The notes beneath the pieces are model-generated. The model made no database searches. It was not told the DNA's origin and saw only the letters and a list, made by a program, of their open reading frames with translations. Made by a program: the position numbers and the translations under genes. From IMG/VR virus record IMGVR_UViG_3300005915_000003, positions 1 to 48,878 of that record: DNA of 48,878 nt; one strand, 5' to 3'. Within the stretch, counting starts at the first letter, position 1, and each line of letters starts with the position of its first letter. Origin of the DNA: a virus. Positions 1 through 48,878 of this stretch are shown one piece after another.

Positions 1-70
1 GGTTGTACTCGACAACCTGTTTCTTTTTAAATTCAAAGTTACGCTCAATACCATCTTTGCGTACCTTCTC
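1..70. repeat. Terminal direct repeat, left copy
   Basis: These 70 bases are identical to 48809-48878 at the other end of the window. The overlap is most simply the redundancy left when a circular assembly is opened. The interrupted gene reads through when the ends are joined, so the molecule is circular or circularly permuted with 48,808 unique bases. A true short terminal repeat of the virion DNA is less likely because it would cut a gene. Confidence 0.95.
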
Positions 71-241
71 TTCATCGCAACCGTAAGTTAATTGACTCAA
101 ACCGCGTGGGCCGTGTGAGTTCAGAACATGCTTTCCACAAGCATCCTCTACTTCTAACTGTGTGCGGGGTTCCATTGTTCTGGAAATCCCTGCATGTTGC
201 ACAGTTATTTTTTCATCTGTCGGATTAAAAAGAACTATCAT
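1..241 (-). CDS. N-terminal part of a coiled-coil virion-region protein that crosses the assembly junction
   Basis: The reading frame starts at an ATG at 241, preceded by an AGGAGG ribosome site at about 250, and is still open at base 1. Joined to 48808-48504 it gives one continuous protein of 181 residues (546 bases, in frame). The N-terminal part visible here has no motif I recognise. The gene sits between the glycosyltransferase and the head-tail adaptor in the late block, so a virion or assembly role is likely. The C-terminal half is described at 48504-48878. Confidence 0.85.
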   Translation of the reverse strand, partial: MIVLFNPTDEKITVQHAGISRTMEPRTQLEVEDACGKHVLNSHGPRGLSQLTYGCDEEKVRKDGIERNFEFKKKQVVEYN

Positions 242-272
242 CTTGCCTCCTCTTACCAGTGATTAAATCGCT

Positions 273-1865
273 TTAATGACTGATAAAACTTATTGTTTGT
301 ATAACCTCTTCCGGTTCTGGAAGATAATCATACAGGTTATTACATTCACTGATATGCCAAGCTACAAGGTCTGTGATTAAGTATCCCTTGATATGGTCGT
401 CATACAGTGTCTTCTTACATAGTGAAACGGTCTTATAGTCTTTGTGCCCATTCCTGTAGGGTAAAACGTAGTCTGGATGTTTACAGGTAGGAATCAACAC
501 AATGTGGTTATCAAATGCGCCGGCAAGGTGTACTGGAGCAGAATCGTTTGAAACCAAGACTTTAGCTTTATCTAAAAGAGCAATCAAACCACCCAAAGAG
601 AGCTTGTCCCTGAAGTCATATCCATTCTCAGGGCATTCAACGGGAGCGTAAGAGTGTTTGGGTACACCGTCACCATCTATCAAGAGCGTTTTCCCTATCA
701 TCCCGACTGTATGTGTCTTGCTTATTCCGTCAACTACCTTCTGCCACCATTCAATCGGGAATGTTTTACTAGGCCATCCAACCCCTGGGTGAATCAGTAC
801 CAAGTCTTTCAGGTTCTTACAGATGTCTTTAGATTCCTTCAAATCCTTCTTGGAGTATGTGAGTTTCGGTGTCTTGAACTCATCGGGTAGTATCCTTCCA
901 ATACAAGCTGTGGAGATGTAGTCTACCGGGTGACACAATGGATGAATGAGCTTCATTTGAAGATGGTCTACCTGGCTTGGATGAGCATTCATTTCGTGCA
1001 TGGCATCAAATTCACCTTCGGGATACTTACGATCTGCCTTAATGTCCAAATGGTCAAAGAGTCTTGGAACTGAGGTCAATGCGAAAATGTTGGCATCGGG
1101 ATAGAGTTCTTCTTTCATGTATCTCAAAACCGGTTCCGAACAGACTTGATCTCCAATCCCACCGCCTACGAACATGAAGATGTTTCTTTTGTAGTCGTAG
1201 TCTTTACTCTTCCACATTTCAATATCTCGATCGATATCTTCAAAGATGTCTCTTTCCCATCCTGCGTAATGAACAAAGTAAGAATCCAGTCTGGTGAATC
1301 CGGTTAACCTAGCCATGATGCTCATTGAGTTCAATTTGTAGTCCAGATTGTGAACTTCTGTTTCATTCTCAAAGAGTCTGAAGTTTAAGAAGGTCTGTTC
1401 ACCAAAAGCGTTTCTGAGTTGTTTTATTTCACCGGGTGGCTTGAAGATGTGGCGATGTTTCTTTGATACCACCATAACACCTGTATTGTAGTAGTCTCTG
1501 CCATTCCACTTGGGTAAGCGTACACCATAGACCTGCATGGCTTCGTGAAGACACATTGATCGTGGCGTGAACTGCCCTTCGTTGAATACCCCAAACTTGT
1601 CTTCAGAAACTATTTCAAACAAGTCCGGCGCATCATCCCTTATCAGAATATCCGCATCAATAAAGACTACCCTGTCATATTTTTTCTTCAAGAACTCGTA
1701 GATACTGAACTTCAACCAATGTGGACTGGGTACGAAACTCGCATCTTCCAATACGATTAAATCTGCACCTACCTTATCAGCGTAATTTTCAAAGAACGGT
1801 CTGGTTCTTAACCAGATTTTATTATACTTTTCACCAGCAACAATGGTGATTATCGCTTTATTCAA
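273..1865 (-). CDS. Two-domain glycosyltransferase, GT8-like plus GT9-like
   Basis: The protein has 530 residues and two glycosyltransferase folds in tandem. Residues 1-225 resemble family GT8 (glycogenin/LgtC-like), with the metal-binding DxD in FIDADILI (D70, D72) and a YYNTGV segment near 125. Residues from about 229 resemble family GT9 (ADP-heptose:LPS heptosyltransferase), with GGGIGD at 234-239, an HPGVGWPSKTFP sugar-nucleotide segment near 355 and NDSAPVHLAG near 440. The start is a TTG at 1865 overlapping the previous gene, because the GT8 core KAIITIVAG begins right after it. It probably glycosylates either a virion protein or host LPS; its place among structural genes favours the first slightly. 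The acceptor cannot be read from sequence. Confidence 0.85.
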   Translation of the reverse strand: MNKAIITIVAGEKYNKIWLRTRPFFENYADKVGADLIVLEDASFVPSPHWLKFSIYEFLKKKYDRVVFIDADILIRDDAPDLFEIVSEDKFGVFNEGQFTPRSMCLHEAMQVYGVRLPKWNGRDYYNTGVMVVSKKHRHIFKPPGEIKQLRNAFGEQTFLNFRLFENETEVHNLDYKLNSMSIMARLTGFTRLDSYFVHYAGWERDIFEDIDRDIEMWKSKDYDYKRNIFMFVGGGIGDQVCSEPVLRYMKEELYPDANIFALTSVPRLFDHLDIKADRKYPEGEFDAMHEMNAHPSQVDHLQMKLIHPLCHPVDYISTACIGRILPDEFKTPKLTYSKKDLKESKDICKNLKDLVLIHPGVGWPSKTFPIEWWQKVVDGISKTHTVGMIGKTLLIDGDGVPKHSYAPVECPENGYDFRDKLSLGGLIALLDKAKVLVSNDSAPVHLAGAFDNHIVLIPTCKHPDYVLPYRNGHKDYKTVSLCKKTLYDDHIKGYLITDLVAWHISECNNLYDYLPEPEEVIQTISFISH

Positions 1866-2286
1866 AGACCTTGCCTTTCGTTTTGTGCTCTACCCTTCTA
1901 AAAGCACTGTTCCCTTTACCACCGGCAACCTTTACGGCACCTTGCGTAAGCTGAATCTTGGAGTCCTTTGTCATGTCACGAATTTCATCACTCGCTTTCT
2001 TCTTCTGACTTTCTCTTACGTCTTCCATGTAAGCCGCAGTCCTGTTCATACGAGCCTTTACCGTGTCATTTGACATATCGCCGGACTTGATGAACTCCAA
2101 ATCTTTTGGGTTGGGCTGTCTGAATCTTCCTTCTTCAACGCCGCCGAGTGTGGCGATGGGAACTGACCCGCCCACCGCCCTCTCGTAAGTCACAATGAAC
2201 TTCTTGTTGACAGGATTCCAGACGCATCCCAACTTCGGGTCCATCAATCTCAAATCTTTCATGAATGAAGGATTTACATTAGGCAT
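1858..2286 (-). CDS. Hypothetical protein, 142 aa, late block
   Basis: A soluble, charged protein with no signal peptide or membrane segment. The N-terminal half contains LGCVWNPVNKKFIVTYER, which suggests a beta-rich fold. The middle is helical and rich in Lys, Arg and Asp, and the C-terminus is basic. It overlaps the next gene on each side by 8 bases and lacks a strong ribosome site, so it is probably translated by coupling. The position between the Cys-rich protein genes and the glycosyltransferase suggests a minor virion or assembly protein. I do not recognise the family. Confidence 0.75.
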   Translation of the reverse strand: MPNVNPSFMKDLRLMDPKLGCVWNPVNKKFIVTYERAVGGSVPIATLGGVEEGRFRQPNPKDLEFIKSGDMSNDTVKARMNRTAAYMEDVRESQKKKASDEIRDMTKDSKIQLTQGAVKVAGGKGNSAFRRVEHKTKGKVFE

Positions 2287-2473
2287 TTTTTACGAACCTG
2301 TATTCCCTTTCCATATAGTCACGGAAGTACATTATCCGTGGTTCTATACGTTTATGTTGGTCACTGTAGAAAAAAGCCATTTTCAGTGTTTTCTGAAGAT
2401 GTGCTTCATCTACAACAACCTCTTCAACGACTTCAGACTCCACTACTTCATCTTCAACTTTCTTTTTGGTCAT
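2279..2473 (-). CDS. Small acidic hypothetical protein, 64 aa
   Basis: Starts at an ATG with GGAGT nine to ten bases upstream. The first 25 residues are a strongly acidic Val/Glu run (KKKVEDEVVESEVVEEVVVD), followed by a basic, aromatic C-terminus. This two-part charge pattern is common in phage assembly accessories, but the function is unknown. It overlaps the downstream gene by 8 bases. Confidence 0.7.
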   Translation of the reverse strand: MTKKKVEDEVVESEVVEEVVVDEAHLQKTLKMAFFYSDQHKRIEPRIMYFRDYMEREYRFVKNA

Positions 2474-2482
2474 GATTTACTC

Positions 2483-2701
2483 CTATTCATTTACTTTCTC
2501 GAAAATGTCGTTACACTTGTCAAGGGTGTCATTGCATTTATCAAGAATATCAACAACCATACGAAACATGGCTACCTTATGAGCTTCACTCATATGAAAT
2601 CCTTCGGGTGCTTCTATCTCACCTGAACCACCACAAGCGGGACAAGGGCGGCCTTGTTCAACTGTGCCTCTCTCGCTGCATATGCTACAGGGTATCTTCA
2701 T
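2483..2701 (-). CDS. Small zinc-ribbon protein with C-terminal helix
   Basis: The N-terminus has CSIC and CPACGGSG, a DnaJ-type CxxCxGxG-like pair that probably binds one zinc ion. The rest is helical and ends in a repeated segment (LDKCNDTLDKCND), likely a short coiled coil. I chose the ATG at 2701; a GTG at 2710 in the same frame is the alternative. It lies directly after the beta-helix protein gene. Function unknown. Confidence 0.7.
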   Translation of the reverse strand: MKIPCSICSERGTVEQGRPCPACGGSGEIEAPEGFHMSEAHKVAMFRMVVDILDKCNDTLDKCNDIFEKVNE

Positions 2702-2713
2702 GTCATTCACCCG

Positions 2714-3733
2714 TTAAGTCTCTACCGTAGCGATACCACTACCACCAGCAGCATTAGCCTGAGTGACATAAACTGTACTCCGTGTACCTTCCCAAGAAGC
2801 CCAACCAGTTTGGAATGAGTTCTTGACAACAATCTTATGCGTTGTGGCACAGTCATCATTGATAACTTCAGTCAATGTGGAAGTAATATCGTTCTCATCA
2901 TAGAAGTTATAGAACATACTATCTTCAATGAGGAACAACCTGTCCGTGGTATAGTTTGCTGCAAATTTGATTGCAGAACAACCAGCAGTCTTTGATCTAC
3001 TGTTGAACTCGCAATTCCTGAGTCTTACGTCAGACCCGCCAGATTGAGCACCTGTCGCACCAAAAAGCAATAGGGTATTATTGTTGCTCCTTGTGGAACT
3101 GCCCGAATGACCGATGTAACAATGATCAAGCAAGAGACCATGACCCGCTGCCGTTACTGATGTATCAATCCACATACAAGCCGCAGCCGCAGCCCCCGCT
3201 TGCTGAGATCGAACGTGACCACCAATCATGCAGTAGTGGTAATGGTTACTTCTGCCCTGATCTTTAATGGAGCATACACAAGCGGCATTCTCACCAAAGT
3301 TATTGACATGAATACCATGAAACTGACAATAATCACCTGTTACGAGCATTGCATAAGCTGCATCTGTAGCTGAAAGATTCCGAATGGTAACATCTCCACC
3401 ATCACCATACCAACTATGGATCACCTGACCCATGCCAAGCATGTGGGACGAGTCCTTACTCCATGTAAAGTTGTCAGAATCGGTATCATACCTGCCGGGG
3501 AAAATGAGCATGACATCATTCCTATTAGCTACCATTGCTGCATGAGCTGTAACCGGGGAGTCGTAGATTTTATAGTTCTGCTCAACACCCCAACTCTGAA
3601 GTTGGGTTCTGAACTGTGAACTTGAACTTGAATCGGGAGCTACAAAGAACAACTCACCAACGCCAGGTCCAAGACCTGTCTGTCCCATTATCCATTGAAT
3701 CAAGCTTGGGTCTAAATTTCGTTTCTTAATCAT
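2714..3733 (-). CDS. Right-handed beta-helix virion protein
   Basis: 339 residues with a good ribosome site (AGGAG) before the ATG at 3733. After an N-terminal segment (about 1-70) come repeated short strands with small and hydrophobic residues, for example DVTIRNLSATDAAY, CQFHGIHVNNF and DVRLRNCEFNS, typical of a pectate-lyase-like parallel beta-helix. There are no obvious catalytic carboxylates. It follows the capsid gene and its terminator, so it may decorate the capsid or serve as a spike. The family looks familiar as a companion of phage capsid genes, but no function can be assigned from sequence. Confidence 0.7.
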   Translation of the reverse strand: MIKKRNLDPSLIQWIMGQTGLGPGVGELFFVAPDSSSSSQFRTQLQSWGVEQNYKIYDSPVTAHAAMVANRNDVMLIFPGRYDTDSDNFTWSKDSSHMLGMGQVIHSWYGDGGDVTIRNLSATDAAYAMLVTGDYCQFHGIHVNNFGENAACVCSIKDQGRSNHYHYCMIGGHVRSQQAGAAAAACMWIDTSVTAAGHGLLLDHCYIGHSGSSTRSNNNTLLLFGATGAQSGGSDVRLRNCEFNSRSKTAGCSAIKFAANYTTDRLFLIEDSMFYNFYDENDITSTLTEVINDDCATTHKIVVKNSFQTGWASWEGTRSTVYVTQANAAGGSGIATVET

Positions 3734-3774
3734 GATAATCTCCTAGTTTACCCCCTCCGTAGAGGGATACTGTG

Positions 3775-3841
3775 TTAAGGTTAATAAAAAAGGCGGGCCA
3801 CCCTCTCGGATGAAACCCGCCTCAGTTTTTCTGATAGCGTT
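3775..3841 (-). terminator. Terminator cassette after the capsid gene (copy A)
   Basis: Read on the minus strand: AACGCTATCA (3841-3832), then a GGCGGG/CCCGCC hairpin with a T run (about 3826-3786), then ATTAACCTTAA (3785-3775). The hairpin plus T run is a standard Rho-independent terminator. The same two flanking motifs surround another terminator at 6061-6154, so this is one copy of a repeated spacer. Confidence 0.85.
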
Positions 3842-3878
3842 CTGTTACTTTAAATATGTCAAGAACTAAATCCCACCC

Positions 3879-5198
3879 TTAATAAAGATCAGGTTCGACC
3901 AGGTCTTTTAAGAGGGTCAATCCATTGCGACGATGTGTCCCTAAATTGGTGTACATTCTCAAATATAAATCCCACTCATCATATCCTGACCTTCTGTGCA
4001 TGTTGCTTCCGTCCAGATTACCCCATCCCAGAGGTGTCAACTCGAATTTCTGAATCGCATCAGGAGTCTCGAAGAATACCATGTTCGGCTGTTGCATCGG
4101 GTCAACGATCATTTCGAGGGAGCCATCACCGCCACTGAAGGTTAGAGTCTCGTATCCACCTTTGAGAACGGTGGGTGCGAATCTCACATCCGGCATCAGG
4201 AGGTTGGCGTATTTCCTACGCTGTCCAAGCCCCATTCGGATTTTGGATACCCTCAGACCGGAACGCATTCTCGACAGGTCAACTCCGTTGAGCATCAGAT
4301 CAATCGTGAGTTCTCTGTTCACGCTGGAATTGGAGATTATGTTTGCTCTCCATCTTGCGTAAGTGTCGGCATTGATGTTCTGGAAGGTGTCGATGTTGGT
4401 ACCGTCATCGTAGATTCCAGTGAGTCCGGTAATCTCTACAGGTGTATCCGCAGAGGTCCATGCAGCATCTCTAGCACCAGACTTTACCGCTATACTACCT
4501 ATTGCCTGTGCGGCGGTACAGACTGCGTAAGACGAGAAATAAGGATGGTTTACAGTATAAGCGGTTGTGGTTGATTCAAAGATAACTACCTTTGTAGACG
4601 GATCGATTGAGTAGGCACGGACTCCGGCGGCTCCTGAAGCGGCTGCGGATAATGAGTCGCCTGCGGAAACGTAAAGATCAACGACCTGTCCTTCCTGGAA
4701 GTACTGGACTCCAATATCGTTATCGAAGGTTCCAGCCCATGTTGCACTTGTACTCGGTGTTGCCGCGGCACTCAGACGGCCTATCTGCCCGAATCCGTCC
4801 CAATGGCACTGTCTGTTCATATCAACTACGATGGACTGATAGATATCATCCATTTCATCGGCAAGACCATCAACGAATGCCGCCGAATCTCCTTTGGCAA
4901 TTTCAATCGCCGGGCCTGTAAGTCGAATCGAACCATAGAGGTAACGTGGCACGACTTTGGCCTGGTCTTTCGTCCCGGTCAACGGATCGGGAAGTTTTTT
5001 GCTTTCTGCACGTCCACCCGTACCCTGTGCGCGAGAGTAACGTACTCCAAATACATAACCATTTCCTTTGGGTGCGATATCCGACTTCGGGAACTGGTTA
5101 TAGGTTATTGTTTCATCATTAAACTGATTCTTTAAACCGTCGCCATAGACGTCTTTCAGAATCTCACCAAGATTAGCCAAATCAGCATAGTTAGCCAT
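3879..5198 (-). CDS. Major capsid protein
   Basis: 439 residues, beginning with the ATG at 5198 behind AAGGAG. It is assigned from its position directly after the scaffold, its size, and an internally Ala/Gly/Thr-rich, beta-rich composition typical of HK97-fold shell proteins, with segments such as YGSIRLTGPAIEIAKGDSAA. No N-terminal protease-like domain is present, and scaffolding is supplied by the gene upstream. The middle (about 140-280) looks like an inserted beta domain. It is bracketed by copies of a terminator cassette on both sides of the scaffold-capsid pair, suggesting separate control of this highly expressed unit. Confidence 0.8.
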   Translation of the reverse strand: MANYADLANLGEILKDVYGDGLKNQFNDETITYNQFPKSDIAPKGNGYVFGVRYSRAQGTGGRAESKKLPDPLTGTKDQAKVVPRYLYGSIRLTGPAIEIAKGDSAAFVDGLADEMDDIYQSIVVDMNRQCHWDGFGQIGRLSAAATPSTSATWAGTFDNDIGVQYFQEGQVVDLYVSAGDSLSAAASGAAGVRAYSIDPSTKVVIFESTTTAYTVNHPYFSSYAVCTAAQAIGSIAVKSGARDAAWTSADTPVEITGLTGIYDDGTNIDTFQNINADTYARWRANIISNSSVNRELTIDLMLNGVDLSRMRSGLRVSKIRMGLGQRRKYANLLMPDVRFAPTVLKGGYETLTFSGGDGSLEMIVDPMQQPNMVFFETPDAIQKFELTPLGWGNLDGSNMHRRSGYDEWDLYLRMYTNLGTHRRNGLTLLKDLVEPDLY

Positions 5199-5210
5199 TT
5201 TTCAAACTCC

Positions 5211-6044
5211 TTAGGTCCAGAGTTTACCTAATCGTTCTTTAAAGGCACTCCGGGCCTCTTTCATGTTCTTGACTTCGGGCGGCTTTTCAACAGGAGGATC
5301 GCCAGAAGGAATCACAGGGGGTTCTTTCTTGCCGTCCAAATAGGACTTAATCACCGCCTGATCGTATTCATCCTTCTTTTTGAGTCCATCTGCTACCATC
5401 TTATGCACCGCCTTCGTATCTGTTATATCAATGTCGTTCAGAGGGTTCCCGATGCCGAAGTGTTCTTTGATAAACTTTCCTTCACTTGGCGAAAGATCAC
5501 TGAGAAGAACTTTAACTTCCTTCTCGTAACCTATTACGGCTTTCTTGGCTTCTTTTGCCTCTTCCTGCTTTCTGTCCACATCATCGTTTCGACGTTTCTC
5601 ATCAGCAAGTTTATCTTCCAGCCGCTTAATCGTGTCATCGGGAAGCTCGTCCTGACGCTTCTTGCCTTCTTCTTCTTTTGCCCAGTATTCCTGATAACTC
5701 TCCAGTAGTTCATTATTATCAAGGAGCGTCTTCAGGTCTTTCTCACCGAGCTTTCCTTTTAAATCCCTTCCCTCTGTTACATGGGTCATCAAATCTTCGA
5801 GCGAATCAAGGTTATTGGCAGTCATGAACGTGTCAATTCCCTTTTCCTTCTCTCGCCATGCAGTCCAACGAGGGTCTTTATCCCAAGGAACTTTGTCGTC
5901 AGCGGGCGGTTCTTTACCGTCCTCCGGTGGCGGGTCGGTTATTGCGCCTTTGTCGTCAGATGGCGGGTCTGACCCTACTTCGCCTCTTTCATTCATTAAC
6001 AATCTTTTCCATATCGGGTCCGAGCCGATCATTGCGGTTTTCAT
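5211..6044 (-). CDS. Capsid scaffolding protein
   Basis: 277 residues, almost entirely charged and helical. The N-terminus (about 20-55) is Pro/Asp-rich and disordered. A long coiled coil runs from about 100 to 175 (for example KRLEDKLADEKRRNDDVDRK), another Pro-rich linker follows, and a basic helix closes the C-terminus (SAFKERLGKLWT), the usual capsid-binding end of scaffolds. A GGAGG ribosome site precedes the ATG. It lies 12 bases upstream of the capsid gene, the standard portal-scaffold-capsid order. Confidence 0.85.
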   Translation of the reverse strand: MKTAMIGSDPIWKRLLMNERGEVGSDPPSDDKGAITDPPPEDGKEPPADDKVPWDKDPRWTAWREKEKGIDTFMTANNLDSLEDLMTHVTEGRDLKGKLGEKDLKTLLDNNELLESYQEYWAKEEEGKKRQDELPDDTIKRLEDKLADEKRRNDDVDRKQEEAKEAKKAVIGYEKEVKVLLSDLSPSEGKFIKEHFGIGNPLNDIDITDTKAVHKMVADGLKKKDEYDQAVIKSYLDGKKEPPVIPSGDPPVEKPPEVKNMKEARSAFKERLGKLWT

Positions 6045-6060
6045 AATGTCCTCCTATGGT

Positions 6061-6154
6061 TTAAGGTTAATCAATACTGACTGACCTGAAAGCACAAAAA
6101 AAGGCGACAAATGGATGTTAATCCACTCATCGCCTCAACTTATTTGATAGCGTT
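6061..6154 (-). terminator. Terminator cassette before the scaffold gene (copy B)
   Basis: On the minus strand it has AACGCTATCA (6154-6145), a hairpin with GGCGA/TCGCC arms and a long T run (about 6137-6098), then ATTAACCTTAA (6071-6061), which lies just before the scaffold ribosome site. The 10-base and 11-base flanking motifs are identical to those at 3775-3841. A terminator here would isolate scaffold and capsid from upstream transcription unless antitermination or a local promoter acts. Confidence 0.8.
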
Positions 6155-6165
6155 ATTTTAAAGAA

Positions 6166-6474
6166 CTATTCTGGTATGTCCCAACTTCCTTCTATAAATT
6201 TTTTCCTCATTTCTTCTTGGCATTTAGACATCTTCTTATAAGGGTCTGGAAGAAAGGGATTTAGTAATACACTTTTTCCTTTCCTCGTAGACGCACACTT
6301 TAAAAAACCGTTTAAAACTCCTATAAGAAATTTTTTCCCATTTGCCCTCGACTGCATCTTTACATATTGTTTATTGCTCGATATTCCAAGAAAATCGTTT
6401 GCAAACTCTTTTTGCCAAGGAAACAGTACTATATTACGTTCTTCACAATATTTCTTAAATTTATCTTTCATCAT
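6166..6474 (-). CDS. AT-rich hypothetical protein with a P-loop-like N-terminal segment
   Basis: 102 residues. LFPWQKEFANDFL followed by MQSRANGKKFLIG resembles the Q-motif plus Walker A start of terminase or helicase ATPases, but the Ser/Thr after the lysine is missing and no Walker B follows. It may be a remnant or a small regulatory mimic. It forms a two-gene AT-rich unit with the 57-residue gene upstream, inserted between portal and scaffold and closed by the terminator at 6098-6140. The ATPase resemblance is weak and inferred by eye. Confidence 0.7.
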   Translation of the reverse strand: MMKDKFKKYCEERNIVLFPWQKEFANDFLGISSNKQYVKMQSRANGKKFLIGVLNGFLKCASTRKGKSVLLNPFLPDPYKKMSKCQEEMRKKFIEGSWDIPE

Positions 6475-6644
6475 CCCCTCCGTTCTTCGGATAGCTTGCT
6501 GATAAATCTATCTAAATCTGGTTCCAATAAACTTATCTTTAACTCAGCACGGGTTATCTTTCCATGTTCTAATATTGGAGATAACTTCCCATAGATCTTA
6601 TTATCTTCTAAAACTTTCAGCAAGTCAAGTATTTTTTTTCTCAT
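6471..6644 (-). CDS. Small charged hypothetical protein, 57 aa
   Basis: Reads from an ATG at 6644, whose ATGA overlaps the portal stop, to a TGA overlapping the start of the 102-residue gene. It is helical, with Leu/Lys/Glu-rich sequence (KVLEDNKIYGKLSPIL), and is AT-rich like its partner. The tight stop-start overlaps on both sides are the main evidence that it is real. No family recognised. Confidence 0.65.
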   Translation of the reverse strand: MRKKILDLLKVLEDNKIYGKLSPILEHGKITRAELKISLLEPDLDRFISKLSEERRG

Positions 6645-8641
6645 TTTCCACTTTCCGGGGATTCTTTCCCCTCCATTTGAGCCATCTGCTCTAGCTCTGC
6701 CTGTTTCGCCTTCATAAGAATCATCCTATGAGCATCGGTATGCTGCATGGCGATTTCCTTCAGGTCGTCTGACAGGTTATCGAACTCGTTTGAAAGAAGG
6801 AATCTCTTATGAACTTCAAAGTGTACTGCGTGTTCATCGAAGTCAAACAATGGGTCATCGTTAATATCTTTCATCTCGCCGGTTTCCGGGTTGACTTCCA
6901 TGAGGTAGATGTTTTCTACATTACTCGTAGCGATATCGGTATTCTCCCGTTCTGCTCTTTCACGGTCTACGTCAAGTTTCTCTGCAAACCCACTAAGACC
7001 TAACTTCTTGAGATATTCCCTGCGAATTTCAGGATCTTCAATCTCAAAGAACTTATACTGAATCAAGTCCATAAGGATTTGTTTCTTCCCGGCTTGCGTT
7101 GTGGACAATCCAGACTCGATTTCCAGTTTAACATCTGTGTTGTTACGTAAATCCGCACCCTTGAAGTTCATTATGCGCTTACGACTGTTTCTGCCCATGA
7201 CACTTATCTTGCGATTTTCTGTGTAAACGTCCCGAGATATTATCAGACGCTTCTTGTAAACAGCGCTCATCTGAGTATTGTAGCGGTCTATATCAGGTAC
7301 ATGACCCTTCTCGGCAGTCTCACGCAGGATATCTACCATGATACCAGAAGATTTAGATGATGGCGCCTTGCCTCTCATTATATTCTTGGGATCACCAGAC
7401 AGGTCTTGAATCTGTATCTTTGAATTATTGCGTTCTTCCAAGATTTGCTGTGGTAGTGCAATGCCCTGTTCAAACTTCGGTTCTTTGCCGCCTGAAAGTA
7501 AAGCATCATATTCAAGTGCCAGAAAACCTTGCCCGCCTTCACTCAGTCTCTTTATCGTAAGGCCCGTTGGAGTGATGACTCTTGGCCTACCTAATCCCTT
7601 ACGATTCATTATAAGAGCCTGATCTATTTCGTTGATTTTGTTCTGAGGACTGATAAGATCATTCACCCCAGGGTCTGACCAGAATTTGCCTGGAATTTTG
7701 TTATAATGGAAGTCAGTCAGAGTATAGTACCATTTGCCGTCTTTGACAGGGATAGGCATTCGATCTAAATCTATCAACTTTTCATTGCCAGCAACTACGA
7801 GGTATCTGCCCTTTGGATACTTAATAGAGGGTTTAACTTCCAGTTCCTTGAATAGTACCAATTCCTGTTCGTTGAGTTCGATAGAATTGTTTTCAAGCCC
7901 ATGCCCTTTCCAGAGTGACACATTGCTTACGAGCTTCAGTAATCTCTTCTGGTAATCAATCGCTCTCTCGCTATCACCGCCCTTTATCTTTACATTGAAG
8001 GTATCTTCTACCCATTCCCGGGGAACCAATGACCGTATGCCGATCCAGCGTTTGTCCCTGAAGTTCTCGCCCAGACTGTCCATGATGACGTTGAAGTTTA
8101 TCACATTCTTGGCGACGACTTCCCCGGTTTTAATGACCGTACCCTTTTTATCGATGAACCAAGGCCCACCATCCATTTCGGGGATTGTTCTCATGAATGC
8201 CGTACCACCAAGGCACATCCAATCGATGAGTTTTTCCTTTTCACCCTGAATCTCATTGTCATTGACCGTATCCAGCCATATAAGGAACTGTTCTCCGAGC
8301 CTTGCCGCTTCCCGATCTTCTCTTTCATCTGTGTTGGGGGTAAGGGTTGGTTTAAGATTCTGCCCTAAGAACATTGCTCTGACGGCTTTAACGAAGCTCC
8401 TGATCTCATTGTCAACGGGCGTTGGGACATACTGTGGCATTTGTCTCCGGCGGAATGTCCTGGACGACCTCATGTATTCAATCCACTGTTCGCCCATATA
8501 GTACAGTATGTTCCGGTAGGTGACTCGATCTTGCATTGTCCGTGCGTAATCCACGTCAGTATTGAACAATGCGTTGACAAAATTAACTAAATCCTTACCT
8601 TTTAAATCTTCTCCTTTCTTGAAAAACTTATAGGTATCCAT
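6641..8641 (-). CDS. Portal protein
   Basis: 666 residues starting at an ATG behind AAGGAG. The N-terminal region (FNTDVDYARTMQDRVTYRNI, MGEQWIEY) and a helical C-terminal half match the layout of large portals of short-tailed phages of the P22 type, slightly shorter than the P22 portal. It forms the dodecameric ring at the packaging vertex, through which the terminase moves DNA and on which the adaptor and nozzle assemble. It lies between the terminase and scaffold genes. The last 60 residues are Met/Glu/Gln-rich, as often seen in portal tails. Confidence 0.9.
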   Translation of the reverse strand: MDTYKFFKKGEDLKGKDLVNFVNALFNTDVDYARTMQDRVTYRNILYYMGEQWIEYMRSSRTFRRRQMPQYVPTPVDNEIRSFVKAVRAMFLGQNLKPTLTPNTDEREDREAARLGEQFLIWLDTVNDNEIQGEKEKLIDWMCLGGTAFMRTIPEMDGGPWFIDKKGTVIKTGEVVAKNVINFNVIMDSLGENFRDKRWIGIRSLVPREWVEDTFNVKIKGGDSERAIDYQKRLLKLVSNVSLWKGHGLENNSIELNEQELVLFKELEVKPSIKYPKGRYLVVAGNEKLIDLDRMPIPVKDGKWYYTLTDFHYNKIPGKFWSDPGVNDLISPQNKINEIDQALIMNRKGLGRPRVITPTGLTIKRLSEGGQGFLALEYDALLSGGKEPKFEQGIALPQQILEERNNSKIQIQDLSGDPKNIMRGKAPSSKSSGIMVDILRETAEKGHVPDIDRYNTQMSAVYKKRLIISRDVYTENRKISVMGRNSRKRIMNFKGADLRNNTDVKLEIESGLSTTQAGKKQILMDLIQYKFFEIEDPEIRREYLKKLGLSGFAEKLDVDRERAERENTDIATSNVENIYLMEVNPETGEMKDINDDPLFDFDEHAVHFEVHKRFLLSNEFDNLSDDLKEIAMQHTDAHRMILMKAKQAELEQMAQMEGKESPESGK

Positions 8642-8652
8642 TATATTACTCC

Positions 8653-8868
8653 TTATACCGGTATCCCAAATTCTACATCAGGCGCAGGTTCTGTCGGTTT
8701 TGCGGCTTCTTCTTTCCGTACTTCTGCCATGACGTACTCTTCGTAACTCTTCGCCATAATACGGTTCAGAAGCTCAGATTCACGCCTTACAGCCTCTCTT
8801 TTGTCTAATTGGTGTATCACCCCTTGATAAATAATGATACCTATTAAAACGGCTATTGCTACTTCCAT
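8653..8868 (-). CDS. Single-pass membrane protein, 71 aa
   Basis: Residues 2-17 (EVAIAVLIGIIIYQGV) form one membrane segment at the N-terminus, followed by a charged helix (20-55) and a Pro-rich tail. The topology resembles an inner-membrane spanin, but the lysis genes are elsewhere, at about 30.0-31.0 kb. A GGAGAAA ribosome site precedes the ATG. Its place between terminase and portal is shared with small membrane genes in other podoviruses; function unknown. Confidence 0.7.
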   Translation of the reverse strand: MEVAIAVLIGIIIYQGVIHQLDKREAVRRESELLNRIMAKSYEEYVMAEVRKEEAAKPTEPAPDVEFGIPV

Positions 8869-8880
8869 GATTTCTCCTTT

Positions 8881-11355
8881 CTACCAATGGGCATATTCGC
8901 CCTCGTTAATTTCATTGTATTCATCCCATATTTCCTTCAATTCCAAATGGGCTACCTCTGAAACGTCTTTCGGTGCCTTCTTTGGCTCAACTCTCTTTTC
9001 AATGGTTCCAATAGGTCTGGACATGGCGATATGAGCGGCTTCATCAAAACAATTATGTACTGTTATACCACCATTAACACAAAATGCATGTGTGTAAGCA
9101 GCATCTAAACAGAAAACATCTTGTTCACCCACATAAATCACTTGCTTTACTTTTGCGTGTTTCCCATGTTGACCTTGAAGTACAATGTGGTGAACAAGTT
9201 TTTCCGAATCCAACAAATTTGGTTCCACACCATTTACATATTCCTTCGGATCTACTATCAAGTTGCCATTTCCTTTGCTGACACCTTCGTGAACAATAGA
9301 TTTGAAATGGCAATCCCTTAAAAACCTTTTCACAAAAGACACATGTTTTATCTGTTCGCTGACGTATTTTGTCTTTACAGTGTTTTTCGTACTGTTGTTT
9401 GTGCCATTCCAATCCTTCTTGACTTCCATGCCATTTGTTAGCCCCAACATGCAATGCATCAACCCATTGTTGTGTATAATTAAGTTTCCCATGTTGCGAC
9501 TTATGCTCTGAAGAGTCTTTACATTCAAGATTTTCAATTTGGTTATTATATCGGTTAAAGTCTTTATGATGGATATGATAACCCTTTTTAATTTTCCCAT
9601 TATGATATTCCCATACTGCCCGATGTAACCTTTTTCTTGTCCTAGCAAAGTATTTTTCTGATAATATGTACCTTTTACCATTAAACTCTTGTGTGGTACT
9701 GTCGATATTTTTGACTCGCATGTTAATACCTCCATAATATCTTTATTATTTTGGATACTAACATGGCACGCTTCATCAGTCAAGTCTTTTACTTCTTTCC
9801 ATCTACCATCACTGGTTAATATTTTGTGATCTTCAGTACAAGTAATAGATTTATCGTCATCGAATAAAACACGAAACACTTCTACTTTTTCTCTAGTTTT
9901 CCTACAATTATAAAAATCTGTCCAATATCCCCCACAGGTTAAAACCTTACCACTTTTACCTACAAGATTCTGTAATGTAATTTCCCCATCTTTTGTATCG
10001 ACTATTGTACTACCTACCAAACAATGGTCTTCACCTTTTGTATTAACGTCTTCAATGTTATTCTCATCGACTACGAGATTCGGCAAAGTCCTGATAAACT
10101 GTTTGCAATTAGGGTATACCTTCATCATCGGCATATCTTGATCGTGTCTCAGCCTCTCGTGCATCTGTTTAATCTTGGCGATTCGATTCTTATCATCTGC
10201 CGGTCTTAAAGTAAGCCCATTATCCCTGAAAACTTCCATTGTCGATGGACCCTGCCCGCCACCCAAGTAGTTAGGACGTTTCTGGAAACAATCACTCCCG
10301 GCCAGTCTCGAATTTACCCTTCCCCAGATCCCCAGACCTTTCTCTTTGGCAATAATCCCTTTGGCAATGTCTGTATCGGTCATTCTCAATCCCTGATTCG
10401 GGCTTCCATTCCACCCATACCATTCGTCAAACCGATAAACCCTACCGTCATTGTCTATCCACCACCACCCTATTGAAAACGGAGCACCAAAACCCCAATC
10501 ATAGGTCATTACGATAGGCGCATTATCAGGAACAGGCAAATCACCATCAACAACGTGCATCGGTGGCGACCATTCCTGAAACGCCTGACCTACAAAGACG
10601 TTCCAATCACCATCCCTAAAGGCCTTCCTGATCGCTTCGGGAAGAGTATTCAGCATGCCCCAATAGGTTGCGTCGATGTACTTGTTATCATCAGCCTTTG
10701 ACGGAATATAGCAGAATTGTTCCCTGTAATCTATAGGTTGTTCAAATGTCGGCGCCCATTCATCACCATATATCCGATCCATCCAAAGAGCTTTTACCCA
10801 CCCATGACCTACAGACCCAGGGTTCGTACCGCCTACAAACGGGCATTCTATGTCTTTCAGTCCTGGCCAACGAAGTCTCTGCCTCAAAAATGTGAACACA
10901 TCGTAATCGTTTTTGGTCAGTTCGTCAACGAGAATAGCCGCAAATTCACTTGAAGCGTACTTTGCAGGGTCATCGAGGTTCCTGAAGCAGATAATCCCAT
11001 TCCCATATTCAGGCGAAAGTATAAAACATCTCCCATAGTCTTTATGATCGGTATAGTTCTTGCCCAACCAATCAGGAAACTCTCTTGAAATCTTCTGTAA
11101 CTGACGATCCTTTAAAGCCGGATAGTTCTCACAAGCCAACATCACATTGACCCATGTAAGTCCATACTTGGCGAAGATCATCATTAAAAAACGTACTGCA
11201 AACCATCTCAGGCCATAGGACTTGCCCCCGCCCAACGCCCCACCATATAGAAGAAACTTATACAGTCCAGTATCAAACTGCTTGCAAAGCTCTATCTGCC
11301 GTGGTTGGAACTTGGCTATCTGATATTCAAAATTGAGATTCTGTCGCTTTTTCAT
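8881..11355 (-). CDS. Terminase large subunit interrupted by an intein
   Basis: DNA-packaging motor and nuclease. ATPase motifs are Walker A GGALGGGKS (about 38-46) and Walker B AAILVDELTKN (about 139-149). The RNase H-like nuclease begins at MTYDWGFGAPF (D286). After EDVNTKGEDH an intein of 324 residues (445-768) interrupts the protein; the C-extein resumes CFDEAAHIAMS. The intact extein motif GEDHCFDEAAH matches the conserved terminase segment carrying the last nuclease aspartate (D771). Spliced length would be 500 residues, normal for the family. I use the ATG at 11355 with GGAG upstream; a TTG at 11367 is also possible. A full HNH gene lies within the intein in another frame. Confidence 0.93.
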   Translation of the reverse strand: MKKRQNLNFEYQIAKFQPRQIELCKQFDTGLYKFLLYGGALGGGKSYGLRWFAVRFLMMIFAKYGLTWVNVMLACENYPALKDRQLQKISREFPDWLGKNYTDHKDYGRCFILSPEYGNGIICFRNLDDPAKYASSEFAAILVDELTKNDYDVFTFLRQRLRWPGLKDIECPFVGGTNPGSVGHGWVKALWMDRIYGDEWAPTFEQPIDYREQFCYIPSKADDNKYIDATYWGMLNTLPEAIRKAFRDGDWNVFVGQAFQEWSPPMHVVDGDLPVPDNAPIVMTYDWGFGAPFSIGWWWIDNDGRVYRFDEWYGWNGSPNQGLRMTDTDIAKGIIAKEKGLGIWGRVNSRLAGSDCFQKRPNYLGGGQGPSTMEVFRDNGLTLRPADDKNRIAKIKQMHERLRHDQDMPMMKVYPNCKQFIRTLPNLVVDENNIEDVNTKGEDHCLVGSTIVDTKDGEITLQNLVGKSGKVLTCGGYWTDFYNCRKTREKVEVFRVLFDDDKSITCTEDHKILTSDGRWKEVKDLTDEACHVSIQNNKDIMEVLTCESKISTVPHKSLMVKGTYYQKNTLLGQEKGYIGQYGNIIMGKLKRVIISIIKTLTDIITKLKILNVKTLQSISRNMGNLIIHNNGLMHCMLGLTNGMEVKKDWNGTNNSTKNTVKTKYVSEQIKHVSFVKRFLRDCHFKSIVHEGVSKGNGNLIVDPKEYVNGVEPNLLDSEKLVHHIVLQGQHGKHAKVKQVIYVGEQDVFCLDAAYTHAFCVNGGITVHNCFDEAAHIAMSRPIGTIEKRVEPKKAPKDVSEVAHLELKEIWDEYNEINEGEYAHW
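9052..10023 (-). mobile_element. Intein in the terminase large subunit
   Basis: The element begins with Cys (CLVGSTIVDTKDG, block A) and contains block B TCTEDHKILTSDG with the Thr and His of splicing domain 1. It ends with block F/G VFCLDAAYTHAFCVNGG...VHN, whose His-Asn pair is followed by the +1 Cys of the C-extein. All residues needed for class 1 splicing are visible. It is inserted at the nuclease active-site motif, so unspliced terminase should be inactive. The middle of the intein frame (about 200 residues) is basic and low in structure and overlaps the HNH gene at 9125-9721. Confidence 0.93.
9125..9721 (-). CDS. HNH homing endonuclease nested out of frame inside the intein
   Basis: 198 residues, read on the same strand as the terminase but in another frame. 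The ATG at 9721 has its own GGAGG seven bases upstream, both inside intein codons. The HNH motif is IHHKDFNRYNN (H51, H52, N60) with His73. Two treble-clef-like zinc fingers follow: C127/C130/C143/C147 and C162/C165/C176/C180. It ends at a TGA at 9125, before intein block F. It should cut the intein-free terminase allele to drive homing. The dual coding avoids stops in the intein frame over about 600 bases. Two compensating sequencing errors could mimic this but are unlikely given the private start signals. Confidence 0.9.
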   Translation of the reverse strand: MRVKNIDSTTQEFNGKRYILSEKYFARTRKRLHRAVWEYHNGKIKKGYHIHHKDFNRYNNQIENLECKDSSEHKSQHGKLNYTQQWVDALHVGANKWHGSQEGLEWHKQQYEKHCKDKIRQRTDKTCVFCEKVFKGLPFQIYCSRRCQQRKWQLDSRSEGICKWCGTKFVGFGKTCSPHCTSRSTWETRKSKASDLCG

Positions 11356-11647
11356 CCGGCTCCGCAAAGGCGTTTTCTACAATCACCTTAAATTCGTCCA
11401 TATTCGATACTTTAATCTCCGTGGGGAACTCTATACCATCCACGGTGATCTTGTCCTTTGGAGACTGGTTAATGAAACCACAATGACCATTCTCGTCGTC
11501 ATCCCAAGCCCAAGCACCACAGCGCCCGCCAAGACATCCACCAATCACCTCACATCCAAACGCCCCCCGGTTGTGATTCAGCAAACGATGCAATTCTGTC
11601 ACCTGATACTTCGGACACCATACTCTATGCGATTCTGCTGCTCTCAT
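11327..11647 (-). CDS. Cys/His-containing hypothetical protein, 106 aa
   Basis: Starts at an ATG behind GGAGAAAAG. The N-terminal half has scattered Cys and His (VWCPKYQ, GCEVIGGCLGGRC, GHCGF) that could bind a metal. The C-terminal half is acidic and soluble. The 3' end overlaps the start of the terminase gene by 29 bases, so expression is probably coupled. No family recognised. Confidence 0.7.
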   Translation of the reverse strand: MRAAESHRVWCPKYQVTELHRLLNHNRGAFGCEVIGGCLGGRCGAWAWDDDENGHCGFINQSPKDKITVDGIEFPTEIKVSNMDEFKVIVENAFAEPDEKATESQF

Positions 11648-11853
11648 CTTTTCTCCTTTCCTATTGTACCTACCAGTTTCCGAAGTTTGGCACCAATACT
11701 ACCCGGTTCAACAGTGACAACCTTGATGTGTTTTCTGTTTCGTACTGCCAGTTTCAAGGAATCTCTCCGATCAGAACGATTAACAGCGGGCATATCCGTA
11801 GCAATCTTCAGAATCTGACACCTTTCATTTAAACTTTTACCTTTTAATATCAT
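11644..11853 (-). CDS. Basic hypothetical protein, 69 aa
   Basis: A small, strongly basic protein (LKLAVRNRKHIKVV, KLRKLVGTIGKEKR) that overlaps the genes on either side by four bases. The high charge suggests nucleic acid binding, but there is no recognisable domain. Confidence 0.65.
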   Translation of the reverse strand: MILKGKSLNERCQILKIATDMPAVNRSDRRDSLKLAVRNRKHIKVVTVEPGSIGAKLRKLVGTIGKEKR

Positions 11854-12185
11854 ATCCCTACCTTTCTATTGGTTATTTCCATCAGTCTGTTTAACTTCCT
11901 TACGATTTCGCTTATATTGTAATATCCACCACTAGGCAATTCCCTTATCGGTTCCAGCCCTTCAATGGAAGTGGTCACATTCGTCTCATCGGACTTGGTG
12001 ACGTATAGCGTCTCTTCTTCCTCTATATCCCACTTTTCAGGGCACCACGCAGGCACCTCATTAGCAGGACATACCGGAATACATGGCACACCTGAACCGG
12101 CTACACCCCTCTTCTCGACAACCTTATTGCCACACCAGAGAAACAAGGCATGGGCAAGGCTATGTTCGCAGTCGGCGCAGTTCAT
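11850..12185 (-). CDS. Cys-rich hypothetical protein, 111 aa
   Basis: The first 55 residues hold six or more cysteines (CADCEHS, LWCGN, PCIPVCP, WCPEKW), consistent with a metal site. The remainder is acidic and ends with a short basic helix. It is coupled by ATGA overlaps to both neighbours. Unknown function within the terminase-proximal small-gene cluster. Confidence 0.7.
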   Translation of the reverse strand: MNCADCEHSLAHALFLWCGNKVVEKRGVAGSGVPCIPVCPANEVPAWCPEKWDIEEEETLYVTKSDETNVTTSIEGLEPIRELPSGGYYNISEIVRKLNRLMEITNRKVGI

Positions 12186-12484
12186 GGCTTCATCCAGCGT
12201 ATAGTCGTATCATCGTCCGATTCTGATGCCCTGAAGATCCCAGTACCACACCGTAATTGCATGTACGCCACTTCCGGCACCTCGATCATCTCCAGCGGAG
12301 TCTCTTCAAGGGTCTTGAGTTCTTCGCGGGCATCGATGTAAGCATTTTGTGCATCGTGCAATACCTTCTTCCTATGCTTCACCTTATCAAGTGTCGCCTC
12401 CATCAACCCTTCTGCATACTCTTTCCTTCTCGCATCCTCTGCCTCTTTACGCCTTAACTCTATATCGTTCTTTATCGTCTTCAT
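12182..12484 (-). CDS. Coiled-coil hypothetical protein, 100 aa
   Basis: Starts at an ATG behind GGAAGGA. Residues 5-60 are a charged amphipathic helix with heptad spacing (IELRRKEAEDARRKEYAEGL), likely a coiled coil, followed by a short beta-rich tail. Possibly an oligomerising accessory protein. Not recognised. Confidence 0.7.
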   Translation of the reverse strand: MKTIKNDIELRRKEAEDARRKEYAEGLMEATLDKVKHRKKVLHDAQNAYIDAREELKTLEETPLEMIEVPEVAYMQLRCGTGIFRASESDDDTTIRWMKP

Positions 12485-12518
12485 TGTTCCTTCCTTTCTG
12501 TTAATGGTTTAAAAACCC

Positions 12519-12776
12519 TCATCGTATCTCTGACCCTACCCTAATCGCCTTCACGTACCTTAAATCCGCCGTATATATCGGCCTACCATACTCATATACC
12601 GTAACCAACATCGCAGGGACTACTTGACGTGTAACCCTCGAAAAAACGCTAACCTCACTCACCCTCACTGAATTGGCATAAGGAAAAACCATCGGTTCGT
12701 CCTGACCAACAAACCAAAGCAGAACACCCAAGATGAGGATAAACCGTCTAATCGTCAACATTACACGGATACGCAT
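12519..12776 (-). CDS. Small membrane-anchored hypothetical protein, 85 aa
   Basis: The ATG at 12776 gives MRIRVMLTIRRF followed by one membrane segment (FILILGVLLWFVG, 12-24) with positive residues before it, so the C-terminal 60 residues would face the periplasm. It overlaps the end of the preceding gene by 29 bases. A GAGGA motif lies very close to the start, and ATG 12761 is an alternative. Function unknown. Confidence 0.6.
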   Translation of the reverse strand: MRIRVMLTIRRFILILGVLLWFVGQDEPMVFPYANSVRVSEVSVFSRVTRQVVPAMLVTVYEYGRPIYTADLRYVKAIRVGSEIR

Positions 12777-12927
12777 AATCCTCTTCCAACACTTCAATAT
12801 ACCGCTTCTTGGCTTTCGCCAGATCCACCAAGGCTTTCGCCTCAGTATCGCCATAACCACTAATATTCGGTGCATCCTTTACCTGAGCGATATAACGTCT
12901 AAGTTCTGAACTGTAGAAAACTAACAT
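12748..12927 (-). CDS. HicB-like small protein, 59 aa
   Basis: The sequence YIAQVKDAPNISGYGDTEAKAL resembles the beta-beta-alpha core of HicB antitoxins (arv..lpg..s.GdT..eAl), with no DNA-binding tail. No HicA-like toxin gene is next to it, so an antitoxin role is not supported. Starts at the ATG at 12927, eight bases after the preceding stop, with GTAGGGG upstream. A longer frame beginning at 13056 runs over the previous gene and is rejected. Confidence 0.65.
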   Translation of the reverse strand: MLVFYSSELRRYIAQVKDAPNISGYGDTEAKALVDLAKAKKRYIEVLEEDYAYPCNVDD

Positions 12928-12934
12928 ATGACCC

Positions 12935-13177
12935 CTACCCCTTCCAACCACACCAACATGAACCCGTGCTACTCTCTGACCATTCATGACCCTCACTACA
13001 CCGGTACTGGGTCGTGGTCGTATTCGGATCGTGGTGGTGATAGTTACCGTCCTCATCGTAGAATGACTGACACCATAGCAATGTACGGGTACTGCCTCCG
13101 GGGAATACCTTCGACCTCCCCTTACACGCCGAACAAAACTTCTTCAATGGTGACTTCATACAAATTAACTTATTCAT
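12935..13177 (-). CDS. Zinc-ribbon-like protein, 80 aa
   Basis: Cysteines occur as FCSACKG near 14-19, a single C near 35, and CSEGHEW...CWCGWKG near the C-terminus, enough for one or two zinc sites, with a His-rich stretch between (YHHHDPNTTTT). A GGGGG-type ribosome site precedes the ATG at 13177. Unknown function; it belongs to the set of small metal-binding proteins seen throughout this genome. Confidence 0.65.
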   Translation of the reverse strand: MNKLICMKSPLKKFCSACKGRSKVFPGGSTRTLLWCQSFYDEDGNYHHHDPNTTTTQYRCSEGHEWSESSTGSCWCGWKG

Positions 13178-13186
13178 AGACCCCCT

Positions 13187-13426
13187 TTAAAACTTCCTCA
13201 CCGTCCTGCCATCTGAAATCATAGCGCCATGACTCGACTTCCACACAACCGAATTCTTGCCACAGATTATCGACTTAAACTCAGAAATGCCTATCACCGC
13301 AGATAACGTGATCCACTGTCTGTCATAGCATAGTGTCGTCATGCCTTCACCATCTTTATCCTCTACTGTAATCGCAAGATAACTGTCTGTCCATTCTGCC
13401 GCCGCAGCAATCACAAAATGTAACAT
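13187..13426 (-). CDS. Hypothetical protein, 79 aa
   Basis: Starts at an ATG preceded by AAAAGGGG. Short beta-rich protein (WTDSYLAITVEDKDG, SVVWKSSHGAMISDG) with no metal or membrane motif. It lies nine bases upstream of the zinc-ribbon gene in the same direction. Not recognised. Confidence 0.6.
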   Translation of the reverse strand: MLHFVIAAAAEWTDSYLAITVEDKDGEGMTTLCYDRQWITLSAVIGISEFKSIICGKNSVVWKSSHGAMISDGRTVRKF

Positions 13427-13486
13427 CTTAGACCCCTTTTATATTAGAAAACCCCTGTAGCGTGATATTAAGTACTATCGATCCCC

Positions 13487-13510
13487 GCCCCCTGGGGGTG
13501 ATGCCCCCCG
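13487..13510 (-). other. GC-rich hairpin between small late genes
   Basis: A CCCCC-T-GGGGG run followed by TGATG and CCCCCC lets GGGGG (13494-13498) pair with either flanking C run, so two alternative stems are possible. No T run follows on the minus strand, so it is not a standard terminator. It could slow or attenuate late transcription between the genes at 13519 and 13426. Confidence 0.4.
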
Positions 13511-13518
13511 GTCGTCCT

Positions 13519-13713
13519 CTATCCCTGGTTGCCGTACTTGCCGTCCTCATCGTCAGACCCGTGGCACATCGCTGCGTATCTCCTACCTGCACCGTACTTC
13601 TCAGTCACTAGCCATGCCGGGCCCTTGCTGCTCTGATCTGTTGCCCTTGTCTCCATGCCAGCACATAGACTGCATTGTCCCTCTATCATACCGTGTTTGC
13701 ATCTATCCATCAT
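13519..13713 (-). CDS. Small CxxC protein, 64 aa
   Basis: The N-terminus MMDRCKHGMIEGQCSLCAG has the C-x-H...CxxC spacing of a small zinc finger often seen in phage hypotheticals. The rest is polar. The start overlaps the preceding stop (ATGA). Function unknown. Confidence 0.65.
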   Translation of the reverse strand: MMDRCKHGMIEGQCSLCAGMETRATDQSSKGPAWLVTEKYGAGRRYAAMCHGSDDEDGKYGNQG

Positions 13714-14114
13714 GCCTCACACTGCCTTATGATATCCATTCTCATAGCCCTGGACACTGTGATGCGTTCAATCAATGCCGTTGCTCGCTCTCTGCTGCCT
13801 ACCCTTATAGCTTCCTTGTTCACCTCTGACTTATCACCCCAGTTCTTGTTCCTGCGCTTGAATCCTGCCTCTGAGATATCATAACAGGTAGACCATCGGT
13901 TATCTTTATCAGTGGAGTATGCCTTGCCAAGTTCAAGGACCTGGCCGGCGACTTTTACCGTAACAGACTTAGGTGTTACGCTAAGGGGTTTTGTTACGCT
14001 AACCCTGTCATCTGTTACGCTAACTCTTGATGCTTTTACTCTACACGCCGGGCTACAATACCTTGCTGTGCTTCTCTTGCTCTCATAATTCCTTCCGCAC
14101 TGTTCACATACCAT
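13710..14114 (-). CDS. Zinc-finger hypothetical protein, 134 aa
   Basis: Residues 1-30 contain CEQCGRNYESKRSTARYCS followed by PACR, a C-x2-C...C-x3-C finger of the kind attached to HNH and phage DNA-binding proteins. Related fingers occur in the genes at 16401 and in the nested HNH protein at 9125. The linker has a repeated SVT motif (VSVTDDRVSVTKPLSVTPKS), and the C-terminal 70 residues are helical and basic. It is the second gene of the late block. Probably DNA-binding; role unknown. Confidence 0.75.
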   Translation of the reverse strand: MVCEQCGRNYESKRSTARYCSPACRVKASRVSVTDDRVSVTKPLSVTPKSVTVKVAGQVLELGKAYSTDKDNRWSTCYDISEAGFKRRNKNWGDKSEVNKEAIRVGSRERATALIERITVSRAMRMDIIRQCEA

Positions 14115-14161
14115 AATTCTCCCATCCTTTCCTATTAGTTAATAATTAAAAGCCCTTACAA

Positions 14162-14605
14162 TCAATCCTCCGGCTTCTCTACAGGCGTAACATCGATAGG
14201 CTCTGTACCAAAGCTCACCAAAGGCTTGACGATGCTGGTGGCCTTCTCCTCTTCTAAGCGTCGCGCAGTGTGTACTTGGTTGAAAGCATAGGCTATATTG
14301 TTTAATGACGCGCCTTTTAGTTTGTCCTCGTTTATGAGATTCTCACTCATTACCCTCTCAATATTGGTTAGGATGTTTATTCTTTTAGCCTTAAACGCTT
14401 CAGTCACTTGGGGGTCACCGATCATATTGATAAGTGCTTGTATCTTCTTGTACACTGTAGGTTTAGGCATTCCGTAATAATCGGCTATTTCCTGATAGCT
14501 ATGGTTATTTATGGTCTTGAGTTTGATTGCTTCAAGGATGTCAAATTCGTTTACTTGGTTGTTTATTGCTGGTAGGTTCTTAGTCGCTGTGTCTGTCTTA
14601 GCCAT
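14162..14605 (-). CDS. Putative terminase small subunit
   Basis: 147 residues. Residues 25-60 form a clear helix-turn-helix (AIKLKTINNHSYQEIADYYG, then MPKPTVYKKI), followed by helices that could form the oligomerisation core and a Pro/Glu-rich tail that could contact the large subunit. This is the architecture of small terminases, and it is the first gene of the late block. The large subunit is about 2.8 kb downstream with small genes in between, which is unusual, so a transcriptional regulator is the alternative. Confidence 0.6.
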   Translation of the reverse strand: MAKTDTATKNLPAINNQVNEFDILEAIKLKTINNHSYQEIADYYGMPKPTVYKKIQALINMIGDPQVTEAFKAKRINILTNIERVMSENLINEDKLKGASLNNIAYAFNQVHTARRLEEEKATSIVKPLVSFGTEPIDVTPVEKPED

Positions 14606-14727
14606 TTCTTTTCCTTTGGCTATGTTAGGTTATGTGACCCCAGGTATTATCCCAGGGCCACGTTATGAGGAGAGAGGTATGAGATTCTTTAGAGTATGAG
14701 AGACTGTGCAATTCTATTCATACCTGC

Positions 14728-14756
14728 ATTATTTCACAGCTTTATTGGCTTGTCAA
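14728..14756 (-). promoter_or_regulatory. Late-block promoter
   Basis: Minus-strand TTGACA (14756-14751), 17-base spacer, AATAAT (14733-14728): near-consensus sigma-70 promoter. It lies about 125 bases upstream of the first late gene (14605), leaving a leader of roughly 115 nt containing the direct repeat CCTGGG-6-CCTGGG. It should drive the whole leftward late block. Confidence 0.75.
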
Positions 14757-14819
14757 GCAACTATTTCCAAAGTTTACCAAAGGATTATGCGATTTATTTT
14801 GATTTAGTGCATTATCTAC

Positions 14820-14849
14820 TTGACATAGTATTATTAATAATAGTATAGA
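14820..14849 (+). promoter_or_regulatory. Rightward promoter with internal palindrome
   Basis: Plus-strand TTGACA (14820-14825), 18-base spacer, TATAGA (14844-14849). A perfect 14-base palindrome, TATTATTAATAATA (14829-14842), fills the spacer and is a likely operator. The promoter faces the block of tiny genes that starts at 14882 and diverges from the late promoter 60-90 bases away. Confidence 0.75.
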
Positions 14850-14881
14850 TTAATTAACACAATATGAAAGGGGCATGAGAC

Positions 14882-15034
14882 ATGAAGCATTACACTGAAA
14901 TTTCAAAGGGGCTCGATAGTGAAGGGACTTTCTGGACTGTCACTGTTGAAACCGACGACGAAGTTCGCCATTATGGCAAGTTCCGAGATAAATTCGACGC
15001 TTGGGACAAAGCAAATGAGATAGATAAACAATAG
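14882..15034 (+). CDS. Small hypothetical protein, 50 aa
   Basis: First gene after the rightward promoter, with AAAGGGG ten bases before the ATG. MKHYTEISKGLDSEGTFWTV begins a short beta-beta-alpha-like protein with an acidic, aromatic composition. Small soluble proteins first in an early operon are often host-takeover factors, but nothing here shows a target. Confidence 0.7.
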   Translation: MKHYTEISKGLDSEGTFWTVTVETDDEVRHYGKFRDKFDAWDKANEIDKQ

Positions 15035-15046
15035 GGAGGCAATAAG

Positions 15047-15148
15047 ATGCACAAGCATAAATGTAAAAGATGTGGTTATGAGTGGGAAAGCAAGTTAAAG
15101 GTGCCTAAAGCGTGTCCACGGTGCAAGCGTTACGATTGGAATAAGTAG
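15047..15148 (+). CDS. Minimal zinc-ribbon protein, 33 aa
   Basis: The protein is little more than one zinc ribbon: CKRCGYEWESKL then CPRCKRY, two CxxC knuckles 14 residues apart. GGGAGG lies 8-9 bases before the ATG. This kind of rubredoxin-like ribbon is common in phage and bacterial small proteins. Too short for many gene finders. Confidence 0.75.
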   Translation: MHKHKCKRCGYEWESKLKVPKACPRCKRYDWNK

Positions 15149-15183
15149 TTAATACATTAAAACAATATGAAAGGGGTAGGACA

Positions 15184-15378
15184 ATGAAAAAGACAATCGG
15201 TTATAACGAAACAATCAGAGTATACTCCAAAAGATTTATTACCATGATTCACCGCATCCAGCGCACCGGGGAAGATGGACCAAGATGGCCCTTACATACA
15301 GTGGCAGACCATTCCAATGTTGATTTTGGATACTGGGCTGGCCACATTGACACTAACTGGTGTTATTCTCGCATTTAA
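15184..15378 (+). CDS. Small hypothetical protein, 64 aa
   Basis: ATG behind AAAGGGGTAGG. Basic N-terminus (YNETIRVYSKRFITMIHRIQ) and aromatic, polar C-terminus (DFGYWAGHIDTNWCYSRI). A stable hairpin follows the stop at 15385-15418. Not recognised. Confidence 0.65.
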   Translation: MKKTIGYNETIRVYSKRFITMIHRIQRTGEDGPRWPLHTVADHSNVDFGYWAGHIDTNWCYSRI

Positions 15379-15384
15379 CTCTTC

Positions 15385-15418
15385 ACTCAGTCCACTACTT
15401 TAGTGGGCTGGCATGAGT
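15385..15418 (+). other. Post-gene hairpin
   Basis: CAGTCCACT (15388-15396) pairs with AGTGGGCTG (15402-15410) through nine positions including one G-U, over a five-base loop. ACTC/GAGT can extend the base outside. No T run follows, so it is more likely an mRNA end-protection or partial termination element than a full terminator. Confidence 0.5.
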
Positions 15419-15447
15419 AGTTAAATATAAGAGGGAGGTTAGAGAGC

Positions 15448-15618
15448 ATGAGATTTAATGACGTACACGGGACAGACTGGACATTTAGGAGCGTTGACGG
15501 GGAAACATTATACAGGTTCCCTTTTTCCGGCTATGCAATCACGGCAGACGACAAGGAAGCAGCCCAAGAGTTTGAAAGGGATCATCCAGACTGGACGAAG
15601 GAAATTGAGCACTTTTGA
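15448..15618 (+). CDS. Small hypothetical protein, 56 aa
   Basis: GGGAGG lies before the ATG at 15448. The sequence (MRFNDVHGTDWTFRSVDGET, later FSGYAITADDKEAAQEFERD) looks like a beta hairpin plus one helix and is acidic. An overlapping frame from 15458 is a shadow. Unknown function. Confidence 0.65.
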   Translation: MRFNDVHGTDWTFRSVDGETLYRFPFSGYAITADDKEAAQEFERDHPDWTKEIEHF

Positions 15619-15684
15619 TTGTCAACGATCCATTAACTAATCATACTAAAATCTTGGCATATTGTCAAGAGAAATGAGGGAGTT

Positions 15685-15861
15685 ATGCAGATAGAAAATG
15701 CTACAGATTATGAGCTTGATAAAATTATAGAATTGTCAATAGGCCGGATTTTACGCCTTGGAAGTCGCCCAACACAACCAGGGGATATTGAAGAATATGA
15801 CAAATATACCCGGCTCGCAATAAATGCAGATCAAGAATTGAAAGACCGTAAAGCACTTTAA
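15685..15861 (+). CDS. Small helical hypothetical protein, 58 aa
   Basis: GAGGGAG precedes the ATG at 15685. Predominantly helical and charged (YELDKIIELSIGRILRLG, then DKYTRLAINADQELKDRK). No motif recognised. It is one of the chain of short genes with strong ribosome sites between the two divergent promoters. Confidence 0.65.
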   Translation: MQIENATDYELDKIIELSIGRILRLGSRPTQPGDIEEYDKYTRLAINADQELKDRKAL

Positions 15862-15889
15862 CACCCTACAGGGAGAAAGGTTCAAGACG

Positions 15890-16141
15890 ATGAAAATAGA
15901 AAACATGAAGCATATCGGGTTTTATCATGAGGGGCGACATATCTTTTTCATGGAAAAGAAAGGCAAGGATGTTAGTTTTCCAAGATGGAGATTGACTTGC
16001 TACTATGAAGCGCACTTGGCAAGCACTGTATTTTTCGATAGCGAAGAGGAATATGATGCTTTCATCGAAAAGCACAGCTCAAAATGCTACGAGGAATATA
16101 CTGATTTCAGGAAAGACAGCGACAGAAAGGGGACATCATGA
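15890..16141 (+). CDS. Hypothetical protein, 83 aa
   Basis: ATG preceded by GGGAGAAAGG about 12 bases away. Basic and aromatic N-terminal half (HIGFYHEGRHIFFMEKKGKD), acidic C-terminal half (DSEEEYDAFIEKH). The stop overlaps the next start. Unknown. Confidence 0.65.
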   Translation: MKIENMKHIGFYHEGRHIFFMEKKGKDVSFPRWRLTCYYEAHLASTVFFDSEEEYDAFIEKHSSKCYEEYTDFRKDSDRKGTS

Positions 16142-16404
16142 AATATACAGTCAAAACAAGAAACTGGAACGGGAACAGGGTTGTGAGTTGGGCACTTTGC
16201 GTCATCGCTCAATTAACAGGTGCAAACTGTTACAAATCGGATTATGACCATGACCATAAATACCTACTCACAACAGACAACGCTTTCAATGCCTGGGTAA
16301 CGTGGGCACTATTTATGGCACTCAGACCACTTTCCGGTGGTTGGACATACATTGTCCGGGGCAGTTCTATGGTTGATGGAACTTACAAGGCAATATACTT
16401 ATGA
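16138..16404 (+). CDS. Hypothetical protein, 88 aa
   Basis: AAAGGGG lies before the ATG at 16138, which overlaps the previous stop. Moderately hydrophobic stretches (VVSWALCVIAQLTG and AWVTWALFMALRPLSGGW) could be buried helices or weak membrane segments. The four-base overlap with the next gene indicates coupled translation. Unknown. Confidence 0.65.
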   Translation: MKYTVKTRNWNGNRVVSWALCVIAQLTGANCYKSDYDHDHKYLLTTDNAFNAWVTWALFMALRPLSGGWTYIVRGSSMVDGTYKAIYL

Positions 16405-16595
16405 AAATGTGTGTCTATTGCGAGAAAGAATTGACCGGGAGGAAGCGAAAATATTGTGATGAAGTTTGCCGCTACAGATATCTCAGCATTAAAAATGCCA
16501 CGGCGACTGGGAGTTATAGCAAGTCGCAATGTTTAAGGATGACAAGGGCAGCAAGGGCGCAAAGTGCTGGCAGGGTTGGCTGTAGGTATAACTAA
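16401..16595 (+). CDS. Zinc-finger protein, 64 aa
   Basis: The N-terminus CVYCEKELTGRKRKYCDEVC has the same C-x2-C-x11-C-x3-C layout as a finger of the nested HNH protein (CVFCEKVFKGLPFQIYC) and of the 134-residue protein at 13710. The rest is Ser/Ala/Arg-rich and basic, so nucleic acid binding is likely. It may be a detached accessory finger of an HNH nuclease. Confidence 0.7.
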   Translation: MKMCVYCEKELTGRKRKYCDEVCRYRYLSIKNATATGSYSKSQCLRMTRAARAQSAGRVGCRYN

Positions 16596-16612
16596 TCGGG
16601 GGGAATAGAATC

Positions 16613-16687
16613 ATGAAACGATCAAGCATTATCGATACTTTTAAAAAGGGCGATAAGTTCACAAGTTGGGGGAAGGCTAACAAATAA
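16613..16687 (+). CDS. Possible micro-protein, 24 aa
   Basis: A short open frame, MKRSSIIDTFKKGDKFTSWG plus four residues, with GGGGGGAATAGA just upstream of its ATG. It is basic. The ribosome site and position in a row of tiny genes support it, but at this length chance is possible. Confidence 0.4.
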   Translation: MKRSSIIDTFKKGDKFTSWGKANK

Positions 16688-16773
16688 CCACCAGACCGCC
16701 CCACGATACCCTTAAATCAACTTTCAGGGGTTCGTTGGGGTGTAGGTGCCAACTAAGAAGAGGGAGGCTTGAA

Positions 16774-16920
16774 ATGTATATTTTGAAACAGAGAGGGCAG
16801 ATCATTTTCAGGGGTTCAGCTTTTGAATGTCTGGACAGGCTGATAAACATAAACAAACAGTGGACACTTTTACAGGCTCGCAATAAGGGCTATAGGATAG
16901 AGAGGGGGGTGACAAAATGA
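16774..16920 (+). CDS. Small basic hypothetical protein, 48 aa
   Basis: GGGAGG precedes the ATG at 16774. Beta-alpha pattern (MYILKQRGQIIFRGSAFECL), basic overall, ending with a stop that overlaps the next ATG. A GTG further upstream at 16735 lacks a ribosome site. Unknown. Confidence 0.65.
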   Translation: MYILKQRGQIIFRGSAFECLDRLININKQWTLLQARNKGYRIERGVTK

Positions 16921-17108
16921 CAGGCGAACAATTAGCAAAAACCCACGATCTAATTTATACCGGAGTCCAGGAGGTCTACCAGGGCCCGGACATTTATCTT
17001 TTCACCGACCGGGCAACAAGGGGAACTTTTGCAGTTACAAAACTTGACCGGGAAAGTGTGACAAATGGCCTTAATGGTTTAAGAGAAAGATTCAAGGGGG
17101 CGAAATGA
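16917..17108 (+). CDS. Small hypothetical protein, 63 aa
   Basis: ATGA overlap with the previous gene and GAGGGGGG immediately upstream. Mixed alpha/beta composition (TGVQEVYQGPDIYLFTDRAT) and a basic C-terminal helix. Its stop overlaps the following start. Not recognised. Confidence 0.65.
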   Translation: MTGEQLAKTHDLIYTGVQEVYQGPDIYLFTDRATRGTFAVTKLDRESVTNGLNGLRERFKGAK

Positions 17109-17281
17109 TAATACAACTTGCACTTGCAGAGGCCGAAATTAAACGGCTCCATGCAACCATAGCAGACTTGGAGGGCACTATCTCAATCTTCAATTACGAG
17201 ATTGATCGGCTGAAAAAGATTGTCAAAGAACATGAGAATACTATATCACAATTACGATTTATTAACGAGCAAATAGCATAG
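17105..17281 (+). CDS. Leucine-zipper-like coiled-coil protein, 58 aa
   Basis: Almost the whole protein is one amphipathic helix with heptad Leu/Ile spacing (LALAEAEIKRLHATIADLEG ... YEIDRLKKIVKEHENTISQL). It probably dimerises. Similar all-helical mini-proteins can act as anti-factors by pairing with a host helix, but that is speculation. Last gene of the block, facing a convergent gene. Confidence 0.7.
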   Translation: MIIQLALAEAEIKRLHATIADLEGTISIFNYEIDRLKKIVKEHENTISQLRFINEQIA

Positions 17282-17293
17282 AAGGAGGTGATC
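17282..17293 (+). promoter_or_regulatory. Orphan perfect Shine-Dalgarno sequence
   Basis: AAGGAGGTGATC is complementary to the full 3' tail of bacterial 16S rRNA over 12 bases. It follows directly after a stop codon on the plus strand, and no start codon with an open frame lies within the usual 4-12 base spacing: the GTG inside it meets TAA after one codon. It coincides with the stop region of the convergent gene. Confidence 0.6.
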
Positions 17294-17616
17294 TAATCTA
17301 GCATCACACAGCAGTCAGTGATGTTTACGGCTGTCCGGGGGTCCTGGGCAGCCTTTTTTAGTGCTTCTCTGTCCCACCCCAAAGCATCGCAGCAATATCG
17401 TAATGTTGATACCGATTGTTTTGTTGAATGCTCCTCGAAAAACCATCTCGCTTTAATTGTCTCTGCGTTTCGGTGTGTCTGTTTGTTTGGAGATTTCAGA
17501 GGTCTTGCATGTAGGGCGGTTATAGCCGATCCGATTATACAGGCAGCTATATTCTTCTCAGGGCTTCCAAATACTCTCAATTCCTCGAATATTTCATGCT
17601 TCTCTTGTTCTATCAT
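17293..17616 (-). CDS. Hypothetical protein, 107 aa, end of leftward early block
   Basis: ATG behind GGGGGAGAG. Helical, with an acidic N-terminus and a C-terminal segment STLRYCCDALGWDREALKKA that resembles a helix-turn-helix-like hairpin. Last gene of the replication block, convergent with the tiny-gene block. Not recognised. Confidence 0.65.
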   Translation of the reverse strand: MIEQEKHEIFEELRVFGSPEKNIAACIIGSAITALHARPLKSPNKQTHRNAETIKARWFFEEHSTKQSVSTLRYCCDALGWDREALKKAAQDPRTAVNITDCCVMLD

Positions 17617-17647
17617 CTCTCCCCCTTATGTTTAGCTAAAAGTTTAG

Positions 17648-17833
17648 CTAATTATATTTCCTGAGTTCAACTAAAGCCATTGATAAATCAAGGCTCGCAC
17701 GTTTTGCCGCTCCACCTTCCCGCGTTCCTGAAATTAGCGCATATTTATCGGCTTTAATCCTCTTTTTCCATTCATCCGCTCGTAGCATAAAACGGCGGCA
17801 CTCGGCCATTGCATTGTCTATTTTCTCTACCAT
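17648..17833 (-). CDS. Small helical hypothetical protein, 61 aa
   Basis: GGGGGAT lies before the ATG, which overlaps the previous stop. Charged helical protein (NAMAECRRFMLRADEWKKRI) with a second helix at the C-terminus. Unknown. Confidence 0.6.
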   Translation of the reverse strand: MVEKIDNAMAECRRFMLRADEWKKRIKADKYALISGTREGGAAKRASLDLSMALVELRKYN

Positions 17834-18003
17834 ATCTTATCCCCCTTATGTTGGTTTAAAATTGTTATTGCCTTTCCATATCTGCCTTTTGTTACATGAT
17901 TTTCAAACATTCTCACCGCATATTCTGAGCTTAAATAATATGTGTATTCCTTGCCATCTATCATCACACCGATTTCATAATTCCCTTCATGCCTGGTGTA
18001 CAT
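17827..18003 (-). CDS. KTSC-like small protein, 58 aa
   Basis: Starting at the ATG at 18003, five bases after the ATPase stop, the protein is a compact beta-beta-alpha fold (YEIGVMIDGKEYTYYLSSEY, then ENHVTKGRYGKAITIL). This is reminiscent of KTSC-type domains found in phages. A longer frame from 18090 overlaps the ATPase and looks like a shadow. Confidence 0.55.
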   Translation of the reverse strand: MYTRHEGNYEIGVMIDGKEYTYYLSSEYAVRMFENHVTKGRYGKAITILNQHKGDKIW

Positions 18004-18007
18004 ATGC

Positions 18008-18799
18008 CTAATCACGGTCGTAGTAGCTTTTACGGTCCTTCGGTGCTTCTCTCTCGGTTGTTTCGACAAGATAACCTCCCTTCTTTTCAAGCCATACTTT
18101 CTTCATCATGGCGCCGGTTCTTCGGTGCTGGTTCACTCTAACACATGCCAGATTGTCGTCTATTTCCGGGAATCTCTTTACCATTAAAGCACAATCTGAC
18201 TCCTGTTCAATGAAAGAAGCGTCTCGCGGATCTCCAAAACTATCCCCGTCTGATTTCTTCTTTGTATGTGCCATTAGAAAAACAATGAAGTTGTGCTTGA
18301 CAGCCATAAGTTTTAGATTGCGAATGATAGTCCCTATTTCCATTGATGCGTTACCCTGGCGCAGCATGTCAACAATATAATGCAGGTGATCGATAAAGAT
18401 TATCCGGGTATTGTACTTGTAGAATGATTCAAGGATGCGGGTTTCCAGCCATTGCCAGTTACCGGATTTCAGCATGGTCGGCATATAGAGCAGTGGCATA
18501 TCAGGAAAGCAATCTAAAAACTGTCTCGGGGGCAGTTCATACGTAAACCATAAAGAAAAATATCCCTGCTTGTAAAAGTTGTTTGTCAGTGTTTGAGCAA
18601 ATAAAGTCTTCCCGTTTTTCGTATAGCCTGATACCACTATCAACTCACCCGGTACAAATCCGTCAATGTATTTGTCAAGTGTCGATATGTTTGAGTTTAT
18701 ATTAAAAAGTATCTTCTGATCCCTTATGAGTTCTTCCATATCATGTGATGATATTATTTGATCTTCGCCGTGGTAGTCTTTCAGTTCTTCAATATTCAT
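18008..18799 (-). CDS. RecA/DnaB-fold ATPase, probable replicative helicase
   Basis: 263 residues from the ATG at 18799, chosen because GGGGAG lies eight bases upstream; an ATG at 18820 is also open. Walker A is SGYTKNGKT (57-65), Walker B is RIIFIDHLH (132-140, Asp137), and MAHTKKKSDG further on matches motif 3 of DnaB/RAD family ATPases. There is no N-terminal DnaB domain, so it is a short helicase or helicase loader acting with the DnaD-like protein two genes upstream. It should unwind or load at the phage origin. Confidence 0.85.
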   Translation of the reverse strand: MNIEELKDYHGEDQIISSHDMEELIRDQKILFNINSNISTLDKYIDGFVPGELIVVSGYTKNGKTLFAQTLTNNFYKQGYFSLWFTYELPPRQFLDCFPDMPLLYMPTMLKSGNWQWLETRILESFYKYNTRIIFIDHLHYIVDMLRQGNASMEIGTIIRNLKLMAVKHNFIVFLMAHTKKKSDGDSFGDPRDASFIEQESDCALMVKRFPEIDDNLACVRVNQHRRTGAMMKKVWLEKKGGYLVETTEREAPKDRKSYYDRD

Positions 18800-19034
18800 C
18801 TCTGATTCTCCCCATCTCATGCTTGACTTCTGATATTCTCAGCAAATCATCACCGATTATATACCGGCATATCCGCAAATCTTCACCTTTCGCTGTCTCT
18901 CGTATTATCGTCATTAAGGCAATATCTCTTTGCAAAAAATGTATGTCGCTGCGGTATGATCCTATCATTGTCTTTTTAAATTCAGACAAATGGTCTACAA
19001 TGGGTTCCGGTTCGTATATTTCTTCAAATTCCAT
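18789..19034 (-). CDS. Hypothetical protein, 81 aa, between replication genes
   Basis: Acidic helical protein starting at an ATG that overlaps the stop of the replication organizer (TAATG) and ending inside the ATPase leader. The order DnaD-like, this protein, helicase suggests a helicase-loading or bridging factor, but only context supports that. No motif recognised. Confidence 0.65.
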   Translation of the reverse strand: MEFEEIYEPEPIVDHLSEFKKTMIGSYRSDIHFLQRDIALMTIIRETAKGEDLRICRYIIGDDLLRISEVKHEMGRIRDEY

Positions 19035-19744
19035 TATGCCCTCTCCAAGTCAGCTTGATGTAAATATTTTTTAAAATTTTCTGGTCCAAAAAGTGTCGAT
19101 GGTTGAAAATAGAGAATGTCTAATTTTTTTTCATTAACATGACTAGCTTTAAGCATCACAACCCTACATAATTCAAATACAGTATATTTATCTTCAAGTC
19201 GCGCTTTTATTAATTTATCATCAGAAAATCCCCTTAACTTTTTACCAGCAAGTATTTCTCTTTCTTTATTAATGGTATCTAAAACTTCCTTTATCCCATC
19301 ACTCATTAAAATAGTTTCGTCAGAGTTGCGTTGTATTGTTTTATCTTCTCTTATCTTCTCTTGTGGAGGAGTTACTCTTGAGTTGCTCTTGAGTTGGTCT
19401 TGAGTTGGTGGTGGTATATCTGGTTTCCCTTCTCTATCTCTTTGAATTTTCGGTTGTTTTTCTTCAAAATCAGGATAACAAAGATACAACTCACCGTCTA
19501 CTTCATACCTAACTATAAGTTCATTTACTTCCAATTCATTTAGTATTGTTGAAACTGTTTTTATTGGGGTATCGAGGCGGGTAAATATGAGGTTTTTAAT
19601 CATAACGGGATCTGCGTAAAAGCATCCATTTACATCAAGATGTGACAATAACCATGTATATAATAACCGAGCTGTGTCGCTTGATAATTCCGACATTTTT
19701 CGGCTTTTAGATATTCGATTTTGTAACATCCTGCCTCTTGCCAT
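19034..19744 (-). CDS. DnaD-like phage replication organizer
   Basis: 236 residues. Residues 1-95 form a winged helix typical of phage replication organizers (SSDTARLLYTWLLSHLDVNG, IKNLIFTRLDTP). A Pro/Gln-rich linker (about 98-140) follows. The C-terminal 80 residues, ending YFQPSTLFGPENFKKYL, match the phage conserved C-terminal domain (Phg_2220_C type). It should bind the origin and recruit the ATPase encoded downstream. An AAGGTGA site precedes the ATG. The gene is noticeably AT-rich. Confidence 0.85.
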   Translation of the reverse strand: MARGRMLQNRISKSRKMSELSSDTARLLYTWLLSHLDVNGCFYADPVMIKNLIFTRLDTPIKTVSTILNELEVNELIVRYEVDGELYLCYPDFEEKQPKIQRDREGKPDIPPPTQDQLKSNSRVTPPQEKIREDKTIQRNSDETILMSDGIKEVLDTINKEREILAGKKLRGFSDDKLIKARLEDKYTVFELCRVVMLKASHVNEKKLDILYFQPSTLFGPENFKKYLHQADLERA

Positions 19745-19872
19745 TACGTCACCTTAAAACGTAAAATAGGCATAACGACAGGGGTGACGGCCCCACTACC
19801 AACTTTGCGCTGATAGTTGTCGCTATGCCTATTTGAAATTCTAAGTGTTTTTGAGTATCCGTCACTACTCAT
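19744..19872 (-). CDS. Small basic protein, 42 aa, containing a large inverted repeat
   Basis: An ATG at 19872 with AGAGG six bases upstream opens a frame that ends in TAA overlapping the ATG of the replication organizer (TAATG). The product begins MSSDGYSKTLRISNRHSD and is basic and Ser-rich. The stop-start overlap and good ribosome site favour a real gene, but the region could instead be a structured leader, because most of the frame is occupied by the inverted repeat at 19764-19834. Confidence 0.6.
   Translation of the reverse strand: MSSDGYSKTLRISNRHSDNYQRKVGSGAVTPVVMPILRFKVT
19764..19834. repeat. Branched inverted repeat upstream of the replication gene
   Basis: Arms of 17 bases (19764-19780 and 19818-19834) pair with one mismatch. 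The 37 bases between them hold two further hairpins: GGGG/CCCC (19781-19784 with 19791-19794) and AACT/AGTT (19801-19804 with 19815-19818). As RNA or cruciform DNA this makes a three-way junction, ending about nine bases from the ribosome site of the replication organizer. It could be a replication origin or a translational switch. Confidence 0.75.
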
Positions 19873-19902
19873 GATTTACCTCTCACCTACCTTATACCAT
19901 GA

Positions 19903-20109
19903 CTACTTATTTGATGCAAGATTATTCTCTACCCACTCATCAAGATCGGCTCTGTTAATCCCCAGATACTCACACGCCTTGCCCCTAGAAATAATCCCGT
20001 GGGCTAGAGAGAGCCTGACAAGTTCGTGAAGATTGTGATTACATTCCATCCGGTGTATCCCGAATAGTTCATTATAACCGGCGCAGCCACAAGGAAATTT
20101 ATCTTTCAT
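19903..20109 (-). CDS. Small protein with Cys-rich N-terminus and HTH-like C-terminus
   Basis: 68 residues from the ATG at 20109, behind AAGGAGAA. The start MKDKFPCGCAGYNELF and a later Cys-x-His give a possible metal site. GIISRGKACEYLGINRADLD is a plausible helix-turn-helix. Possibly a DNA-binding regulator of the replication genes below it. A longer in-frame reading to 20337 crosses two other genes and is rejected. Confidence 0.65.
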   Translation of the reverse strand: MKDKFPCGCAGYNELFGIHRMECNHNLHELVRLSLAHGIISRGKACEYLGINRADLDEWVENNLASNK

Positions 20110-20110
20110 G

Positions 20111-20275
20111 CTATTCTCCTTCCTTATCGTAAATGATTTCATAGTCTGCAAACTCATAATCGTGACAATTATGTGGGCCATACTTACTTGTGTCGTGACC
20201 TTTAGCACAGCCAAGATATCTATCGTCACAGTAGGTAAATCCATTGGTGCAATCTTCACAGGTGAATGTCTCCAT
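20111..20275 (-). CDS. Cys/His-rich small protein, 54 aa
   Basis: Frame from an ATG at 20275, with GGAGAATAGG upstream, to a TAG at 20111. CEDCTNGFTYC and CAKGHD with CHDYE give a probable zinc site. The C-terminus is acidic. Lies one base before the next gene start. Unknown. Confidence 0.65.
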   Translation of the reverse strand: METFTCEDCTNGFTYCDDRYLGCAKGHDTSKYGPHNCHDYEFADYEIIYDKEGE

Positions 20276-20287
20276 CCTATTCTCCTC

Positions 20288-20701
20288 TCAAAAAGGTAAA
20301 TCTGTGGGGTCAAAAGGTACGCCCCAATCCTTCTCAACTATTGATAGTTCATGCTTTAGCCCCTTGCGGATCTCTTTCAGGTCGGCAACAGACCACTTAT
20401 ATTGCACCCGGTAACGCTTCTGAAGTTCTGCATATTTATCTTCTCCAAGAATACCGATAACCATGTTGCGAAATCTCTCAGCGTCAGTCTTTTCCATGTA
20501 ATGACAACCCCGGCACAAACATAGTCCATTGGCCGCGTGGTTGTATCGTGATAACTTGTAGGTTCTCTGGACGATATGATGTGCTTGCAAATTATAATCT
20601 GAGTTACAGTTCCGGCAGGTCTTTTGCCTTGCCCTGACACAAAGGGAAAACAGAGACAGACATTGCTCATCCAGCTTCTTTCGCTCAGTCCTCTTTCTCA
20701 T
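20288..20701 (-). CDS. HNH endonuclease, NinG/Rap-like
   Basis: 137 residues from the ATG at 20701 behind GGGAGG. KTCRNCNSDYNLQAHHIVQR, then NHAANGLCLCRGCHYM, gives two CxxC knuckles around a His-His pair and downstream Asn/His, an HNH fold of the NinG (lambda Rap) type, also close to small phage HNH nucleases. NinG-like proteins act on recombination or branched DNA. This phage also carries ERF and YqaJ genes, so a recombination role is reasonable; a homing function is the alternative. Confidence 0.75.
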   Translation of the reverse strand: MRKRTERKKLDEQCLSLFSLCVRARQKTCRNCNSDYNLQAHHIVQRTYKLSRYNHAANGLCLCRGCHYMEKTDAERFRNMVIGILGEDKYAELQKRYRVQYKWSVADLKEIRKGLKHELSIVEKDWGVPFDPTDLPF

Positions 20702-20900
20702 TACACCTCCCCTGTTTCTTCTCATAATCCTCATCCGTGATAAACTTCGGACAATCTGCACGATTCCATTCACCATTAAAATCGCATTGTCCCCGCCCCA
20801 CTAACCCCATCCCCCCGGCGCATTTCAACCAGTTACATTTAGCATTGTCACGGAACTCATCGTGTTCTTTAATCGTCATGTTTCTGTATGCCTTTGCCAT
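20685..20900 (-). CDS. Cys-containing hypothetical protein, 71 aa
   Basis: Start at the ATG at 20900 with GGGAGAG upstream, overlapping the previous stop (TAATG). CNWLKCAGG, GQCDFN and ADCPKF are spaced as in small phage zinc-ribbon proteins. The 3' end overlaps the HNH gene by 17 bases. Function unknown. Confidence 0.65.
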   Translation of the reverse strand: MAKAYRNMTIKEHDEFRDNAKCNWLKCAGGMGLVGRGQCDFNGEWNRADCPKFITDEDYEKKQGRCNEKED

Positions 20901-21115
20901 TACACTCTCCCTAAATCGGCAGCTCTTTTGTTCCACGCTTCCACGGCTTCTTTTTCTGTAGCGTGATACCACTGAGACACATTGCACTGGTCACACTTCA
21001 CCCAATATGTTGTTGATAGTTCCGTGAGAACCATCGTTTTTTTATTGCACACCGATTTGTAGCTGTGCATCACCGATGCCTCACCATCACAAAACGGACA
21101 TAATCTTAGTTCCAT
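20900..21115 (-). CDS. Lar-like restriction-alleviation zinc protein
   Basis: 71 residues with the Lar signature: LCPFCDGEA at the N-terminus, VKCDQCNVS in the middle, then EKEAVEAWNKRA at the end. Family members (E. coli Rac Lar) relieve type I restriction by promoting host methylation, though many phage members are uncharacterised. The match rests on the CPFC...CxxC...AxxAWNxR pattern. Placed early, where protection of entering DNA would be useful. Confidence 0.8.
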   Translation of the reverse strand: MELRLCPFCDGEASVMHSYKSVCNKKTMVLTELSTTYWVKCDQCNVSQWYHATEKEAVEAWNKRAADLGRV

Positions 21116-21276
21116 TACCCCCTCCTTTCATCCTTTTCAAACGACACATCACATGCGGACATATCCGTATCTGTCCCACCACCATTGACATGAAACCCCA
21201 TTTCTTTAAGGGTATCTTCAATTTTATGGCGCTCTTCGGGAACTATCGCTGGTTTTATTTCTAATTTATATTTCAT
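21115..21276 (-). CDS. Small hypothetical protein, 53 aa
   Basis: ATG at 21276 behind GGAGAAAGG; the TAA overlaps the next ATG region. Looks like a beta-alpha-beta unit (MKYKLEIKPAIVPEERHKIE, EMGFHVNGGG). Not recognised. Confidence 0.6.
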   Translation of the reverse strand: MKYKLEIKPAIVPEERHKIEDTLKEMGFHVNGGGTDTDMSACDVSFEKDERRG

Positions 21277-21309
21277 ACCTTTCTCCTTTCCGGGTTGCCC
21301 CTTTGTTTA

Positions 21310-21603
21310 TTAATAATCTTTAAACTGCTCAAGTTTTCTGTGGGTTTTTCTAACCTTGAGAATAGCAATCATCTTATCGGCTTCTTCACGATCTGATTTT
21401 TTCATATCCTCCGGCAAACTATCATAATCTTTGTTCATCTGTGCCGTCCACCTGTCAACCGCCCATTTGGGAATGATTAAAGCACCCTCTTCCGCTTGAA
21501 CCTCCCCCGGTTTATACGGTATGGACTTATCAAACATATACTTCATCCATCCTGACCAAGCATCGTGAGCATAATCTGCTAATTGTTCTCGTATTGCTTT
21601 TAT
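21310..21603 (-). CDS. Conserved phage hypothetical protein with probable non-AUG start
   Basis: The only ATG (21546) has a poor ribosome site, but the frame stays open upstream and encodes KAIREQLADYAHDAWSGW, which matches my recollection of the usual N-terminus of a widespread phage family (REQLAxYAHxAWSGWM...DREEADKMIAIL). A very strong AAGGAGGT lies just before ATT (21606) and ATA (21603), and an in-frame TAA lies above it. I therefore take ATA at 21603 or ATT at 21606 as the start. A mutation or sequence error in the start codon is the alternative. Function of the family is unknown. Confidence 0.65.
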   Translation of the reverse strand: MKAIREQLADYAHDAWSGWMKYMFDKSIPYKPGEVQAEEGALIIPKWAVDRWTAQMNKDYDSLPEDMKKSDREEADKMIAILKVRKTHRKLEQFKDY

Positions 21604-21626
21604 AATACCTCCTTAATTGTTACTCG

Positions 21627-21818
21627 TTAATCTGTTAATGGTACCAACATTTCAAGTACCTTCTTTGCTGGCATCCTATAACAACTCGCATCACCATTCC
21701 CATGATTTATGAACGGGTCATCACAGATTCCATTTTCGTTATAAACGCAACTCGTTTGGCATCTGTGAGGTTTTCTTGGAATATCGGTTTTTGTTGTGTA
21801 AATACCCGCCACGCTCAT
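21627..21818 (-). CDS. Cys-containing hypothetical protein, 63 aa
   Basis: RCQTSCVYNENGICDD and a later Cys form a possible metal-binding loop. The remainder is a short helix. Moderate ribosome site (GGAGGG) before the ATG. Unknown; it belongs to the chain of small metal-site proteins in the leftward early block. Confidence 0.6.
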   Translation of the reverse strand: MSVAGIYTTKTDIPRKPHRCQTSCVYNENGICDDPFINHGNGDASCYRMPAKKVLEMLVPLTD

Positions 21819-21827
21819 TACACCCTC

Positions 21828-22277
21828 CTAATCGTTAATCTGTAACCTCATCCAGGGTATCTCATGCAGGTGTAACCCGATCAGAGGCACCAGTTTTTCA
21901 GCGGTTTTGTACCGTGGATGACGCTTGCCATAGGCCCACATTGTCAAAGTTGACGCCTTGTAACCCGCATCCAAGAGAGCCACCCTATTCTTTTTTACTG
22001 CATTCTGAAAAGGTGTAGAGATTAAGTATTGCTTTTCACGCTTCTCAACATATGCCTTAGAATGTTTTGTTGATATTCCAGTGCGTGTTTCTCCGTGACA
22101 TTTAGGACAAAGTAACTCAATATTTGAATCTTCGTGGTTGTCCTTATTCCCATCCTTGTGGTGCTGATCTAGTTTCAGGGGAACCGCACCACATTTCTCG
22201 CAACGATAACCTCTTTCACTTATCAATCTTACCCGATTCTTTTTTACCCAATAATGATTTTTGAAGTAACTCCTCAT
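21828..22277 (-). CDS. HNH endonuclease fused to a helix-turn-helix domain
   Basis: 149 residues. Residues 20-70 form a complete HNH domain: CEKCG, DQHHKDGNKDNHEDSN, LLCPKCHG. Residues 95-149 (VKKNRVALLDAGYKASTLTM, WAYGKRHPRYKTAEKL) look like a Cro/XRE-type helix-turn-helix with the family's G-x-R-x-P turn. The ATG overlaps the stop of the 56-residue HTH gene (ATGA), so the two are made from one leaderless transcript. A site-specific nickase or endonuclease is likely. The HTH could also give it operator-binding ability. Confidence 0.8.
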   Translation of the reverse strand: MRSYFKNHYWVKKNRVRLISERGYRCEKCGAVPLKLDQHHKDGNKDNHEDSNIELLCPKCHGETRTGISTKHSKAYVEKREKQYLISTPFQNAVKKNRVALLDAGYKASTLTMWAYGKRHPRYKTAEKLVPLIGLHLHEIPWMRLQIND

Positions 22278-22444
22278 TTCAACACCATCTTGATTAACCT
22301 TCTTAACGATTCGCCGGGTGCCCTTCCAGCAAGTAGCATTTTCACGTACCGGGGAGTTATTCCCAAAAGCGTTGCAACCGCACCCTCGCTACCCTCTCGC
22401 CTAACTAACTGTTTTACGTATGTTTTAGATGATTTATTTTTCAT
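22274..22444 (-). CDS. Small HTH repressor-like protein, 56 aa
   Basis: First gene of the leftward early block, from the ATG at 22444. EGSEGAVATLLGITPRYVKM is a helix-turn-helix, and the C-terminus GRAPGESLRRLIKMVLK resembles the closing helices of Cro/XRE proteins. The -10 box of its promoter ends only six bases before the ATG, so the mRNA should be leaderless, like lambda cI from PRM. It probably binds the repeats at 22466-22552 to control both divergent promoters. Confidence 0.75.
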   Translation of the reverse strand: MKNKSSKTYVKQLVRREGSEGAVATLLGITPRYVKMLLAGRAPGESLRRLIKMVLK

Positions 22445-22479
22445 GGCTAAAGTATATCAGAAAATAGTTCTTAATGCAA
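22445..22479 (-). promoter_or_regulatory. Leftward early promoter, leaderless
   Basis: Minus strand: TTGCAT (22479-22474), 17-base spacer, TATACT (22456-22451), then TTAGCC and the ATG at 22444. The expected transcription start coincides with the start codon. The -35 lies in one arm of the AATGCAAG/CTTGCATT inverted repeat. Confidence 0.75.
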
Positions 22480-22552
22480 GCACAGATAATGGAAAAAAGT
22501 TCTTGCATTAGCTGAAAGACTATGCCTATAATGCAATCACGATAAAGTTCTT
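22466..22552. promoter_or_regulatory. Operator repeats between divergent promoters
   Basis: Three direct copies of AGTTCTT (22466-22472, 22498-22504, 22546-22552). An 8-base inverted repeat, AATGCAAG (22473-22480) and CTTGCATT (22502-22509), abuts the first copy and partly overlaps the second, and its arms contain both -35 boxes. ATGCAA recurs at 22531-22536. The layout is that of a phage switch operator. Confidence 0.7.
22503..22532 (+). promoter_or_regulatory. Rightward early promoter
   Basis: TTGCAT (22503-22508), 18-base spacer, TATAAT (22527-22532). It drives the block that begins at 22653 with a leader of about 115 bases. The -35 overlaps the right arm of the inverted repeat, so one regulator could act on both directions. 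Confidence 0.75.
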
Positions 22553-22652
22553 TGGGGGAGGTATTACGAGTGGGATATGGTCATGGGTCGATTTATAGGG
22601 TACGGACTTGTTGCCTCCCCCTAGAAAGAATGACAATAGAAAGGAAGAGAGA

Positions 22653-22844
22653 ATGAGTGCAAAATCAGATAAAATGTTTATAACCGAAATTCTAAATGAT
22701 TTACACAGACATGGTTATGTTGAACGTGGCAAGGCCGATACCATGCTTTCCGATTGGGCTATTGAACTGCGAAGAAAGGCAGCAATGGCACCGTCAAGAT
22801 TAAGAAAAACCTTCAATGAAGAAGTTGGAGCATGTAACTGGTGA
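22653..22844 (+). CDS. Hypothetical protein, 63 aa, first gene of rightward early block
   Basis: ATG at 22653 behind AAGGAAGAG. Helical and charged ([20 protein letters not shown], then [14 protein letters not shown]), possibly a small DNA-binding fold; the [13 protein letters not shown] stretch could be a helix-turn-helix. As the Cro-position gene opposite the HTH repressor it is a regulator candidate, by context only. Confidence 0.65.
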
Positions 22845-22869
22845 ACACCCTACTACCTAGTACGATGCA

Positions 22870-22910
22870 CCCCTCCAGACCTCCTACTGCGGTAGGTTGG
22901 CAGAGAGGGG
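22870..22910 (+). other. Hairpin before the pentapeptide-repeat gene
   Basis: CCCCTC (22870-22875) can pair with GAGGGG (22905-22910), enclosing a perfect CCTAC-TGCG-GTAGG stem-loop (22883-22896). It lies in the 107-base gap between two genes. No T run follows. Possible leader structure for the pentapeptide-repeat gene. Confidence 0.45.
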
Positions 22911-22951
22911 GAACCGGCAAAGGTGGTATAAAAATAGGAAAGGAGAAAAGA

Positions 22952-23653
22952 ATGAAGTTTGAAATCAAGCATAGATTTACTGGAGCAATACTTTTTACGG
23001 TTGAAACCGGATCACTGAAATTAGCCGTAGAGTTGGCGGTTAAGAGTGGTGCCAATCTCCGTGGTGCCAATCTCAGTGATGCCAATCTCCGTGGTGCCAA
23101 TCTCAGTTATGCCAATCTCCGTGGTGCCAATCTCAGTGGTGCCAATCTCAGTGGTGCCAATCTCAGTTATGCCAATCTCCGTGGTGCCAATCTCAGTGAT
23201 GCCTATCTCAGTGGTGCCAATCTCAGTTATGCCAATCTCCGTGGTGCCAATCTCAGTTATGCCTATCTCAGTGGTGCCAAAGGTATCTCCAAATACAGGA
23301 CAACCCCTCTATACATACTACTCGATCAAGTAGGCAAAATCCGGGCATATAAACTTACCAGTGCTAACGATGAGGGGCCTACCTATGGTGGCATAAAATA
23401 TATTGTCGGGCAGACAGTTAAAGAGAAAGCGTGTACTGACGAAACATCGGAATGTGATTACGGTATCAGTGTAGCAACTCTTGACTGGTGTATAGAAAAC
23501 TGGCGCCAAGGGTATAAGATCAAAGTCGTTGAATTTTCCCGCGCTGATATTGCCTGTATCCCGATAGCATCAGACGGGAAATTCAGGGTATCGAAATGCA
23601 AGGTAATATCGGAGAAAGACCTAACGGAATTTGAGTTAATAACGGGGGTATAA
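22952..23653 (+). CDS. Pentapeptide-repeat protein with C-terminal DUF5758-like domain
   Basis: 233 residues from the ATG at 22952 behind AGGAAAGGAG. Residues 1-33 are a short beta start. Residues 34-108 are 15 consecutive A(N/Y)L(R/S)(G/D/Y) pentapeptides, predicted to form a right-handed quadrilateral beta-helix. The C-terminal 120 residues ([32 protein letters not shown]) resemble the DUF5758 domain attached to such repeats in phages. Related helices mimic DNA (as in Qnr/MfpA), but a gyrase role is not shown here. Confidence 0.85.
23051..23275 (+). repeat. 15-bp tandem repeat encoding pentapeptides
   Basis: Fifteen copies of a 15-base unit close to GCCAATCTCCGTGGT, differing mainly at the last two codons. 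The DNA is almost identical between units, so recent expansion and variation in copy number by slippage are likely. The same repeat gives an artificial MPISVV-type repeat in the next frame. Confidence 0.95.
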
Positions 23654-24051
23654 CAGATAGAATGTACCGATTTTTGCAATGGTGGCTAAAGGTGGTTTGA
23701 ATAGTAAGAATGATCTTTGAAGGGGGTGGTTATCATGGGGAGCGATCCATCAATACATAATCGCTCTACACGGCAACGGGTCATGCTCCCCGCACAAAGA
23801 GCAGAGAGGGGTAGGGATCTTTGAATTGGGGGAGTGTCCAGTGCCGGTATTGGAGCAGGCGCGAAAAAATCCGGTAATAATTAGCTTGTAAATAGTGTAC
23901 CACAAACTAATGCCTGTGCCTTCCCCATAACTGCAAGGGTGCAAGTCCACAACGTGTATGGACGGACGAAATGAGGGAATTAGCGGACCCCTCGCTTGCA
24001 CCCTGCACCTGGCGGGGGTCAGAACTTGCCCCCCGCTGAAAGGAGGAATAA
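23654..24051 (+). ncRNA. Structured intergenic region, candidate RNA element
   Basis: A 398-base gap with only one weak small frame. It contains GGGGAGC/GCTCCCC (23737, 23785) overlapping GAGCGAT/ATCGCTC (23740, 23760), which are mutually exclusive. A second stem is ATTAGCTTGT/ACAAACTAAT (23880, 23902). A three-way junction follows, with outer stem AGGGTGCAAG/CTTGCACCCT (23936-23945, 23995-24004) enclosing GTCCA/TGGAC and GAGGG/CCCTC. Last comes a GCGGGGG/CCCCCGC hairpin (24012-24036). It matches no RNA family I can name. It precedes a GTG-started gene. Confidence 0.5.
23735..23824 (+). CDS. Possible micro-protein, 29 aa
   Basis: ATG at 23735 with GGGGGTGG upstream opens a 29-residue basic frame (MGSDPSIHNRSTRQRVMLPA and nine more). 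It overlaps two competing hairpins, so it may be a leader peptide or just chance. Weak evidence. Confidence 0.25.
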   Translation: MGSDPSIHNRSTRQRVMLPAQRAERGRDL

Positions 24052-24216
24052 GTGGACAACGATAAATTGATAAAATTGGTACAAGGAATTGGTAACGAGG
24101 TTTGTGAGGGCTGTGGCCCTGATTCAGATTGCGGTCAAGTTCCATCAGAGTGCAATCGCATAGACAATGCTCTTGAAATGCTCCGAGTGTGTAACCAAAT
24201 AGTAATAGTGCTTTAA
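24052..24216 (+). CDS. Small CxxC protein with GTG start, 54 aa
   Basis: A strong AAGGAGG lies five bases before the GTG at 24052. CEGCGPDSDCG and later Cys residues form a probable metal site; the rest is helical (RIDNALEMLRVCNQIVI). It follows the structured region 23654-24051. Unknown function. Confidence 0.65.
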   Translation: MDNDKLIKLVQGIGNEVCEGCGPDSDCGQVPSECNRIDNALEMLRVCNQIVIVL

Positions 24217-24235
24217 CGCTGAAAGGAGAGAGGAT

Positions 24236-24463
24236 ATGCAGATAAAAGAAGCACATGAGGAATTGAAGAAAATGGCCGGTGATAAGTATTGCCAAACTGA
24301 GTACAGGATTAATTCATTTGCGGATCGTGACGAAGCCGAATGCGGTTGTTACATTGCGGGTTATAAACACGGAGTTGGACCTGACTTCGCAACTGCCTTG
24401 TCGCAGATAAAGATGCAAGTAAAACCAAATGCACCAGAAGAAGAACAAACCATTGATGCGTAG
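24236..24463 (+). CDS. Hypothetical protein, 75 aa
   Basis: GGAGAGAGG before the ATG. Helical N-terminus (IKEAHEELKKMAGDKYCQTE), a CGC pair in the middle and an acidic tail. Of the kind of small phage protein that often accompanies recombination genes; no function recognised. Confidence 0.65.
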   Translation: MQIKEAHEELKKMAGDKYCQTEYRINSFADRDEAECGCYIAGYKHGVGPDFATALSQIKMQVKPNAPEEEQTIDA

Positions 24464-24472
24464 GGGGATATC

Positions 24473-24745
24473 ATGAGTGAGAGAGTACCATTAACCCATG
24501 ACGAACAGGCTATGGCGAAACACGGCTTCAGCATGAGGGATGTAGAATGCCACATATGCAACAAGCAGGCTGTTGCGATAGACACATACAGTGGTGAACA
24601 CGTATGCGAAATGCACCAGTGGGTGACTTGTAGTGCATGTAAGTGGGACGGATTCAGGGGTAGGCTCCGCACTTCGGGGGTCAAGGGAGATGTTGAATAT
24701 ATTTACTGCCCCGATTGTGGGTCGGATGATGTGGGGGAAGCATGA
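24473..24745 (+). CDS. Zinc-finger protein with two metal sites, 90 aa
   Basis: CHICNKQAVAIDTYSGEHVC followed by EMHQ makes a treble-clef-like site; CSACKW and CPDCGSDD make a ribbon. ATG preceded by a weak GGGGG. Overlaps the next ATG (ATGA). Probably binds nucleic acid or a protein partner; role unknown. Confidence 0.7.
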   Translation: MSERVPLTHDEQAMAKHGFSMRDVECHICNKQAVAIDTYSGEHVCEMHQWVTCSACKWDGFRGRLRTSGVKGDVEYIYCPDCGSDDVGEA

Positions 24746-24930
24746 AGATAAGAGTAGAAGTCAAGAACGATATTCTGGGGAATAGCGTTTTCTGGGAGGG
24801 TGATTCAAGCGATATCAAGCAAATCAGAAACACCCCGGCACGGATGTTAGCCGAAAAAGTTGCAGCCGACGGAAAAACCAGAAAAGACGGAATGTGGGTT
24901 GTGTCAGCTATTGAGGGAGTGCTTGCATGA
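24742..24930 (+). CDS. Small hypothetical protein, 62 aa
   Basis: Begins MKIRVEVKNDILGNSVFWEG, a beta-hairpin pattern, followed by a helix (ARMLAEKVAADGK) and a short strand. GGGGGAAG before the ATG, with translational coupling on both sides. Not recognised. Confidence 0.65.
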   Translation: MKIRVEVKNDILGNSVFWEGDSSDIKQIRNTPARMLAEKVAADGKTRKDGMWVVSAIEGVLA

Positions 24931-25103
24931 TGAAACTCTGGCACCTCCGCACCATAGTTAAAGACACCCCTTCAGCACCGTGGCGTGATGTGCTGAATGA
25001 TTCTGACTTTGCGTGGGGGAAGATAATCATAACCTTCTCAGTCCTGGCCGTCTTATTTTTTGGTGTGGTGGGATTGGGATATGTGAAAGGATGGATAGGA
25101 TGA
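24927..25103 (+). CDS. Single-pass membrane protein, 58 aa
   Basis: Residues 33-52 (IIITFSVLAVLFFGVVGLGY) form one membrane segment near the C-terminus after a polar N-terminal half, consistent with an N-in or tail-anchored orientation. ATGA overlaps on both sides tie it to neighbouring genes. Unknown function. Confidence 0.65.
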   Translation: MMKLWHLRTIVKDTPSAPWRDVLNDSDFAWGKIIITFSVLAVLFFGVVGLGYVKGWIG

Positions 25104-25258
25104 AAGAGTGTCGTAGAGAATATATGTACGAAGATGATTTGCCAGAAGATATCTCAGACGATATGTATGACTGGTGGTACTTTAACTCTCATATTGATAA
25201 TGGAATAAGGGTTGGCCCAGTTATCGTTACAGATAAAAAGGAAGGGATAGGGGGATAG
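25100..25258 (+). CDS. Small acidic hypothetical protein, 52 aa
   Basis: Start at the ATG at 25100, overlapping the previous stop. Very acidic and aromatic (YMYEDDLPEDISDDMYDWWY). A highly negative surface of this kind could mimic DNA, but this is only a compositional observation. Confidence 0.6.
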   Translation: MKECRREYMYEDDLPEDISDDMYDWWYFNSHIDNGIRVGPVIVTDKKEGIGG

Positions 25259-25259
25259 G

Positions 25260-25445
25260 ATGATAGTAACAGAGAAAGAAATTGTAGGTATAAAATTCTG
25301 CCCAGCAGCGTTAGCCAGGGCCGATTATGATAAGTGTCAAGGTTCTAATTGTATGGCGTGGCGATGGTGGGATAAATGGGGTGATAAACCTATGCCAGAA
25401 CGCCGTGGCTATTGTGGCCTATCGGGTAAACCAGAAAACGAATAG
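25260..25445 (+). CDS. Cys-containing hypothetical protein, 61 aa
   Basis: Pattern FCPAALARADYDKCQGSNC then YCGLSG, with four Cys that could bind zinc or a cluster, and a WRWWDKWGD aromatic stretch. I have the impression of a small phage family with this C...C-x4-C...GxC pattern, but not its function. GGGGGATAGG is upstream of the ATG. Confidence 0.65.
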   Translation: MIVTEKEIVGIKFCPAALARADYDKCQGSNCMAWRWWDKWGDKPMPERRGYCGLSGKPENE

Positions 25446-25461
25446 AGAAAGGATGGATAGG

Positions 25462-25662
25462 ATGGGCTTAACAATTATGGAAGTTTTGCAAAACGCAGAT
25501 TACAATATCAGGCACCACAGGCAACTTGGGATGGAAGTTTCAAGTGAACAACTTCATAATGCCGTTGTTTTACTGGGCAAGGGGTATGATGTGCATGACG
25601 AAATTGACCCACTATTAGAAAAATACGGGACTGTTGAAAATGTCCCTGAAAGGGAGGAGTAA
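25462..25662 (+). CDS. Hypothetical protein, 66 aa
   Basis: Start at the ATG at 25462, with AAAGGATGG upstream; an ATG at 25453 is an alternative. Helical (TIMEVLQNADYNIRHHRQLG, QLHNAVVLLGKG). Its stop is immediately before the next ribosome site. Unknown. Confidence 0.6.
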   Translation: MGLTIMEVLQNADYNIRHHRQLGMEVSSEQLHNAVVLLGKGYDVHDEIDPLLEKYGTVENVPEREE

Positions 25663-25663
25663 A

Positions 25664-26617
25664 ATGAAAGAGACATACGACACATTACCGCCGATCAAGT
25701 ACGATGCGAACCTAGCCATGATTGCCAAATTGGGTGAAAAATACATGAAGCTGGTAATCACCGATCTTGAAGATGCCGATCAATTTGAAGCGGTTCACAA
25801 AGCACGAATGGTCGTGGTAAAGGTGAGAACCACCACAGAGAAGGCAAAGTTGGCACAGTCGGCAAGGGCAAGGGCATACGCAAAGGATGTAAATGCCGCC
25901 GCCCAGGTTCTATTTGATGCCACTGAACCGATTGAGACACACCTCCAGACCGAGGAGAATAAAGTCACCGATGAGCGGAAGCGCGTCAAGGAAGAGGAAG
26001 AAAAGAAGTTCGCCCTTCTGGTCAATGGCCGGGTAGAAGCCCTCATGACATACAATGTGGTTTTACCCTATGCCGATGTCGCCGGGATGACCGATGACAA
26101 ATTTGATGCTGAACTCAGATATGCACAGGATGAATTTGAAGCCGAAGAAACACGCAAGGACGAAGAAGCCGCCAGATTTGCCGCTGAGAGGGCAGAGAAT
26201 GTCCGTATCCGAGCCGAACAGGATAAGAAGGATAAGGAGCAAGCCGACAAGGAAGAGGCTCTTAAAAAGGATCGTGAGGCGTTTGAGACGGAAAAGCGGG
26301 AGGCGAAGGAAAAGACTGACCGTGAAGCCTTCGAGAAAAAAGCCAAAGAAGATGCCAAGATCAAGGCCGAACAGGATGCCAAAGACGAAGCGGCACGGAA
26401 AGAGAAGGAAGATGAAGAGGCGAAGGCAGAGAATAAAAGGCAAGAAGCACTTTTGCCCGATAGGGGAAAGCTGTTTGCGTTCGGGGGACTCATCCATTCT
26501 CTGGCTGCTGAAAAATCCACAGTAAGTTCCGAAGAGGCAAAGGATATCTATGGCAAAGCCGTAGACAGCCTTACAGATATTGCTCATATAGTAATAGAGA
26601 AAGCGGAGGCAATGTAA
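25664..26617 (+). CDS. Long coiled-coil protein next to the recombination genes
   Basis: 317 residues from the ATG at 25664 behind GGGAGGAG. Residues 1-160 are a helical domain of a type often found beside phage SSAPs (EAVHKARMVVVKVRTTTEKA). From about 160 to 270 it is a single very charged coiled coil of Glu/Lys/Ala/Arg. The C-terminal 40 residues form another small domain. Its position directly upstream of ERF and YqaJ suggests a recombination accessory, but no catalytic motif is present. Confidence 0.75.
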   Translation: MKETYDTLPPIKYDANLAMIAKLGEKYMKLVITDLEDADQFEAVHKARMVVVKVRTTTEKAKLAQSARARAYAKDVNAAAQVLFDATEPIETHLQTEENKVTDERKRVKEEEEKKFALLVNGRVEALMTYNVVLPYADVAGMTDDKFDAELRYAQDEFEAEETRKDEEAARFAAERAENVRIRAEQDKKDKEQADKEEALKKDREAFETEKREAKEKTDREAFEKKAKEDAKIKAEQDAKDEAARKEKEDEEAKAENKRQEALLPDRGKLFAFGGLIHSLAAEKSTVSSEEAKDIYGKAVDSLTDIAHIVIEKAEAM

Positions 26618-26618
26618 C

Positions 26619-26807
26619 ATGGAAGTAGATATCACAGATCAGGTCAAAGACCACATGGATCGACAGCCTTACGATATGGTTTGTTCTGTGTGTTGCGGAA
26701 GATTAACATTTACGAAAGATATCGATGGTGATTTAGACATGACACTTGAAATCGCTCCATGCGAAACATGCCTGAAAGAGGCAAGAGAGGAAGGTAAGGA
26801 AGGATGA
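26619..26807 (+). CDS. Zinc-ribbon protein, 62 aa
   Basis: VCSVCCGRLTF and PCETCLKEA are two CxxC knuckles separated by an acidic loop (FTKDIDGDLDMTLE). It overlaps the ERF gene start by four bases. Possibly a partner of the recombination proteins; unknown. Confidence 0.65.
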   Translation: MEVDITDQVKDHMDRQPYDMVCSVCCGRLTFTKDIDGDLDMTLEIAPCETCLKEAREEGKEG

Positions 26808-27604
26808 CAGACAAATCCATAGAAACCGAGTACAAGGTGATCGACAAGAGAAACGAAGAGGCACCTGTACCAGCAATCGCAACCCCTGCGAATGAATTTT
26901 TCAGCTTCCTTGAAAGCATGGCATCAAATCCAAACGTCGATGTAGCCAAGATAGAAGCACTTATTGGTATGCAGGAACGGGTACAGGACAGGGAAGCAAA
27001 ACAGGCTTTCAATGCGTCGATGGTCAGAGCGCAATCAAAGATTAAGCTGGTGGTGGCAAAATCAGAAAACAAACAGACAAGCAGCATGTACGCTAAACTG
27101 CAAGCTGTATTATTGTCAGCCAACCCTATCTATACGGCGGAGGGATTTTCTCTTATGTTTTATGAAGGGGAAGCCAAAAAAGAAAACCATAAAAGAGTCT
27201 GTGTTGATATCATGCACGAAGATGGTCACACTGAACAGAAGTACGGTGAATTTGCAATCCAGACAACGGGAATCGCTGGCAAGGCAATGATGACAGAAAT
27301 ACATGGTGAGGGTTCTGCATATTCCTATGGTAGAAGATACCTTACTTGCATGATCTTCAATATACCAACGGGTGATGACGACGATGGTAATGGGGCCGGT
27401 GGTGGTGGTGATTACATCACCGAGGAACAGGTATCGATACTCGAAGAAATGCTGAAGAAGGTTAAGGGTGGTACGACAGACGCATTTCTTGGTCTCATGC
27501 AATGTAAGTCAATGAAGGAAATCCCGGCGAAGAAATATGGGGCGGCACGACAGGCAATGATAGCGGCGCAGAAAAAGTCAATGGAGCCGGAGCAAGCATC
27601 ATGA
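26804..27604 (+). CDS. erf: ERF-family single-strand annealing protein
   Basis: 266 residues. The core (about 55-170) contains AFNASMVRAQSKIKLVVAKS, YAKLQAVLLSANPIYTAEGF and GEGSAYSYGRRYLTCMIFNI, the recognisable ERF-superfamily layout (P22 Erf). It should anneal complementary single strands in recombination and genome circularisation. A Gly/Asp-rich linker (GDDDDGNGAGGGGD) precedes a C-terminal helical tail. The ATGA overlap with the exonuclease gene matches the usual exonuclease-annealase pairing. Confidence 0.88.
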   Translation: MTDKSIETEYKVIDKRNEEAPVPAIATPANEFFSFLESMASNPNVDVAKIEALIGMQERVQDREAKQAFNASMVRAQSKIKLVVAKSENKQTSSMYAKLQAVLLSANPIYTAEGFSLMFYEGEAKKENHKRVCVDIMHEDGHTEQKYGEFAIQTTGIAGKAMMTEIHGEGSAYSYGRRYLTCMIFNIPTGDDDDGNGAGGGGDYITEEQVSILEEMLKKVKGGTTDAFLGLMQCKSMKEIPAKKYGAARQAMIAAQKKSMEPEQAS

Positions 27605-28218
27605 TAATCATAGAATGCGAACAGTACGAGGATGCGTGGTGGGACGCCAGATTAGGCGTTCCAACCGTTTCTCAATTCATCAAAATACAGACTGCCACCA
27701 AAGATGCGTCAAAGCAACAAGAAAAATACCTACGCCAGTTGGCAGTTGAACGAGTCACGGGTAAACATGCCGGGAACAATTATCAAAGCTATGAAATGAA
27801 ACAAGGGCACGAAACGGAAGATGAGGCACGTAGGACATTTCAATTTATTACGGGCATGGAAGTTAGACAGGTCGGCTTTATATTCCATGACGAGCAAAGA
27901 AAGTATGGAGCATCACCTGATGGACTTATGGAAGATGCCGGGTTAGAGATATTTTGCCCCGACTATAACAATGCCCTGGAATGCCTGTTCAATCCAAAGG
28001 ATGCAGTAAAAATAGCAAAGAAGTACCAACAAATCCAAGGTAGCATGTCGGTCACTGAGTTTAAGCGGTGGTTCTTTATGATGTACTACCCAGGGTTAAA
28101 GCCTTTAATCCAAGAGATCCACCGTGACAATATTTTCATCGGCAAGCTCAGAGCAGAATTGGAAGCGTTCTGCCTCAAATTGGCGATGGTTACGAAGAAA
28201 TTGAGGGAACTGCAATGA
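27601..28218 (+). CDS. YqaJ/lambda-exonuclease-like recombinase nuclease with altered active site
   Basis: 205 residues. WWDARLGVPTVSQFIKIQT near the start, GASPDGLMEDAGLEI (D107, E116) and YQQIQGSMSVTEFKRWFFMM are the YqaJ viral recombinase motifs. The family's catalytic Lys (ExK, normally EIKCP) is replaced by Phe118 in EIFCP; the codon is TTT at 27952-27954. Either another lysine substitutes or the nuclease is impaired. It would normally resect double-strand ends 5' to 3' for the ERF protein. Confidence 0.82.
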   Translation: MIIIECEQYEDAWWDARLGVPTVSQFIKIQTATKDASKQQEKYLRQLAVERVTGKHAGNNYQSYEMKQGHETEDEARRTFQFITGMEVRQVGFIFHDEQRKYGASPDGLMEDAGLEIFCPDYNNALECLFNPKDAVKIAKKYQQIQGSMSVTEFKRWFFMMYYPGLKPLIQEIHRDNIFIGKLRAELEAFCLKLAMVTKKLRELQ

Positions 28219-28415
28219 TGGAAAAGCCAGAATATAGAGAAGTAAATAAATGGGAAGATGATTACGAAGTAGGGCACGGCGAGGGTCGGAATGAAACGAT
28301 TGACGAGTACGAGAAGTTCCTGCCGGGTGCTGAAGAGATAAGGCTTATATTGCTAGGCAATGACACACCAGCACTGAGAGCTATTGCACTCGCAAAGAGG
28401 ATAGGAAAGGAGTAG
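28215..28415 (+). CDS. Small acidic hypothetical protein, 66 aa
   Basis: ATGA overlap with the exonuclease gene. Acidic first half (WEDDYEVGHGEGRNETIDEY), helical second half (GAEEIRLILLGNDTPALRAI). No motif recognised. Confidence 0.65.
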   Translation: MMEKPEYREVNKWEDDYEVGHGEGRNETIDEYEKFLPGAEEIRLILLGNDTPALRAIALAKRIGKE

Positions 28416-28417
28416 TC

Positions 28418-28663
28418 ATGAAAGCAGGTGACAGGATAAGGGTTTTTACATACACGATGGGTCACAGAACAGGGACTAAAGACTTTACTGTTGAAGAATT
28501 TAGATATTGTCTTGGAATTTTTGAAAATGCGATGTGTAAAGAAGCGGGTCACTTTACGCCTTTATGTAATCTGTATGAGACTGGACCAGATAGCGAAGAA
28601 AGGTATATCAGCAATTTTGGCCCATATCACACTAGCATGGTCCAAGCATGGATGGACATTTAA
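28418..28663 (+). CDS. Hypothetical protein, 81 aa
   Basis: AAAGGAG just upstream of the ATG. Mixed alpha/beta (MKAGDRIRVFTYTMGHRTGT, EEFRYCLGIFENAMCKEAGH). Not recognised. Confidence 0.65.
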   Translation: MKAGDRIRVFTYTMGHRTGTKDFTVEEFRYCLGIFENAMCKEAGHFTPLCNLYETGPDSEERYISNFGPYHTSMVQAWMDI

Positions 28664-28675
28664 AGGAGTAGAGGG

Positions 28676-28819
28676 ATGACTATAATATGTTGCTTAATAA
28701 GTTTTTTACTAGGTGCAGGTCTAATGTTCTTGTGCCGTGGATCGGGGCGTGCAGAGCTGGAACAGAAGATAATCATGCTCCAGGAGGAAGTTAAAATGTA
28801 CGAGATAGGGGAGGGGTAG
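28676..28819 (+). CDS. Single-pass membrane protein, 47 aa
   Basis: AAAGGAGTAGAGGG before the ATG at 28676. Residues 2-20 (TIICCLISFLLGAGLMFLC) form a membrane segment with two adjacent cysteines, followed by a cytoplasmic charged helix (AELEQKIIMLQEEVKMYE). Similar small membrane proteins are frequent in phage early regions; function unknown. Confidence 0.65.
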   Translation: MTIICCLISFLLGAGLMFLCRGSGRAELEQKIIMLQEEVKMYEIGEG

Positions 28820-28820
28820 G

Positions 28821-29009
28821 ATGAAGAAGCGGATAATTTTAGTGTTTGACCCAGACAAAGAGGAACTAAGAATAACGAGGGGTGACTATACCCTCACGGT
28901 TGAGTGTTTTCTAAGAAATGCTAACGGGTTGCACGTTTGCACCTTAACGGACTATGCCGAAAGGATGATAGTGAAGGTATTGTTCGAGAATTTATTAGAA
29001 AAGGAGTAG
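28821..29009 (+). CDS. Small hypothetical protein, 62 aa
   Basis: GAGGGGTAGG before the ATG. Beta-rich start (RIILVFDPDKEELRITRGDY) with two Cys later. No motif recognised. Tightly packed between neighbours. Confidence 0.65.
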   Translation: MKKRIILVFDPDKEELRITRGDYTLTVECFLRNANGLHVCTLTDYAERMIVKVLFENLLEKE

Positions 29010-29013
29010 CAGG

Positions 29014-29472
29014 ATGAAAATAAACCTAATCAAAACTATTTCCGGGTTACTCCCCGCTGATCCTGATTCAGAAGAAAGTTATAAGAAAATTAAGACTGGT
29101 TCTATGGTTGAAACAGAGACCAAGGAGGTAAGGAACCCGGCTTTCCTTCGCAAGTATTTTGCTCTAATAAATATAGGCTATGATAATTGGGTACCTCCCA
29201 AAGTGAGTTCAATATATGGTGTTCCTGAAAAGAACTACAAAAAGTTCAGGGATGACGTAACTATCCTGGCTGGATATTTCCATATTGTTATCCGACTAGA
29301 TGGCAGTACACAGATAGTAGCAGACAGTATATCCTTTGCGAACATGGTCGAGGAAACATTCGGGAAACTTTACAATGCCACAATTACTGTGCTCCTGAAG
29401 AGGGTTTACAACGATACGCTGTCTAAAGAAGACCTTGATAACATCGTTAATTCGTACATGAGCTTTACGTAA
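29014..29472 (+). CDS. DUF1367 protein
   Basis: 152 residues. VRNPAFLRKYFALINIGYDN, then KFRDDVTILAGYFHIVIRLD and ADSISFANMVEETFGKLYN, follow the DUF1367 pattern (RNPxFHRKYFALLxxxxxxW, FRxxxTIxAG, AxSISFxxM). The family is found near recombination genes in lambdoid phages and its function is not established. GGAGTAGCAGG precedes the ATG. Confidence 0.8.
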   Translation: MKINLIKTISGLLPADPDSEESYKKIKTGSMVETETKEVRNPAFLRKYFALINIGYDNWVPPKVSSIYGVPEKNYKKFRDDVTILAGYFHIVIRLDGSTQIVADSISFANMVEETFGKLYNATITVLLKRVYNDTLSKEDLDNIVNSYMSFT

Positions 29473-29500
29473 CAAAGGCAGAGTAAAGAGAGGGGATAAG

Positions 29501-29647
29501 ATGACAACTATACAACGCTTACAAAATTCTATATTAACACGATGGTTATGGAATTATTGGCAACATGACGAAACCGGACAGATTTGCATAGTGCCATTTT
29601 GGAGGCATCCGGGGCGAAGGTGGTATATTTGCCAGTATAAGGATTAG
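29501..29647 (+). CDS. Small aromatic, basic protein, 48 aa
   Basis: ATG at 29501 behind GAGAGGGG. Rich in Trp, His and Arg (TRWLWNYWQHDETGQICIVP, FWRHPGRRWYICQ). No recognisable family. Confidence 0.55.
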   Translation: MTTIQRLQNSILTRWLWNYWQHDETGQICIVPFWRHPGRRWYICQYKD

Positions 29648-29651
29648 CGCT

Positions 29652-29753
29652 ATGACCACAGAAGAGAAACAGACAGCGTCCATGCACCCGTACCATTGTG
29701 ACTGTGAACTATGCAGAAGGTTTTGGGCGTGGGTAAACATTAAAAGGAAATGA
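29652..29753 (+). CDS. Cys-knuckle micro-protein, 33 aa
   Basis: ATG at 29652, five bases after the previous stop. HPYHCDCELCRRFWAW holds C-x-C-x2-C. The ribosome site is weak, so translation is probably coupled. Moderate support. Confidence 0.5.
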   Translation: MTTEEKQTASMHPYHCDCELCRRFWAWVNIKRK

Positions 29754-29764
29754 AGGGGTAAGTG

Positions 29765-29998
29765 ATGGAGAAGTTTTGCAATACCTGCGTGTATTTGCAT
29801 CCAAAGGAGCGTGAACAAACAAAGAAAAAACGTGCCCACATTTGTTGGTTATCTGGCAATAGGGTGTACCATAAGAATCTACATCCATATCTTCCACGTC
29901 CAAGTGATTGTATCGGGGACGCATACCCACTTTGTAACTTTGAACTGATCTATAAGTTTATTCTACTTCAGCATCCCGATCAGCGCAACCCAAGCTGA
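29765..29998 (+). CDS. Cys-containing hypothetical protein, 77 aa, end of rightward block
   Basis: Start at the ATG at 29765 behind GAAGGGGTA. FCNTCVYLHPKEREQTKKKR with further Cys at HICW, DCIG and LCNF could make one zinc site. The 3' end overlaps a convergent 37-residue gene by 36 bases, so the two transcripts collide here. Unknown function. Confidence 0.65.
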   Translation: MEKFCNTCVYLHPKEREQTKKKRAHICWLSGNRVYHKNLHPYLPRPSDCIGDAYPLCNFELIYKFILLQHPDQRNPS

Positions 29999-30076
29999 AT
30001 CAGGAAGAGTGAATGCCAGGATCGCCACGATAGCAACAAGGCAGATGCCAAGAATTGCGACTGTGCGATTATTCAT
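29963..30076 (-). CDS. Mini membrane protein, 37 aa, last gene of late block
   Basis: ATG at 30076, one base after the DUF1353 stop, reading to TAG at 29963. Nearly all hydrophobic: AILGICLVAIVAILAFTLPD is a single membrane segment. As the last gene after the lysis genes it could be a holin, antiholin or lysis regulator. Short length and 3' overlap with the opposite gene lower confidence. Confidence 0.55.
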   Translation of the reverse strand: MNNRTVAILGICLVAIVAILAFTLPDSAWVALIGMLK

Positions 30077-30077
30077 C

Positions 30078-30461
30078 TTATTCAGTAATTTCCACATTGC
30101 CCGTTATCTCCTCGTAAGTTGATAATACACTGAATTTGTGAAAATAACCAAAGGCATATCGAACTACCCAATATTTAATGTACCGGCGCCACCACGCATT
30201 CTTTCTTCCGGTCATAACCTCAAGGTAAACATCAGCCGCTTGCTTCTTCGTGACAACTGGTTTTGAGTCTATCCGGCAAAGGTAGTCATGAATCAGACCT
30301 CCCCTGACTGAAGTGCCGGTTATAATCGGGACACTTTCTTTATCATATACAAACCCTTTGGGAACAGTTATCGTGCACCCAAGAACCTTGCTCTTGAACC
30401 TATAAGGTGCAAGAAGTCTGTAATACTTGTAATTGTCTATCAACTCTTCTTTAATGTTCAC
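30078..30461 (-). CDS. DUF1353 protein
   Basis: 127 residues. VPKGFVYDKESVPIITG and GLIHDYLCRIDSKPVVTKKQ followed by AADVYLEVM are the two DUF1353 signatures (VPxGFxTDxASVP, HDxLY..., AD.if...m). The family commonly sits in phage lysis or tail regions and its role is unknown, though a cell-wall link has been suggested by context. The ATG overlaps the endolysin stop by four bases. Confidence 0.82.
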   Translation of the reverse strand: MNIKEELIDNYKYYRLLAPYRFKSKVLGCTITVPKGFVYDKESVPIITGTSVRGGLIHDYLCRIDSKPVVTKKQAADVYLEVMTGRKNAWWRRYIKYWVVRYAFGYFHKFSVLSTYEEITGNVEITE

Positions 30462-30781
30462 CTACGCCCCCTCCATTCCACGGAATAATGATTTGAGTCT
30501 CCCTTTATCCTCTCAGCGCCGCCCAAGGTATCCCAATAATCATGTAGGATATCATGGCCGGTACCGTCATCCAGGTAAACCCCGTTTAAATAAAGATCGA
30601 GGTCTTTTGCCAGTCCCATAAAGTGCAGACTGTCTTTCTTATGTTTTAACCGGCAATCGGGAAATCCCAACTCAAATCCCTTGACATAGGCAAAGCGTAT
30701 CAGATCCCCGATCATGCGGACGAATACCCTTTTGGTATCGCCATACGACAGATTTTTAAGATTGTATTTTACGTTATTCAT
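30458..30781 (-). CDS. Endolysin, M15-type peptidase
   Basis: 107 residues. SLHFMGLAKDLDLYLNG gives the M15 zinc motif S-x-H-x5-(A)-x-D (His53, Asp60), and DSNHYSVEW supplies the third zinc ligand (His98). This fits L-Ala-D-Glu or D-Ala-D-Ala type peptidoglycan peptidases used as phage endolysins. No signal peptide is visible, so a holin is needed; the gene just upstream encodes a membrane protein of suitable type. Confidence 0.82.
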   Translation of the reverse strand: MNNVKYNLKNLSYGDTKRVFVRMIGDLIRFAYVKGFELGFPDCRLKHKKDSLHFMGLAKDLDLYLNGVYLDDGTGHDILHDYWDTLGGAERIKGDSNHYSVEWRGRR

Positions 30782-30995
30782 AGCCTAAAAGCCTCTTCAT
30801 GGATTCAATAGATATAGGAGTTATCAAAACAAAACTAAGGATAAGGAGTACCCACCATTTGACTTCTAGAATTATAACTCTAGCTTTCAATCCCTTAGTG
30901 CCATTGCCAAACACACAATCTTTGATCTCAGTAGTATCCTCTTTAATTCCGTCCAATTTAGTTTCAATTATTCCCATTCTTTCGTCATCGGCCAT
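30774..30995 (-). CDS. Holin-like membrane protein (XhlA-type layout)
   Basis: 73 residues from the ATG at 30995 behind GGAGA. The N-terminal 45 residues form a charged helix (MGIIETKLDGIKEDTTEIKD). Residues 46-63 (WWVLLILSFVLITPISIE) are one membrane segment. This N-out coiled helix plus C-terminal anchor resembles hemolysin XhlA and related phage holin partners. It overlaps the endolysin start by eight bases. Confidence 0.7.
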   Translation of the reverse strand: MADDERMGIIETKLDGIKEDTTEIKDCVFGNGTKGLKARVIILEVKWWVLLILSFVLITPISIESMKRLLGYE

Positions 30996-31005
30996 TTCCA
31001 GTCTC

Positions 31006-31353
31006 CTATTTTTCCAGTTCGGTGCTTGTCCATTCCAATTTGTCTTCATCCCATGTGTAAAACTTATCATCTTTAGGCATTGCAACAGGTGCTTTCCAGT
31101 TACAGTCTTCGTCAAGGCTCCATGAGGGATAGAACTGTGGAGCGATGAAGGCATCTTTTTTAGTATCAAAGGTATAATCAATTCCGGCATAATGTTTCCT
31201 TATACTTCCATCAGGGTATGTCTGCTTCCAATTGCCACCAAGAAGTCTCTTGCAAAATGCTACTCCTGTGGTTTCATCAAGAACATCTTTCGGGTCAACT
31301 ACTATTACCCTTAAAACTTTGCCATCCTTTATTTCTGCGAATAGAGTTTCCAT
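31006..31353 (-). CDS. Conserved tail-associated protein, 115 aa
   Basis: RLLGGNWKQTYPDGSIRKHY followed by AGIDYTFDTKKDAFI and SWSLDEDCNWKAP is the pattern of a small protein commonly found beside tail-fibre genes in many phages (NYAGIGYTYD...W.LDE.TC.W.PP). It ends with a short WDEDKLEW motif. A structural or fibre-tip role is inferred from this association. TAATG overlap with the upstream gene. Confidence 0.7.
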   Translation of the reverse strand: METLFAEIKDGKVLRVIVVDPKDVLDETTGVAFCKRLLGGNWKQTYPDGSIRKHYAGIDYTFDTKKDAFIAPQFYPSWSLDEDCNWKAPVAMPKDDKFYTWDEDKLEWTSTELEK

Positions 31354-32168
31354 TATTTATATTTATACCTCACAATTACAATTCCTGAACCGCCTGCTTT
31401 ACCGTCGCCAACTAAGTTACCTCCACCGCCACCACCGCCACCGGTATTGGTCTCTCCTGCTTCTGCGGCAGTCGTACTTTGTTTCGCTCCATCGCCACCA
31501 CCGCCGAGTCCACCAGTCTGGATGACACTTTGACACCCACCACCACCGCCGGCGTAATAAGTAGCTGAGCCAGAAATTGAAGATTGCAGCCCGTCACCGC
31601 CACTGCCCGCTGATCCATTAACTCCATTATCTCCTACTTCACTTGCTCCACCACCACTGCCGGAAGCAGCAGAGCCGCCGTCACCGCCCGCAAAGCCTTG
31701 TCCGGCTGTTCCTGCGCCTCCCGTGCCGTCATTGGCGCCACCACCACCACCGGACCCACCCGTCCTACCATCAAATCCGTTGTAATAACCACCACCGCCA
31801 CCGCCATCAGAAGTAATGCTATCAAAAACCGAGTTGCTTCCATCTCCCCCGTAAGTGGCAGACGGGGCACCACCTGCACCAATGGTAACCGTTTTACTAC
31901 CTACGGTGAGGCCAAGTAATCCTATGCGATAACCACCTGCACCACCACCGCCTCCACCGCCAACATTTGCCCCACCACCTGCACCACCACCTGCAACTAC
32001 AAGATAGTCAATCTGTCCTGGTGATACAACAACTAAATTAGAAGAACCGGTAAATGTATGTATTTTGTAATCACCAGAATATGTTATTGTCCCACCAGTA
32101 GCTTCCATAGTGGTGTAATTAAACCACTTCCTAACTTCAGTCGATACTCTTTCTCGCCCTCTTATCAT
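31353..32168 (-). CDS. Glycine-rich receptor-binding/adhesin protein
   Basis: 271 residues. After an N-terminal beta domain (about 1-55) the protein is built of long Gly runs alternating with Ala, Ser and Asn and ends in GGSGIVIVRYKYK. Such blocks form polyglycine-II helix sandwiches in T4-like gp38 adhesins and other fibre tips. Variable segments between Gly runs (for example YNGFDGRTGG) would be the receptor-facing loops. A host-range determinant is likely. ATGA overlap with the upstream gene. Confidence 0.75.
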   Translation of the reverse strand: MIRGRERVSTEVRKWFNYTTMEATGGTITYSGDYKIHTFTGSSNLVVVSPGQIDYLVVAGGGAGGGANVGGGGGGGAGGYRIGLLGLTVGSKTVTIGAGGAPSATYGGDGSNSVFDSITSDGGGGGGYYNGFDGRTGGSGGGGGANDGTGGAGTAGQGFAGGDGGSAASGSGGGASEVGDNGVNGSAGSGGDGLQSSISGSATYYAGGGGGCQSVIQTGGLGGGGDGAKQSTTAAEAGETNTGGGGGGGGNLVGDGKAGGSGIVIVRYKYK

Positions 32169-32518
32169 GCTGTTATCCTGTTCACGTAACCGTGGATTAA
32201 GACTACATTTGCTGCTGCTGCAAAGGCTTTGACAACCAGTTCATTTTGAATTAAGAGTCCGGGTGCTACCAAGACCAATCCACTTTCAGCTGGAATAGTC
32301 AGTTCAATATTCCCGTCAGGTGCGGTAGCCTCTCCCCATTCAAGCGTGAGTTTTCGTGCGGTTGTGTCTGAATTAACAGCGTAAAGCCAAACCTCATCCC
32401 AATTAGTCGCACCAGCTCCCGCTGTGTGGATGGTAGTTCCTGCTGTGGAAGTCGCAACCACCTTTATAGCCTTTCCATTTGTTGAACCGCTTAGTTTTAC
32501 TTTTGAATAAGTTGCCAT
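32165..32518 (-). CDS. Tail-fibre-associated beta protein, 117 aa
   Basis: Starts at the ATG at 32518 behind AGGAGA. Beta-sandwich-like sequence (LSGSTNGKAIKVVATSTAGT, WLYAVNSDTTARKLTLEWGE), typical of small phage proteins placed among fibre genes. Possibly a fibre adaptor or head decoration. No catalytic motif. Confidence 0.7.
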   Translation of the reverse strand: MATYSKVKLSGSTNGKAIKVVATSTAGTTIHTAGAGATNWDEVWLYAVNSDTTARKLTLEWGEATAPDGNIELTIPAESGLVLVAPGLLIQNELVVKAFAAAANVVLIHGYVNRITA

Positions 32519-32526
32519 GATTTCTC

Positions 32527-33405
32527 CTATAAAAATACTTGAGTTTCTATTATTGAAGCACCGCCATCTGAAGCCTCCGCCCATTCAGGAGCGGTTGCAC
32601 CTGCATTCATAGTAAGCACATATGTTGCCGTACCTTTTGCAAGCCTTGCTAATGCTCCTGAAGCACGATACCAGATATCTCCGTCTGCATCAGCGCCACA
32701 AACAAATGGCTCTGTTCCAAGATCAGAACGTACTTCTGTTGCACTTCGACCTTCAGCACCTGCGGTTGTAAGTTTAACAAAATCATTATCCGCCGCATCT
32801 GCATCATCAATCTGAAGAATATTATTATCCGCTATTCCAAGAGATACCGCTGCAACATTTCCGCCAGTCAACCGCCCAACAACAGTCTGTTCGGTAACTG
32901 TAAGTGCCGCAGGAGTATTGTCGGCAGTTGCAGCTAATACTGTTTGAGCGTCAAATAAAGAGGTTGCTATTTTGGTATCAGCATAAGTTTTTGTAGCTTT
33001 CTGTGTAGCAACCTTCGCATCTGAGTTCGCCGCAAGCGTTCCGTCTGTATCAAGGTAAGTTGACGGTATCCCCGCATCAGAAGCCTCTCCCGGCCCGAAG
33101 TAGCATAGTCCACCAGCAAGAACTTCTTTCTCCTGAACGATGTAGCGATCTGCTCCGTTAGCAACATAAACAATGAAAGTATGCGTTACCGTATCTGCGT
33201 TATAAAGGATTCCAAGAAAAGCTATCCTTTCATCACTGACCGGTGCAGTACAGATTTCTACTTCAGACGTCCCATTCAGTGAACCCTTCTTATTTCCAGC
33301 CGTATCGTCTGAGTCCATGAAATTGACATCATAAGTAGGGTCGGTTGTTGTCTTTGCTTCACCGAGCTTTGCTATTATTGAATCACCTGTTCCTAAGTTA
33401 ATCAT
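32527..33405 (-). CDS. Tail-fibre protein, 292 aa
   Basis: The N-terminal 125 residues form a beta domain (SDERIAFLGILYNADTVTHT). The C-terminal part repeats a fibre module also present in the 1,183-residue fibre: SLGIADNNILQIDDADAADN and TTAGAEGRSATEVRSDLG here, against IGIADDNLLEVDG and FTAAGLEGRTVAETQSDLG there. The two were probably formed by module duplication. ATGA overlap with the upstream gene. Confidence 0.75.
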   Translation of the reverse strand: MINLGTGDSIIAKLGEAKTTTDPTYDVNFMDSDDTAGNKKGSLNGTSEVEICTAPVSDERIAFLGILYNADTVTHTFIVYVANGADRYIVQEKEVLAGGLCYFGPGEASDAGIPSTYLDTDGTLAANSDAKVATQKATKTYADTKIATSLFDAQTVLAATADNTPAALTVTEQTVVGRLTGGNVAAVSLGIADNNILQIDDADAADNDFVKLTTAGAEGRSATEVRSDLGTEPFVCGADADGDIWYRASGALARLAKGTATYVLTMNAGATAPEWAEASDGGASIIETQVFL

Positions 33406-36400
33406 TTCACAAATATCCCCCTATATTCAAAGGCGTTAAAATCAAACGTAGCACCAGAGGCAACCAAGTTATATAAATAATCCTCGTACCTATAATCTAA
33501 ATCAATTATCCCAATGCTCTGATTTGGTATATCATTAACTTGTCCATAGATATAATTTTCGTAGTTGTATGTCGGTAAACCTGCTGCAAAGAACGTCAGT
33601 GTTCCAGCCGAACCAGAATCATTTACATTTGTTGATACCATGACAGCACTACATTCTCCACCTACAGCACCATTACTGTCACCTTGTGGTGATATATACG
33701 CTGACTTACTACTAAAACTACCCCAACCGTCAAAATAATTAGATACCTGGGCAGACTCAAAAACTATTTTCTCGTTTGCTGGATGCGACCATTCAGATAT
33801 TGAAGTTCCTATAACGGCAATCGGCTGAGATACATAGGCCACGTCACTAGTATCACCGTCAAACAAAATGCGGAAATTCAGGTAAGTAATATCTGTTCCA
33901 ACAGTTCTTGAAATACTTATAGTTTGTAATGAATCCGCACTAATAAAGTCTGATTCTGTGGTTCCATTGCTATCATTAATTTGGAGTTTTACATTATCAG
34001 CCGCAGTTACGGAATAAAGTTTCGCTGCAAGAGTGACTGTCTGCCCCATGTAGGGGTATAAGACAGTAAAAGTATTGACATTCGTAGAGTTTAACGTATA
34101 ATATTCAGCAGTATTAGCACCCTTAGTAATCTTCAGTCCATGCAAACCACGACAATGCGTGAGGTCTCTGGAAATTCTCTCTGTAGTTAGTGTATCGGTC
34201 TGTCCGTGCCAGTCTGCACCGCTACTACCTGTAAATTGAGGTATGACTTCACTAAACGTAAAGTTCTTAAAGAATATTGTTCCTCCAGGATCAGATGCAA
34301 TATATATCATGGGTAGGCCATTAGTCGAAGTTTGTGAATGACAAACTAAGAAGGTATGTGTCACATAACCAGCAGTCGTAGTTCTCGGGGTGCTCCAATA
34401 CAGTTGATTCCCATCATGACCGTACTCTCGTAATAAAAACGAAACACTTGCGGAAGACCCATCTATTACGTCAAAAGACATTCTATATAAACTGCCTTGT
34501 TTCATCGTACCAATAGTGGCATTCCAAGCATAAGCTCCTGCGCCAGTTGGGTCCATTACATAGTGGTCTGTATCATGTACTAAAGTACAGGCATTCTTTG
34601 TCCAATTTGCAGTGCCATCTATAGAGCAATCATCCTCGTCTATTGCCGCACCGTAAGTTGCCAACGTACCTTGTGAGCAAGCCCAAAACCCAGAGTTTAC
34701 AAGTAGGTTATTCCCTCCACCACCTATTCCTAGATCACTCTGAGTTTCCGCAACTGTTCTTCCCTCAAGACCAGCCGCTGTAAACCTTGCAAACTCATCG
34801 TCATTAGGTGAACCATCAACTTCCAGAAGATTATCATCAGCGATTCCAATAGTCTGTTGAGCTAGAACGTCAGTACCTATTTCGAGGTCAAGTATTCCTT
34901 TAACTTCTGCTGGTGTTTTTGCCTCTGGAGTACTATTAGCTGTCGCATAAAGAAAAGTAGTGGCATCAAAGTCTGTATCCATTACTGCGCCAGCATTAGC
35001 AACTTCTGCAGTAGTGGGAAGAGTAGACCCACCACCCTGACTACCAACACCTTCAGCCATCATAGCGGCTACGTACTTCTTGCCACCGCTGTCATCAACA
35101 TATTTCTTCGTAGCAGCTTCCTGATCGGTCGTGGGATCGACAACACCAACAACCTTGTGAGTGTTCATGTCAAGATTTTCAGACTGAGCACCTAAAGCTG
35201 TATCCGTATTCTGGGTATGTTTCAGATTTACCGCACTATCAACATTCGTCTTTGTCGGGCCATCGGCTAGTCCAGTAGCATCATCAACATGGTAAGGAAT
35301 ATAATCATCGGTTAATCCACTAAGTTTTACCGTTACGTGAGTTGGTGAATCGGTAGTATTGAGATCAGTGATTGAATCTTGTGGATGCTGGTTTGCCAGA
35401 TTTCTATCAGTTAATGCCGCATGACTGCCACTTTGAACCGTTCCAGCGGGGCCAGTAGAAACCAACCTCTTATCATTTGCCTCAACATAAGCTGGTGTTC
35501 CTGAAGAGTTTTGATAGATAACCTGATAAAGCAGTTTCCATTCTACGTTAAGGGCAGCAACAATAGTTGGCAATGCTTCAGCCCTTACAGATGCTAACCC
35601 GCCAGTGTTGCCAGCGTATTCAGCTTGCCCAACGACAACCGCTATTGGATAATCTATATCGGGGGTCCCATACACATAAGAGGAAAAATAATAATTATTA
35701 GTAACACTCACCAACGCAGTCGCAGCACCACTATCGTATTTTGCAGCACCACCGACAATCTTGAAGGGGGTCGTTACATTGCTATCAAATGTCATTGTGG
35801 CACCGCCATCGTTGCGATACCACAACCGACAAGTCGTTAATGTGCCAACAGTATCTATTGCTATGTCTTCGTCATGTATGGTCCCTTGCGTTATGGAAAG
35901 AGTTGTATCGTTAAAAGTTCCAGTCAATCCGGTTTCGTATCTTGCTCCTACAGTTTCATGCGCCCATTTGTGCCATTGTCTATCCCCATTATAAGAATGC
36001 CTTTCGTCAAATATCGCATAAGTGGCACCAGTCTTATAAACCAACGCCGTGAGGACTTTATTATCTAAAAAAGACCATGTAGTCGTACTAACAGATAGCG
36101 TCCCGGCATTATTGAAATAGACAAAATGCAGAGTATTGTCATTAGTTATCGCAACGCTTTGTGTCGATGATTTGGTGTACTTAATACCTTCAGAATAGAA
36201 TACGAAACTTGAACCAGTAGTTACCGTTAAATTTGAACCATCCATGACCAGAGTTGAGTCAGTCCTATTAACGAATCCATTTAACGCCTGTGTGACAGTT
36301 TCAGATACTTGTGTATCGGTATTGGTGGCATCCACGGGAAGACCATTGGCATCTCCCTTGAGCATTTGACCGGAGGTTGCCGTGGATGTATGATCGCTCG

Positions 36401-36953
36401 TACTTACTATGGAATGTGACCTATCGTGTAACTGTGCGTGGGTATGATCGTCAGTAGTATCAATGGCTTTCTGAACAGTATCATCAGCACCAGAAAGAAT
36501 ACCACCAAAGTTGGTTGTATCTAAGCTAATCGAAGATGCTATGGAAGGTTCATCAGCTTCAAACTTTGAGACAATATCATCACGATAGTAATCTTCCAAG
36601 CGTGTACCGTTGGGAAGTTCATACCAATAGTAGACATAAAACTCTTCATCATTGATCGGAGCGTAATTTAAAGTCACGACTCCTACCGCACTTACACTGG
36701 ATGACGATATGCGATGACGGGTGAAGACGTTGCTTGAATCATACAATGCCTTCCCCGTAGTCTTGGTAGCTGAAACTGACTTGGTTATCTGAACATTAGC
36801 AACCGCCCAAACTCCAGACAAGAATGTGGCGTTGAGGACAGTTCCGTCCAAAGTGAATGTCTTGGTAGAACCATCCCCGGTGAAGCTCTCGTAAAAGACA
36901 ACCCAAGGTTTACCCCTGAGTTTTCGTGCTAAGTCCCAACCGATACCTTTCAT
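33402..36953 (-). CDS. Large tail-fibre protein
   Basis: 1,183 residues, the longest gene in the window. The N-terminus (about 1-175) looks like the virion-attachment domain (GIGWDLARKLRGKPWVVFYE). Repeated beta and short coiled segments follow (HAQLHDRSHSIVSTSDHTST, NLANQHPQDSITDL), typical of phage fibre shafts. Residues about 620-760 hold the ADDNLLEVDG module. The C-terminal 400 residues are a beta-sandwich, carbohydrate-binding-like region. The start MKGIGWDLARKLRG resembles the start of the next gene upstream. Confidence 0.82.
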   Translation of the reverse strand: MKGIGWDLARKLRGKPWVVFYESFTGDGSTKTFTLDGTVLNATFLSGVWAVANVQITKSVSATKTTGKALYDSSNVFTRHRISSSSVSAVGVVTLNYAPINDEEFYVYYWYELPNGTRLEDYYRDDIVSKFEADEPSIASSISLDTTNFGGILSGADDTVQKAIDTTDDHTHAQLHDRSHSIVSTSDHTSTATSGQMLKGDANGLPVDATNTDTQVSETVTQALNGFVNRTDSTLVMDGSNLTVTTGSSFVFYSEGIKYTKSSTQSVAITNDNTLHFVYFNNAGTLSVSTTTWSFLDNKVLTALVYKTGATYAIFDERHSYNGDRQWHKWAHETVGARYETGLTGTFNDTTLSITQGTIHDEDIAIDTVGTLTTCRLWYRNDGGATMTFDSNVTTPFKIVGGAAKYDSGAATALVSVTNNYYFSSYVYGTPDIDYPIAVVVGQAEYAGNTGGLASVRAEALPTIVAALNVEWKLLYQVIYQNSSGTPAYVEANDKRLVSTGPAGTVQSGSHAALTDRNLANQHPQDSITDLNTTDSPTHVTVKLSGLTDDYIPYHVDDATGLADGPTKTNVDSAVNLKHTQNTDTALGAQSENLDMNTHKVVGVVDPTTDQEAATKKYVDDSGGKKYVAAMMAEGVGSQGGGSTLPTTAEVANAGAVMDTDFDATTFLYATANSTPEAKTPAEVKGILDLEIGTDVLAQQTIGIADDNLLEVDGSPNDDEFARFTAAGLEGRTVAETQSDLGIGGGGNNLLVNSGFWACSQGTLATYGAAIDEDDCSIDGTANWTKNACTLVHDTDHYVMDPTGAGAYAWNATIGTMKQGSLYRMSFDVIDGSSASVSFLLREYGHDGNQLYWSTPRTTTAGYVTHTFLVCHSQTSTNGLPMIYIASDPGGTIFFKNFTFSEVIPQFTGSSGADWHGQTDTLTTERISRDLTHCRGLHGLKITKGANTAEYYTLNSTNVNTFTVLYPYMGQTVTLAAKLYSVTAADNVKLQINDSNGTTESDFISADSLQTISISRTVGTDITYLNFRILFDGDTSDVAYVSQPIAVIGTSISEWSHPANEKIVFESAQVSNYFDGWGSFSSKSAYISPQGDSNGAVGGECSAVMVSTNVNDSGSAGTLTFFAAGLPTYNYENYIYGQVNDIPNQSIGIIDLDYRYEDYLYNLVASGATFDFNAFEYRGIFVK

Positions 36954-37481
36954 TTATGCGTTACCCATTGCAGTAAATTCCTGATAGGTTACTATCGCTG
37001 TGACTTTCCCACCAGAGATAAAATTGTTAGAGTTTATTGTTACTGTGATATCAGTTTCCGCACTCGCTATCGCCGTTACCGCAGTTTCATCAAAGAAAGT
37101 ATTTACCTTTGTATTTTTAGTAAAAGCCTTCCCAGCTCCAAGAGTCTGCGTTGAACCATCTATATAAGCAGCACTCCAAGTTGTTCCACCATCACCAGAA
37201 CTTAGAGCGACGTCTACTCTTAGCTGACAACTTATAATCTTCGCACCAGAAGGAATATCGACTTCGATATCAAAGGTGCTCGCGGCGGTTGCCGTACCCG
37301 TAGCTTCAGAGGTCTTTGTGGTTACTCCACCAGTTGTTCCCAGTATCTTAACCGTGGAAAGGTCAGCCGTTCCGCCATTTATGTCTGCCGTGGTGGCTAT
37401 CAGAGAGGCAAAGGTCTGTACCCCACTCCAACTCCATGCCACAGCACGTAGTTTTCTAAATTGATCCCATCCGAATCTCAT
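36954..37481 (-). CDS. Tail or virion beta protein, 175 aa
   Basis: GGAGGATATT before the ATG. The N-terminus MRFGWDQFRKLRAVAWSWSG parallels the start of the large fibre (GIGWDLARKLRGKPWVV), suggesting a shared attachment peptide. The rest is beta-rich and Thr/Ala-rich (DIEVDIPSGAKIISCQLRVD). Adjacent to the fibre gene, which starts directly after its stop codon. Confidence 0.72.
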   Translation of the reverse strand: MRFGWDQFRKLRAVAWSWSGVQTFASLIATTADINGGTADLSTVKILGTTGGVTTKTSEATGTATAASTFDIEVDIPSGAKIISCQLRVDVALSSGDGGTTWSAAYIDGSTQTLGAGKAFTKNTKVNTFFDETAVTAIASAETDITVTINSNNFISGGKVTAIVTYQEFTAMGNA

Positions 37482-37490
37482 AATATCCTC

Positions 37491-37916
37491 CTACTGGATG
37501 TTTACGTACAACCCAGAGATAGTTGCCGTATTTGTTCCAGTTTCAGTCGCTACGATTTTAATAAATGGGAACATCTCTGGTTCAAAAGAATCACCGGCAG
37601 TACCCGTTGTGACTGAAGTGAAAATATCCGCCGCATTTACCGGAGCAAAGTATGTTCCGTCTTCCTTTGAACAAACCGTGTACGACCACGTTACCACCCC
37701 ACTTCCGGTAAAGGTATATTCCAGCGAAAAGATGCCATCCTGTGCAACTTCTCTCAGGTCTATCGCTGGTGAAGTGTACGCCTTGCTAGTTTCAAGAACG
37801 ATAGCCGCCAACCCGTTAAAGTTCTTCGTAGTAGCGTTGTTTGTTTGGTTCCAATTACCTTGCGGTTTATTGGGGTCTATTAATACGTGAGTCACTATTG
37901 GTCTTTGGTTAAACAT
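37491..37916 (-). CDS. Virion protein, 141 aa
   Basis: AGGAGGATAAA before the ATG at 37916. All-beta sequence (GIFSLEYTFTGSGVVTWSYT, FIKIVATETGTNTATISGLY) of the sort seen in phage tail-associated beta sandwiches. Its first codons are a duplicate of the sequence just upstream (see the repeat at 37895-37942). Confidence 0.7.
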   Translation of the reverse strand: MFNQRPIVTHVLIDPNKPQGNWNQTNNATTKNFNGLAAIVLETSKAYTSPAIDLREVAQDGIFSLEYTFTGSGVVTWSYTVCSKEDGTYFAPVNAADIFTSVTTGTAGDSFEPEMFPFIKIVATETGTNTATISGLYVNIQ

Positions 37917-37942
37917 TTTATCCTCCTATTGGTCTTTGGTTA
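37895..37942. repeat. 17-bp direct repeat duplicating a gene start
   Basis: CTATTGGTCTTTGGTTA occurs at 37895-37911 and 37926-37942. On the minus strand the second copy reads ATG TAT AAC CAA AGA CCA ATA GGA GGA TAA, an aborted twin (MYNQRPIGG) of the true start (MFNQRPIV), and it also supplies that gene's ribosome site. Confidence 0.85.
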
Positions 37943-38009
37943 TACATATTAGTTTCCTAATGGCTTTCTTCTTTCTCTGTTTTCTTCTTTGCCGTTTTTG
38001 TTTTTTCAT
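37926..38009 (-). CDS. Lys/Arg-rich micro-protein, 27 aa
   Basis: The ATG directly follows the stop of the 865-residue gene, with GAGGAATAA upstream. MKKQKRQRRKQRKKKAIRKL is among the most basic stretches in the genome and would bind nucleic acid if made. It ends inside the duplicated start region. Very short, so uncertain. Confidence 0.45.
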   Translation of the reverse strand: MKKQKRQRRKQRKKKAIRKLICITKDQ

Positions 38010-40607
38010 TTATTCCTCGTCACCTAGAACTCTTGAACCGGCTCCGAACAACCACAATTCCATCTTATCTACGACTGTCATCAGATTCTTTAGAGACACC
38101 TTACCGTTTGGTTTAGTTATTGGTAAAAGTAATGAACGCAATAATGTTGGATCTTTTGATAGAATCGCATCATGAACCATTTGGAATGCTTTATCGTTTG
38201 ATATAGATTTTGCGAACATCTGGAATCTATCAGATACAATTCCTGGTGTTTGTACGGTTCCACCTCCAGTTGCACCTGCAATAACTCGTCCGACCTGCGC
38301 TCCACCGATTCTACTGAATAATCTTAATGCGGATGATGCAATATCTTTCATCTCTATTTCTACTTTCCCGCCCGATGGTGTTTTTTCAAAAGATTCAATG
38401 CGAGCAAGTTCAGATCCAACTCTTTTCATTTTACCCATTTGCTCTGGTGTAAATACACCCTTTAACGCATAGTCGTTATTTCTTATAAAACCAAGCATTG
38501 CCCGTCCCGATGGAACTTTTTCACCGAGTTCATTAAACCCACCTGTCTTAGACTTATCCCATATATAATCGACAAAACCTCCCCTCAATCCTTCAAGTGC
38601 GTGGCCTGTCTTATCCTTTTTGGCTTTATTGAGAAGGTCTCGAACCATTAAGCGTGGATTCTTTGCCGTAAATACAGAATCAACAGCCTTACCCATATCG
38701 GAAGCACCAATGAATCTTGCAGAATAAGATACGTTAGGATTCTGTAATTGCACTTTTCGTGCTTCCATTATTCTGGCTGTCTGATTTGCGAGTTTTTGTG
38801 CTTCACCAACATCGGTGAGTTGTGTTCTTAACTCCGGAAATCTATCAAGAATAGATTCATTCTCTCTGATGAATTTACTTGTCTTACTTGGGTCAATGAC
38901 TCCAGTTCTGGCATCACGGGCATAATCAGTAAAACTGCGTGTAAGAAATCGTTTTGTTGCTTCTTTTGCTTCAGGCGTTACCATCAATTTGTCTATATCA
39001 ACAGCACCCACATCTTTCAATCTTCCAATACTTCTCTGAAGTGCGATAGTAGGGTCAATTTGGGGTGCGCCGGTTTTATCGAAACCTAATACCTTGCCTA
39101 CTATTCCTTGATTGAATCTTGTTTTAAATTCCCTTGTCGCATCTATTGCAGTTTTGAGAGAAGTTGCAACATCATCTATTGTCCCTTCTGCGCTTACTCC
39201 CATATCTTCAAGGATAGCATCAGCCATATCGTCACTTAATCTTGCCTTGTTCCATTCACCATTTTTCCGTGCGACTCTGCCACCTTCAAGGAGTTTTGAT
39301 CTTAAACCTTGCATTTCTCTTATAACGGTTATATCCATCTTTTTGTTTTTGATAATAGGGTCATTCGTAAGAACGTCTGGCATATCTGCTTTTTGGGAAT
39401 AGGCAAGTTCATCCATTAGTTTTGTGTATTGTTGTCTTGTATTGGCAACTCCTACCGGATGATCTTTAGGAACATCTAACCATAAATCTTTTACTTTATC
39501 ATTTTCTAATCGCATTACCTTTTCGATTTCATTCCTTACAATGGTTGATTCATCTGCTTTTCGTCCTGCGACAGAAAGTGCATCGTATCTATCCTGCGCT
39601 CTTTTAGTTGCTTCGAGAATCTTGTTATCGAGTCTTGCCTTAATTGCAGTTACGCGCCTACGAGTTACATCTGCCAGTATTTCGGTAGAACCATATCCAA
39701 GTTTACGCATTTCTCCTTCAAGTTTTACTATTGACCGTCCTGTTGATTCTACTGCATCGTACTCTGAAACAGCATCTTGATTAACCAAACTCTTGTAAAG
39801 AACAGTCATCCTCCGCTCACCTGCGACTATAGCTGGTGGAAGATCGCCCAAAGTCTCTTTCCCTAAAATGTCAGCAGTTTTTACGGGAGATACAATCTGC
39901 CCTTTTAGATATTTTCCAGCACGGTACTTCGCTCCTGCCTCCGTAAACGGTAACCCTACCCTTTTCAGCAATCGTCCACCTACTTTCACAGCACCGGCAA
40001 TTGGAGCATTTATAATTGCCGATGGAAGTACACCACCAGCAACACCACCCATTAGTTCTCCGCCAGTAACACCTTTTTCTTCTTCTGCGTAACTTCCCAA
40101 GCCAGCTCCAAATCCACCGCCGAATTCTCCAGCCATTGTCAATTTAGGATACTTAACCATTGATTTATATATCTCAGCAGCAACTCTACCTGCAATTCCA
40201 ACTCCTTTTATTCCTTTAATTACAAGAGTAGAAGGCACTAACGCCGCAGCTACTTCTCCAGCTCCTCTTCCGGCATATTCTAAAGGAGTCCGTGGTGGTC
40301 TTGATGGTACTCCCATCTTTTCTTCTGCCCATTTAGTTCCCATAAATGGGTTGTCACCCTTATACATTAATGGAAGTTTTTTCATCCCAGAATGGATAAA
40401 ATCAACAGCTTCAGAGATAGGTCCAGTAAGTCCCTGACCAACAAATGAACCAAAACCTCCTTCTTGTTGCGGTTCTTGTTGTTCCTGTTGTGCTGGTTCC
40501 GAATCACGCATCCTACTTGCTATTTGGGCAAGTCTTCGTGCATCTTCAGTATTTCCAGACGCATCCGCATTCCTTAATGCTTCCATAACTCTAGGTAAAT
40601 CATTCAT
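38010..40607 (-). CDS. Large internal virion (DNA-ejection) protein candidate
   Basis: 865 residues. The acidic, Gln-rich N-terminus (about 1-55; EPAQQEQQEPQQEGG) is followed by Gly/Ala-rich hydrophobic stretches at about 105-210 (GEVAAALVPSTLVIKGI, MGGVAGGVLPSAIINAP), which could insert into membranes. A long helical C-terminal region follows. This resembles ejection proteins of podoviruses (T7 gp14-16, P22 gp16/20 type) more than a tape measure. Its place after two other Gln/Ser-rich internal-type proteins supports that. No lytic transglycosylase motif was seen. Confidence 0.65.
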   Translation of the reverse strand: MNDLPRVMEALRNADASGNTEDARRLAQIASRMRDSEPAQQEQQEPQQEGGFGSFVGQGLTGPISEAVDFIHSGMKKLPLMYKGDNPFMGTKWAEEKMGVPSRPPRTPLEYAGRGAGEVAAALVPSTLVIKGIKGVGIAGRVAAEIYKSMVKYPKLTMAGEFGGGFGAGLGSYAEEEKGVTGGELMGGVAGGVLPSAIINAPIAGAVKVGGRLLKRVGLPFTEAGAKYRAGKYLKGQIVSPVKTADILGKETLGDLPPAIVAGERRMTVLYKSLVNQDAVSEYDAVESTGRSIVKLEGEMRKLGYGSTEILADVTRRRVTAIKARLDNKILEATKRAQDRYDALSVAGRKADESTIVRNEIEKVMRLENDKVKDLWLDVPKDHPVGVANTRQQYTKLMDELAYSQKADMPDVLTNDPIIKNKKMDITVIREMQGLRSKLLEGGRVARKNGEWNKARLSDDMADAILEDMGVSAEGTIDDVATSLKTAIDATREFKTRFNQGIVGKVLGFDKTGAPQIDPTIALQRSIGRLKDVGAVDIDKLMVTPEAKEATKRFLTRSFTDYARDARTGVIDPSKTSKFIRENESILDRFPELRTQLTDVGEAQKLANQTARIMEARKVQLQNPNVSYSARFIGASDMGKAVDSVFTAKNPRLMVRDLLNKAKKDKTGHALEGLRGGFVDYIWDKSKTGGFNELGEKVPSGRAMLGFIRNNDYALKGVFTPEQMGKMKRVGSELARIESFEKTPSGGKVEIEMKDIASSALRLFSRIGGAQVGRVIAGATGGGTVQTPGIVSDRFQMFAKSISNDKAFQMVHDAILSKDPTLLRSLLLPITKPNGKVSLKNLMTVVDKMELWLFGAGSRVLGDEE

Positions 40608-40609
40608 AA

Positions 40610-41851
40610 TTATTTCCCTAAATATTTGTTAATCAGAGCATCGTCATCTGAAGTAAGTCCAAACATTCCTTCTGGCTTGGCTATCAATGCAAATAATCTG
40701 TCTATTTCGTTATTTGATGTTCTATATTTTGCAATCTCTTTTGGCGTAATAGCACTGACAATAGCTTGATTGTTAAACTTCTTTTCATTCTTTAGAACAG
40801 AAGTAAGATTCTTAAACTTACGTGCTTCAATTCTTGGATTTGTAAACATCGTATCTGGATTTGGGAATAACTGTTCAATCTTCTCTTGTTCCCACGTTGC
40901 ACCTCTTGCGCTGTTCAATAGAGCAGCTTTCCCCATCTGTTTTATGTTTCTTAAATACTGCTTCGCATCTGCGATTTCAGGCCACAGACCTTCTGTGCCT
41001 ATAAGTTTATCAAGTCCAAGACCACCAGCGGTTGCTTCGAACGCCGACATGGTTCTGGCATACGGACCTGTCCCTGCAAGTGCCGCTTTTTCAGGTGATT
41101 GCCCACCAGTTAGTTGTTCAGATTTTAATTCACTCTGAGCTTGCATTTTAGCCTGGTTCATGTTCATTTCGCTTAATGTTGCACTTGATGGAACTTTGAT
41201 AGCATTAGAAGGCATCCCGGATTCTTGACCAGTTGCATCTTTATATGTCCTTCCGCCATCATAACTAATAACAGAAGTTCTATCTGGTAATATCCAATTC
41301 TGACCACTTAGTTCTTTTGGCTCTTTCTTCTTCCCAATCGTATCATCCCATATCGCCATCATATCTTTATGCTTCGTGAGCGTCTTATCAATATCTTTAT
41401 CTATGGCTACTTCGATTGCTTTTCTATGCTGTAGTTTCGCTGTTTGCCAATCTGACATCTGTTGCGGCCCAAGTTCATTTCTATCCTCAAACCTGTATTG
41501 CCCACCAAATAGTCTTTCAAATAAGGATTCCTCTTGTGCGACTGAACGCTTATTTACTTCTTGTGATATTATTTGACGATTCACTCCAACTGGAACATTG
41601 TTTTTCTCTATTAGGTATTGTTCAAATTTCATCCGTTCCTTAACGAGAGATGGCACTTCCTTACCTTCGTAGTAATCAATCATGCCTACATTTCTTTGAG
41701 ACGGTTGAGACTGCGCCGGTGCTTTTGGCATCTCGGGTGGAGGATCATAGACTTCAAACACCTTGCCTTCAGGCCCATATGTTTCAGCGCGAGCACCGGC
41801 ATAAATTCCACCTTCTCCAGTATAGCCTAGTCTTTTTATCTGCTTAGCCAT
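40610..41851 (-). CDS. Internal virion protein candidate, 413 aa
   Basis: Start at the ATG at 41851 with GGGAG eight bases upstream; a GTG at 41860 is in frame. The N-terminus is Pro/Gln-rich (PPPEMPKAPAQSQPSQRN). The body is helical and charged with Gln/Met-rich segments (SEMNMNQAKMQAQSELKSEQ). No catalytic motif. Flanked by similar proteins, so I infer a packaged protein ejected with the DNA. Confidence 0.65.
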   Translation of the reverse strand: MAKQIKRLGYTGEGGIYAGARAETYGPEGKVFEVYDPPPEMPKAPAQSQPSQRNVGMIDYYEGKEVPSLVKERMKFEQYLIEKNNVPVGVNRQIISQEVNKRSVAQEESLFERLFGGQYRFEDRNELGPQQMSDWQTAKLQHRKAIEVAIDKDIDKTLTKHKDMMAIWDDTIGKKKEPKELSGQNWILPDRTSVISYDGGRTYKDATGQESGMPSNAIKVPSSATLSEMNMNQAKMQAQSELKSEQLTGGQSPEKAALAGTGPYARTMSAFEATAGGLGLDKLIGTEGLWPEIADAKQYLRNIKQMGKAALLNSARGATWEQEKIEQLFPNPDTMFTNPRIEARKFKNLTSVLKNEKKFNNQAIVSAITPKEIAKYRTSNNEIDRLFALIAKPEGMFGLTSDDDALINKYLGK

Positions 41852-41852
41852 T

Positions 41853-42584
41853 TTATACACTCCCTGCCCTTGAATAGGCTGGATTCATAGCGTATTTTGT
41901 TTTTGTAGTTGTCCCTGTTGGGACTCTTTGCATTGATGTTCCCGTTGATGTAGTTCCACCACCTGTCTGTGACTGAGTCCCTGACGTACTTTGAGTTCGT
42001 TTCATCGTTGCAAGATACTCGTTCATATTGGATTCAAACTCTGTCTTGTATTTATCAAGACTGGCCGCATACGTCATCCGTGCCTTATCTTGCTCTGCCG
42101 AGTATTCAGGCCCGTACTGTGACATTGCTTCTTTCTGTGCGGCAAGGCCTATATTGCTTATCCCTTCCCCGTATCCGCTTAATGCCTGTCGGGTCATCTG
42201 CCCTCTCACCGCCTTGTTCCCTGCGTAACGGGTTTCCATAAGCGTTCGATTCAATGCTCTCTGTAACCGGCTCATCGGGACAGACATTGAGATTTCCCTT
42301 AATTCGCCTACCCTCTCTTCGTCATACTCCGGTTTCTGATATTCAGGCAATGCGCCCATCGTGGGCCGTGGCATCGTAGGAATTGCAGTTGAAGAAGAAT
42401 AACCAGTAGTCCTTGAATACGAAGGCTCCCGTCGCGTTGAACTTGTTGTCGTTACAGGCTCCATAGAATAAGTAGGAGTTTGCGTTTGCTCTGTCTTATA
42501 ATATTTGTTATCGCTTGCCTTAGCCTTGGATACATCAGGAGTCTGACCAAATTTAGAATAATCTGCTCCATATGTTAGTGCCAT
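41853..42584 (-). CDS. Ser/Thr-rich virion protein, 243 aa
   Basis: GGAGGTATAAG before the ATG. Disordered Ser/Thr/Tyr-rich N-terminus (1-75) and C-terminus (about 200-243) flank a helical middle (MSRLQRALNRTLMETRYAGN, ISNIGLAAQKEAMSQYGPEY). This organisation is typical of podovirus internal proteins encoded before larger ejection proteins. Function inferred from position. Confidence 0.65.
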   Translation of the reverse strand: MALTYGADYSKFGQTPDVSKAKASDNKYYKTEQTQTPTYSMEPVTTTSSTRREPSYSRTTGYSSSTAIPTMPRPTMGALPEYQKPEYDEERVGELREISMSVPMSRLQRALNRTLMETRYAGNKAVRGQMTRQALSGYGEGISNIGLAAQKEAMSQYGPEYSAEQDKARMTYAASLDKYKTEFESNMNEYLATMKRTQSTSGTQSQTGGGTTSTGTSMQRVPTGTTTKTKYAMNPAYSRAGSV

Positions 42585-42585
42585 C

Positions 42586-42771
42586 TTATACCTCCAACCA
42601 TTCCTTTATGGTCTTTTCTGATATTGCTTTATAATTGCATTTGATACAGCTTATTCGTGTTGTTCCCATGCCACCACATTCTACCTTTACGGTTAAATTG
42701 CTTCTGCAATCAGGACATCTACCCTTGATAATGTTCGTTTTCGTTTCAACGTGCTTACCCTTTATCTTCAA
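42586..42771 (-). CDS. Zinc-ribbon protein, probable TTG start
   Basis: The ribbon RCPDCRSNLTV ... ISCIKCNYK is clear and is followed by SEKTIKEWLEV. TTG at 42771 has AGGAG seven bases upstream and is preferred; a GTG at 42828 would extend it into the previous gene. The end EKTIKEWLE matches the end of the next protein upstream (EKTVEEWFKE), so the two are probably related by duplication. Confidence 0.65.
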   Translation of the reverse strand: MKIKGKHVETKTNIIKGRCPDCRSNLTVKVECGGMGTTRISCIKCNYKAISEKTIKEWLEV

Positions 42772-43114
42772 TCTTAAGCTCCTTGAACCATTCTTCAACA
42801 GTTTTTTCGGTGTATTCTTCCACGCCACATTTGCAAATCCATGAAGTCGGATATATCGTATCGCCTATCTTCCGTGGCATGGGATTGAGTTTCATCTCTT
42901 CGCCGCACTCATCACAAGTAGGACGGGTTATATTCCCCCACGGTGTATTGATACCGCTTATCATTACGTCCATTTCATCTTTATCAAATACCTTCAGGTA
43001 CATATGATAGGCAACGGTTATATTGTTTGTCACTCCCGTCTTTATGAAGATATCTCTTGCTTTTGCCACTTCATTTATTCGTGCTTGAAATTCTCCCAAG
43101 TTTAACTTTTTCAT
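42755..43114 (-). CDS. Zinc-ribbon protein, 119 aa
   Basis: ATG at 43114 behind GGGGAAA. The N-terminal 60 residues are alpha/beta (KLNLGEFQARINEVAKARDI). A zinc ribbon follows at TCDECGEEMKL and SWICKCGVEEY, and the protein ends EKTVEEWFKEL like the downstream protein at 42586. The pair looks like a duplicated ribbon-plus-helix module. Unknown function between virion genes. Confidence 0.7.
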   Translation of the reverse strand: MKKLNLGEFQARINEVAKARDIFIKTGVTNNITVAYHMYLKVFDKDEMDVMISGINTPWGNITRPTCDECGEEMKLNPMPRKIGDTIYPTSWICKCGVEEYTEKTVEEWFKELKIEDKG

Positions 43115-43122
43115 AGTTTCCC

Positions 43123-44262
43123 CTATAGTGCCTGTGGTGGACAGCAACCAGCGGTTATCTGTGCTGAATCTCGTATATCCCCATTTTTCGCAGCAGCGGC
43201 ACAATCGTCAATAGCTAATTGTTGTGTCCCGTGAACAGAGGTGATAATTGAGTATGAGTTAGGTGTATCAGAATTACAACTAGCGCAGTATGCCCAAACA
43301 CCACCGCTACAGGCATAGTCATAATATGTTCCATCGCATTTAGTGTACCATAAGCAACAGTAGTAATTTCCATAATAGTTGTCTGATACGCAGTTATGTG
43401 CCCACGCTCTATCCCTAGTATCACAACCTCCATAGGAGTATGCATTTATTGATATATCCAAAGAATCACATACATCACCCTCTACGGTTAAAGTAATCGT
43501 GGGGTTATTCGCACATTCTGCATTTGTACTCGGTGCGGTGTAATCGACCGATGTTCCCGTTGCCGCTGACAATTCGCCACCACCTGATGCTATTGCCCAA
43601 TTATATGTGCATCCATCTGCGGCTCCGGTTGCGGTAAGAGTTTGCACTTCATCGACTGACATGCCCTGTGTGGTATAACCTATGGAGATTCCAGTACAAC
43701 CACAACAATCATCACATTCTCTCAGTTGCTTATTACCGTGCGAACCCTGTACGGGATTGACTAATTTAGTTACAATACCAAACCTACCCCCCGGAGAACT
43801 GCCACCAGAGTATGTCGCCAACATCAAAACATCATAAGAGCATATCCCATTTACATTACACCCTTCAGGAACTGTGACGCATAGTTGATTACCAGAAAGA
43901 GTAAATTCTATGCATGGGTCACAAAAAGCGGTATCTATCCCAACTATTGGGTGAGTTGGATATAGAGTCGTACACTGTGTAGTTCCCTCGCAATAGCAAA
44001 GCTCCCCTCCACAATAGAATACTATTTCCGAAGGGGTCTTTACGGGTATCCCACCAACAGGCATCCCCGGATAATCAATACCTTCAGGATGATTAGTAGG
44101 ATGATAGTGTTGCATAGCAGAGTAGTCATCACCCCTATACGGTTTCTCAAATTCAGAATGTTTCTCTACCTGCAACTCCCACGCAGCTTTATTGGTGACT
44201 CGTTTCATCATCTCCGGGTAAGACTTTGATATGTAGGGTTTTCTCCCATACTCGCGATTCAC
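43123..44262 (-). CDS. Cysteine-rich virion-region protein with Ig-like segment
   Basis: 379 residues with GTG start at 44262 behind GAGGAG. It has about 27 cysteines, many paired or adjacent (CYCEGTTQC, CDDCCGC, YYCCLWYTKC, GCCPPQAL), unusual for a protein folded in the cytoplasm. Residues 190-280 (DEVQTLTATGAADGCTYNWA, YTAPSTNAECANNPTITLTV) look like an Ig-like or PKD-like fold. No signal peptide. The cysteines could bind metals or form disulfides after release. Located between nozzle and internal-protein genes, so probably on the tail or head surface. Confidence 0.7.
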   Translation of the reverse strand: MNREYGRKPYISKSYPEMMKRVTNKAAWELQVEKHSEFEKPYRGDDYSAMQHYHPTNHPEGIDYPGMPVGGIPVKTPSEIVFYCGGELCYCEGTTQCTTLYPTHPIVGIDTAFCDPCIEFTLSGNQLCVTVPEGCNVNGICSYDVLMLATYSGGSSPGGRFGIVTKLVNPVQGSHGNKQLRECDDCCGCTGISIGYTTQGMSVDEVQTLTATGAADGCTYNWAIASGGGELSAATGTSVDYTAPSTNAECANNPTITLTVEGDVCDSLDISINAYSYGGCDTRDRAWAHNCVSDNYYGNYYCCLWYTKCDGTYYDYACSGGVWAYCASCNSDTPNSYSIITSVHGTQQLAIDDCAAAAKNGDIRDSAQITAGCCPPQAL

Positions 44263-44264
44263 TA

Positions 44265-44293
44265 TTGACTCCTCACTATAAAAATGTTACTAT
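44265..44293 (+). promoter_or_regulatory. Promoter for the antisense HNH gene
   Basis: TTGACT (44265-44270), 17-base spacer, TACTAT (44288-44293) on the plus strand, about 100 bases before the HNH ATG. All other genes here lie on the minus strand, so the element brings its own transcription signal. Confidence 0.65.
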
Positions 44294-44297
44294 TGTT

Positions 44298-44350
44298 TGC
44301 GGATAGGGTAGCACCCGAAAAGCTGAGCCACTGGTACTTGGCCTTCCGCA
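44298..44350 (+). other. Branched leader structure upstream of the HNH gene
   Basis: TGCGGA (44298-44303) pairs with TCCGCA (44345-44350). Between them lie GGGT-AGC-ACCC (44306-44316) and GCCA/TGGC (44327-44330 with 44339-44342), giving a three-way-junction fold in the leader. It may limit or tune HNH expression. Confidence 0.5.
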
Positions 44351-44390
44351 CTTCAAAACTTACCAGAAATCTTAACCAGGAGATTATATC

Positions 44391-45002
44391 ATGTCTAACA
44401 AATTTAAAGATATCACAGGTCAAACTTTTAATCGTCTTTTCGTAATCTGCAAAACAACCCCTAACAAATGGAATAAGGCACGATGGAAATGTAAGTGCTC
44501 TTGTGGAAATTTTATTGATGTAGATGGTGAAAGTCTTAAAAGCAAAAACACTCAAAGCTGTGGTTGCCTTAATAGAGAACGTAGTCACGAGGCTAACCAC
44601 AAGCATGGATTGTGTGGCACTCCAGAATACACATCGTGGTGTCAAATGATAAGTCGTTGTCATTGCCCGACTGCTAAATACTTTTTCAATTATGGAGGAC
44701 GAGGTATTGAAGTTTTCCCAGAATGGAGAGAAGATTTCATGTCCTTTTACAATCACATCGGAGCAAGACCAACTGTTAAACATACCATAGAGCGAATTGA
44801 TAACAATGCTGGTTACTTTCCCGGCAATGTTCGATGGGCAACAAGACGAGAACAAGCTAACAATACCAGACGCAATCAGTTTATAACTGCCAATGGAGAA
44901 ACGCATACAATAGCACAGTGGGCTAGAATTACTGGCATCTGCGCCGGTACGATTTATAGTCGTATCAGACTTGGATGGAACCCGGTAAAAGCTGTTATTT
45001 AA
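44391..45002 (+). CDS. Free-standing HNH/AP2-type homing endonuclease, antisense to late genes
   Basis: 203 residues; GGAG lies before the ATG. An N-terminal Cys cluster (WKCKCSCGNFIDV ... SCGCLN) precedes the family core (HTIERIDNNAGYFPGNVRWA, TRREQANN). This RIDN.GxYxPGNxRWAT...Q..N motif marks a phage HNH homing family, often with an AP2-like N-terminus. A helix-turn-helix-like segment closes it (TIAQWARITGICAGTIYSRI). It occupies the gap between two minus-strand virion genes without disrupting either. Confidence 0.85.
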   Translation: MSNKFKDITGQTFNRLFVICKTTPNKWNKARWKCKCSCGNFIDVDGESLKSKNTQSCGCLNRERSHEANHKHGLCGTPEYTSWCQMISRCHCPTAKYFFNYGGRGIEVFPEWREDFMSFYNHIGARPTVKHTIERIDNNAGYFPGNVRWATRREQANNTRRNQFITANGETHTIAQWARITGICAGTIYSRIRLGWNPVKAVI

Positions 45003-45013
45003 TATGTACTCTT

Positions 45014-47671
45014 TCATTGCCCTTCAATTTCCTGTATTTCGTGTCCACGATCTAATAAATACAAAGTCTGACTTACTGTATTGTTTTGATACTTCATTGT
45101 TATATGTTGGCCTGTCAGATTGAAATTCTCTCTATGTCGTCTGATCGTCTGGTTTGTAACTTCCGCTGTCATTGATAACGTCTTTACAGTTTGAGCGATT
45201 GAGTTTATAGAAGGAGTCAAAGTTAAGTCTCCTGCGGTCTGTACCTTCGTTCTAACGACCCCTTCTCCGATGAAGATGTTCATGCCATGCCCACTTAGTT
45301 CTTCGATTGTATAGGCATCTATGGCCGCTGAAACGTCATTTGTAGTTGTGTTTAAAAGATATGTGAACCCATCCGCTACACCACCGCCTACCTGTAAAAT
45401 AGGATTATTCCCTGAAGCGGCTTCTACGTTTGCCATACATGCTAATTGCGGTGTTCTTGAATCGAAACTCCACGTACCATCTTCTAAATCGTAAACCGGG
45501 AAAAGATTACAGGTTGCCGAATAAATTTCATAACCTTCACCAGACGCCATTATATCGGTATCAATCGATAATGTCGTGGCACTATCAATAGCAGTAATTA
45601 ATGCACTCGTAGAATCCGTAGTATTATAAACTGTATCCCCGACTGCTATCGTATGGGCAATGGGATGTCCAGTTACACTCTTTCTTGTTGAAAAAGCTCC
45701 TGCGGTATCAACTAATTTATCGCCGGTTGTGCTGGTCGCCGTTGAGGTCTGAACCGATATCCCTACTACAATACCTAAGTTTATTGTGTTTTCTGAAGGA
45801 TCGTCTGACATCCAGTGATCGTTATCGTACCCCCTTCGGATACATTCGCTCTCCTGTGGATTGAAATAGTTCTTAATGTCTCCCGTTATATCGGTAACGT
45901 ATCTTCCGTCACTCATAAAGACACCCTTATGACTTACCCAGAAGGCTATCTTGGTAATGACCTGATCTGTTGGGGTTCCTACTCTACTACCATCAATCAC
46001 AACAGCACACTTAGAATTGAGTATTCCTATTTCAGTAGATAAGACTAATTTACCGAATGTGGGAGGGGAATACCCCTCGAATAGCGTGAGGCATCCCCCC
46101 TCCTTTCCTTTTTCTTCTTGCCATGCCATCAATTCATTATTGAATGGTTTAGCACAAATCACTTTATTGTCCCGTCCATCTCCGGCTTCAAGTACTCCCG
46201 TTCCATCGTATCCATTTAAAACCTGTGGTCTGTGTAAAGCCGAAGCGAATAAGAATCTATCCCCGAACCCGTAGACCATCCTGTTTTTCCATGCCGAACT
46301 TACAACTCCCTTAGTCCCGTGATCGGCTATCTTAAAGTACGGTTGGTACGAAAGACTGATTATCACGTCATCATTCAAAGTCTTATCGACTTCAAAGTAA
46401 TACCAGTAGGCATAGACCCCTGAGTTAAAGGCTGTCTTGAAAGCTGCCTTACGTGGGAATGTCACCCATCCGGGCTTACTCATACCTGAAGAACCATCTG
46501 ATACAGTTCCAACGGTAGAGAATGCCGCACCTGTCCAGTAGTACATTGCATCGATAGTCGTAGTCCCGGTCGTATTTGGCTTGGCCCCAGGGTCAACATA
46601 AATTGCATTAATTGGATCTGCGGTGGCGAAATAGACCTTCCCTGCATCGGTCATGGAATCTATCTCAATCGCCGTTGAACCGAACTTCTTATACACAGCC
46701 GTAGCATCGGTACAGTGTTGAGTCTCGACAACAGGGATTTCCACTCCATCCCATACGTTTTCAATTCCCTGCCAGTCTGTCTCGTAGGTTACGGAGGTGA
46801 CTTCGGTTTCAGCATCCAACGCCCCACTTGCTAAAGAGAGTTGATGCCAGTACCCGACTTGACCAAACATGAAGAATGGAATGGAACTGTCGGGAAGCGT
46901 GAATTTCATTGTTCCACCGGTAGTCGCTAGAGTTTTGGTGCTTGATCCAGCATCTTTTGTGGTGTCGGCAAAAGCCGCACATGGTTCCCATGTATCGTCA
47001 CTCTTTCGATATTTCATCTGAGCTACTGAAGCAGTATCGTTTGCCTTAGAAATTGTCCATGTAAAGGTGTGTACGGGAACAGGAGTCATTATAAAGATAC
47101 AATCATAAGCCGCTAATGTCGAAAGTGAATCCAATACCGCCACCGTGGTAGTGAGTCCATCGGAGACTTCATCTGAATAGTCCTCACCAAGAATAGGAAC
47201 TGTGGGAATCGCCGTGGCACCCTTATAGACAATCAATCTTTTTACGTAAGAAGCGGTTCCAGGATAGATTTGATGCTGATCTACTCCATTTGAGAAGAAA
47301 AGAGTCTCATCCATAACGCTCCATGATGCCGGTACTGAGCTGGCTGAACCAGTAAAGACCTTTGTTCCGAAGGCTCCCGTAGTCACCGTAGGAGGATCGG
47401 CAGTAGCTTCCCAAACGTCATCATCTGACCGTTGCGTGTACATATGTCGCTCTGTCTTCTTACCTTTGGAAAACTGATACGCTGAAAGGATTTTAGCCGC
47501 GGTAGCGGTTGTGTGGAGTTGAGACATACCCCCACGTTGTTCTAAGCCGGGGTGCCTCTGACGCATATTCTGAATCTTTGAGAATCCACCAACCGGAAGT
47601 AACGCAGGTTCGTTGCGGGTTATATTCCCGCCCCTGAAGGAATTTGTTTCTATTTTAGTTAGCTTTTTCAT
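45014..47671 (-). CDS. Tail nozzle / tubular protein B
   Basis: 885 residues. The N-terminus NSFRGGNITRNEPALLPVGG and the QNMRQRHPGLEQRGGMSQ segment are the typical opening of podovirus nozzle proteins (T7 gp12, P22 gp10 type). The rest is beta-rich throughout, consistent with a beta-propeller-based tail tube. It forms the distal part of the short tail below the adaptor. The ATG overlaps the adaptor stop (ATGA), the usual gene pair. Confidence 0.82.
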   Translation of the reverse strand: MKKLTKIETNSFRGGNITRNEPALLPVGGFSKIQNMRQRHPGLEQRGGMSQLHTTATAAKILSAYQFSKGKKTERHMYTQRSDDDVWEATADPPTVTTGAFGTKVFTGSASSVPASWSVMDETLFFSNGVDQHQIYPGTASYVKRLIVYKGATAIPTVPILGEDYSDEVSDGLTTTVAVLDSLSTLAAYDCIFIMTPVPVHTFTWTISKANDTASVAQMKYRKSDDTWEPCAAFADTTKDAGSSTKTLATTGGTMKFTLPDSSIPFFMFGQVGYWHQLSLASGALDAETEVTSVTYETDWQGIENVWDGVEIPVVETQHCTDATAVYKKFGSTAIEIDSMTDAGKVYFATADPINAIYVDPGAKPNTTGTTTIDAMYYWTGAAFSTVGTVSDGSSGMSKPGWVTFPRKAAFKTAFNSGVYAYWYYFEVDKTLNDDVIISLSYQPYFKIADHGTKGVVSSAWKNRMVYGFGDRFLFASALHRPQVLNGYDGTGVLEAGDGRDNKVICAKPFNNELMAWQEEKGKEGGCLTLFEGYSPPTFGKLVLSTEIGILNSKCAVVIDGSRVGTPTDQVITKIAFWVSHKGVFMSDGRYVTDITGDIKNYFNPQESECIRRGYDNDHWMSDDPSENTINLGIVVGISVQTSTATSTTGDKLVDTAGAFSTRKSVTGHPIAHTIAVGDTVYNTTDSTSALITAIDSATTLSIDTDIMASGEGYEIYSATCNLFPVYDLEDGTWSFDSRTPQLACMANVEAASGNNPILQVGGGVADGFTYLLNTTTNDVSAAIDAYTIEELSGHGMNIFIGEGVVRTKVQTAGDLTLTPSINSIAQTVKTLSMTAEVTNQTIRRHRENFNLTGQHITMKYQNNTVSQTLYLLDRGHEIQEIEGQ

Positions 47672-48504
47672 AAATACGACTCGAAATCATTGTAGACTTC
47701 TTCTTGTGTTATGTCTGGGGTTCCCAAGTAGGCATGTAGAGTGCTTACCAACATATCGTTAAAGTCTTTGTAGTCTGCCGGACTTGGTTTCACTGGACTC
47801 TGTGGCAGAGACTTCATCATTATAATTGTTCTTGGTGCTATGAGGTGATGGAAAAATTCAGGCAATTCAGAGACTAATCCGTAGTAATCATCTGCCGCGC
47901 CCGTTCCTGTGATCGTCGCTGCCCTTGCCGCCGAATAGTCAGTTATAGTGTCTGTACTGTCGTCGGTAATATTGTCGATTTTCATTCCATTGTAATAGTC
48001 TGCTTCTAAACGTGCTGAAGTTGCCAGGGTAATTGATTTTGCCTCGCCAGCCGATGCTTTACCCATTGTAATGTCTCTGCAACGTGAGTAATACCAAAGG
48101 GTCAATGTATCACTGAAACTTGAAGCATCACAGACTATCGTATTCCCATACCAGTAATACAGAAACTCATTCCCCGAGTAAGATCCTGTATGCTTTTCAT
48201 CAAGAGAAATAAAGTGAAGTTTGACTCCGTCTGAATTTTCTAATCTTCTGAGTTTAAAGAAGTCGGCGGGGAAACTGCCCGTTGAATCGGACATAGTGAT
48301 TGATGCAGACGTTAAGAATAGTGCTGGTTTACGTGCGAATATAATACCGTGCAGAAACCTCTGGGAGTCGTTTATCTTCTTTATAATGTGGGCATTCTGA
48401 AACGCCCCAGAGGTATCTGTACCGATAACTTTAGTTGAAGAATGGTCATTCAATCCATATCTGACCTCTTCTAATATCTCGTAGCAATTTAGATATTTTA
48501 CCAT
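47668..48504 (-). CDS. Head-tail adaptor protein
   Basis: 278 residues, directly before the nozzle gene. Helical N-terminus with YLNCYEILEEVRYGLND and IIKKINDSQRFLHGIIFARK, a beta middle (FISLDEKHTGSYSGNEFLYY) and a helical C-terminus near HHLIAPRTIIMMKSLP, in the style of T7 gp11 / P22 gp4 adaptors that bind beneath the portal. TAATG overlap with the junction-spanning gene. Confidence 0.78.
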   Translation of the reverse strand: MVKYLNCYEILEEVRYGLNDHSSTKVIGTDTSGAFQNAHIIKKINDSQRFLHGIIFARKPALFLTSASITMSDSTGSFPADFFKLRRLENSDGVKLHFISLDEKHTGSYSGNEFLYYWYGNTIVCDASSFSDTLTLWYYSRCRDITMGKASAGEAKSITLATSARLEADYYNGMKIDNITDDSTDTITDYSAARAATITGTGAADDYYGLVSELPEFFHHLIAPRTIIMMKSLPQSPVKPSPADYKDFNDMLVSTLHAYLGTPDITQEEVYNDFESYL

Positions 48505-48878
48505 TACTCATCCTTTTTTACCCCTACCTTCTTCTTTGGAGCCCTTTTGTGCGGTTGTTTCATATAAACAACTTGCGGTTCTTTGTTCGTCATTGCTTCA
48601 GCGAGTTTTGCCATTTGCTCAGTCAAGGAAGAAATCTGACTTCTTAGATCGTCATTTTCCTTTTTAGCATCTGCAATGGCTTCTCTCTCTTCGTCTCTGA
48701 CCGCAAAAGGTTCCAGAAGTACAAGGCCGAGGTCGATTGCGTATTGTTTCACCTCCCGCGTGGCTGGTTGATATGGGAGTCCCGATTGCTTACGGCTTTC
48801 GTTGCGCTGGTTGTACTCGACAACCTGTTTCTTTTTAAATTCAAAGTTACGCTCAATACCATCTTTGCGTACCTTCTC
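48504..48878 (-). CDS. C-terminal part of the junction-spanning coiled-coil protein
   Basis: The frame is open to the window edge and, across the circular junction, starts at the ATG at 241. In this part residues about 118-140 form a coiled coil (DAKKENDDLRSQISSLTEQM), followed by a basic tail (KRAPKKKVGVKKDE). A GTG at 48752 is only an internal codon. The total length is 181 residues. A virion-assembly role is likely from its position upstream of the adaptor; no family is recognised. Confidence 0.85.
   Translation of the reverse strand, partial: EKVRKDGIERNFEFKKKQVVEYNQRNESRKQSGLPYQPATREVKQYAIDLGLVLLEPFAVRDEEREAIADAKKENDDLRSQISSLTEQMAKLAEAMTNKEPQVVYMKQPHKRAPKKKVGVKKDE
48809..48878. repeat. 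Terminal direct repeat, right copy
   Basis: Identical to bases 1-70. Removing one copy closes the genome to a 48,808-bp circle and restores the interrupted gene. Confidence 0.95.

Follow-up and report, generated by a model that had tools for sequence, protein, structure and literature searches.

The endonucleases of textbook inteins are fused in frame, and in group I introns the endonuclease ORF lies inside the splicing element and is independently translated. A further arrangement, the 'fractured genes' reportedly described by Dassa in 2009, consists of split inteins whose two halves flank a free-standing endonuclease, and a 2025 preprint by Gosselin, Arsenault and Gogarten may overlap with the present finding. 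Inteins also occur in the large terminases (TerL) of mycobacteriophages, where they are placed in the ATPase domain, splicing has been shown and some have endonuclease activity (Kelley, 2016; PMC5050341). A different element is the ShiLan domain, found in a host DNA methylase: a zinc-finger HNH is encoded out of frame within an insertion that carries no stops in the methylase frame, the structure predicted for the host frame is of poor confidence, and no ribosome-binding site is detectable (Arsenault, Gosselin and Gogarten, 2025; PMC11855218).

Here we analyze the large terminase (terL) gene of a virus, IMG/VR record IMGVR_UViG_3300005915_000003, positions 1-48,878 (48,878 nt; this whole stretch is referred to as the window), whose intein encloses an HNH endonuclease gene in another frame (Table 1). 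As in canonical large inteins, the splicing halves flank the endonuclease, which lies between blocks B and F, but it is read in a different frame from a separate start; as in group I introns, it sits inside a splicing element, although splicing here would be at the protein level. The intein resembles those of the mycobacteriophages in being hosted by a large terminase but, unlike them, is located towards the terminase C-terminus, and in phage Highwayman it directly follows the nuclease-domain match. With ShiLan (PMC11855218), the locus shares the out-of-frame zinc-finger HNH, the stop-free host frame and the poorly predicted host-frame structure, and it differs in that the insertion is an intein with a splicing domain, the host is a terminase, a ribosome-binding-site-like sequence is often present, nesting occurs in two frames, and the family includes split and mini forms.

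The terminase intein and its nested HNH gene

The terminase ORF has 828 codons counted from TTG, and an in-frame ATG at 11355, the probable terL start, reproduces the numbering of the original prediction (intein residues 445-768). As that prediction held, the splicing residues lie in the terminase frame, and they are those of a class 1 intein: Cys1, a TxxH motif (TEDH, in block B), a C-terminal His-Asn (...VHN/C) and Cys/Ser/Thr at +1, in the extein context ...KGEDH/CFDEAAH. NCBIfam TIGR01445 (intein N-terminal region) matched at 26.4 bits against a cut-off of 24.5, and Pfam Intein_splicing matched at 1.7e-8, yet its 34.8 bits are one below the curated cut-off of 35.8. Intein residues 1-90 and 291-324 were modelled by AlphaFold at pLDDT 95-98, and Foldseek matched the predicted intein to the Ssp DnaB, NpuDnaB, DnaE and NrdJ-1 inteins; a splicing (HINT) fold is predicted to be present. 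A group I intron was sought with Rfam, which gave no match of any kind across 8600-11700.

The nested ORF, which had likewise been anticipated together with its GGAGG and ATG, matches Pfam HNH_3 (5.6e-15), and its match to PHROG 15471 spans residues 1-192. The zinc-binding cysteines and the HNH motif are conserved in its family, and the AlphaFold model has a mean pLDDT of 94.2, with weak matches to solved structures. Its frame is offset by 2 relative to the terminase frame, so that the in-frame endonuclease fusion of a canonical large intein is absent from the window, and the intein occupies a single frame without a stop rather than the two separate ORFs of a split intein. The bases read in both frames number 594, in keeping with the roughly 600 first estimated. 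When the whole intein was used as a single protein query against viral contigs, only the identical contig was returned. A second contig is identical to the window over at least 10,972 bp; it is probably from the same virus and so gives weak support against sequencing error.

Table 1. Features of the terminase locus (positions are those of the window)
Feature	Position	Strand	Basis
Large terminase (terL) ORF with intein	8881..11367	minus	PHROG 979 terminase 7.5e-15
Intein, 324 aa, Cys1 ... His-Asn, then Cys+1	9052..10023	minus	sequence, Pfam/NCBIfam, AlphaFold, Foldseek
N-terminal splicing half of intein (blocks A + B)	9778..10023	minus	profile match
C-terminal splicing half of intein (blocks F + G)	9052..9156	minus	L001 profile match, transferred via 100% match; alignment
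Nested HNH endonuclease gene, 198 aa + stop, other frame	9125..9721	minus	Pfam, PHROG, AlphaFold
Shine-Dalgarno-like GGAGG, 7 bases ahead of HNH ATG	9729..9733	minus	sequence
Dual-coding stretch: HNH gene, plus stop-free 'shadow' intein linker in terminase frame	9128..9721	minus	sequence
C-terminal extein of terminase (CFDEAAH...)	8884..9051	minus	sequence; cf. intein-free relative L128

Relatives of the nested gene

Loci encoding an HNH related to this one (profile score >60 bits) were taken from the best matches of each search, the best 80 being kept of 217 and 315 relatives passing, and the counts are not a census. Before de-duplication 186 loci were classified (113 nested with the intein frame at HNH+1, 24 nested at HNH+2, 27 split, 20 free and 2 cut off), some being the same contig from several searches, and removal of near-copies by shared 5-letter words left at least 152 distinct loci. 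Copies of the window gene (L019, L030, L125, L131) were dropped before the count, L001 representing it, as were loci lacking an HNH match above 60 bits, including BL3 (L027), L159 and the in-frame inteins L191, L208 and L209. In 107 of the 152 distinct loci listed, an unbroken intein encloses the HNH gene in another frame (91 at HNH+1, 16 at HNH+2); 24 have a broken or split intein, 20 are free-standing and 1 is cut off. The split loci resemble the 'fractured genes' layout, which shares with the window an endonuclease encoded as a separate gene within the intein; in contrast to that layout, one intein frame runs unbroken through the endonuclease gene in the window and the other nested loci. 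Homologues fused in frame with the intein, which would have contradicted the initial interpretation, numbered zero among the 152.

A search with the intein half alone, for which the query was built from nested relatives and the best 80 were kept of 315 matches, gave 66 inteins. Exact N-half sequence was the sole criterion of distinctness, which leaves near-copies among them. They comprise 33 nested at +1, 13 nested at +2, 8 split ones that have an HNH, 8 that lack it, 3 with the HNH in frame and 1 truncated. With 46 of these 66 nested, the initial framing of the locus as a singular case proves too narrow. The three in-frame inteins, which contrast with the nested ones as canonical large inteins do, are hosted by radical SAM and ribonucleotide reductase genes, and their HNHs are distant (<60 bits). 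Among the nested inteins, 103 of 107 aligned from Cys (of the other four, a Cys lies near the start in L078 and L116; the remainder are L041 and L080), and 105 of 107 end in Asn followed by Cys/Ser/Thr. The same offset occurs in the named phage genomes TJE1 (a Tetrasphaera phage), Highwayman and LS06-2018-MD07, in whose records the nested HNH is unannotated, and in a Halobacterium plasmid; the plasmid search gave two matches, one nested and one split.

Other states of the locus were also found. The intein-free terminase L128 (58% identical) reads EDH/VYDEACH where the window has EDH/.../CFDEAAH, so that the intein precisely interrupts a conserved host motif, with an empty allele in this one case. 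Acinetobacter phage BP10, considered as an empty-site relative of Highwayman, was dropped because its terminase is a different one. In 14 of 20 cases (most assigned by eye) a free-standing HNH relative is located at the 3' end of an intein-less terL, and three more lie upstream of terS or terL (partly by eye). Seven of the eight inteins without HNH among the intein-half matches listed are at the same or a neighbouring site; one of the eight, L149, keeps an HNH relic, and in L007 the HNH core is deleted. The suggestion that such loci may illustrate endonuclease invasion of a mini-intein gains partial support from the free-standing genes and the HNH-less inteins, and the relic shows loss as well as gain.

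The HNH start has a Shine-Dalgarno-like match in 53 of the 91 nested+1 and 11 of the 16 nested+2 loci, compared with a fraction of 0.31 of 1775 control codons; the other 38 nested+1 starts lack a 4-base match, and a 5-base match occurs in 0 of 16 nested+2 loci.

Stop codons and the shadow reading

The intein frame of the window had been said to avoid stops, and its HNH gene (identical row L001) indeed has 0 intein-frame stops where synonymous-codon shuffling gives 4.3 (P = 0.0016); row L073 shows 2 in this test, its ORF having been extended past the HNH. Within the HNH match, stops in the intein frame number 0 against 199.7 expected in nested+1 loci and 0 against 149.0 in nested+2 loci, whereas the same frame holds 156 against 158.3 in split loci and 137 against 140.5 in free loci. 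As the nested class is defined by zero stops, its zero counts alone would be circular evidence; the argument rests instead on the 107 of 131 listed loci with both intein halves in which the frame is open (about 13 would be expected), together with the neutral stop counts of the split and free loci. Compared with HNHs from split and free loci, those nested at +1 (90 of 91 rows used) have different codons (P = 5e-15) and amino acids (P = 5e-9), both towards fewer intein-frame stops, and do not differ in GC; these P values are optimistic because the loci are related, and the amino-acid difference could partly reflect descent. These results support an overlap that behaves as though selected to stay open.

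The terminase-frame reading of the HNH gene (the shadow) is predicted by AlphaFold to be disordered over most of its length, between the two halves of the splicing fold. HNH identity exceeded shadow identity in all 12 chosen nested pairs (selection was restricted to non-overlapping pairs with 70-97% nucleotide identity), and changes are concentrated in the third positions of HNH codons (301 of 598 and 316 of 569). Of the two readings, the HNH is the conserved and, by prediction, confidently folded protein, and the intein-frame reading seems mainly constrained against stops, so that the overlap does not appear to encode two fully constrained proteins; a structured role for the shadow was rejected on the basis of the predicted disorder and the codon-position counts. 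From the alignments, apparently conserved shadow glycines look to be conserved HNH tryptophans read one frame on (TGG as GGN). The shadow is also weakly matched by PHROG 30251 (1.2e-4) and 35162 (0.0014), as if the arrangement existed in other phages.

Proposed mechanism, alternatives and significance

The locus is very probably a mobile terminase intein in which one DNA stretch holds two genes, with an intein that splices in cis and an HNH, translated on its own, that homes into empty terL. The observed basis is the anatomy, its recurrence, the absence of stops relative to controls, conservation in the HNH frame and the predicted folds, and nested, split, mini, empty and free states exist; from it we infer splicing, translation of the HNH, cutting of the site, homing and the direction of the transitions. 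The terminase frame would be translated into one long precursor, in which the intein ends would fold together as a splicing domain and loop out a disordered linker of ~170 residues that is no more than the HNH gene read in a shifted frame; splicing would leave a terminase of ~500 residues. From the same message, an internal ribosome-binding site and ATG would yield the HNH-zinc-finger endonuclease in the other frame, which would cut intein-less terL near the insertion site, and repair would copy intein and HNH gene together. Nuclease expression would thereby be separate, and packaging gated by splicing, as the original prediction proposed. Selection on the terminase would keep the HNH gene stop-free in the intein frame, and selection for homing would keep the HNH protein. 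Where homing no longer pays, the HNH would be lost by deletions preserving the intein frame, giving mini-inteins, and where that frame is broken the halves could be expressed separately, giving a split intein around the HNH gene.

It is unlikely that the nested HNH is instead a packaging factor, comparable to HNH proteins beside terminase genes that aid cos cleavage, with nesting securing its co-expression with terminase. The position of the free-standing relatives next to terminase genes fits such a role, and there is a precedent in the HK97 HNH, which works with terminase in vitro as recounted in PMC10448857. However, the HNH is eroded or absent in L007, L149 and the eight inteins without it while terminase and intein persist, and a needed factor would not be lost so readily; the intein-free L128 also speaks against this role. 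Packaging and homing functions could coexist.

Use of two trans-splicing pieces, or of a frameshift or bypass, to make terminase, the intein frame being unused in cis and its openness a by-product, is highly unlikely. In its favour, 24 of the 152 distinct loci are split, and 13 of these carry an ATG and ribosome-binding site specific to the C-half (three of the 24 show no start codon close to that half). Against it, such a start is rare in nested loci (7 of 107), and only reading through the frame would account for the missing stops. Sequencing frameshifts may explain some of the split loci (L018, L159). A non-splicing insertion of the ShiLan kind is scarcely probable: the out-of-frame HNH and stop-free host frame follow the same logic and are both found in the window, but so are the splicing residues, the intein profile matches and the predicted splicing fold, none of which is reported in the accessible portion of PMC11855218. 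Assembly or sequencing frameshifts or a chance long ORF have a very small likelihood: the relatives are mostly metagenomic contigs, but such readings, and that of a pseudogene, were rejected on the recurrence, which extends to the named phages and the plasmid, and on the chance-level stops confined to split and free relatives.

Beyond the cis-splicing, homing intein itself, there is about an even chance that a broader view holds: that out-of-frame nesting is normal for endonuclease-bearing inteins at this terL site in bacterial and archaeal viruses, that it arose at least twice, in two frames, from HNH genes beside terL, that it reshaped nuclease codons and amino acids, and that nested, split and mini forms interconvert. 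With the same dual use found in some hundred related viral genes, nesting looks like a maintained way to build a mobile element and not an accident.

This large family, in which the same DNA encodes a complete nuclease in one frame and a protein-splicing linker in the other, offers many natural replicates for the study of overlapping genes, with split and free relatives as built-in unconstrained controls. The HNH genes missing from the records of named phages are a warning for annotation, and inteins that tolerate a disordered linker of this length may serve engineering, if they splice. The family also provides a concrete series of states, from free nuclease through nested and split forms to mini-intein, and if the nested, split and mini forms do interconvert, it shows how split and endonuclease-free inteins come about.

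Anatomy of the terminase intein and its HNH gene

The original prediction, that the terminase frame of the 48,878-base virus record carries every intein splicing residue and that a 198-residue HNH protein is encoded within the intein in another frame behind its own GGAGG and ATG, holds for the window (see table). The splicing region is recognized by NCBIfam and Pfam, the Pfam score being one bit under its cut-off, while the HNH protein, which begins MRVKNIDSTTQEFNGKRYIL, matches Pfam HNH_3 (5.6e-15) and, across nearly its whole length, PHROG 15471. Its N-terminus is resembled by that of a free-standing HNH of phage Ec1-ASingh, which has AGGAGG followed by the start MRVKVISPAIQEFNGTRYYL. Removal of the intein leaves ...KGEDH/CFDEAAH... 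(slash, intein site), and the EDH..D residues at this site are a catalytic motif. Insertion at the terminase nuclease domain, also predicted, is supported by phage Highwayman, where the intein starts at the end of the Pfam match to the terminase RNase-H-like (nuclease) domain. The inteins of mycobacteriophage large terminases are placed in the ATPase domain (Kelley, 2016; PMC5050341).

Features of the window discussed here
Feature	Positions	Strand	Remarks
Terminase ORF	11367-8881	-	From sequence; intein inside
Intein, 324 residues	10023-9052	-	Cys1, block B TEDH, C-terminal VHN, Cys+1
HNH gene, complete, 198 codons	9721-9125	-	Mid-intein, two-base offset, own GGAGG and ATG
Single ORF	276-1865	-	Matches glycosyltransferase families 8 and 9
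Pentapeptide-repeat protein	22841-23650	+	
ORF, 1183 aa	33405-36953	-	No PHROG or Pfam match at thresholds used
ORF, 865 aa	38013-40607	-	No PHROG or Pfam match at thresholds used
ORF, 885 aa	45017-47671	-	No PHROG or Pfam match at thresholds used

The intein is predicted to consist of two confident halves joined by a mostly disordered linker, based on AlphaFold (residues 1-90 and 291-324 at pLDDT 95-98, nearly all of 114-268 below 50), on Foldseek matches of the model to the Ssp DnaB, NpuDnaB, DnaE, and NrdJ-1 inteins, and on matches of the intein alignment profile to DnaE inteins (up to 2.8e-15). The HNH model has a mean pLDDT of 94.2, and its best solved relative, I-HmuI (1u3e), is a weak match (0.029 by profile, 0.17 by fold). 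In the final 12 or so codons of the HNH, where the intein reading has reached its C-terminal splicing strand, both readings are structured. Conservation of the HNH exceeds that of its intein-frame reading in 12 of 12 nested pairs (71-94% identical in nucleotides), with changes at HNH codon positions 1/2/3 numbering 172/125/301 where the intein lies in the HNH+1 frame (nested+1, as in the window) and 152/101/316 where it lies in HNH+2 (nested+2), a pattern much like that of one pair with a broken intein and one without an intein.

Recurrence of the nested arrangement and stop avoidance

HNH searches with a single sequence and an alignment covered contigs from viruses and genomes as well as records of phages and plasmids, and loci were scanned in three forward frames with intein-half profiles from 14 relatives and an HNH profile from 18 (alignment A1). 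The 186 loci obtained before near-copy removal comprised 113 nested+1, 24 nested+2, 27 split (stops or a difference in frame between the intein halves), 20 free (HNH without a detected intein), and 2 cut off. Removing near-copies and contigs obtained more than once left, among the matches listed, 152 distinct loci that score above 60 bits for the HNH: 91 had an open intein with the HNH out of frame in the nested+1 register and 16 in nested+2, 24 were split, 20 free, and one ended by the contig end; none of these 152 had an in-frame HNH. Named nested cases are those of phages TJE1, Highwayman, and LS06-2018-MD07 and of a Halobacterium plasmid that carries genes for terminase and portal, so nested inteins occur in bacterial and, probably, archaeal viruses.

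An HNH-independent scan with the N-terminal intein half plus extein (A4, eight nested relatives) yielded, from the best 80 of 315 matches, 66 distinct N-halves: 33 are nested+1 and 13 nested+2, 8 belong to split inteins with an HNH and 8 to inteins lacking one, 1 is truncated, and in 3 an HNH is in frame. These last three (L191, L209, and L208; two radical SAM genes and one ribonucleotide reductase gene) carry a distant HNH scoring just 16-30 bits with the nested-HNH profile, so that no in-frame fusion of the window's HNH family, the alternative that had been raised, was found among the matches listed from the HNH search or the A4 scan.

The claim that the intein frame avoids stops was borne out against a neutral expectation in which synonymous codons of each HNH were shuffled and stops counted within the HNH match: there are 0 stops vs. 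199.7 expected in the 91 nested+1 loci and 0 vs. 149.0 in the 16 nested+2 loci, a zero that is not independent of the class since "nested" is defined by the open frame. The +1 frame of the controls is near neutral (156 vs. 158.3 in 24 split, 137 vs. 140.5 in 20 free loci); where the intein is broken or absent, stops in it occur in the chance number. Among the matches listed, 107 of the 131 loci with both intein halves have an open frame vs. about 13 expected, and the frame unused by nested+1 loci is neutral (1515 vs. 1556.6). Median expected intein-frame stops per 200 codons are 2.5 by codon usage in nested+1 HNHs, compared with 6.6 for split and 8.3 for free ones (P = 5e-15), and 5.4 vs. 7.2 and 8.0 by amino-acid usage (P = 5e-9), both P values being optimistic because the loci are related; the amino-acid difference may be partly due to descent. 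GC content is similar (P = 0.44). Split loci have about the neutral stop number except L018, which has none; at L018:1040-1170 the N-half frame is open beyond the HNH and the C-half is read in the same frame as the HNH, either through a sequence frameshift or a real frame change.

Nested inteins align from Cys in 103 of 107 cases, and 105 have a terminal Asn with Cys, Ser, or Thr as the next residue; L036 and L155 have an apparent Gln instead of Asn before Cys+1. Shine-Dalgarno-like matches of at least 4 bases occur at the HNH start in 53/91 nested+1, 11/16 nested+2, 20/24 split, and 15/20 free loci, vs. a fraction of 0.31 of 1775 start-like codons in N-halves, by which internal initiation is likely for many nested HNHs. 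No nested+2 start (0/16) has a 5-base match.

Empty, mini, split, and free states

The terminase of L128, 58% identical to that of the window, reads EDH/VYDEACH without an intein, with Val at residue +1 where the window has Cys. Eight distinct mini-inteins without HNH (130-171 residues; A4 scan, best 80 of 315 matches) were found, seven at the window's terminase site or a neighboring one and the eighth being L199. In L149 the HNH frame retains remnants like both HNH ends, INVISNTIQEFLGK ... MYCSRNCAATAGRKCRA; the HNH core has disappeared and the intein frame is unbroken. In L007 the HNH core is missing.

An ATG that has a ribosome-binding-site match and lies at most 25 codons upstream of the C-half is present in 13 of 24 split vs. 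7 of 107 nested loci, in split loci often precisely at the C-half start (MKVK...); no start codon was found near the C-half in 3 of 24. Fractured genes were reportedly described by Dassa in 2009. In the records of Vibrio phages 1.245.O and 1.238.A (L117, L123) a terminase is annotated apart from a "hedgehog/hint domain protein." Judged by weak matches to the intein halves (21-25 bits), the two look like the halves of a split intein-terminase that flank an HNH missing from the annotation.

Among the 20 free HNH genes, 13 lie just 3' of an apparent intein-free terL end, judged by eye on its C-terminal motif and also by annotation in PAE1, SN1, FBPa53, Poludnitsa, and vB_EauM-23; that of Shemara ends beside the terL 3' end on the opposite strand, giving 14 of 20. 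In L017 and L042 (judged by eye) and in BP10 (from its annotation) the gene is instead upstream of terS or terL, and L068, L075, and L079 make up the remaining three. In Exiguobacterium phage vB_EauM-23 (L023, around 2225) terL ends a few residues past the NNH that is conserved at the intein site, directly followed by the free HNH gene; this terminase may be cut or frameshifted at the intein site. PAE1, SN1, and FBPa53 (L119, L121, L122) have an extra 588-base ORF two genes past the free HNH, annotated as a homing endonuclease in PAE1.

Precedents and history of the overlap

The ShiLan domain, an HNH encoded out of frame within a phage methylase where no splicing domain was detected, follows the same logic as the window intein and comes from the only paper of that kind found in the literature searched (Arsenault, Gosselin, Gogarten, 2025; PMC11855218); a genome note mentions another methylase of the ShiLan kind (PMC12613952). 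Out-of-frame endonucleases within inteins may already have been described (Gosselin, 2025 preprint; Gorbalenya, 1998).

In a quick HNH tree of 152 rows, where support is poor for 74 of the 149 inner branches, the classes take 24 changes vs. a mean of 57 when shuffled. Nested+2 takes 3 changes; its clade of 34 rows (support 97) also holds 12 split, 3 nested+1, and 3 free ones. Because the tree is unrooted it gives no direction of change; breaking the intein frame turns nested into split in one change, while the reverse needs many. The +1 frame is easier than +2 (for split and free HNHs, 6.6-8.3 vs. 17.0-21.4 stops are expected in 200 codons), which may explain the prevalence of nested+1, and the existence of two intein frames argues that the overlap was established at least twice, or that it changed frame.

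What the first reader, a model, noticed from the sequence alone, without database searches (positions are those of the whole stretch)
22445..22652. Phage switch region with leaderless HTH mRNA
Two near-consensus promoters diverge with both -35 boxes inside the inverted repeat AATGCAAG/CTTGCATT, next to three AGTTCTT repeats. The leftward -10 ends six bases before the ATG of a 56-residue HTH protein, so its message should be leaderless, as for lambda cI from PRM. The genome has no visible integrase, so this looks like an immunity-type switch in a phage not obviously temperate, or a lytic early/late switch.
Basis: partly seen in the sequence, partly recalled or inferred. Interest (0 to 1): 0.6.

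Follow-up and report, generated by a model that had tools for sequence, protein, structure and literature searches.

The report
Leaderless Cro-type phage early switch
Two back-to-back promoters in a complete environmental phage genome drive its replication genes one way and its recombination genes the other, and the first leftward gene encodes a tiny Cro-type repressor whose messenger RNA probably begins exactly at its start codon, a layout also found in diverged relatives.

Summary
The -10 boxes are strong (TATACT with extended TG; TATAAT), but "near-consensus" is too generous: both -35s are TTGCAT (3/6). The leftward -10 ends 6 nt before the only possible ATG of the 56-aa HTH gene, with no Shine-Dalgarno. 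Of 571 ATG ORFs of at least 40 aa in the window it ranks first for a promoter placed for leaderless transcription. A better description of the repeats is three copies of GTNNTTGCATTA, the only exact copies in the genome, covering both -35s and the rightward -10.

The architecture is conserved. Three relatives whose HTH proteins are 39-48% identical to it have the same divergent switch, with the leftward -10 ending 7 nt before ATG.

The interpretation needs changing. The HTH gene heads the replication operon opposite Erf/exonuclease/NinB, so it corresponds to lambda Cro, not cI. No integrase and no CI-type repressor were detected. I read it as an autorepressing early-gene switch that turns down both early operons.

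Leaderless cro is known (PY54), so this is a variant of a known kind. The new points are the missing cI partner, the conservation, and a survey suggesting leaderless Cro/YdaS genes are common (8 of 24 in gammaproteobacterial genomes). All transcription starts and protein binding are inferred.

The parts
22274..22444 (-). 56-aa Cro/YdaS-type HTH protein, first gene of the leftward replication operon, predicted leaderless
   Evidence: Homologs in L003, L008, L016; predicted XRE/Cro-like helical fold; weak YdaS/HTH_3 match itself, relatives match HTH_3 above cut-off (L003) and YdaS/P22_Cro weakly
22451..22479 (-). Leftward promoter: -35 TTGCAT (22474-22479), 17-nt spacer, TG-extended -10 TATACT (22451-22456); predicted start at the A of ATG (22444)
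   Evidence: equivalent placement in L003, L008, L016
22503..22532 (+). Rightward promoter: -35 TTGCAT (22503-22508), 18-nt spacer, -10 TATAAT (22527-22532)
   Evidence: stronger divergent promoters at the same place in L003, L008, L016
22472..22483 (-). Operator-like site 1 GTGCTTGCATTA, covers the leftward -35
22499..22510 (+). Operator-like site 2 GTTCTTGCATTA, covers the rightward -35
22529..22540 (-). Operator-like site 3 GTGATTGCATTA, overlaps the rightward -10
22456..22552 (+). Three AGTTCTT-containing 17-nt direct repeats (22456-22472, 22488-22504, 22536-22552), role unknown
21828..22277 (-). 149-aa HNH endonuclease-like protein with a possible C-terminal HTH; its ATG overlaps the HTH gene's stop codon
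   Evidence: PHROG HNH families to 1e-10; weak C-terminal HTH_3 match
22653..22844 (+). 63-aa protein, first clear gene of the rightward operon, function unknown
   Evidence: SD -5.6 kcal/mol
22554..22621 (+). Hairpin in the rightward leader (GGGGGAGG / CCTCCCCC)
   Evidence: same arms in the L003 rightward leader
18008..18799 (-). DnaB-like helicase gene in the leftward operon
26804..29472 (+). Erf, YqaJ/RecE-type exonuclease and NinB genes of the rightward recombination operon

Best explanation
This is the central early switch of the phage. Two sigma70-type promoters placed back to back fire on infection. The rightward one drives recombination genes (63-aa protein, pentapeptide protein, Erf, exonuclease, NinB). 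The leftward one drives the 56-aa HTH protein and then replication genes. The leftward message starts at the A of the HTH ATG, so the repressor is probably translated from a leaderless mRNA. As the HTH protein accumulates it binds the three GTNNTTGCATTA sites, which cover both -35 boxes and the rightward -10, and turns down both early operons, as lambda Cro does late in infection. Shown by sequence: promoters, sites, gene order, conservation of the layout. Inferred: transcription start, DNA binding, direction of regulation, timing.
For: Promoter placement ranks 1/571 in the window, 1/127 in L003, 1/159 in L008 and 3/74 in L016 among ATG ORFs of at least 40 aa. In the window, L003 and L016 the best promoter within 60 nt of the ATG is at 6-7 nt; in L008 the 7-nt site (9.1) is tied with one at 1 nt (9.2). 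No Shine-Dalgarno in any of the four. The upstream stop codon leaves no other start in the window. Back-to-back -35s are conserved: 23 nt apart in the window, 24 in L008/L016, 45 in L003. From the HTH ATG out past the rightward -10, L008 and L016 match at 107 of 117 positions, but only 13 of 50 beyond it without gaps. Operator-like sites are unique to this locus. Gene order: HTH opposite Erf in L008, opposite exonuclease and the 327-aa homolog in L003. Family link to YdaS/P22_Cro. Controls: the same score finds lambda cI and PY54 cro as leaderless and lambda cro as leadered. Precedents: PY54 cro is leaderless by RACE (PMC4488713); YdaS acts as a Cro (PMC8630535).
Against: No transcript or binding data. 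The -35 boxes are weak in the window. The sites are not palindromic 14-17-mers as usual for Cro dimers; they could be half-sites. They are not found in the relatives, so operator sequence is not conserved. The Pfam match of the window protein itself is below cut-off. The scan missed PY54 cI, which is leaderless by RACE. The weight matrices were entered from memory, and the relatives' lifestyle is unknown.
Confidence: 0.7

Rival explanations
1. Immunity repressor: the HTH protein is a CI-type repressor that maintains a prophage or plasmid-like state, with the leftward promoter acting like lambda PRM.
For: Leaderless placement as for lambda cI; operators over both promoters.
Against: Only 56 aa with no dimerisation or cleavage domain; heads the replication operon, so it would be made together with replication proteins; no tyrosine integrase or serine recombinase and no partition or integrase family in the Pfam list of 84 genes; YdaS/P22_Cro family.
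Confidence: 0.12
2. Nuclease-associated regulator: the HTH gene belongs to a mobile endonuclease module and mainly controls the neighbouring nuclease gene.
For: In L003 an HTH 68% identical to it is fused to a GIY-YIG-type MUG113/T5orf172 domain; in the window the next gene is an HNH nuclease with overlapping ATGA.
Against: L003 also has a separate HTH gene at the switch; in L008 and L016 the HTH gene has no recognised nuclease next to it yet the position and promoters are conserved.
Confidence: 0.1
3. The layout is real but the message has a short leader or starts elsewhere, and the HTH protein is not an autorepressor.
For: No experimental start site; -35 boxes weak.
Against: The next best leftward promoter in the window scores 6.3 against 10.5 and would still leave no Shine-Dalgarno; independent relatives agree.
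Confidence: 0.08

Closest known systems
Yersinia phage PY54 cro/cI switch (PMC4488713)
   Same: Small Cro whose mRNA is leaderless; -10 ends 6 nt before ATG and no Shine-Dalgarno on the same scan
   Different: PY54 has a divergent cI and a plasmid prophage state; its Cro binds one 16-bp site and is thought not to repress itself
Phage lambda PR/PRM region
   Same: Divergent promoters with three operator-like sites; recombination and replication operons in opposite directions; leaderless message for one regulator (cI)
   Different: Lambda cro has a 24-nt spacing and a strong Shine-Dalgarno; lambda keeps cI and rex between PL and PR, absent here
YdaS/PaaR2 switch of prophage CP-933P (PMC8630535)
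   Same: YdaS is a Cro analog of the same Pfam family as the relatives; sites overlap both divergent promoters; one regulator mRNA is leaderless
   Different: There the leaderless gene is the CI analog paaR2, and a two-repressor bistable switch is present

Membership tests
Cro/YdaS-type XRE repressors | HTH of Cro/C1 (XRE) type | tested here: met
   L003 homolog passes HTH_3 cut-off (27.8 vs 23); window model matches 434 Cro, N15 Cro and P22 c2 (Z about 5.5), a common fold; profile link to L014 YdaS/P22_Cro protein, probability 76
Cro/YdaS-type XRE repressors | Sequence above the curated YdaS or P22_Cro Pfam cut-off | tested here: not met
   Window protein 16.1 bits vs 30; L008 24.1 vs 30
Cro/YdaS-type XRE repressors | First gene of an early operon, opposite another early operon or a repressor | tested here: met
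   Window, L003, L008
Cro/YdaS-type XRE repressors | Binds operators over the divergent promoters and represses | not testable with these tools
   Three candidate sites only
CI-type immunity switch | Repressor with C-terminal oligomerisation or cleavage domain | tested here: not met
   56-aa protein is HTH only
CI-type immunity switch | Divergent cI/cro pair and integrase or other maintenance module | tested here: not met
   novel or very diverged modules not excluded
Leaderless mRNA | 5' end at the A of the start codon | not testable with these tools
   Promoter placement and lack of Shine-Dalgarno fit

The most novel reading that the evidence does not exclude
Leaderless transcription is a general and selected property of Cro/YdaS-type early repressors across many phage lineages, including phages that have lost or never had a CI partner. 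It would tie the repressor's translation to 70S or stress-type initiation and so make the switch sense the host's translation state.
Probability: 0.25. Interest if true: 0.65.

Novelty: new variant of a known kind. Interest (0 to 1): 0.4.

Why it matters
Leaderless phage repressor mRNAs are known from a handful of cases, such as lambda cI, PY54 cI/cro and paaR2. Here the same placement recurs at the head of the replication operon in diverged phages with no detected cI, and in 8 of 24 YdaS/Cro genes of gammaproteobacterial genomes against 0.9% of ATGs. If transcript mapping confirms it, leaderless Cro becomes a rule that can be tested genome-wide, and it offers a simple CI-less early switch for comparison with lambda.

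Tried and rejected
Reading the HTH gene as a cI analog: rejected on position, size and family. Homology between the C-terminal HTH of the HNH protein and the HTH family: not seen (hhalign probability 0.1). Significant profile match to lambda Cro itself: none (probability 0.3). GTNNTTGCATTA sites in relatives: none. Cultured phages with the HTH protein: no match for the window protein, only weak ones for the relatives. Bacterial genome hit L020 and viral loci L018/L019: no shared switch, only short local matches. Rfam: no match. AlphaFold model of the HNH protein: too poor to use. L002/L004 is the same phage (identical over 13.1 kb but for its last base), so it adds no comparative evidence.

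Full report
Setting. The window is a whole IMG/VR virus record with a 70-bp end repeat, so it is probably a complete phage genome. Structural genes run leftward. At 22.5 kb two early operons part: leftward are the 56-aa HTH gene, an HNH gene, small genes, a NinG-like gene, a replication protein and a DnaB-like helicase; rightward are a 63-aa gene, a pentapeptide protein, Erf, a YqaJ/RecE-type exonuclease and NinB. Of 84 genes scanned, none matched an integrase, partition or CI family in Pfam at 0.001, and direct searches for tyrosine integrases and serine recombinases found none in the window or in three relatives, whose records may be fragments.

The observation. The -10 boxes are strong, but each -35 (TTGCAT) matches only 3 of 6 positions, and the plain scan does not list these promoters. 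With a weighted score the leftward promoter is in the top 21 of 97,636 positions and the rightward in the top 40. The upstream stop codon, 5 codons before the ATG with no ATG, GTG or TTG between, leaves ATG 22444 as the only start. The gene has no Shine-Dalgarno, unlike the other identified genes.

Operators. They are the only exact copies in the window, and three copies with at most one mismatch never arose in 400 shuffles. Site 1 holds the leftward -35, site 2 the rightward -35, and site 3 overlaps the rightward -10. The AGTTCTT repeats form a second, overlapping family. Which family the protein reads is not known.

Comparison. The HTH protein has relatives in three viral records: L003 (48% in the alignment), L008 (39%) and L016 (43%; close to L008). 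In all three the HTH gene lies at a divergent pair of promoters. In L008 Erf, exonuclease and NinB run the other way; in L003 the exonuclease and the 327-aa homolog do; the L016 contig was not checked for the opposite operon. Scoring every ATG ORF of at least 40 aa for a promoter whose -10 ends 5-8 nt upstream, the HTH gene ranks 1/571, 1/127, 1/159 and 3/74. L008 and L016 are not independent of each other. The distance between -35 boxes is 23, 45, 24 and 24 nt. Between L008 and L016 the block from the HTH ATG past the rightward -10 is conserved and then similarity breaks off.

Wider survey. In other Erf-encoding viral loci the same blind scan put an HTH gene on top in L042, L011, L012 and L014, with the best promoter 5-6 nt from the ATG. 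Among 24 YdaS or P22_Cro genes from gammaproteobacterial genomes, 8 score 8 or more, against 0.9% of ATGs and 2% of first ATGs of long ORFs. The threshold was chosen after seeing the scores, so the tail probability (about 1e-9, or 6e-7 against the ORF control) is only a guide. Most of the other genes have no strong promoter there, so leaderless Cro is common but not universal. Controls: lambda cI and PY54 cro are recognised, lambda cro is correctly rejected, PY54 cI is missed.

Identity. The predicted structure (mean pLDDT 79, pTM 0.55) is a small helical HTH whose nearest solved structures are XRE proteins, among them 434 Cro, N15 Cro and P22 c2, at middling scores. The window protein is below the Pfam cut-offs, but L003's relative passes HTH_3 and the profile aligns with the YdaS/P22_Cro protein of L014. 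I therefore call it Cro-type by position and fold and do not claim full family membership.

Mechanism and known systems. The most likely working is Cro-like: both early operons fire on infection, and the HTH protein then represses both. Leaderless cro has been shown in PY54 (PMC4488713), and YdaS has been shown to act as Cro (PMC8630535). The kind is therefore known. The variant here is a CI-less switch with the leaderless layout conserved across diverged phages.

Limits. Start sites, binding and repression are all inferred. The promoter weights were entered from memory of E. coli consensus frequencies, and the host is unknown.

Noticed in passing
window 8881-11355 and 9125-9721 (-): The terminase large subunit ORF holds an intein (about residues 445-762), and a full-length HNH endonuclease gene with a strong Shine-Dalgarno (-10.6 kcal/mol) lies inside it in a different frame of the same strand while the intein frame stays open.
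   Followed up: partly
window 22554-22621 (+); L003 5143-5164 (-): The rightward early leader carries a hairpin with arms GGGGGAGG/CCTCCCCC, and the L003 rightward leader has the same arms; a 28-codon leader ORF (22570-22656) overlaps the 63-aa start.
   Followed up: partly
L003 5695-6144 (+): A GIY-YIG-type (MUG113/T5orf172) domain is fused to an HTH 68% identical to the window's 56-aa protein, with the same recognition-helix sequence.
   Followed up: partly
window 44391-45002 (+): An HNH endonuclease gene (phrog_374, E 3e-64) lies against the direction of the structural operon.
   Followed up: no
window 14606-14882: A second divergent junction lies between the leftward structural operon and a short rightward group of small genes, with a good-looking TTGACA promoter near 14821.
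   Followed up: no
window 20900-21115 (-): Lar-type restriction alleviation gene (PF14354, E 9.2e-12) in the leftward operon.
   Followed up: no
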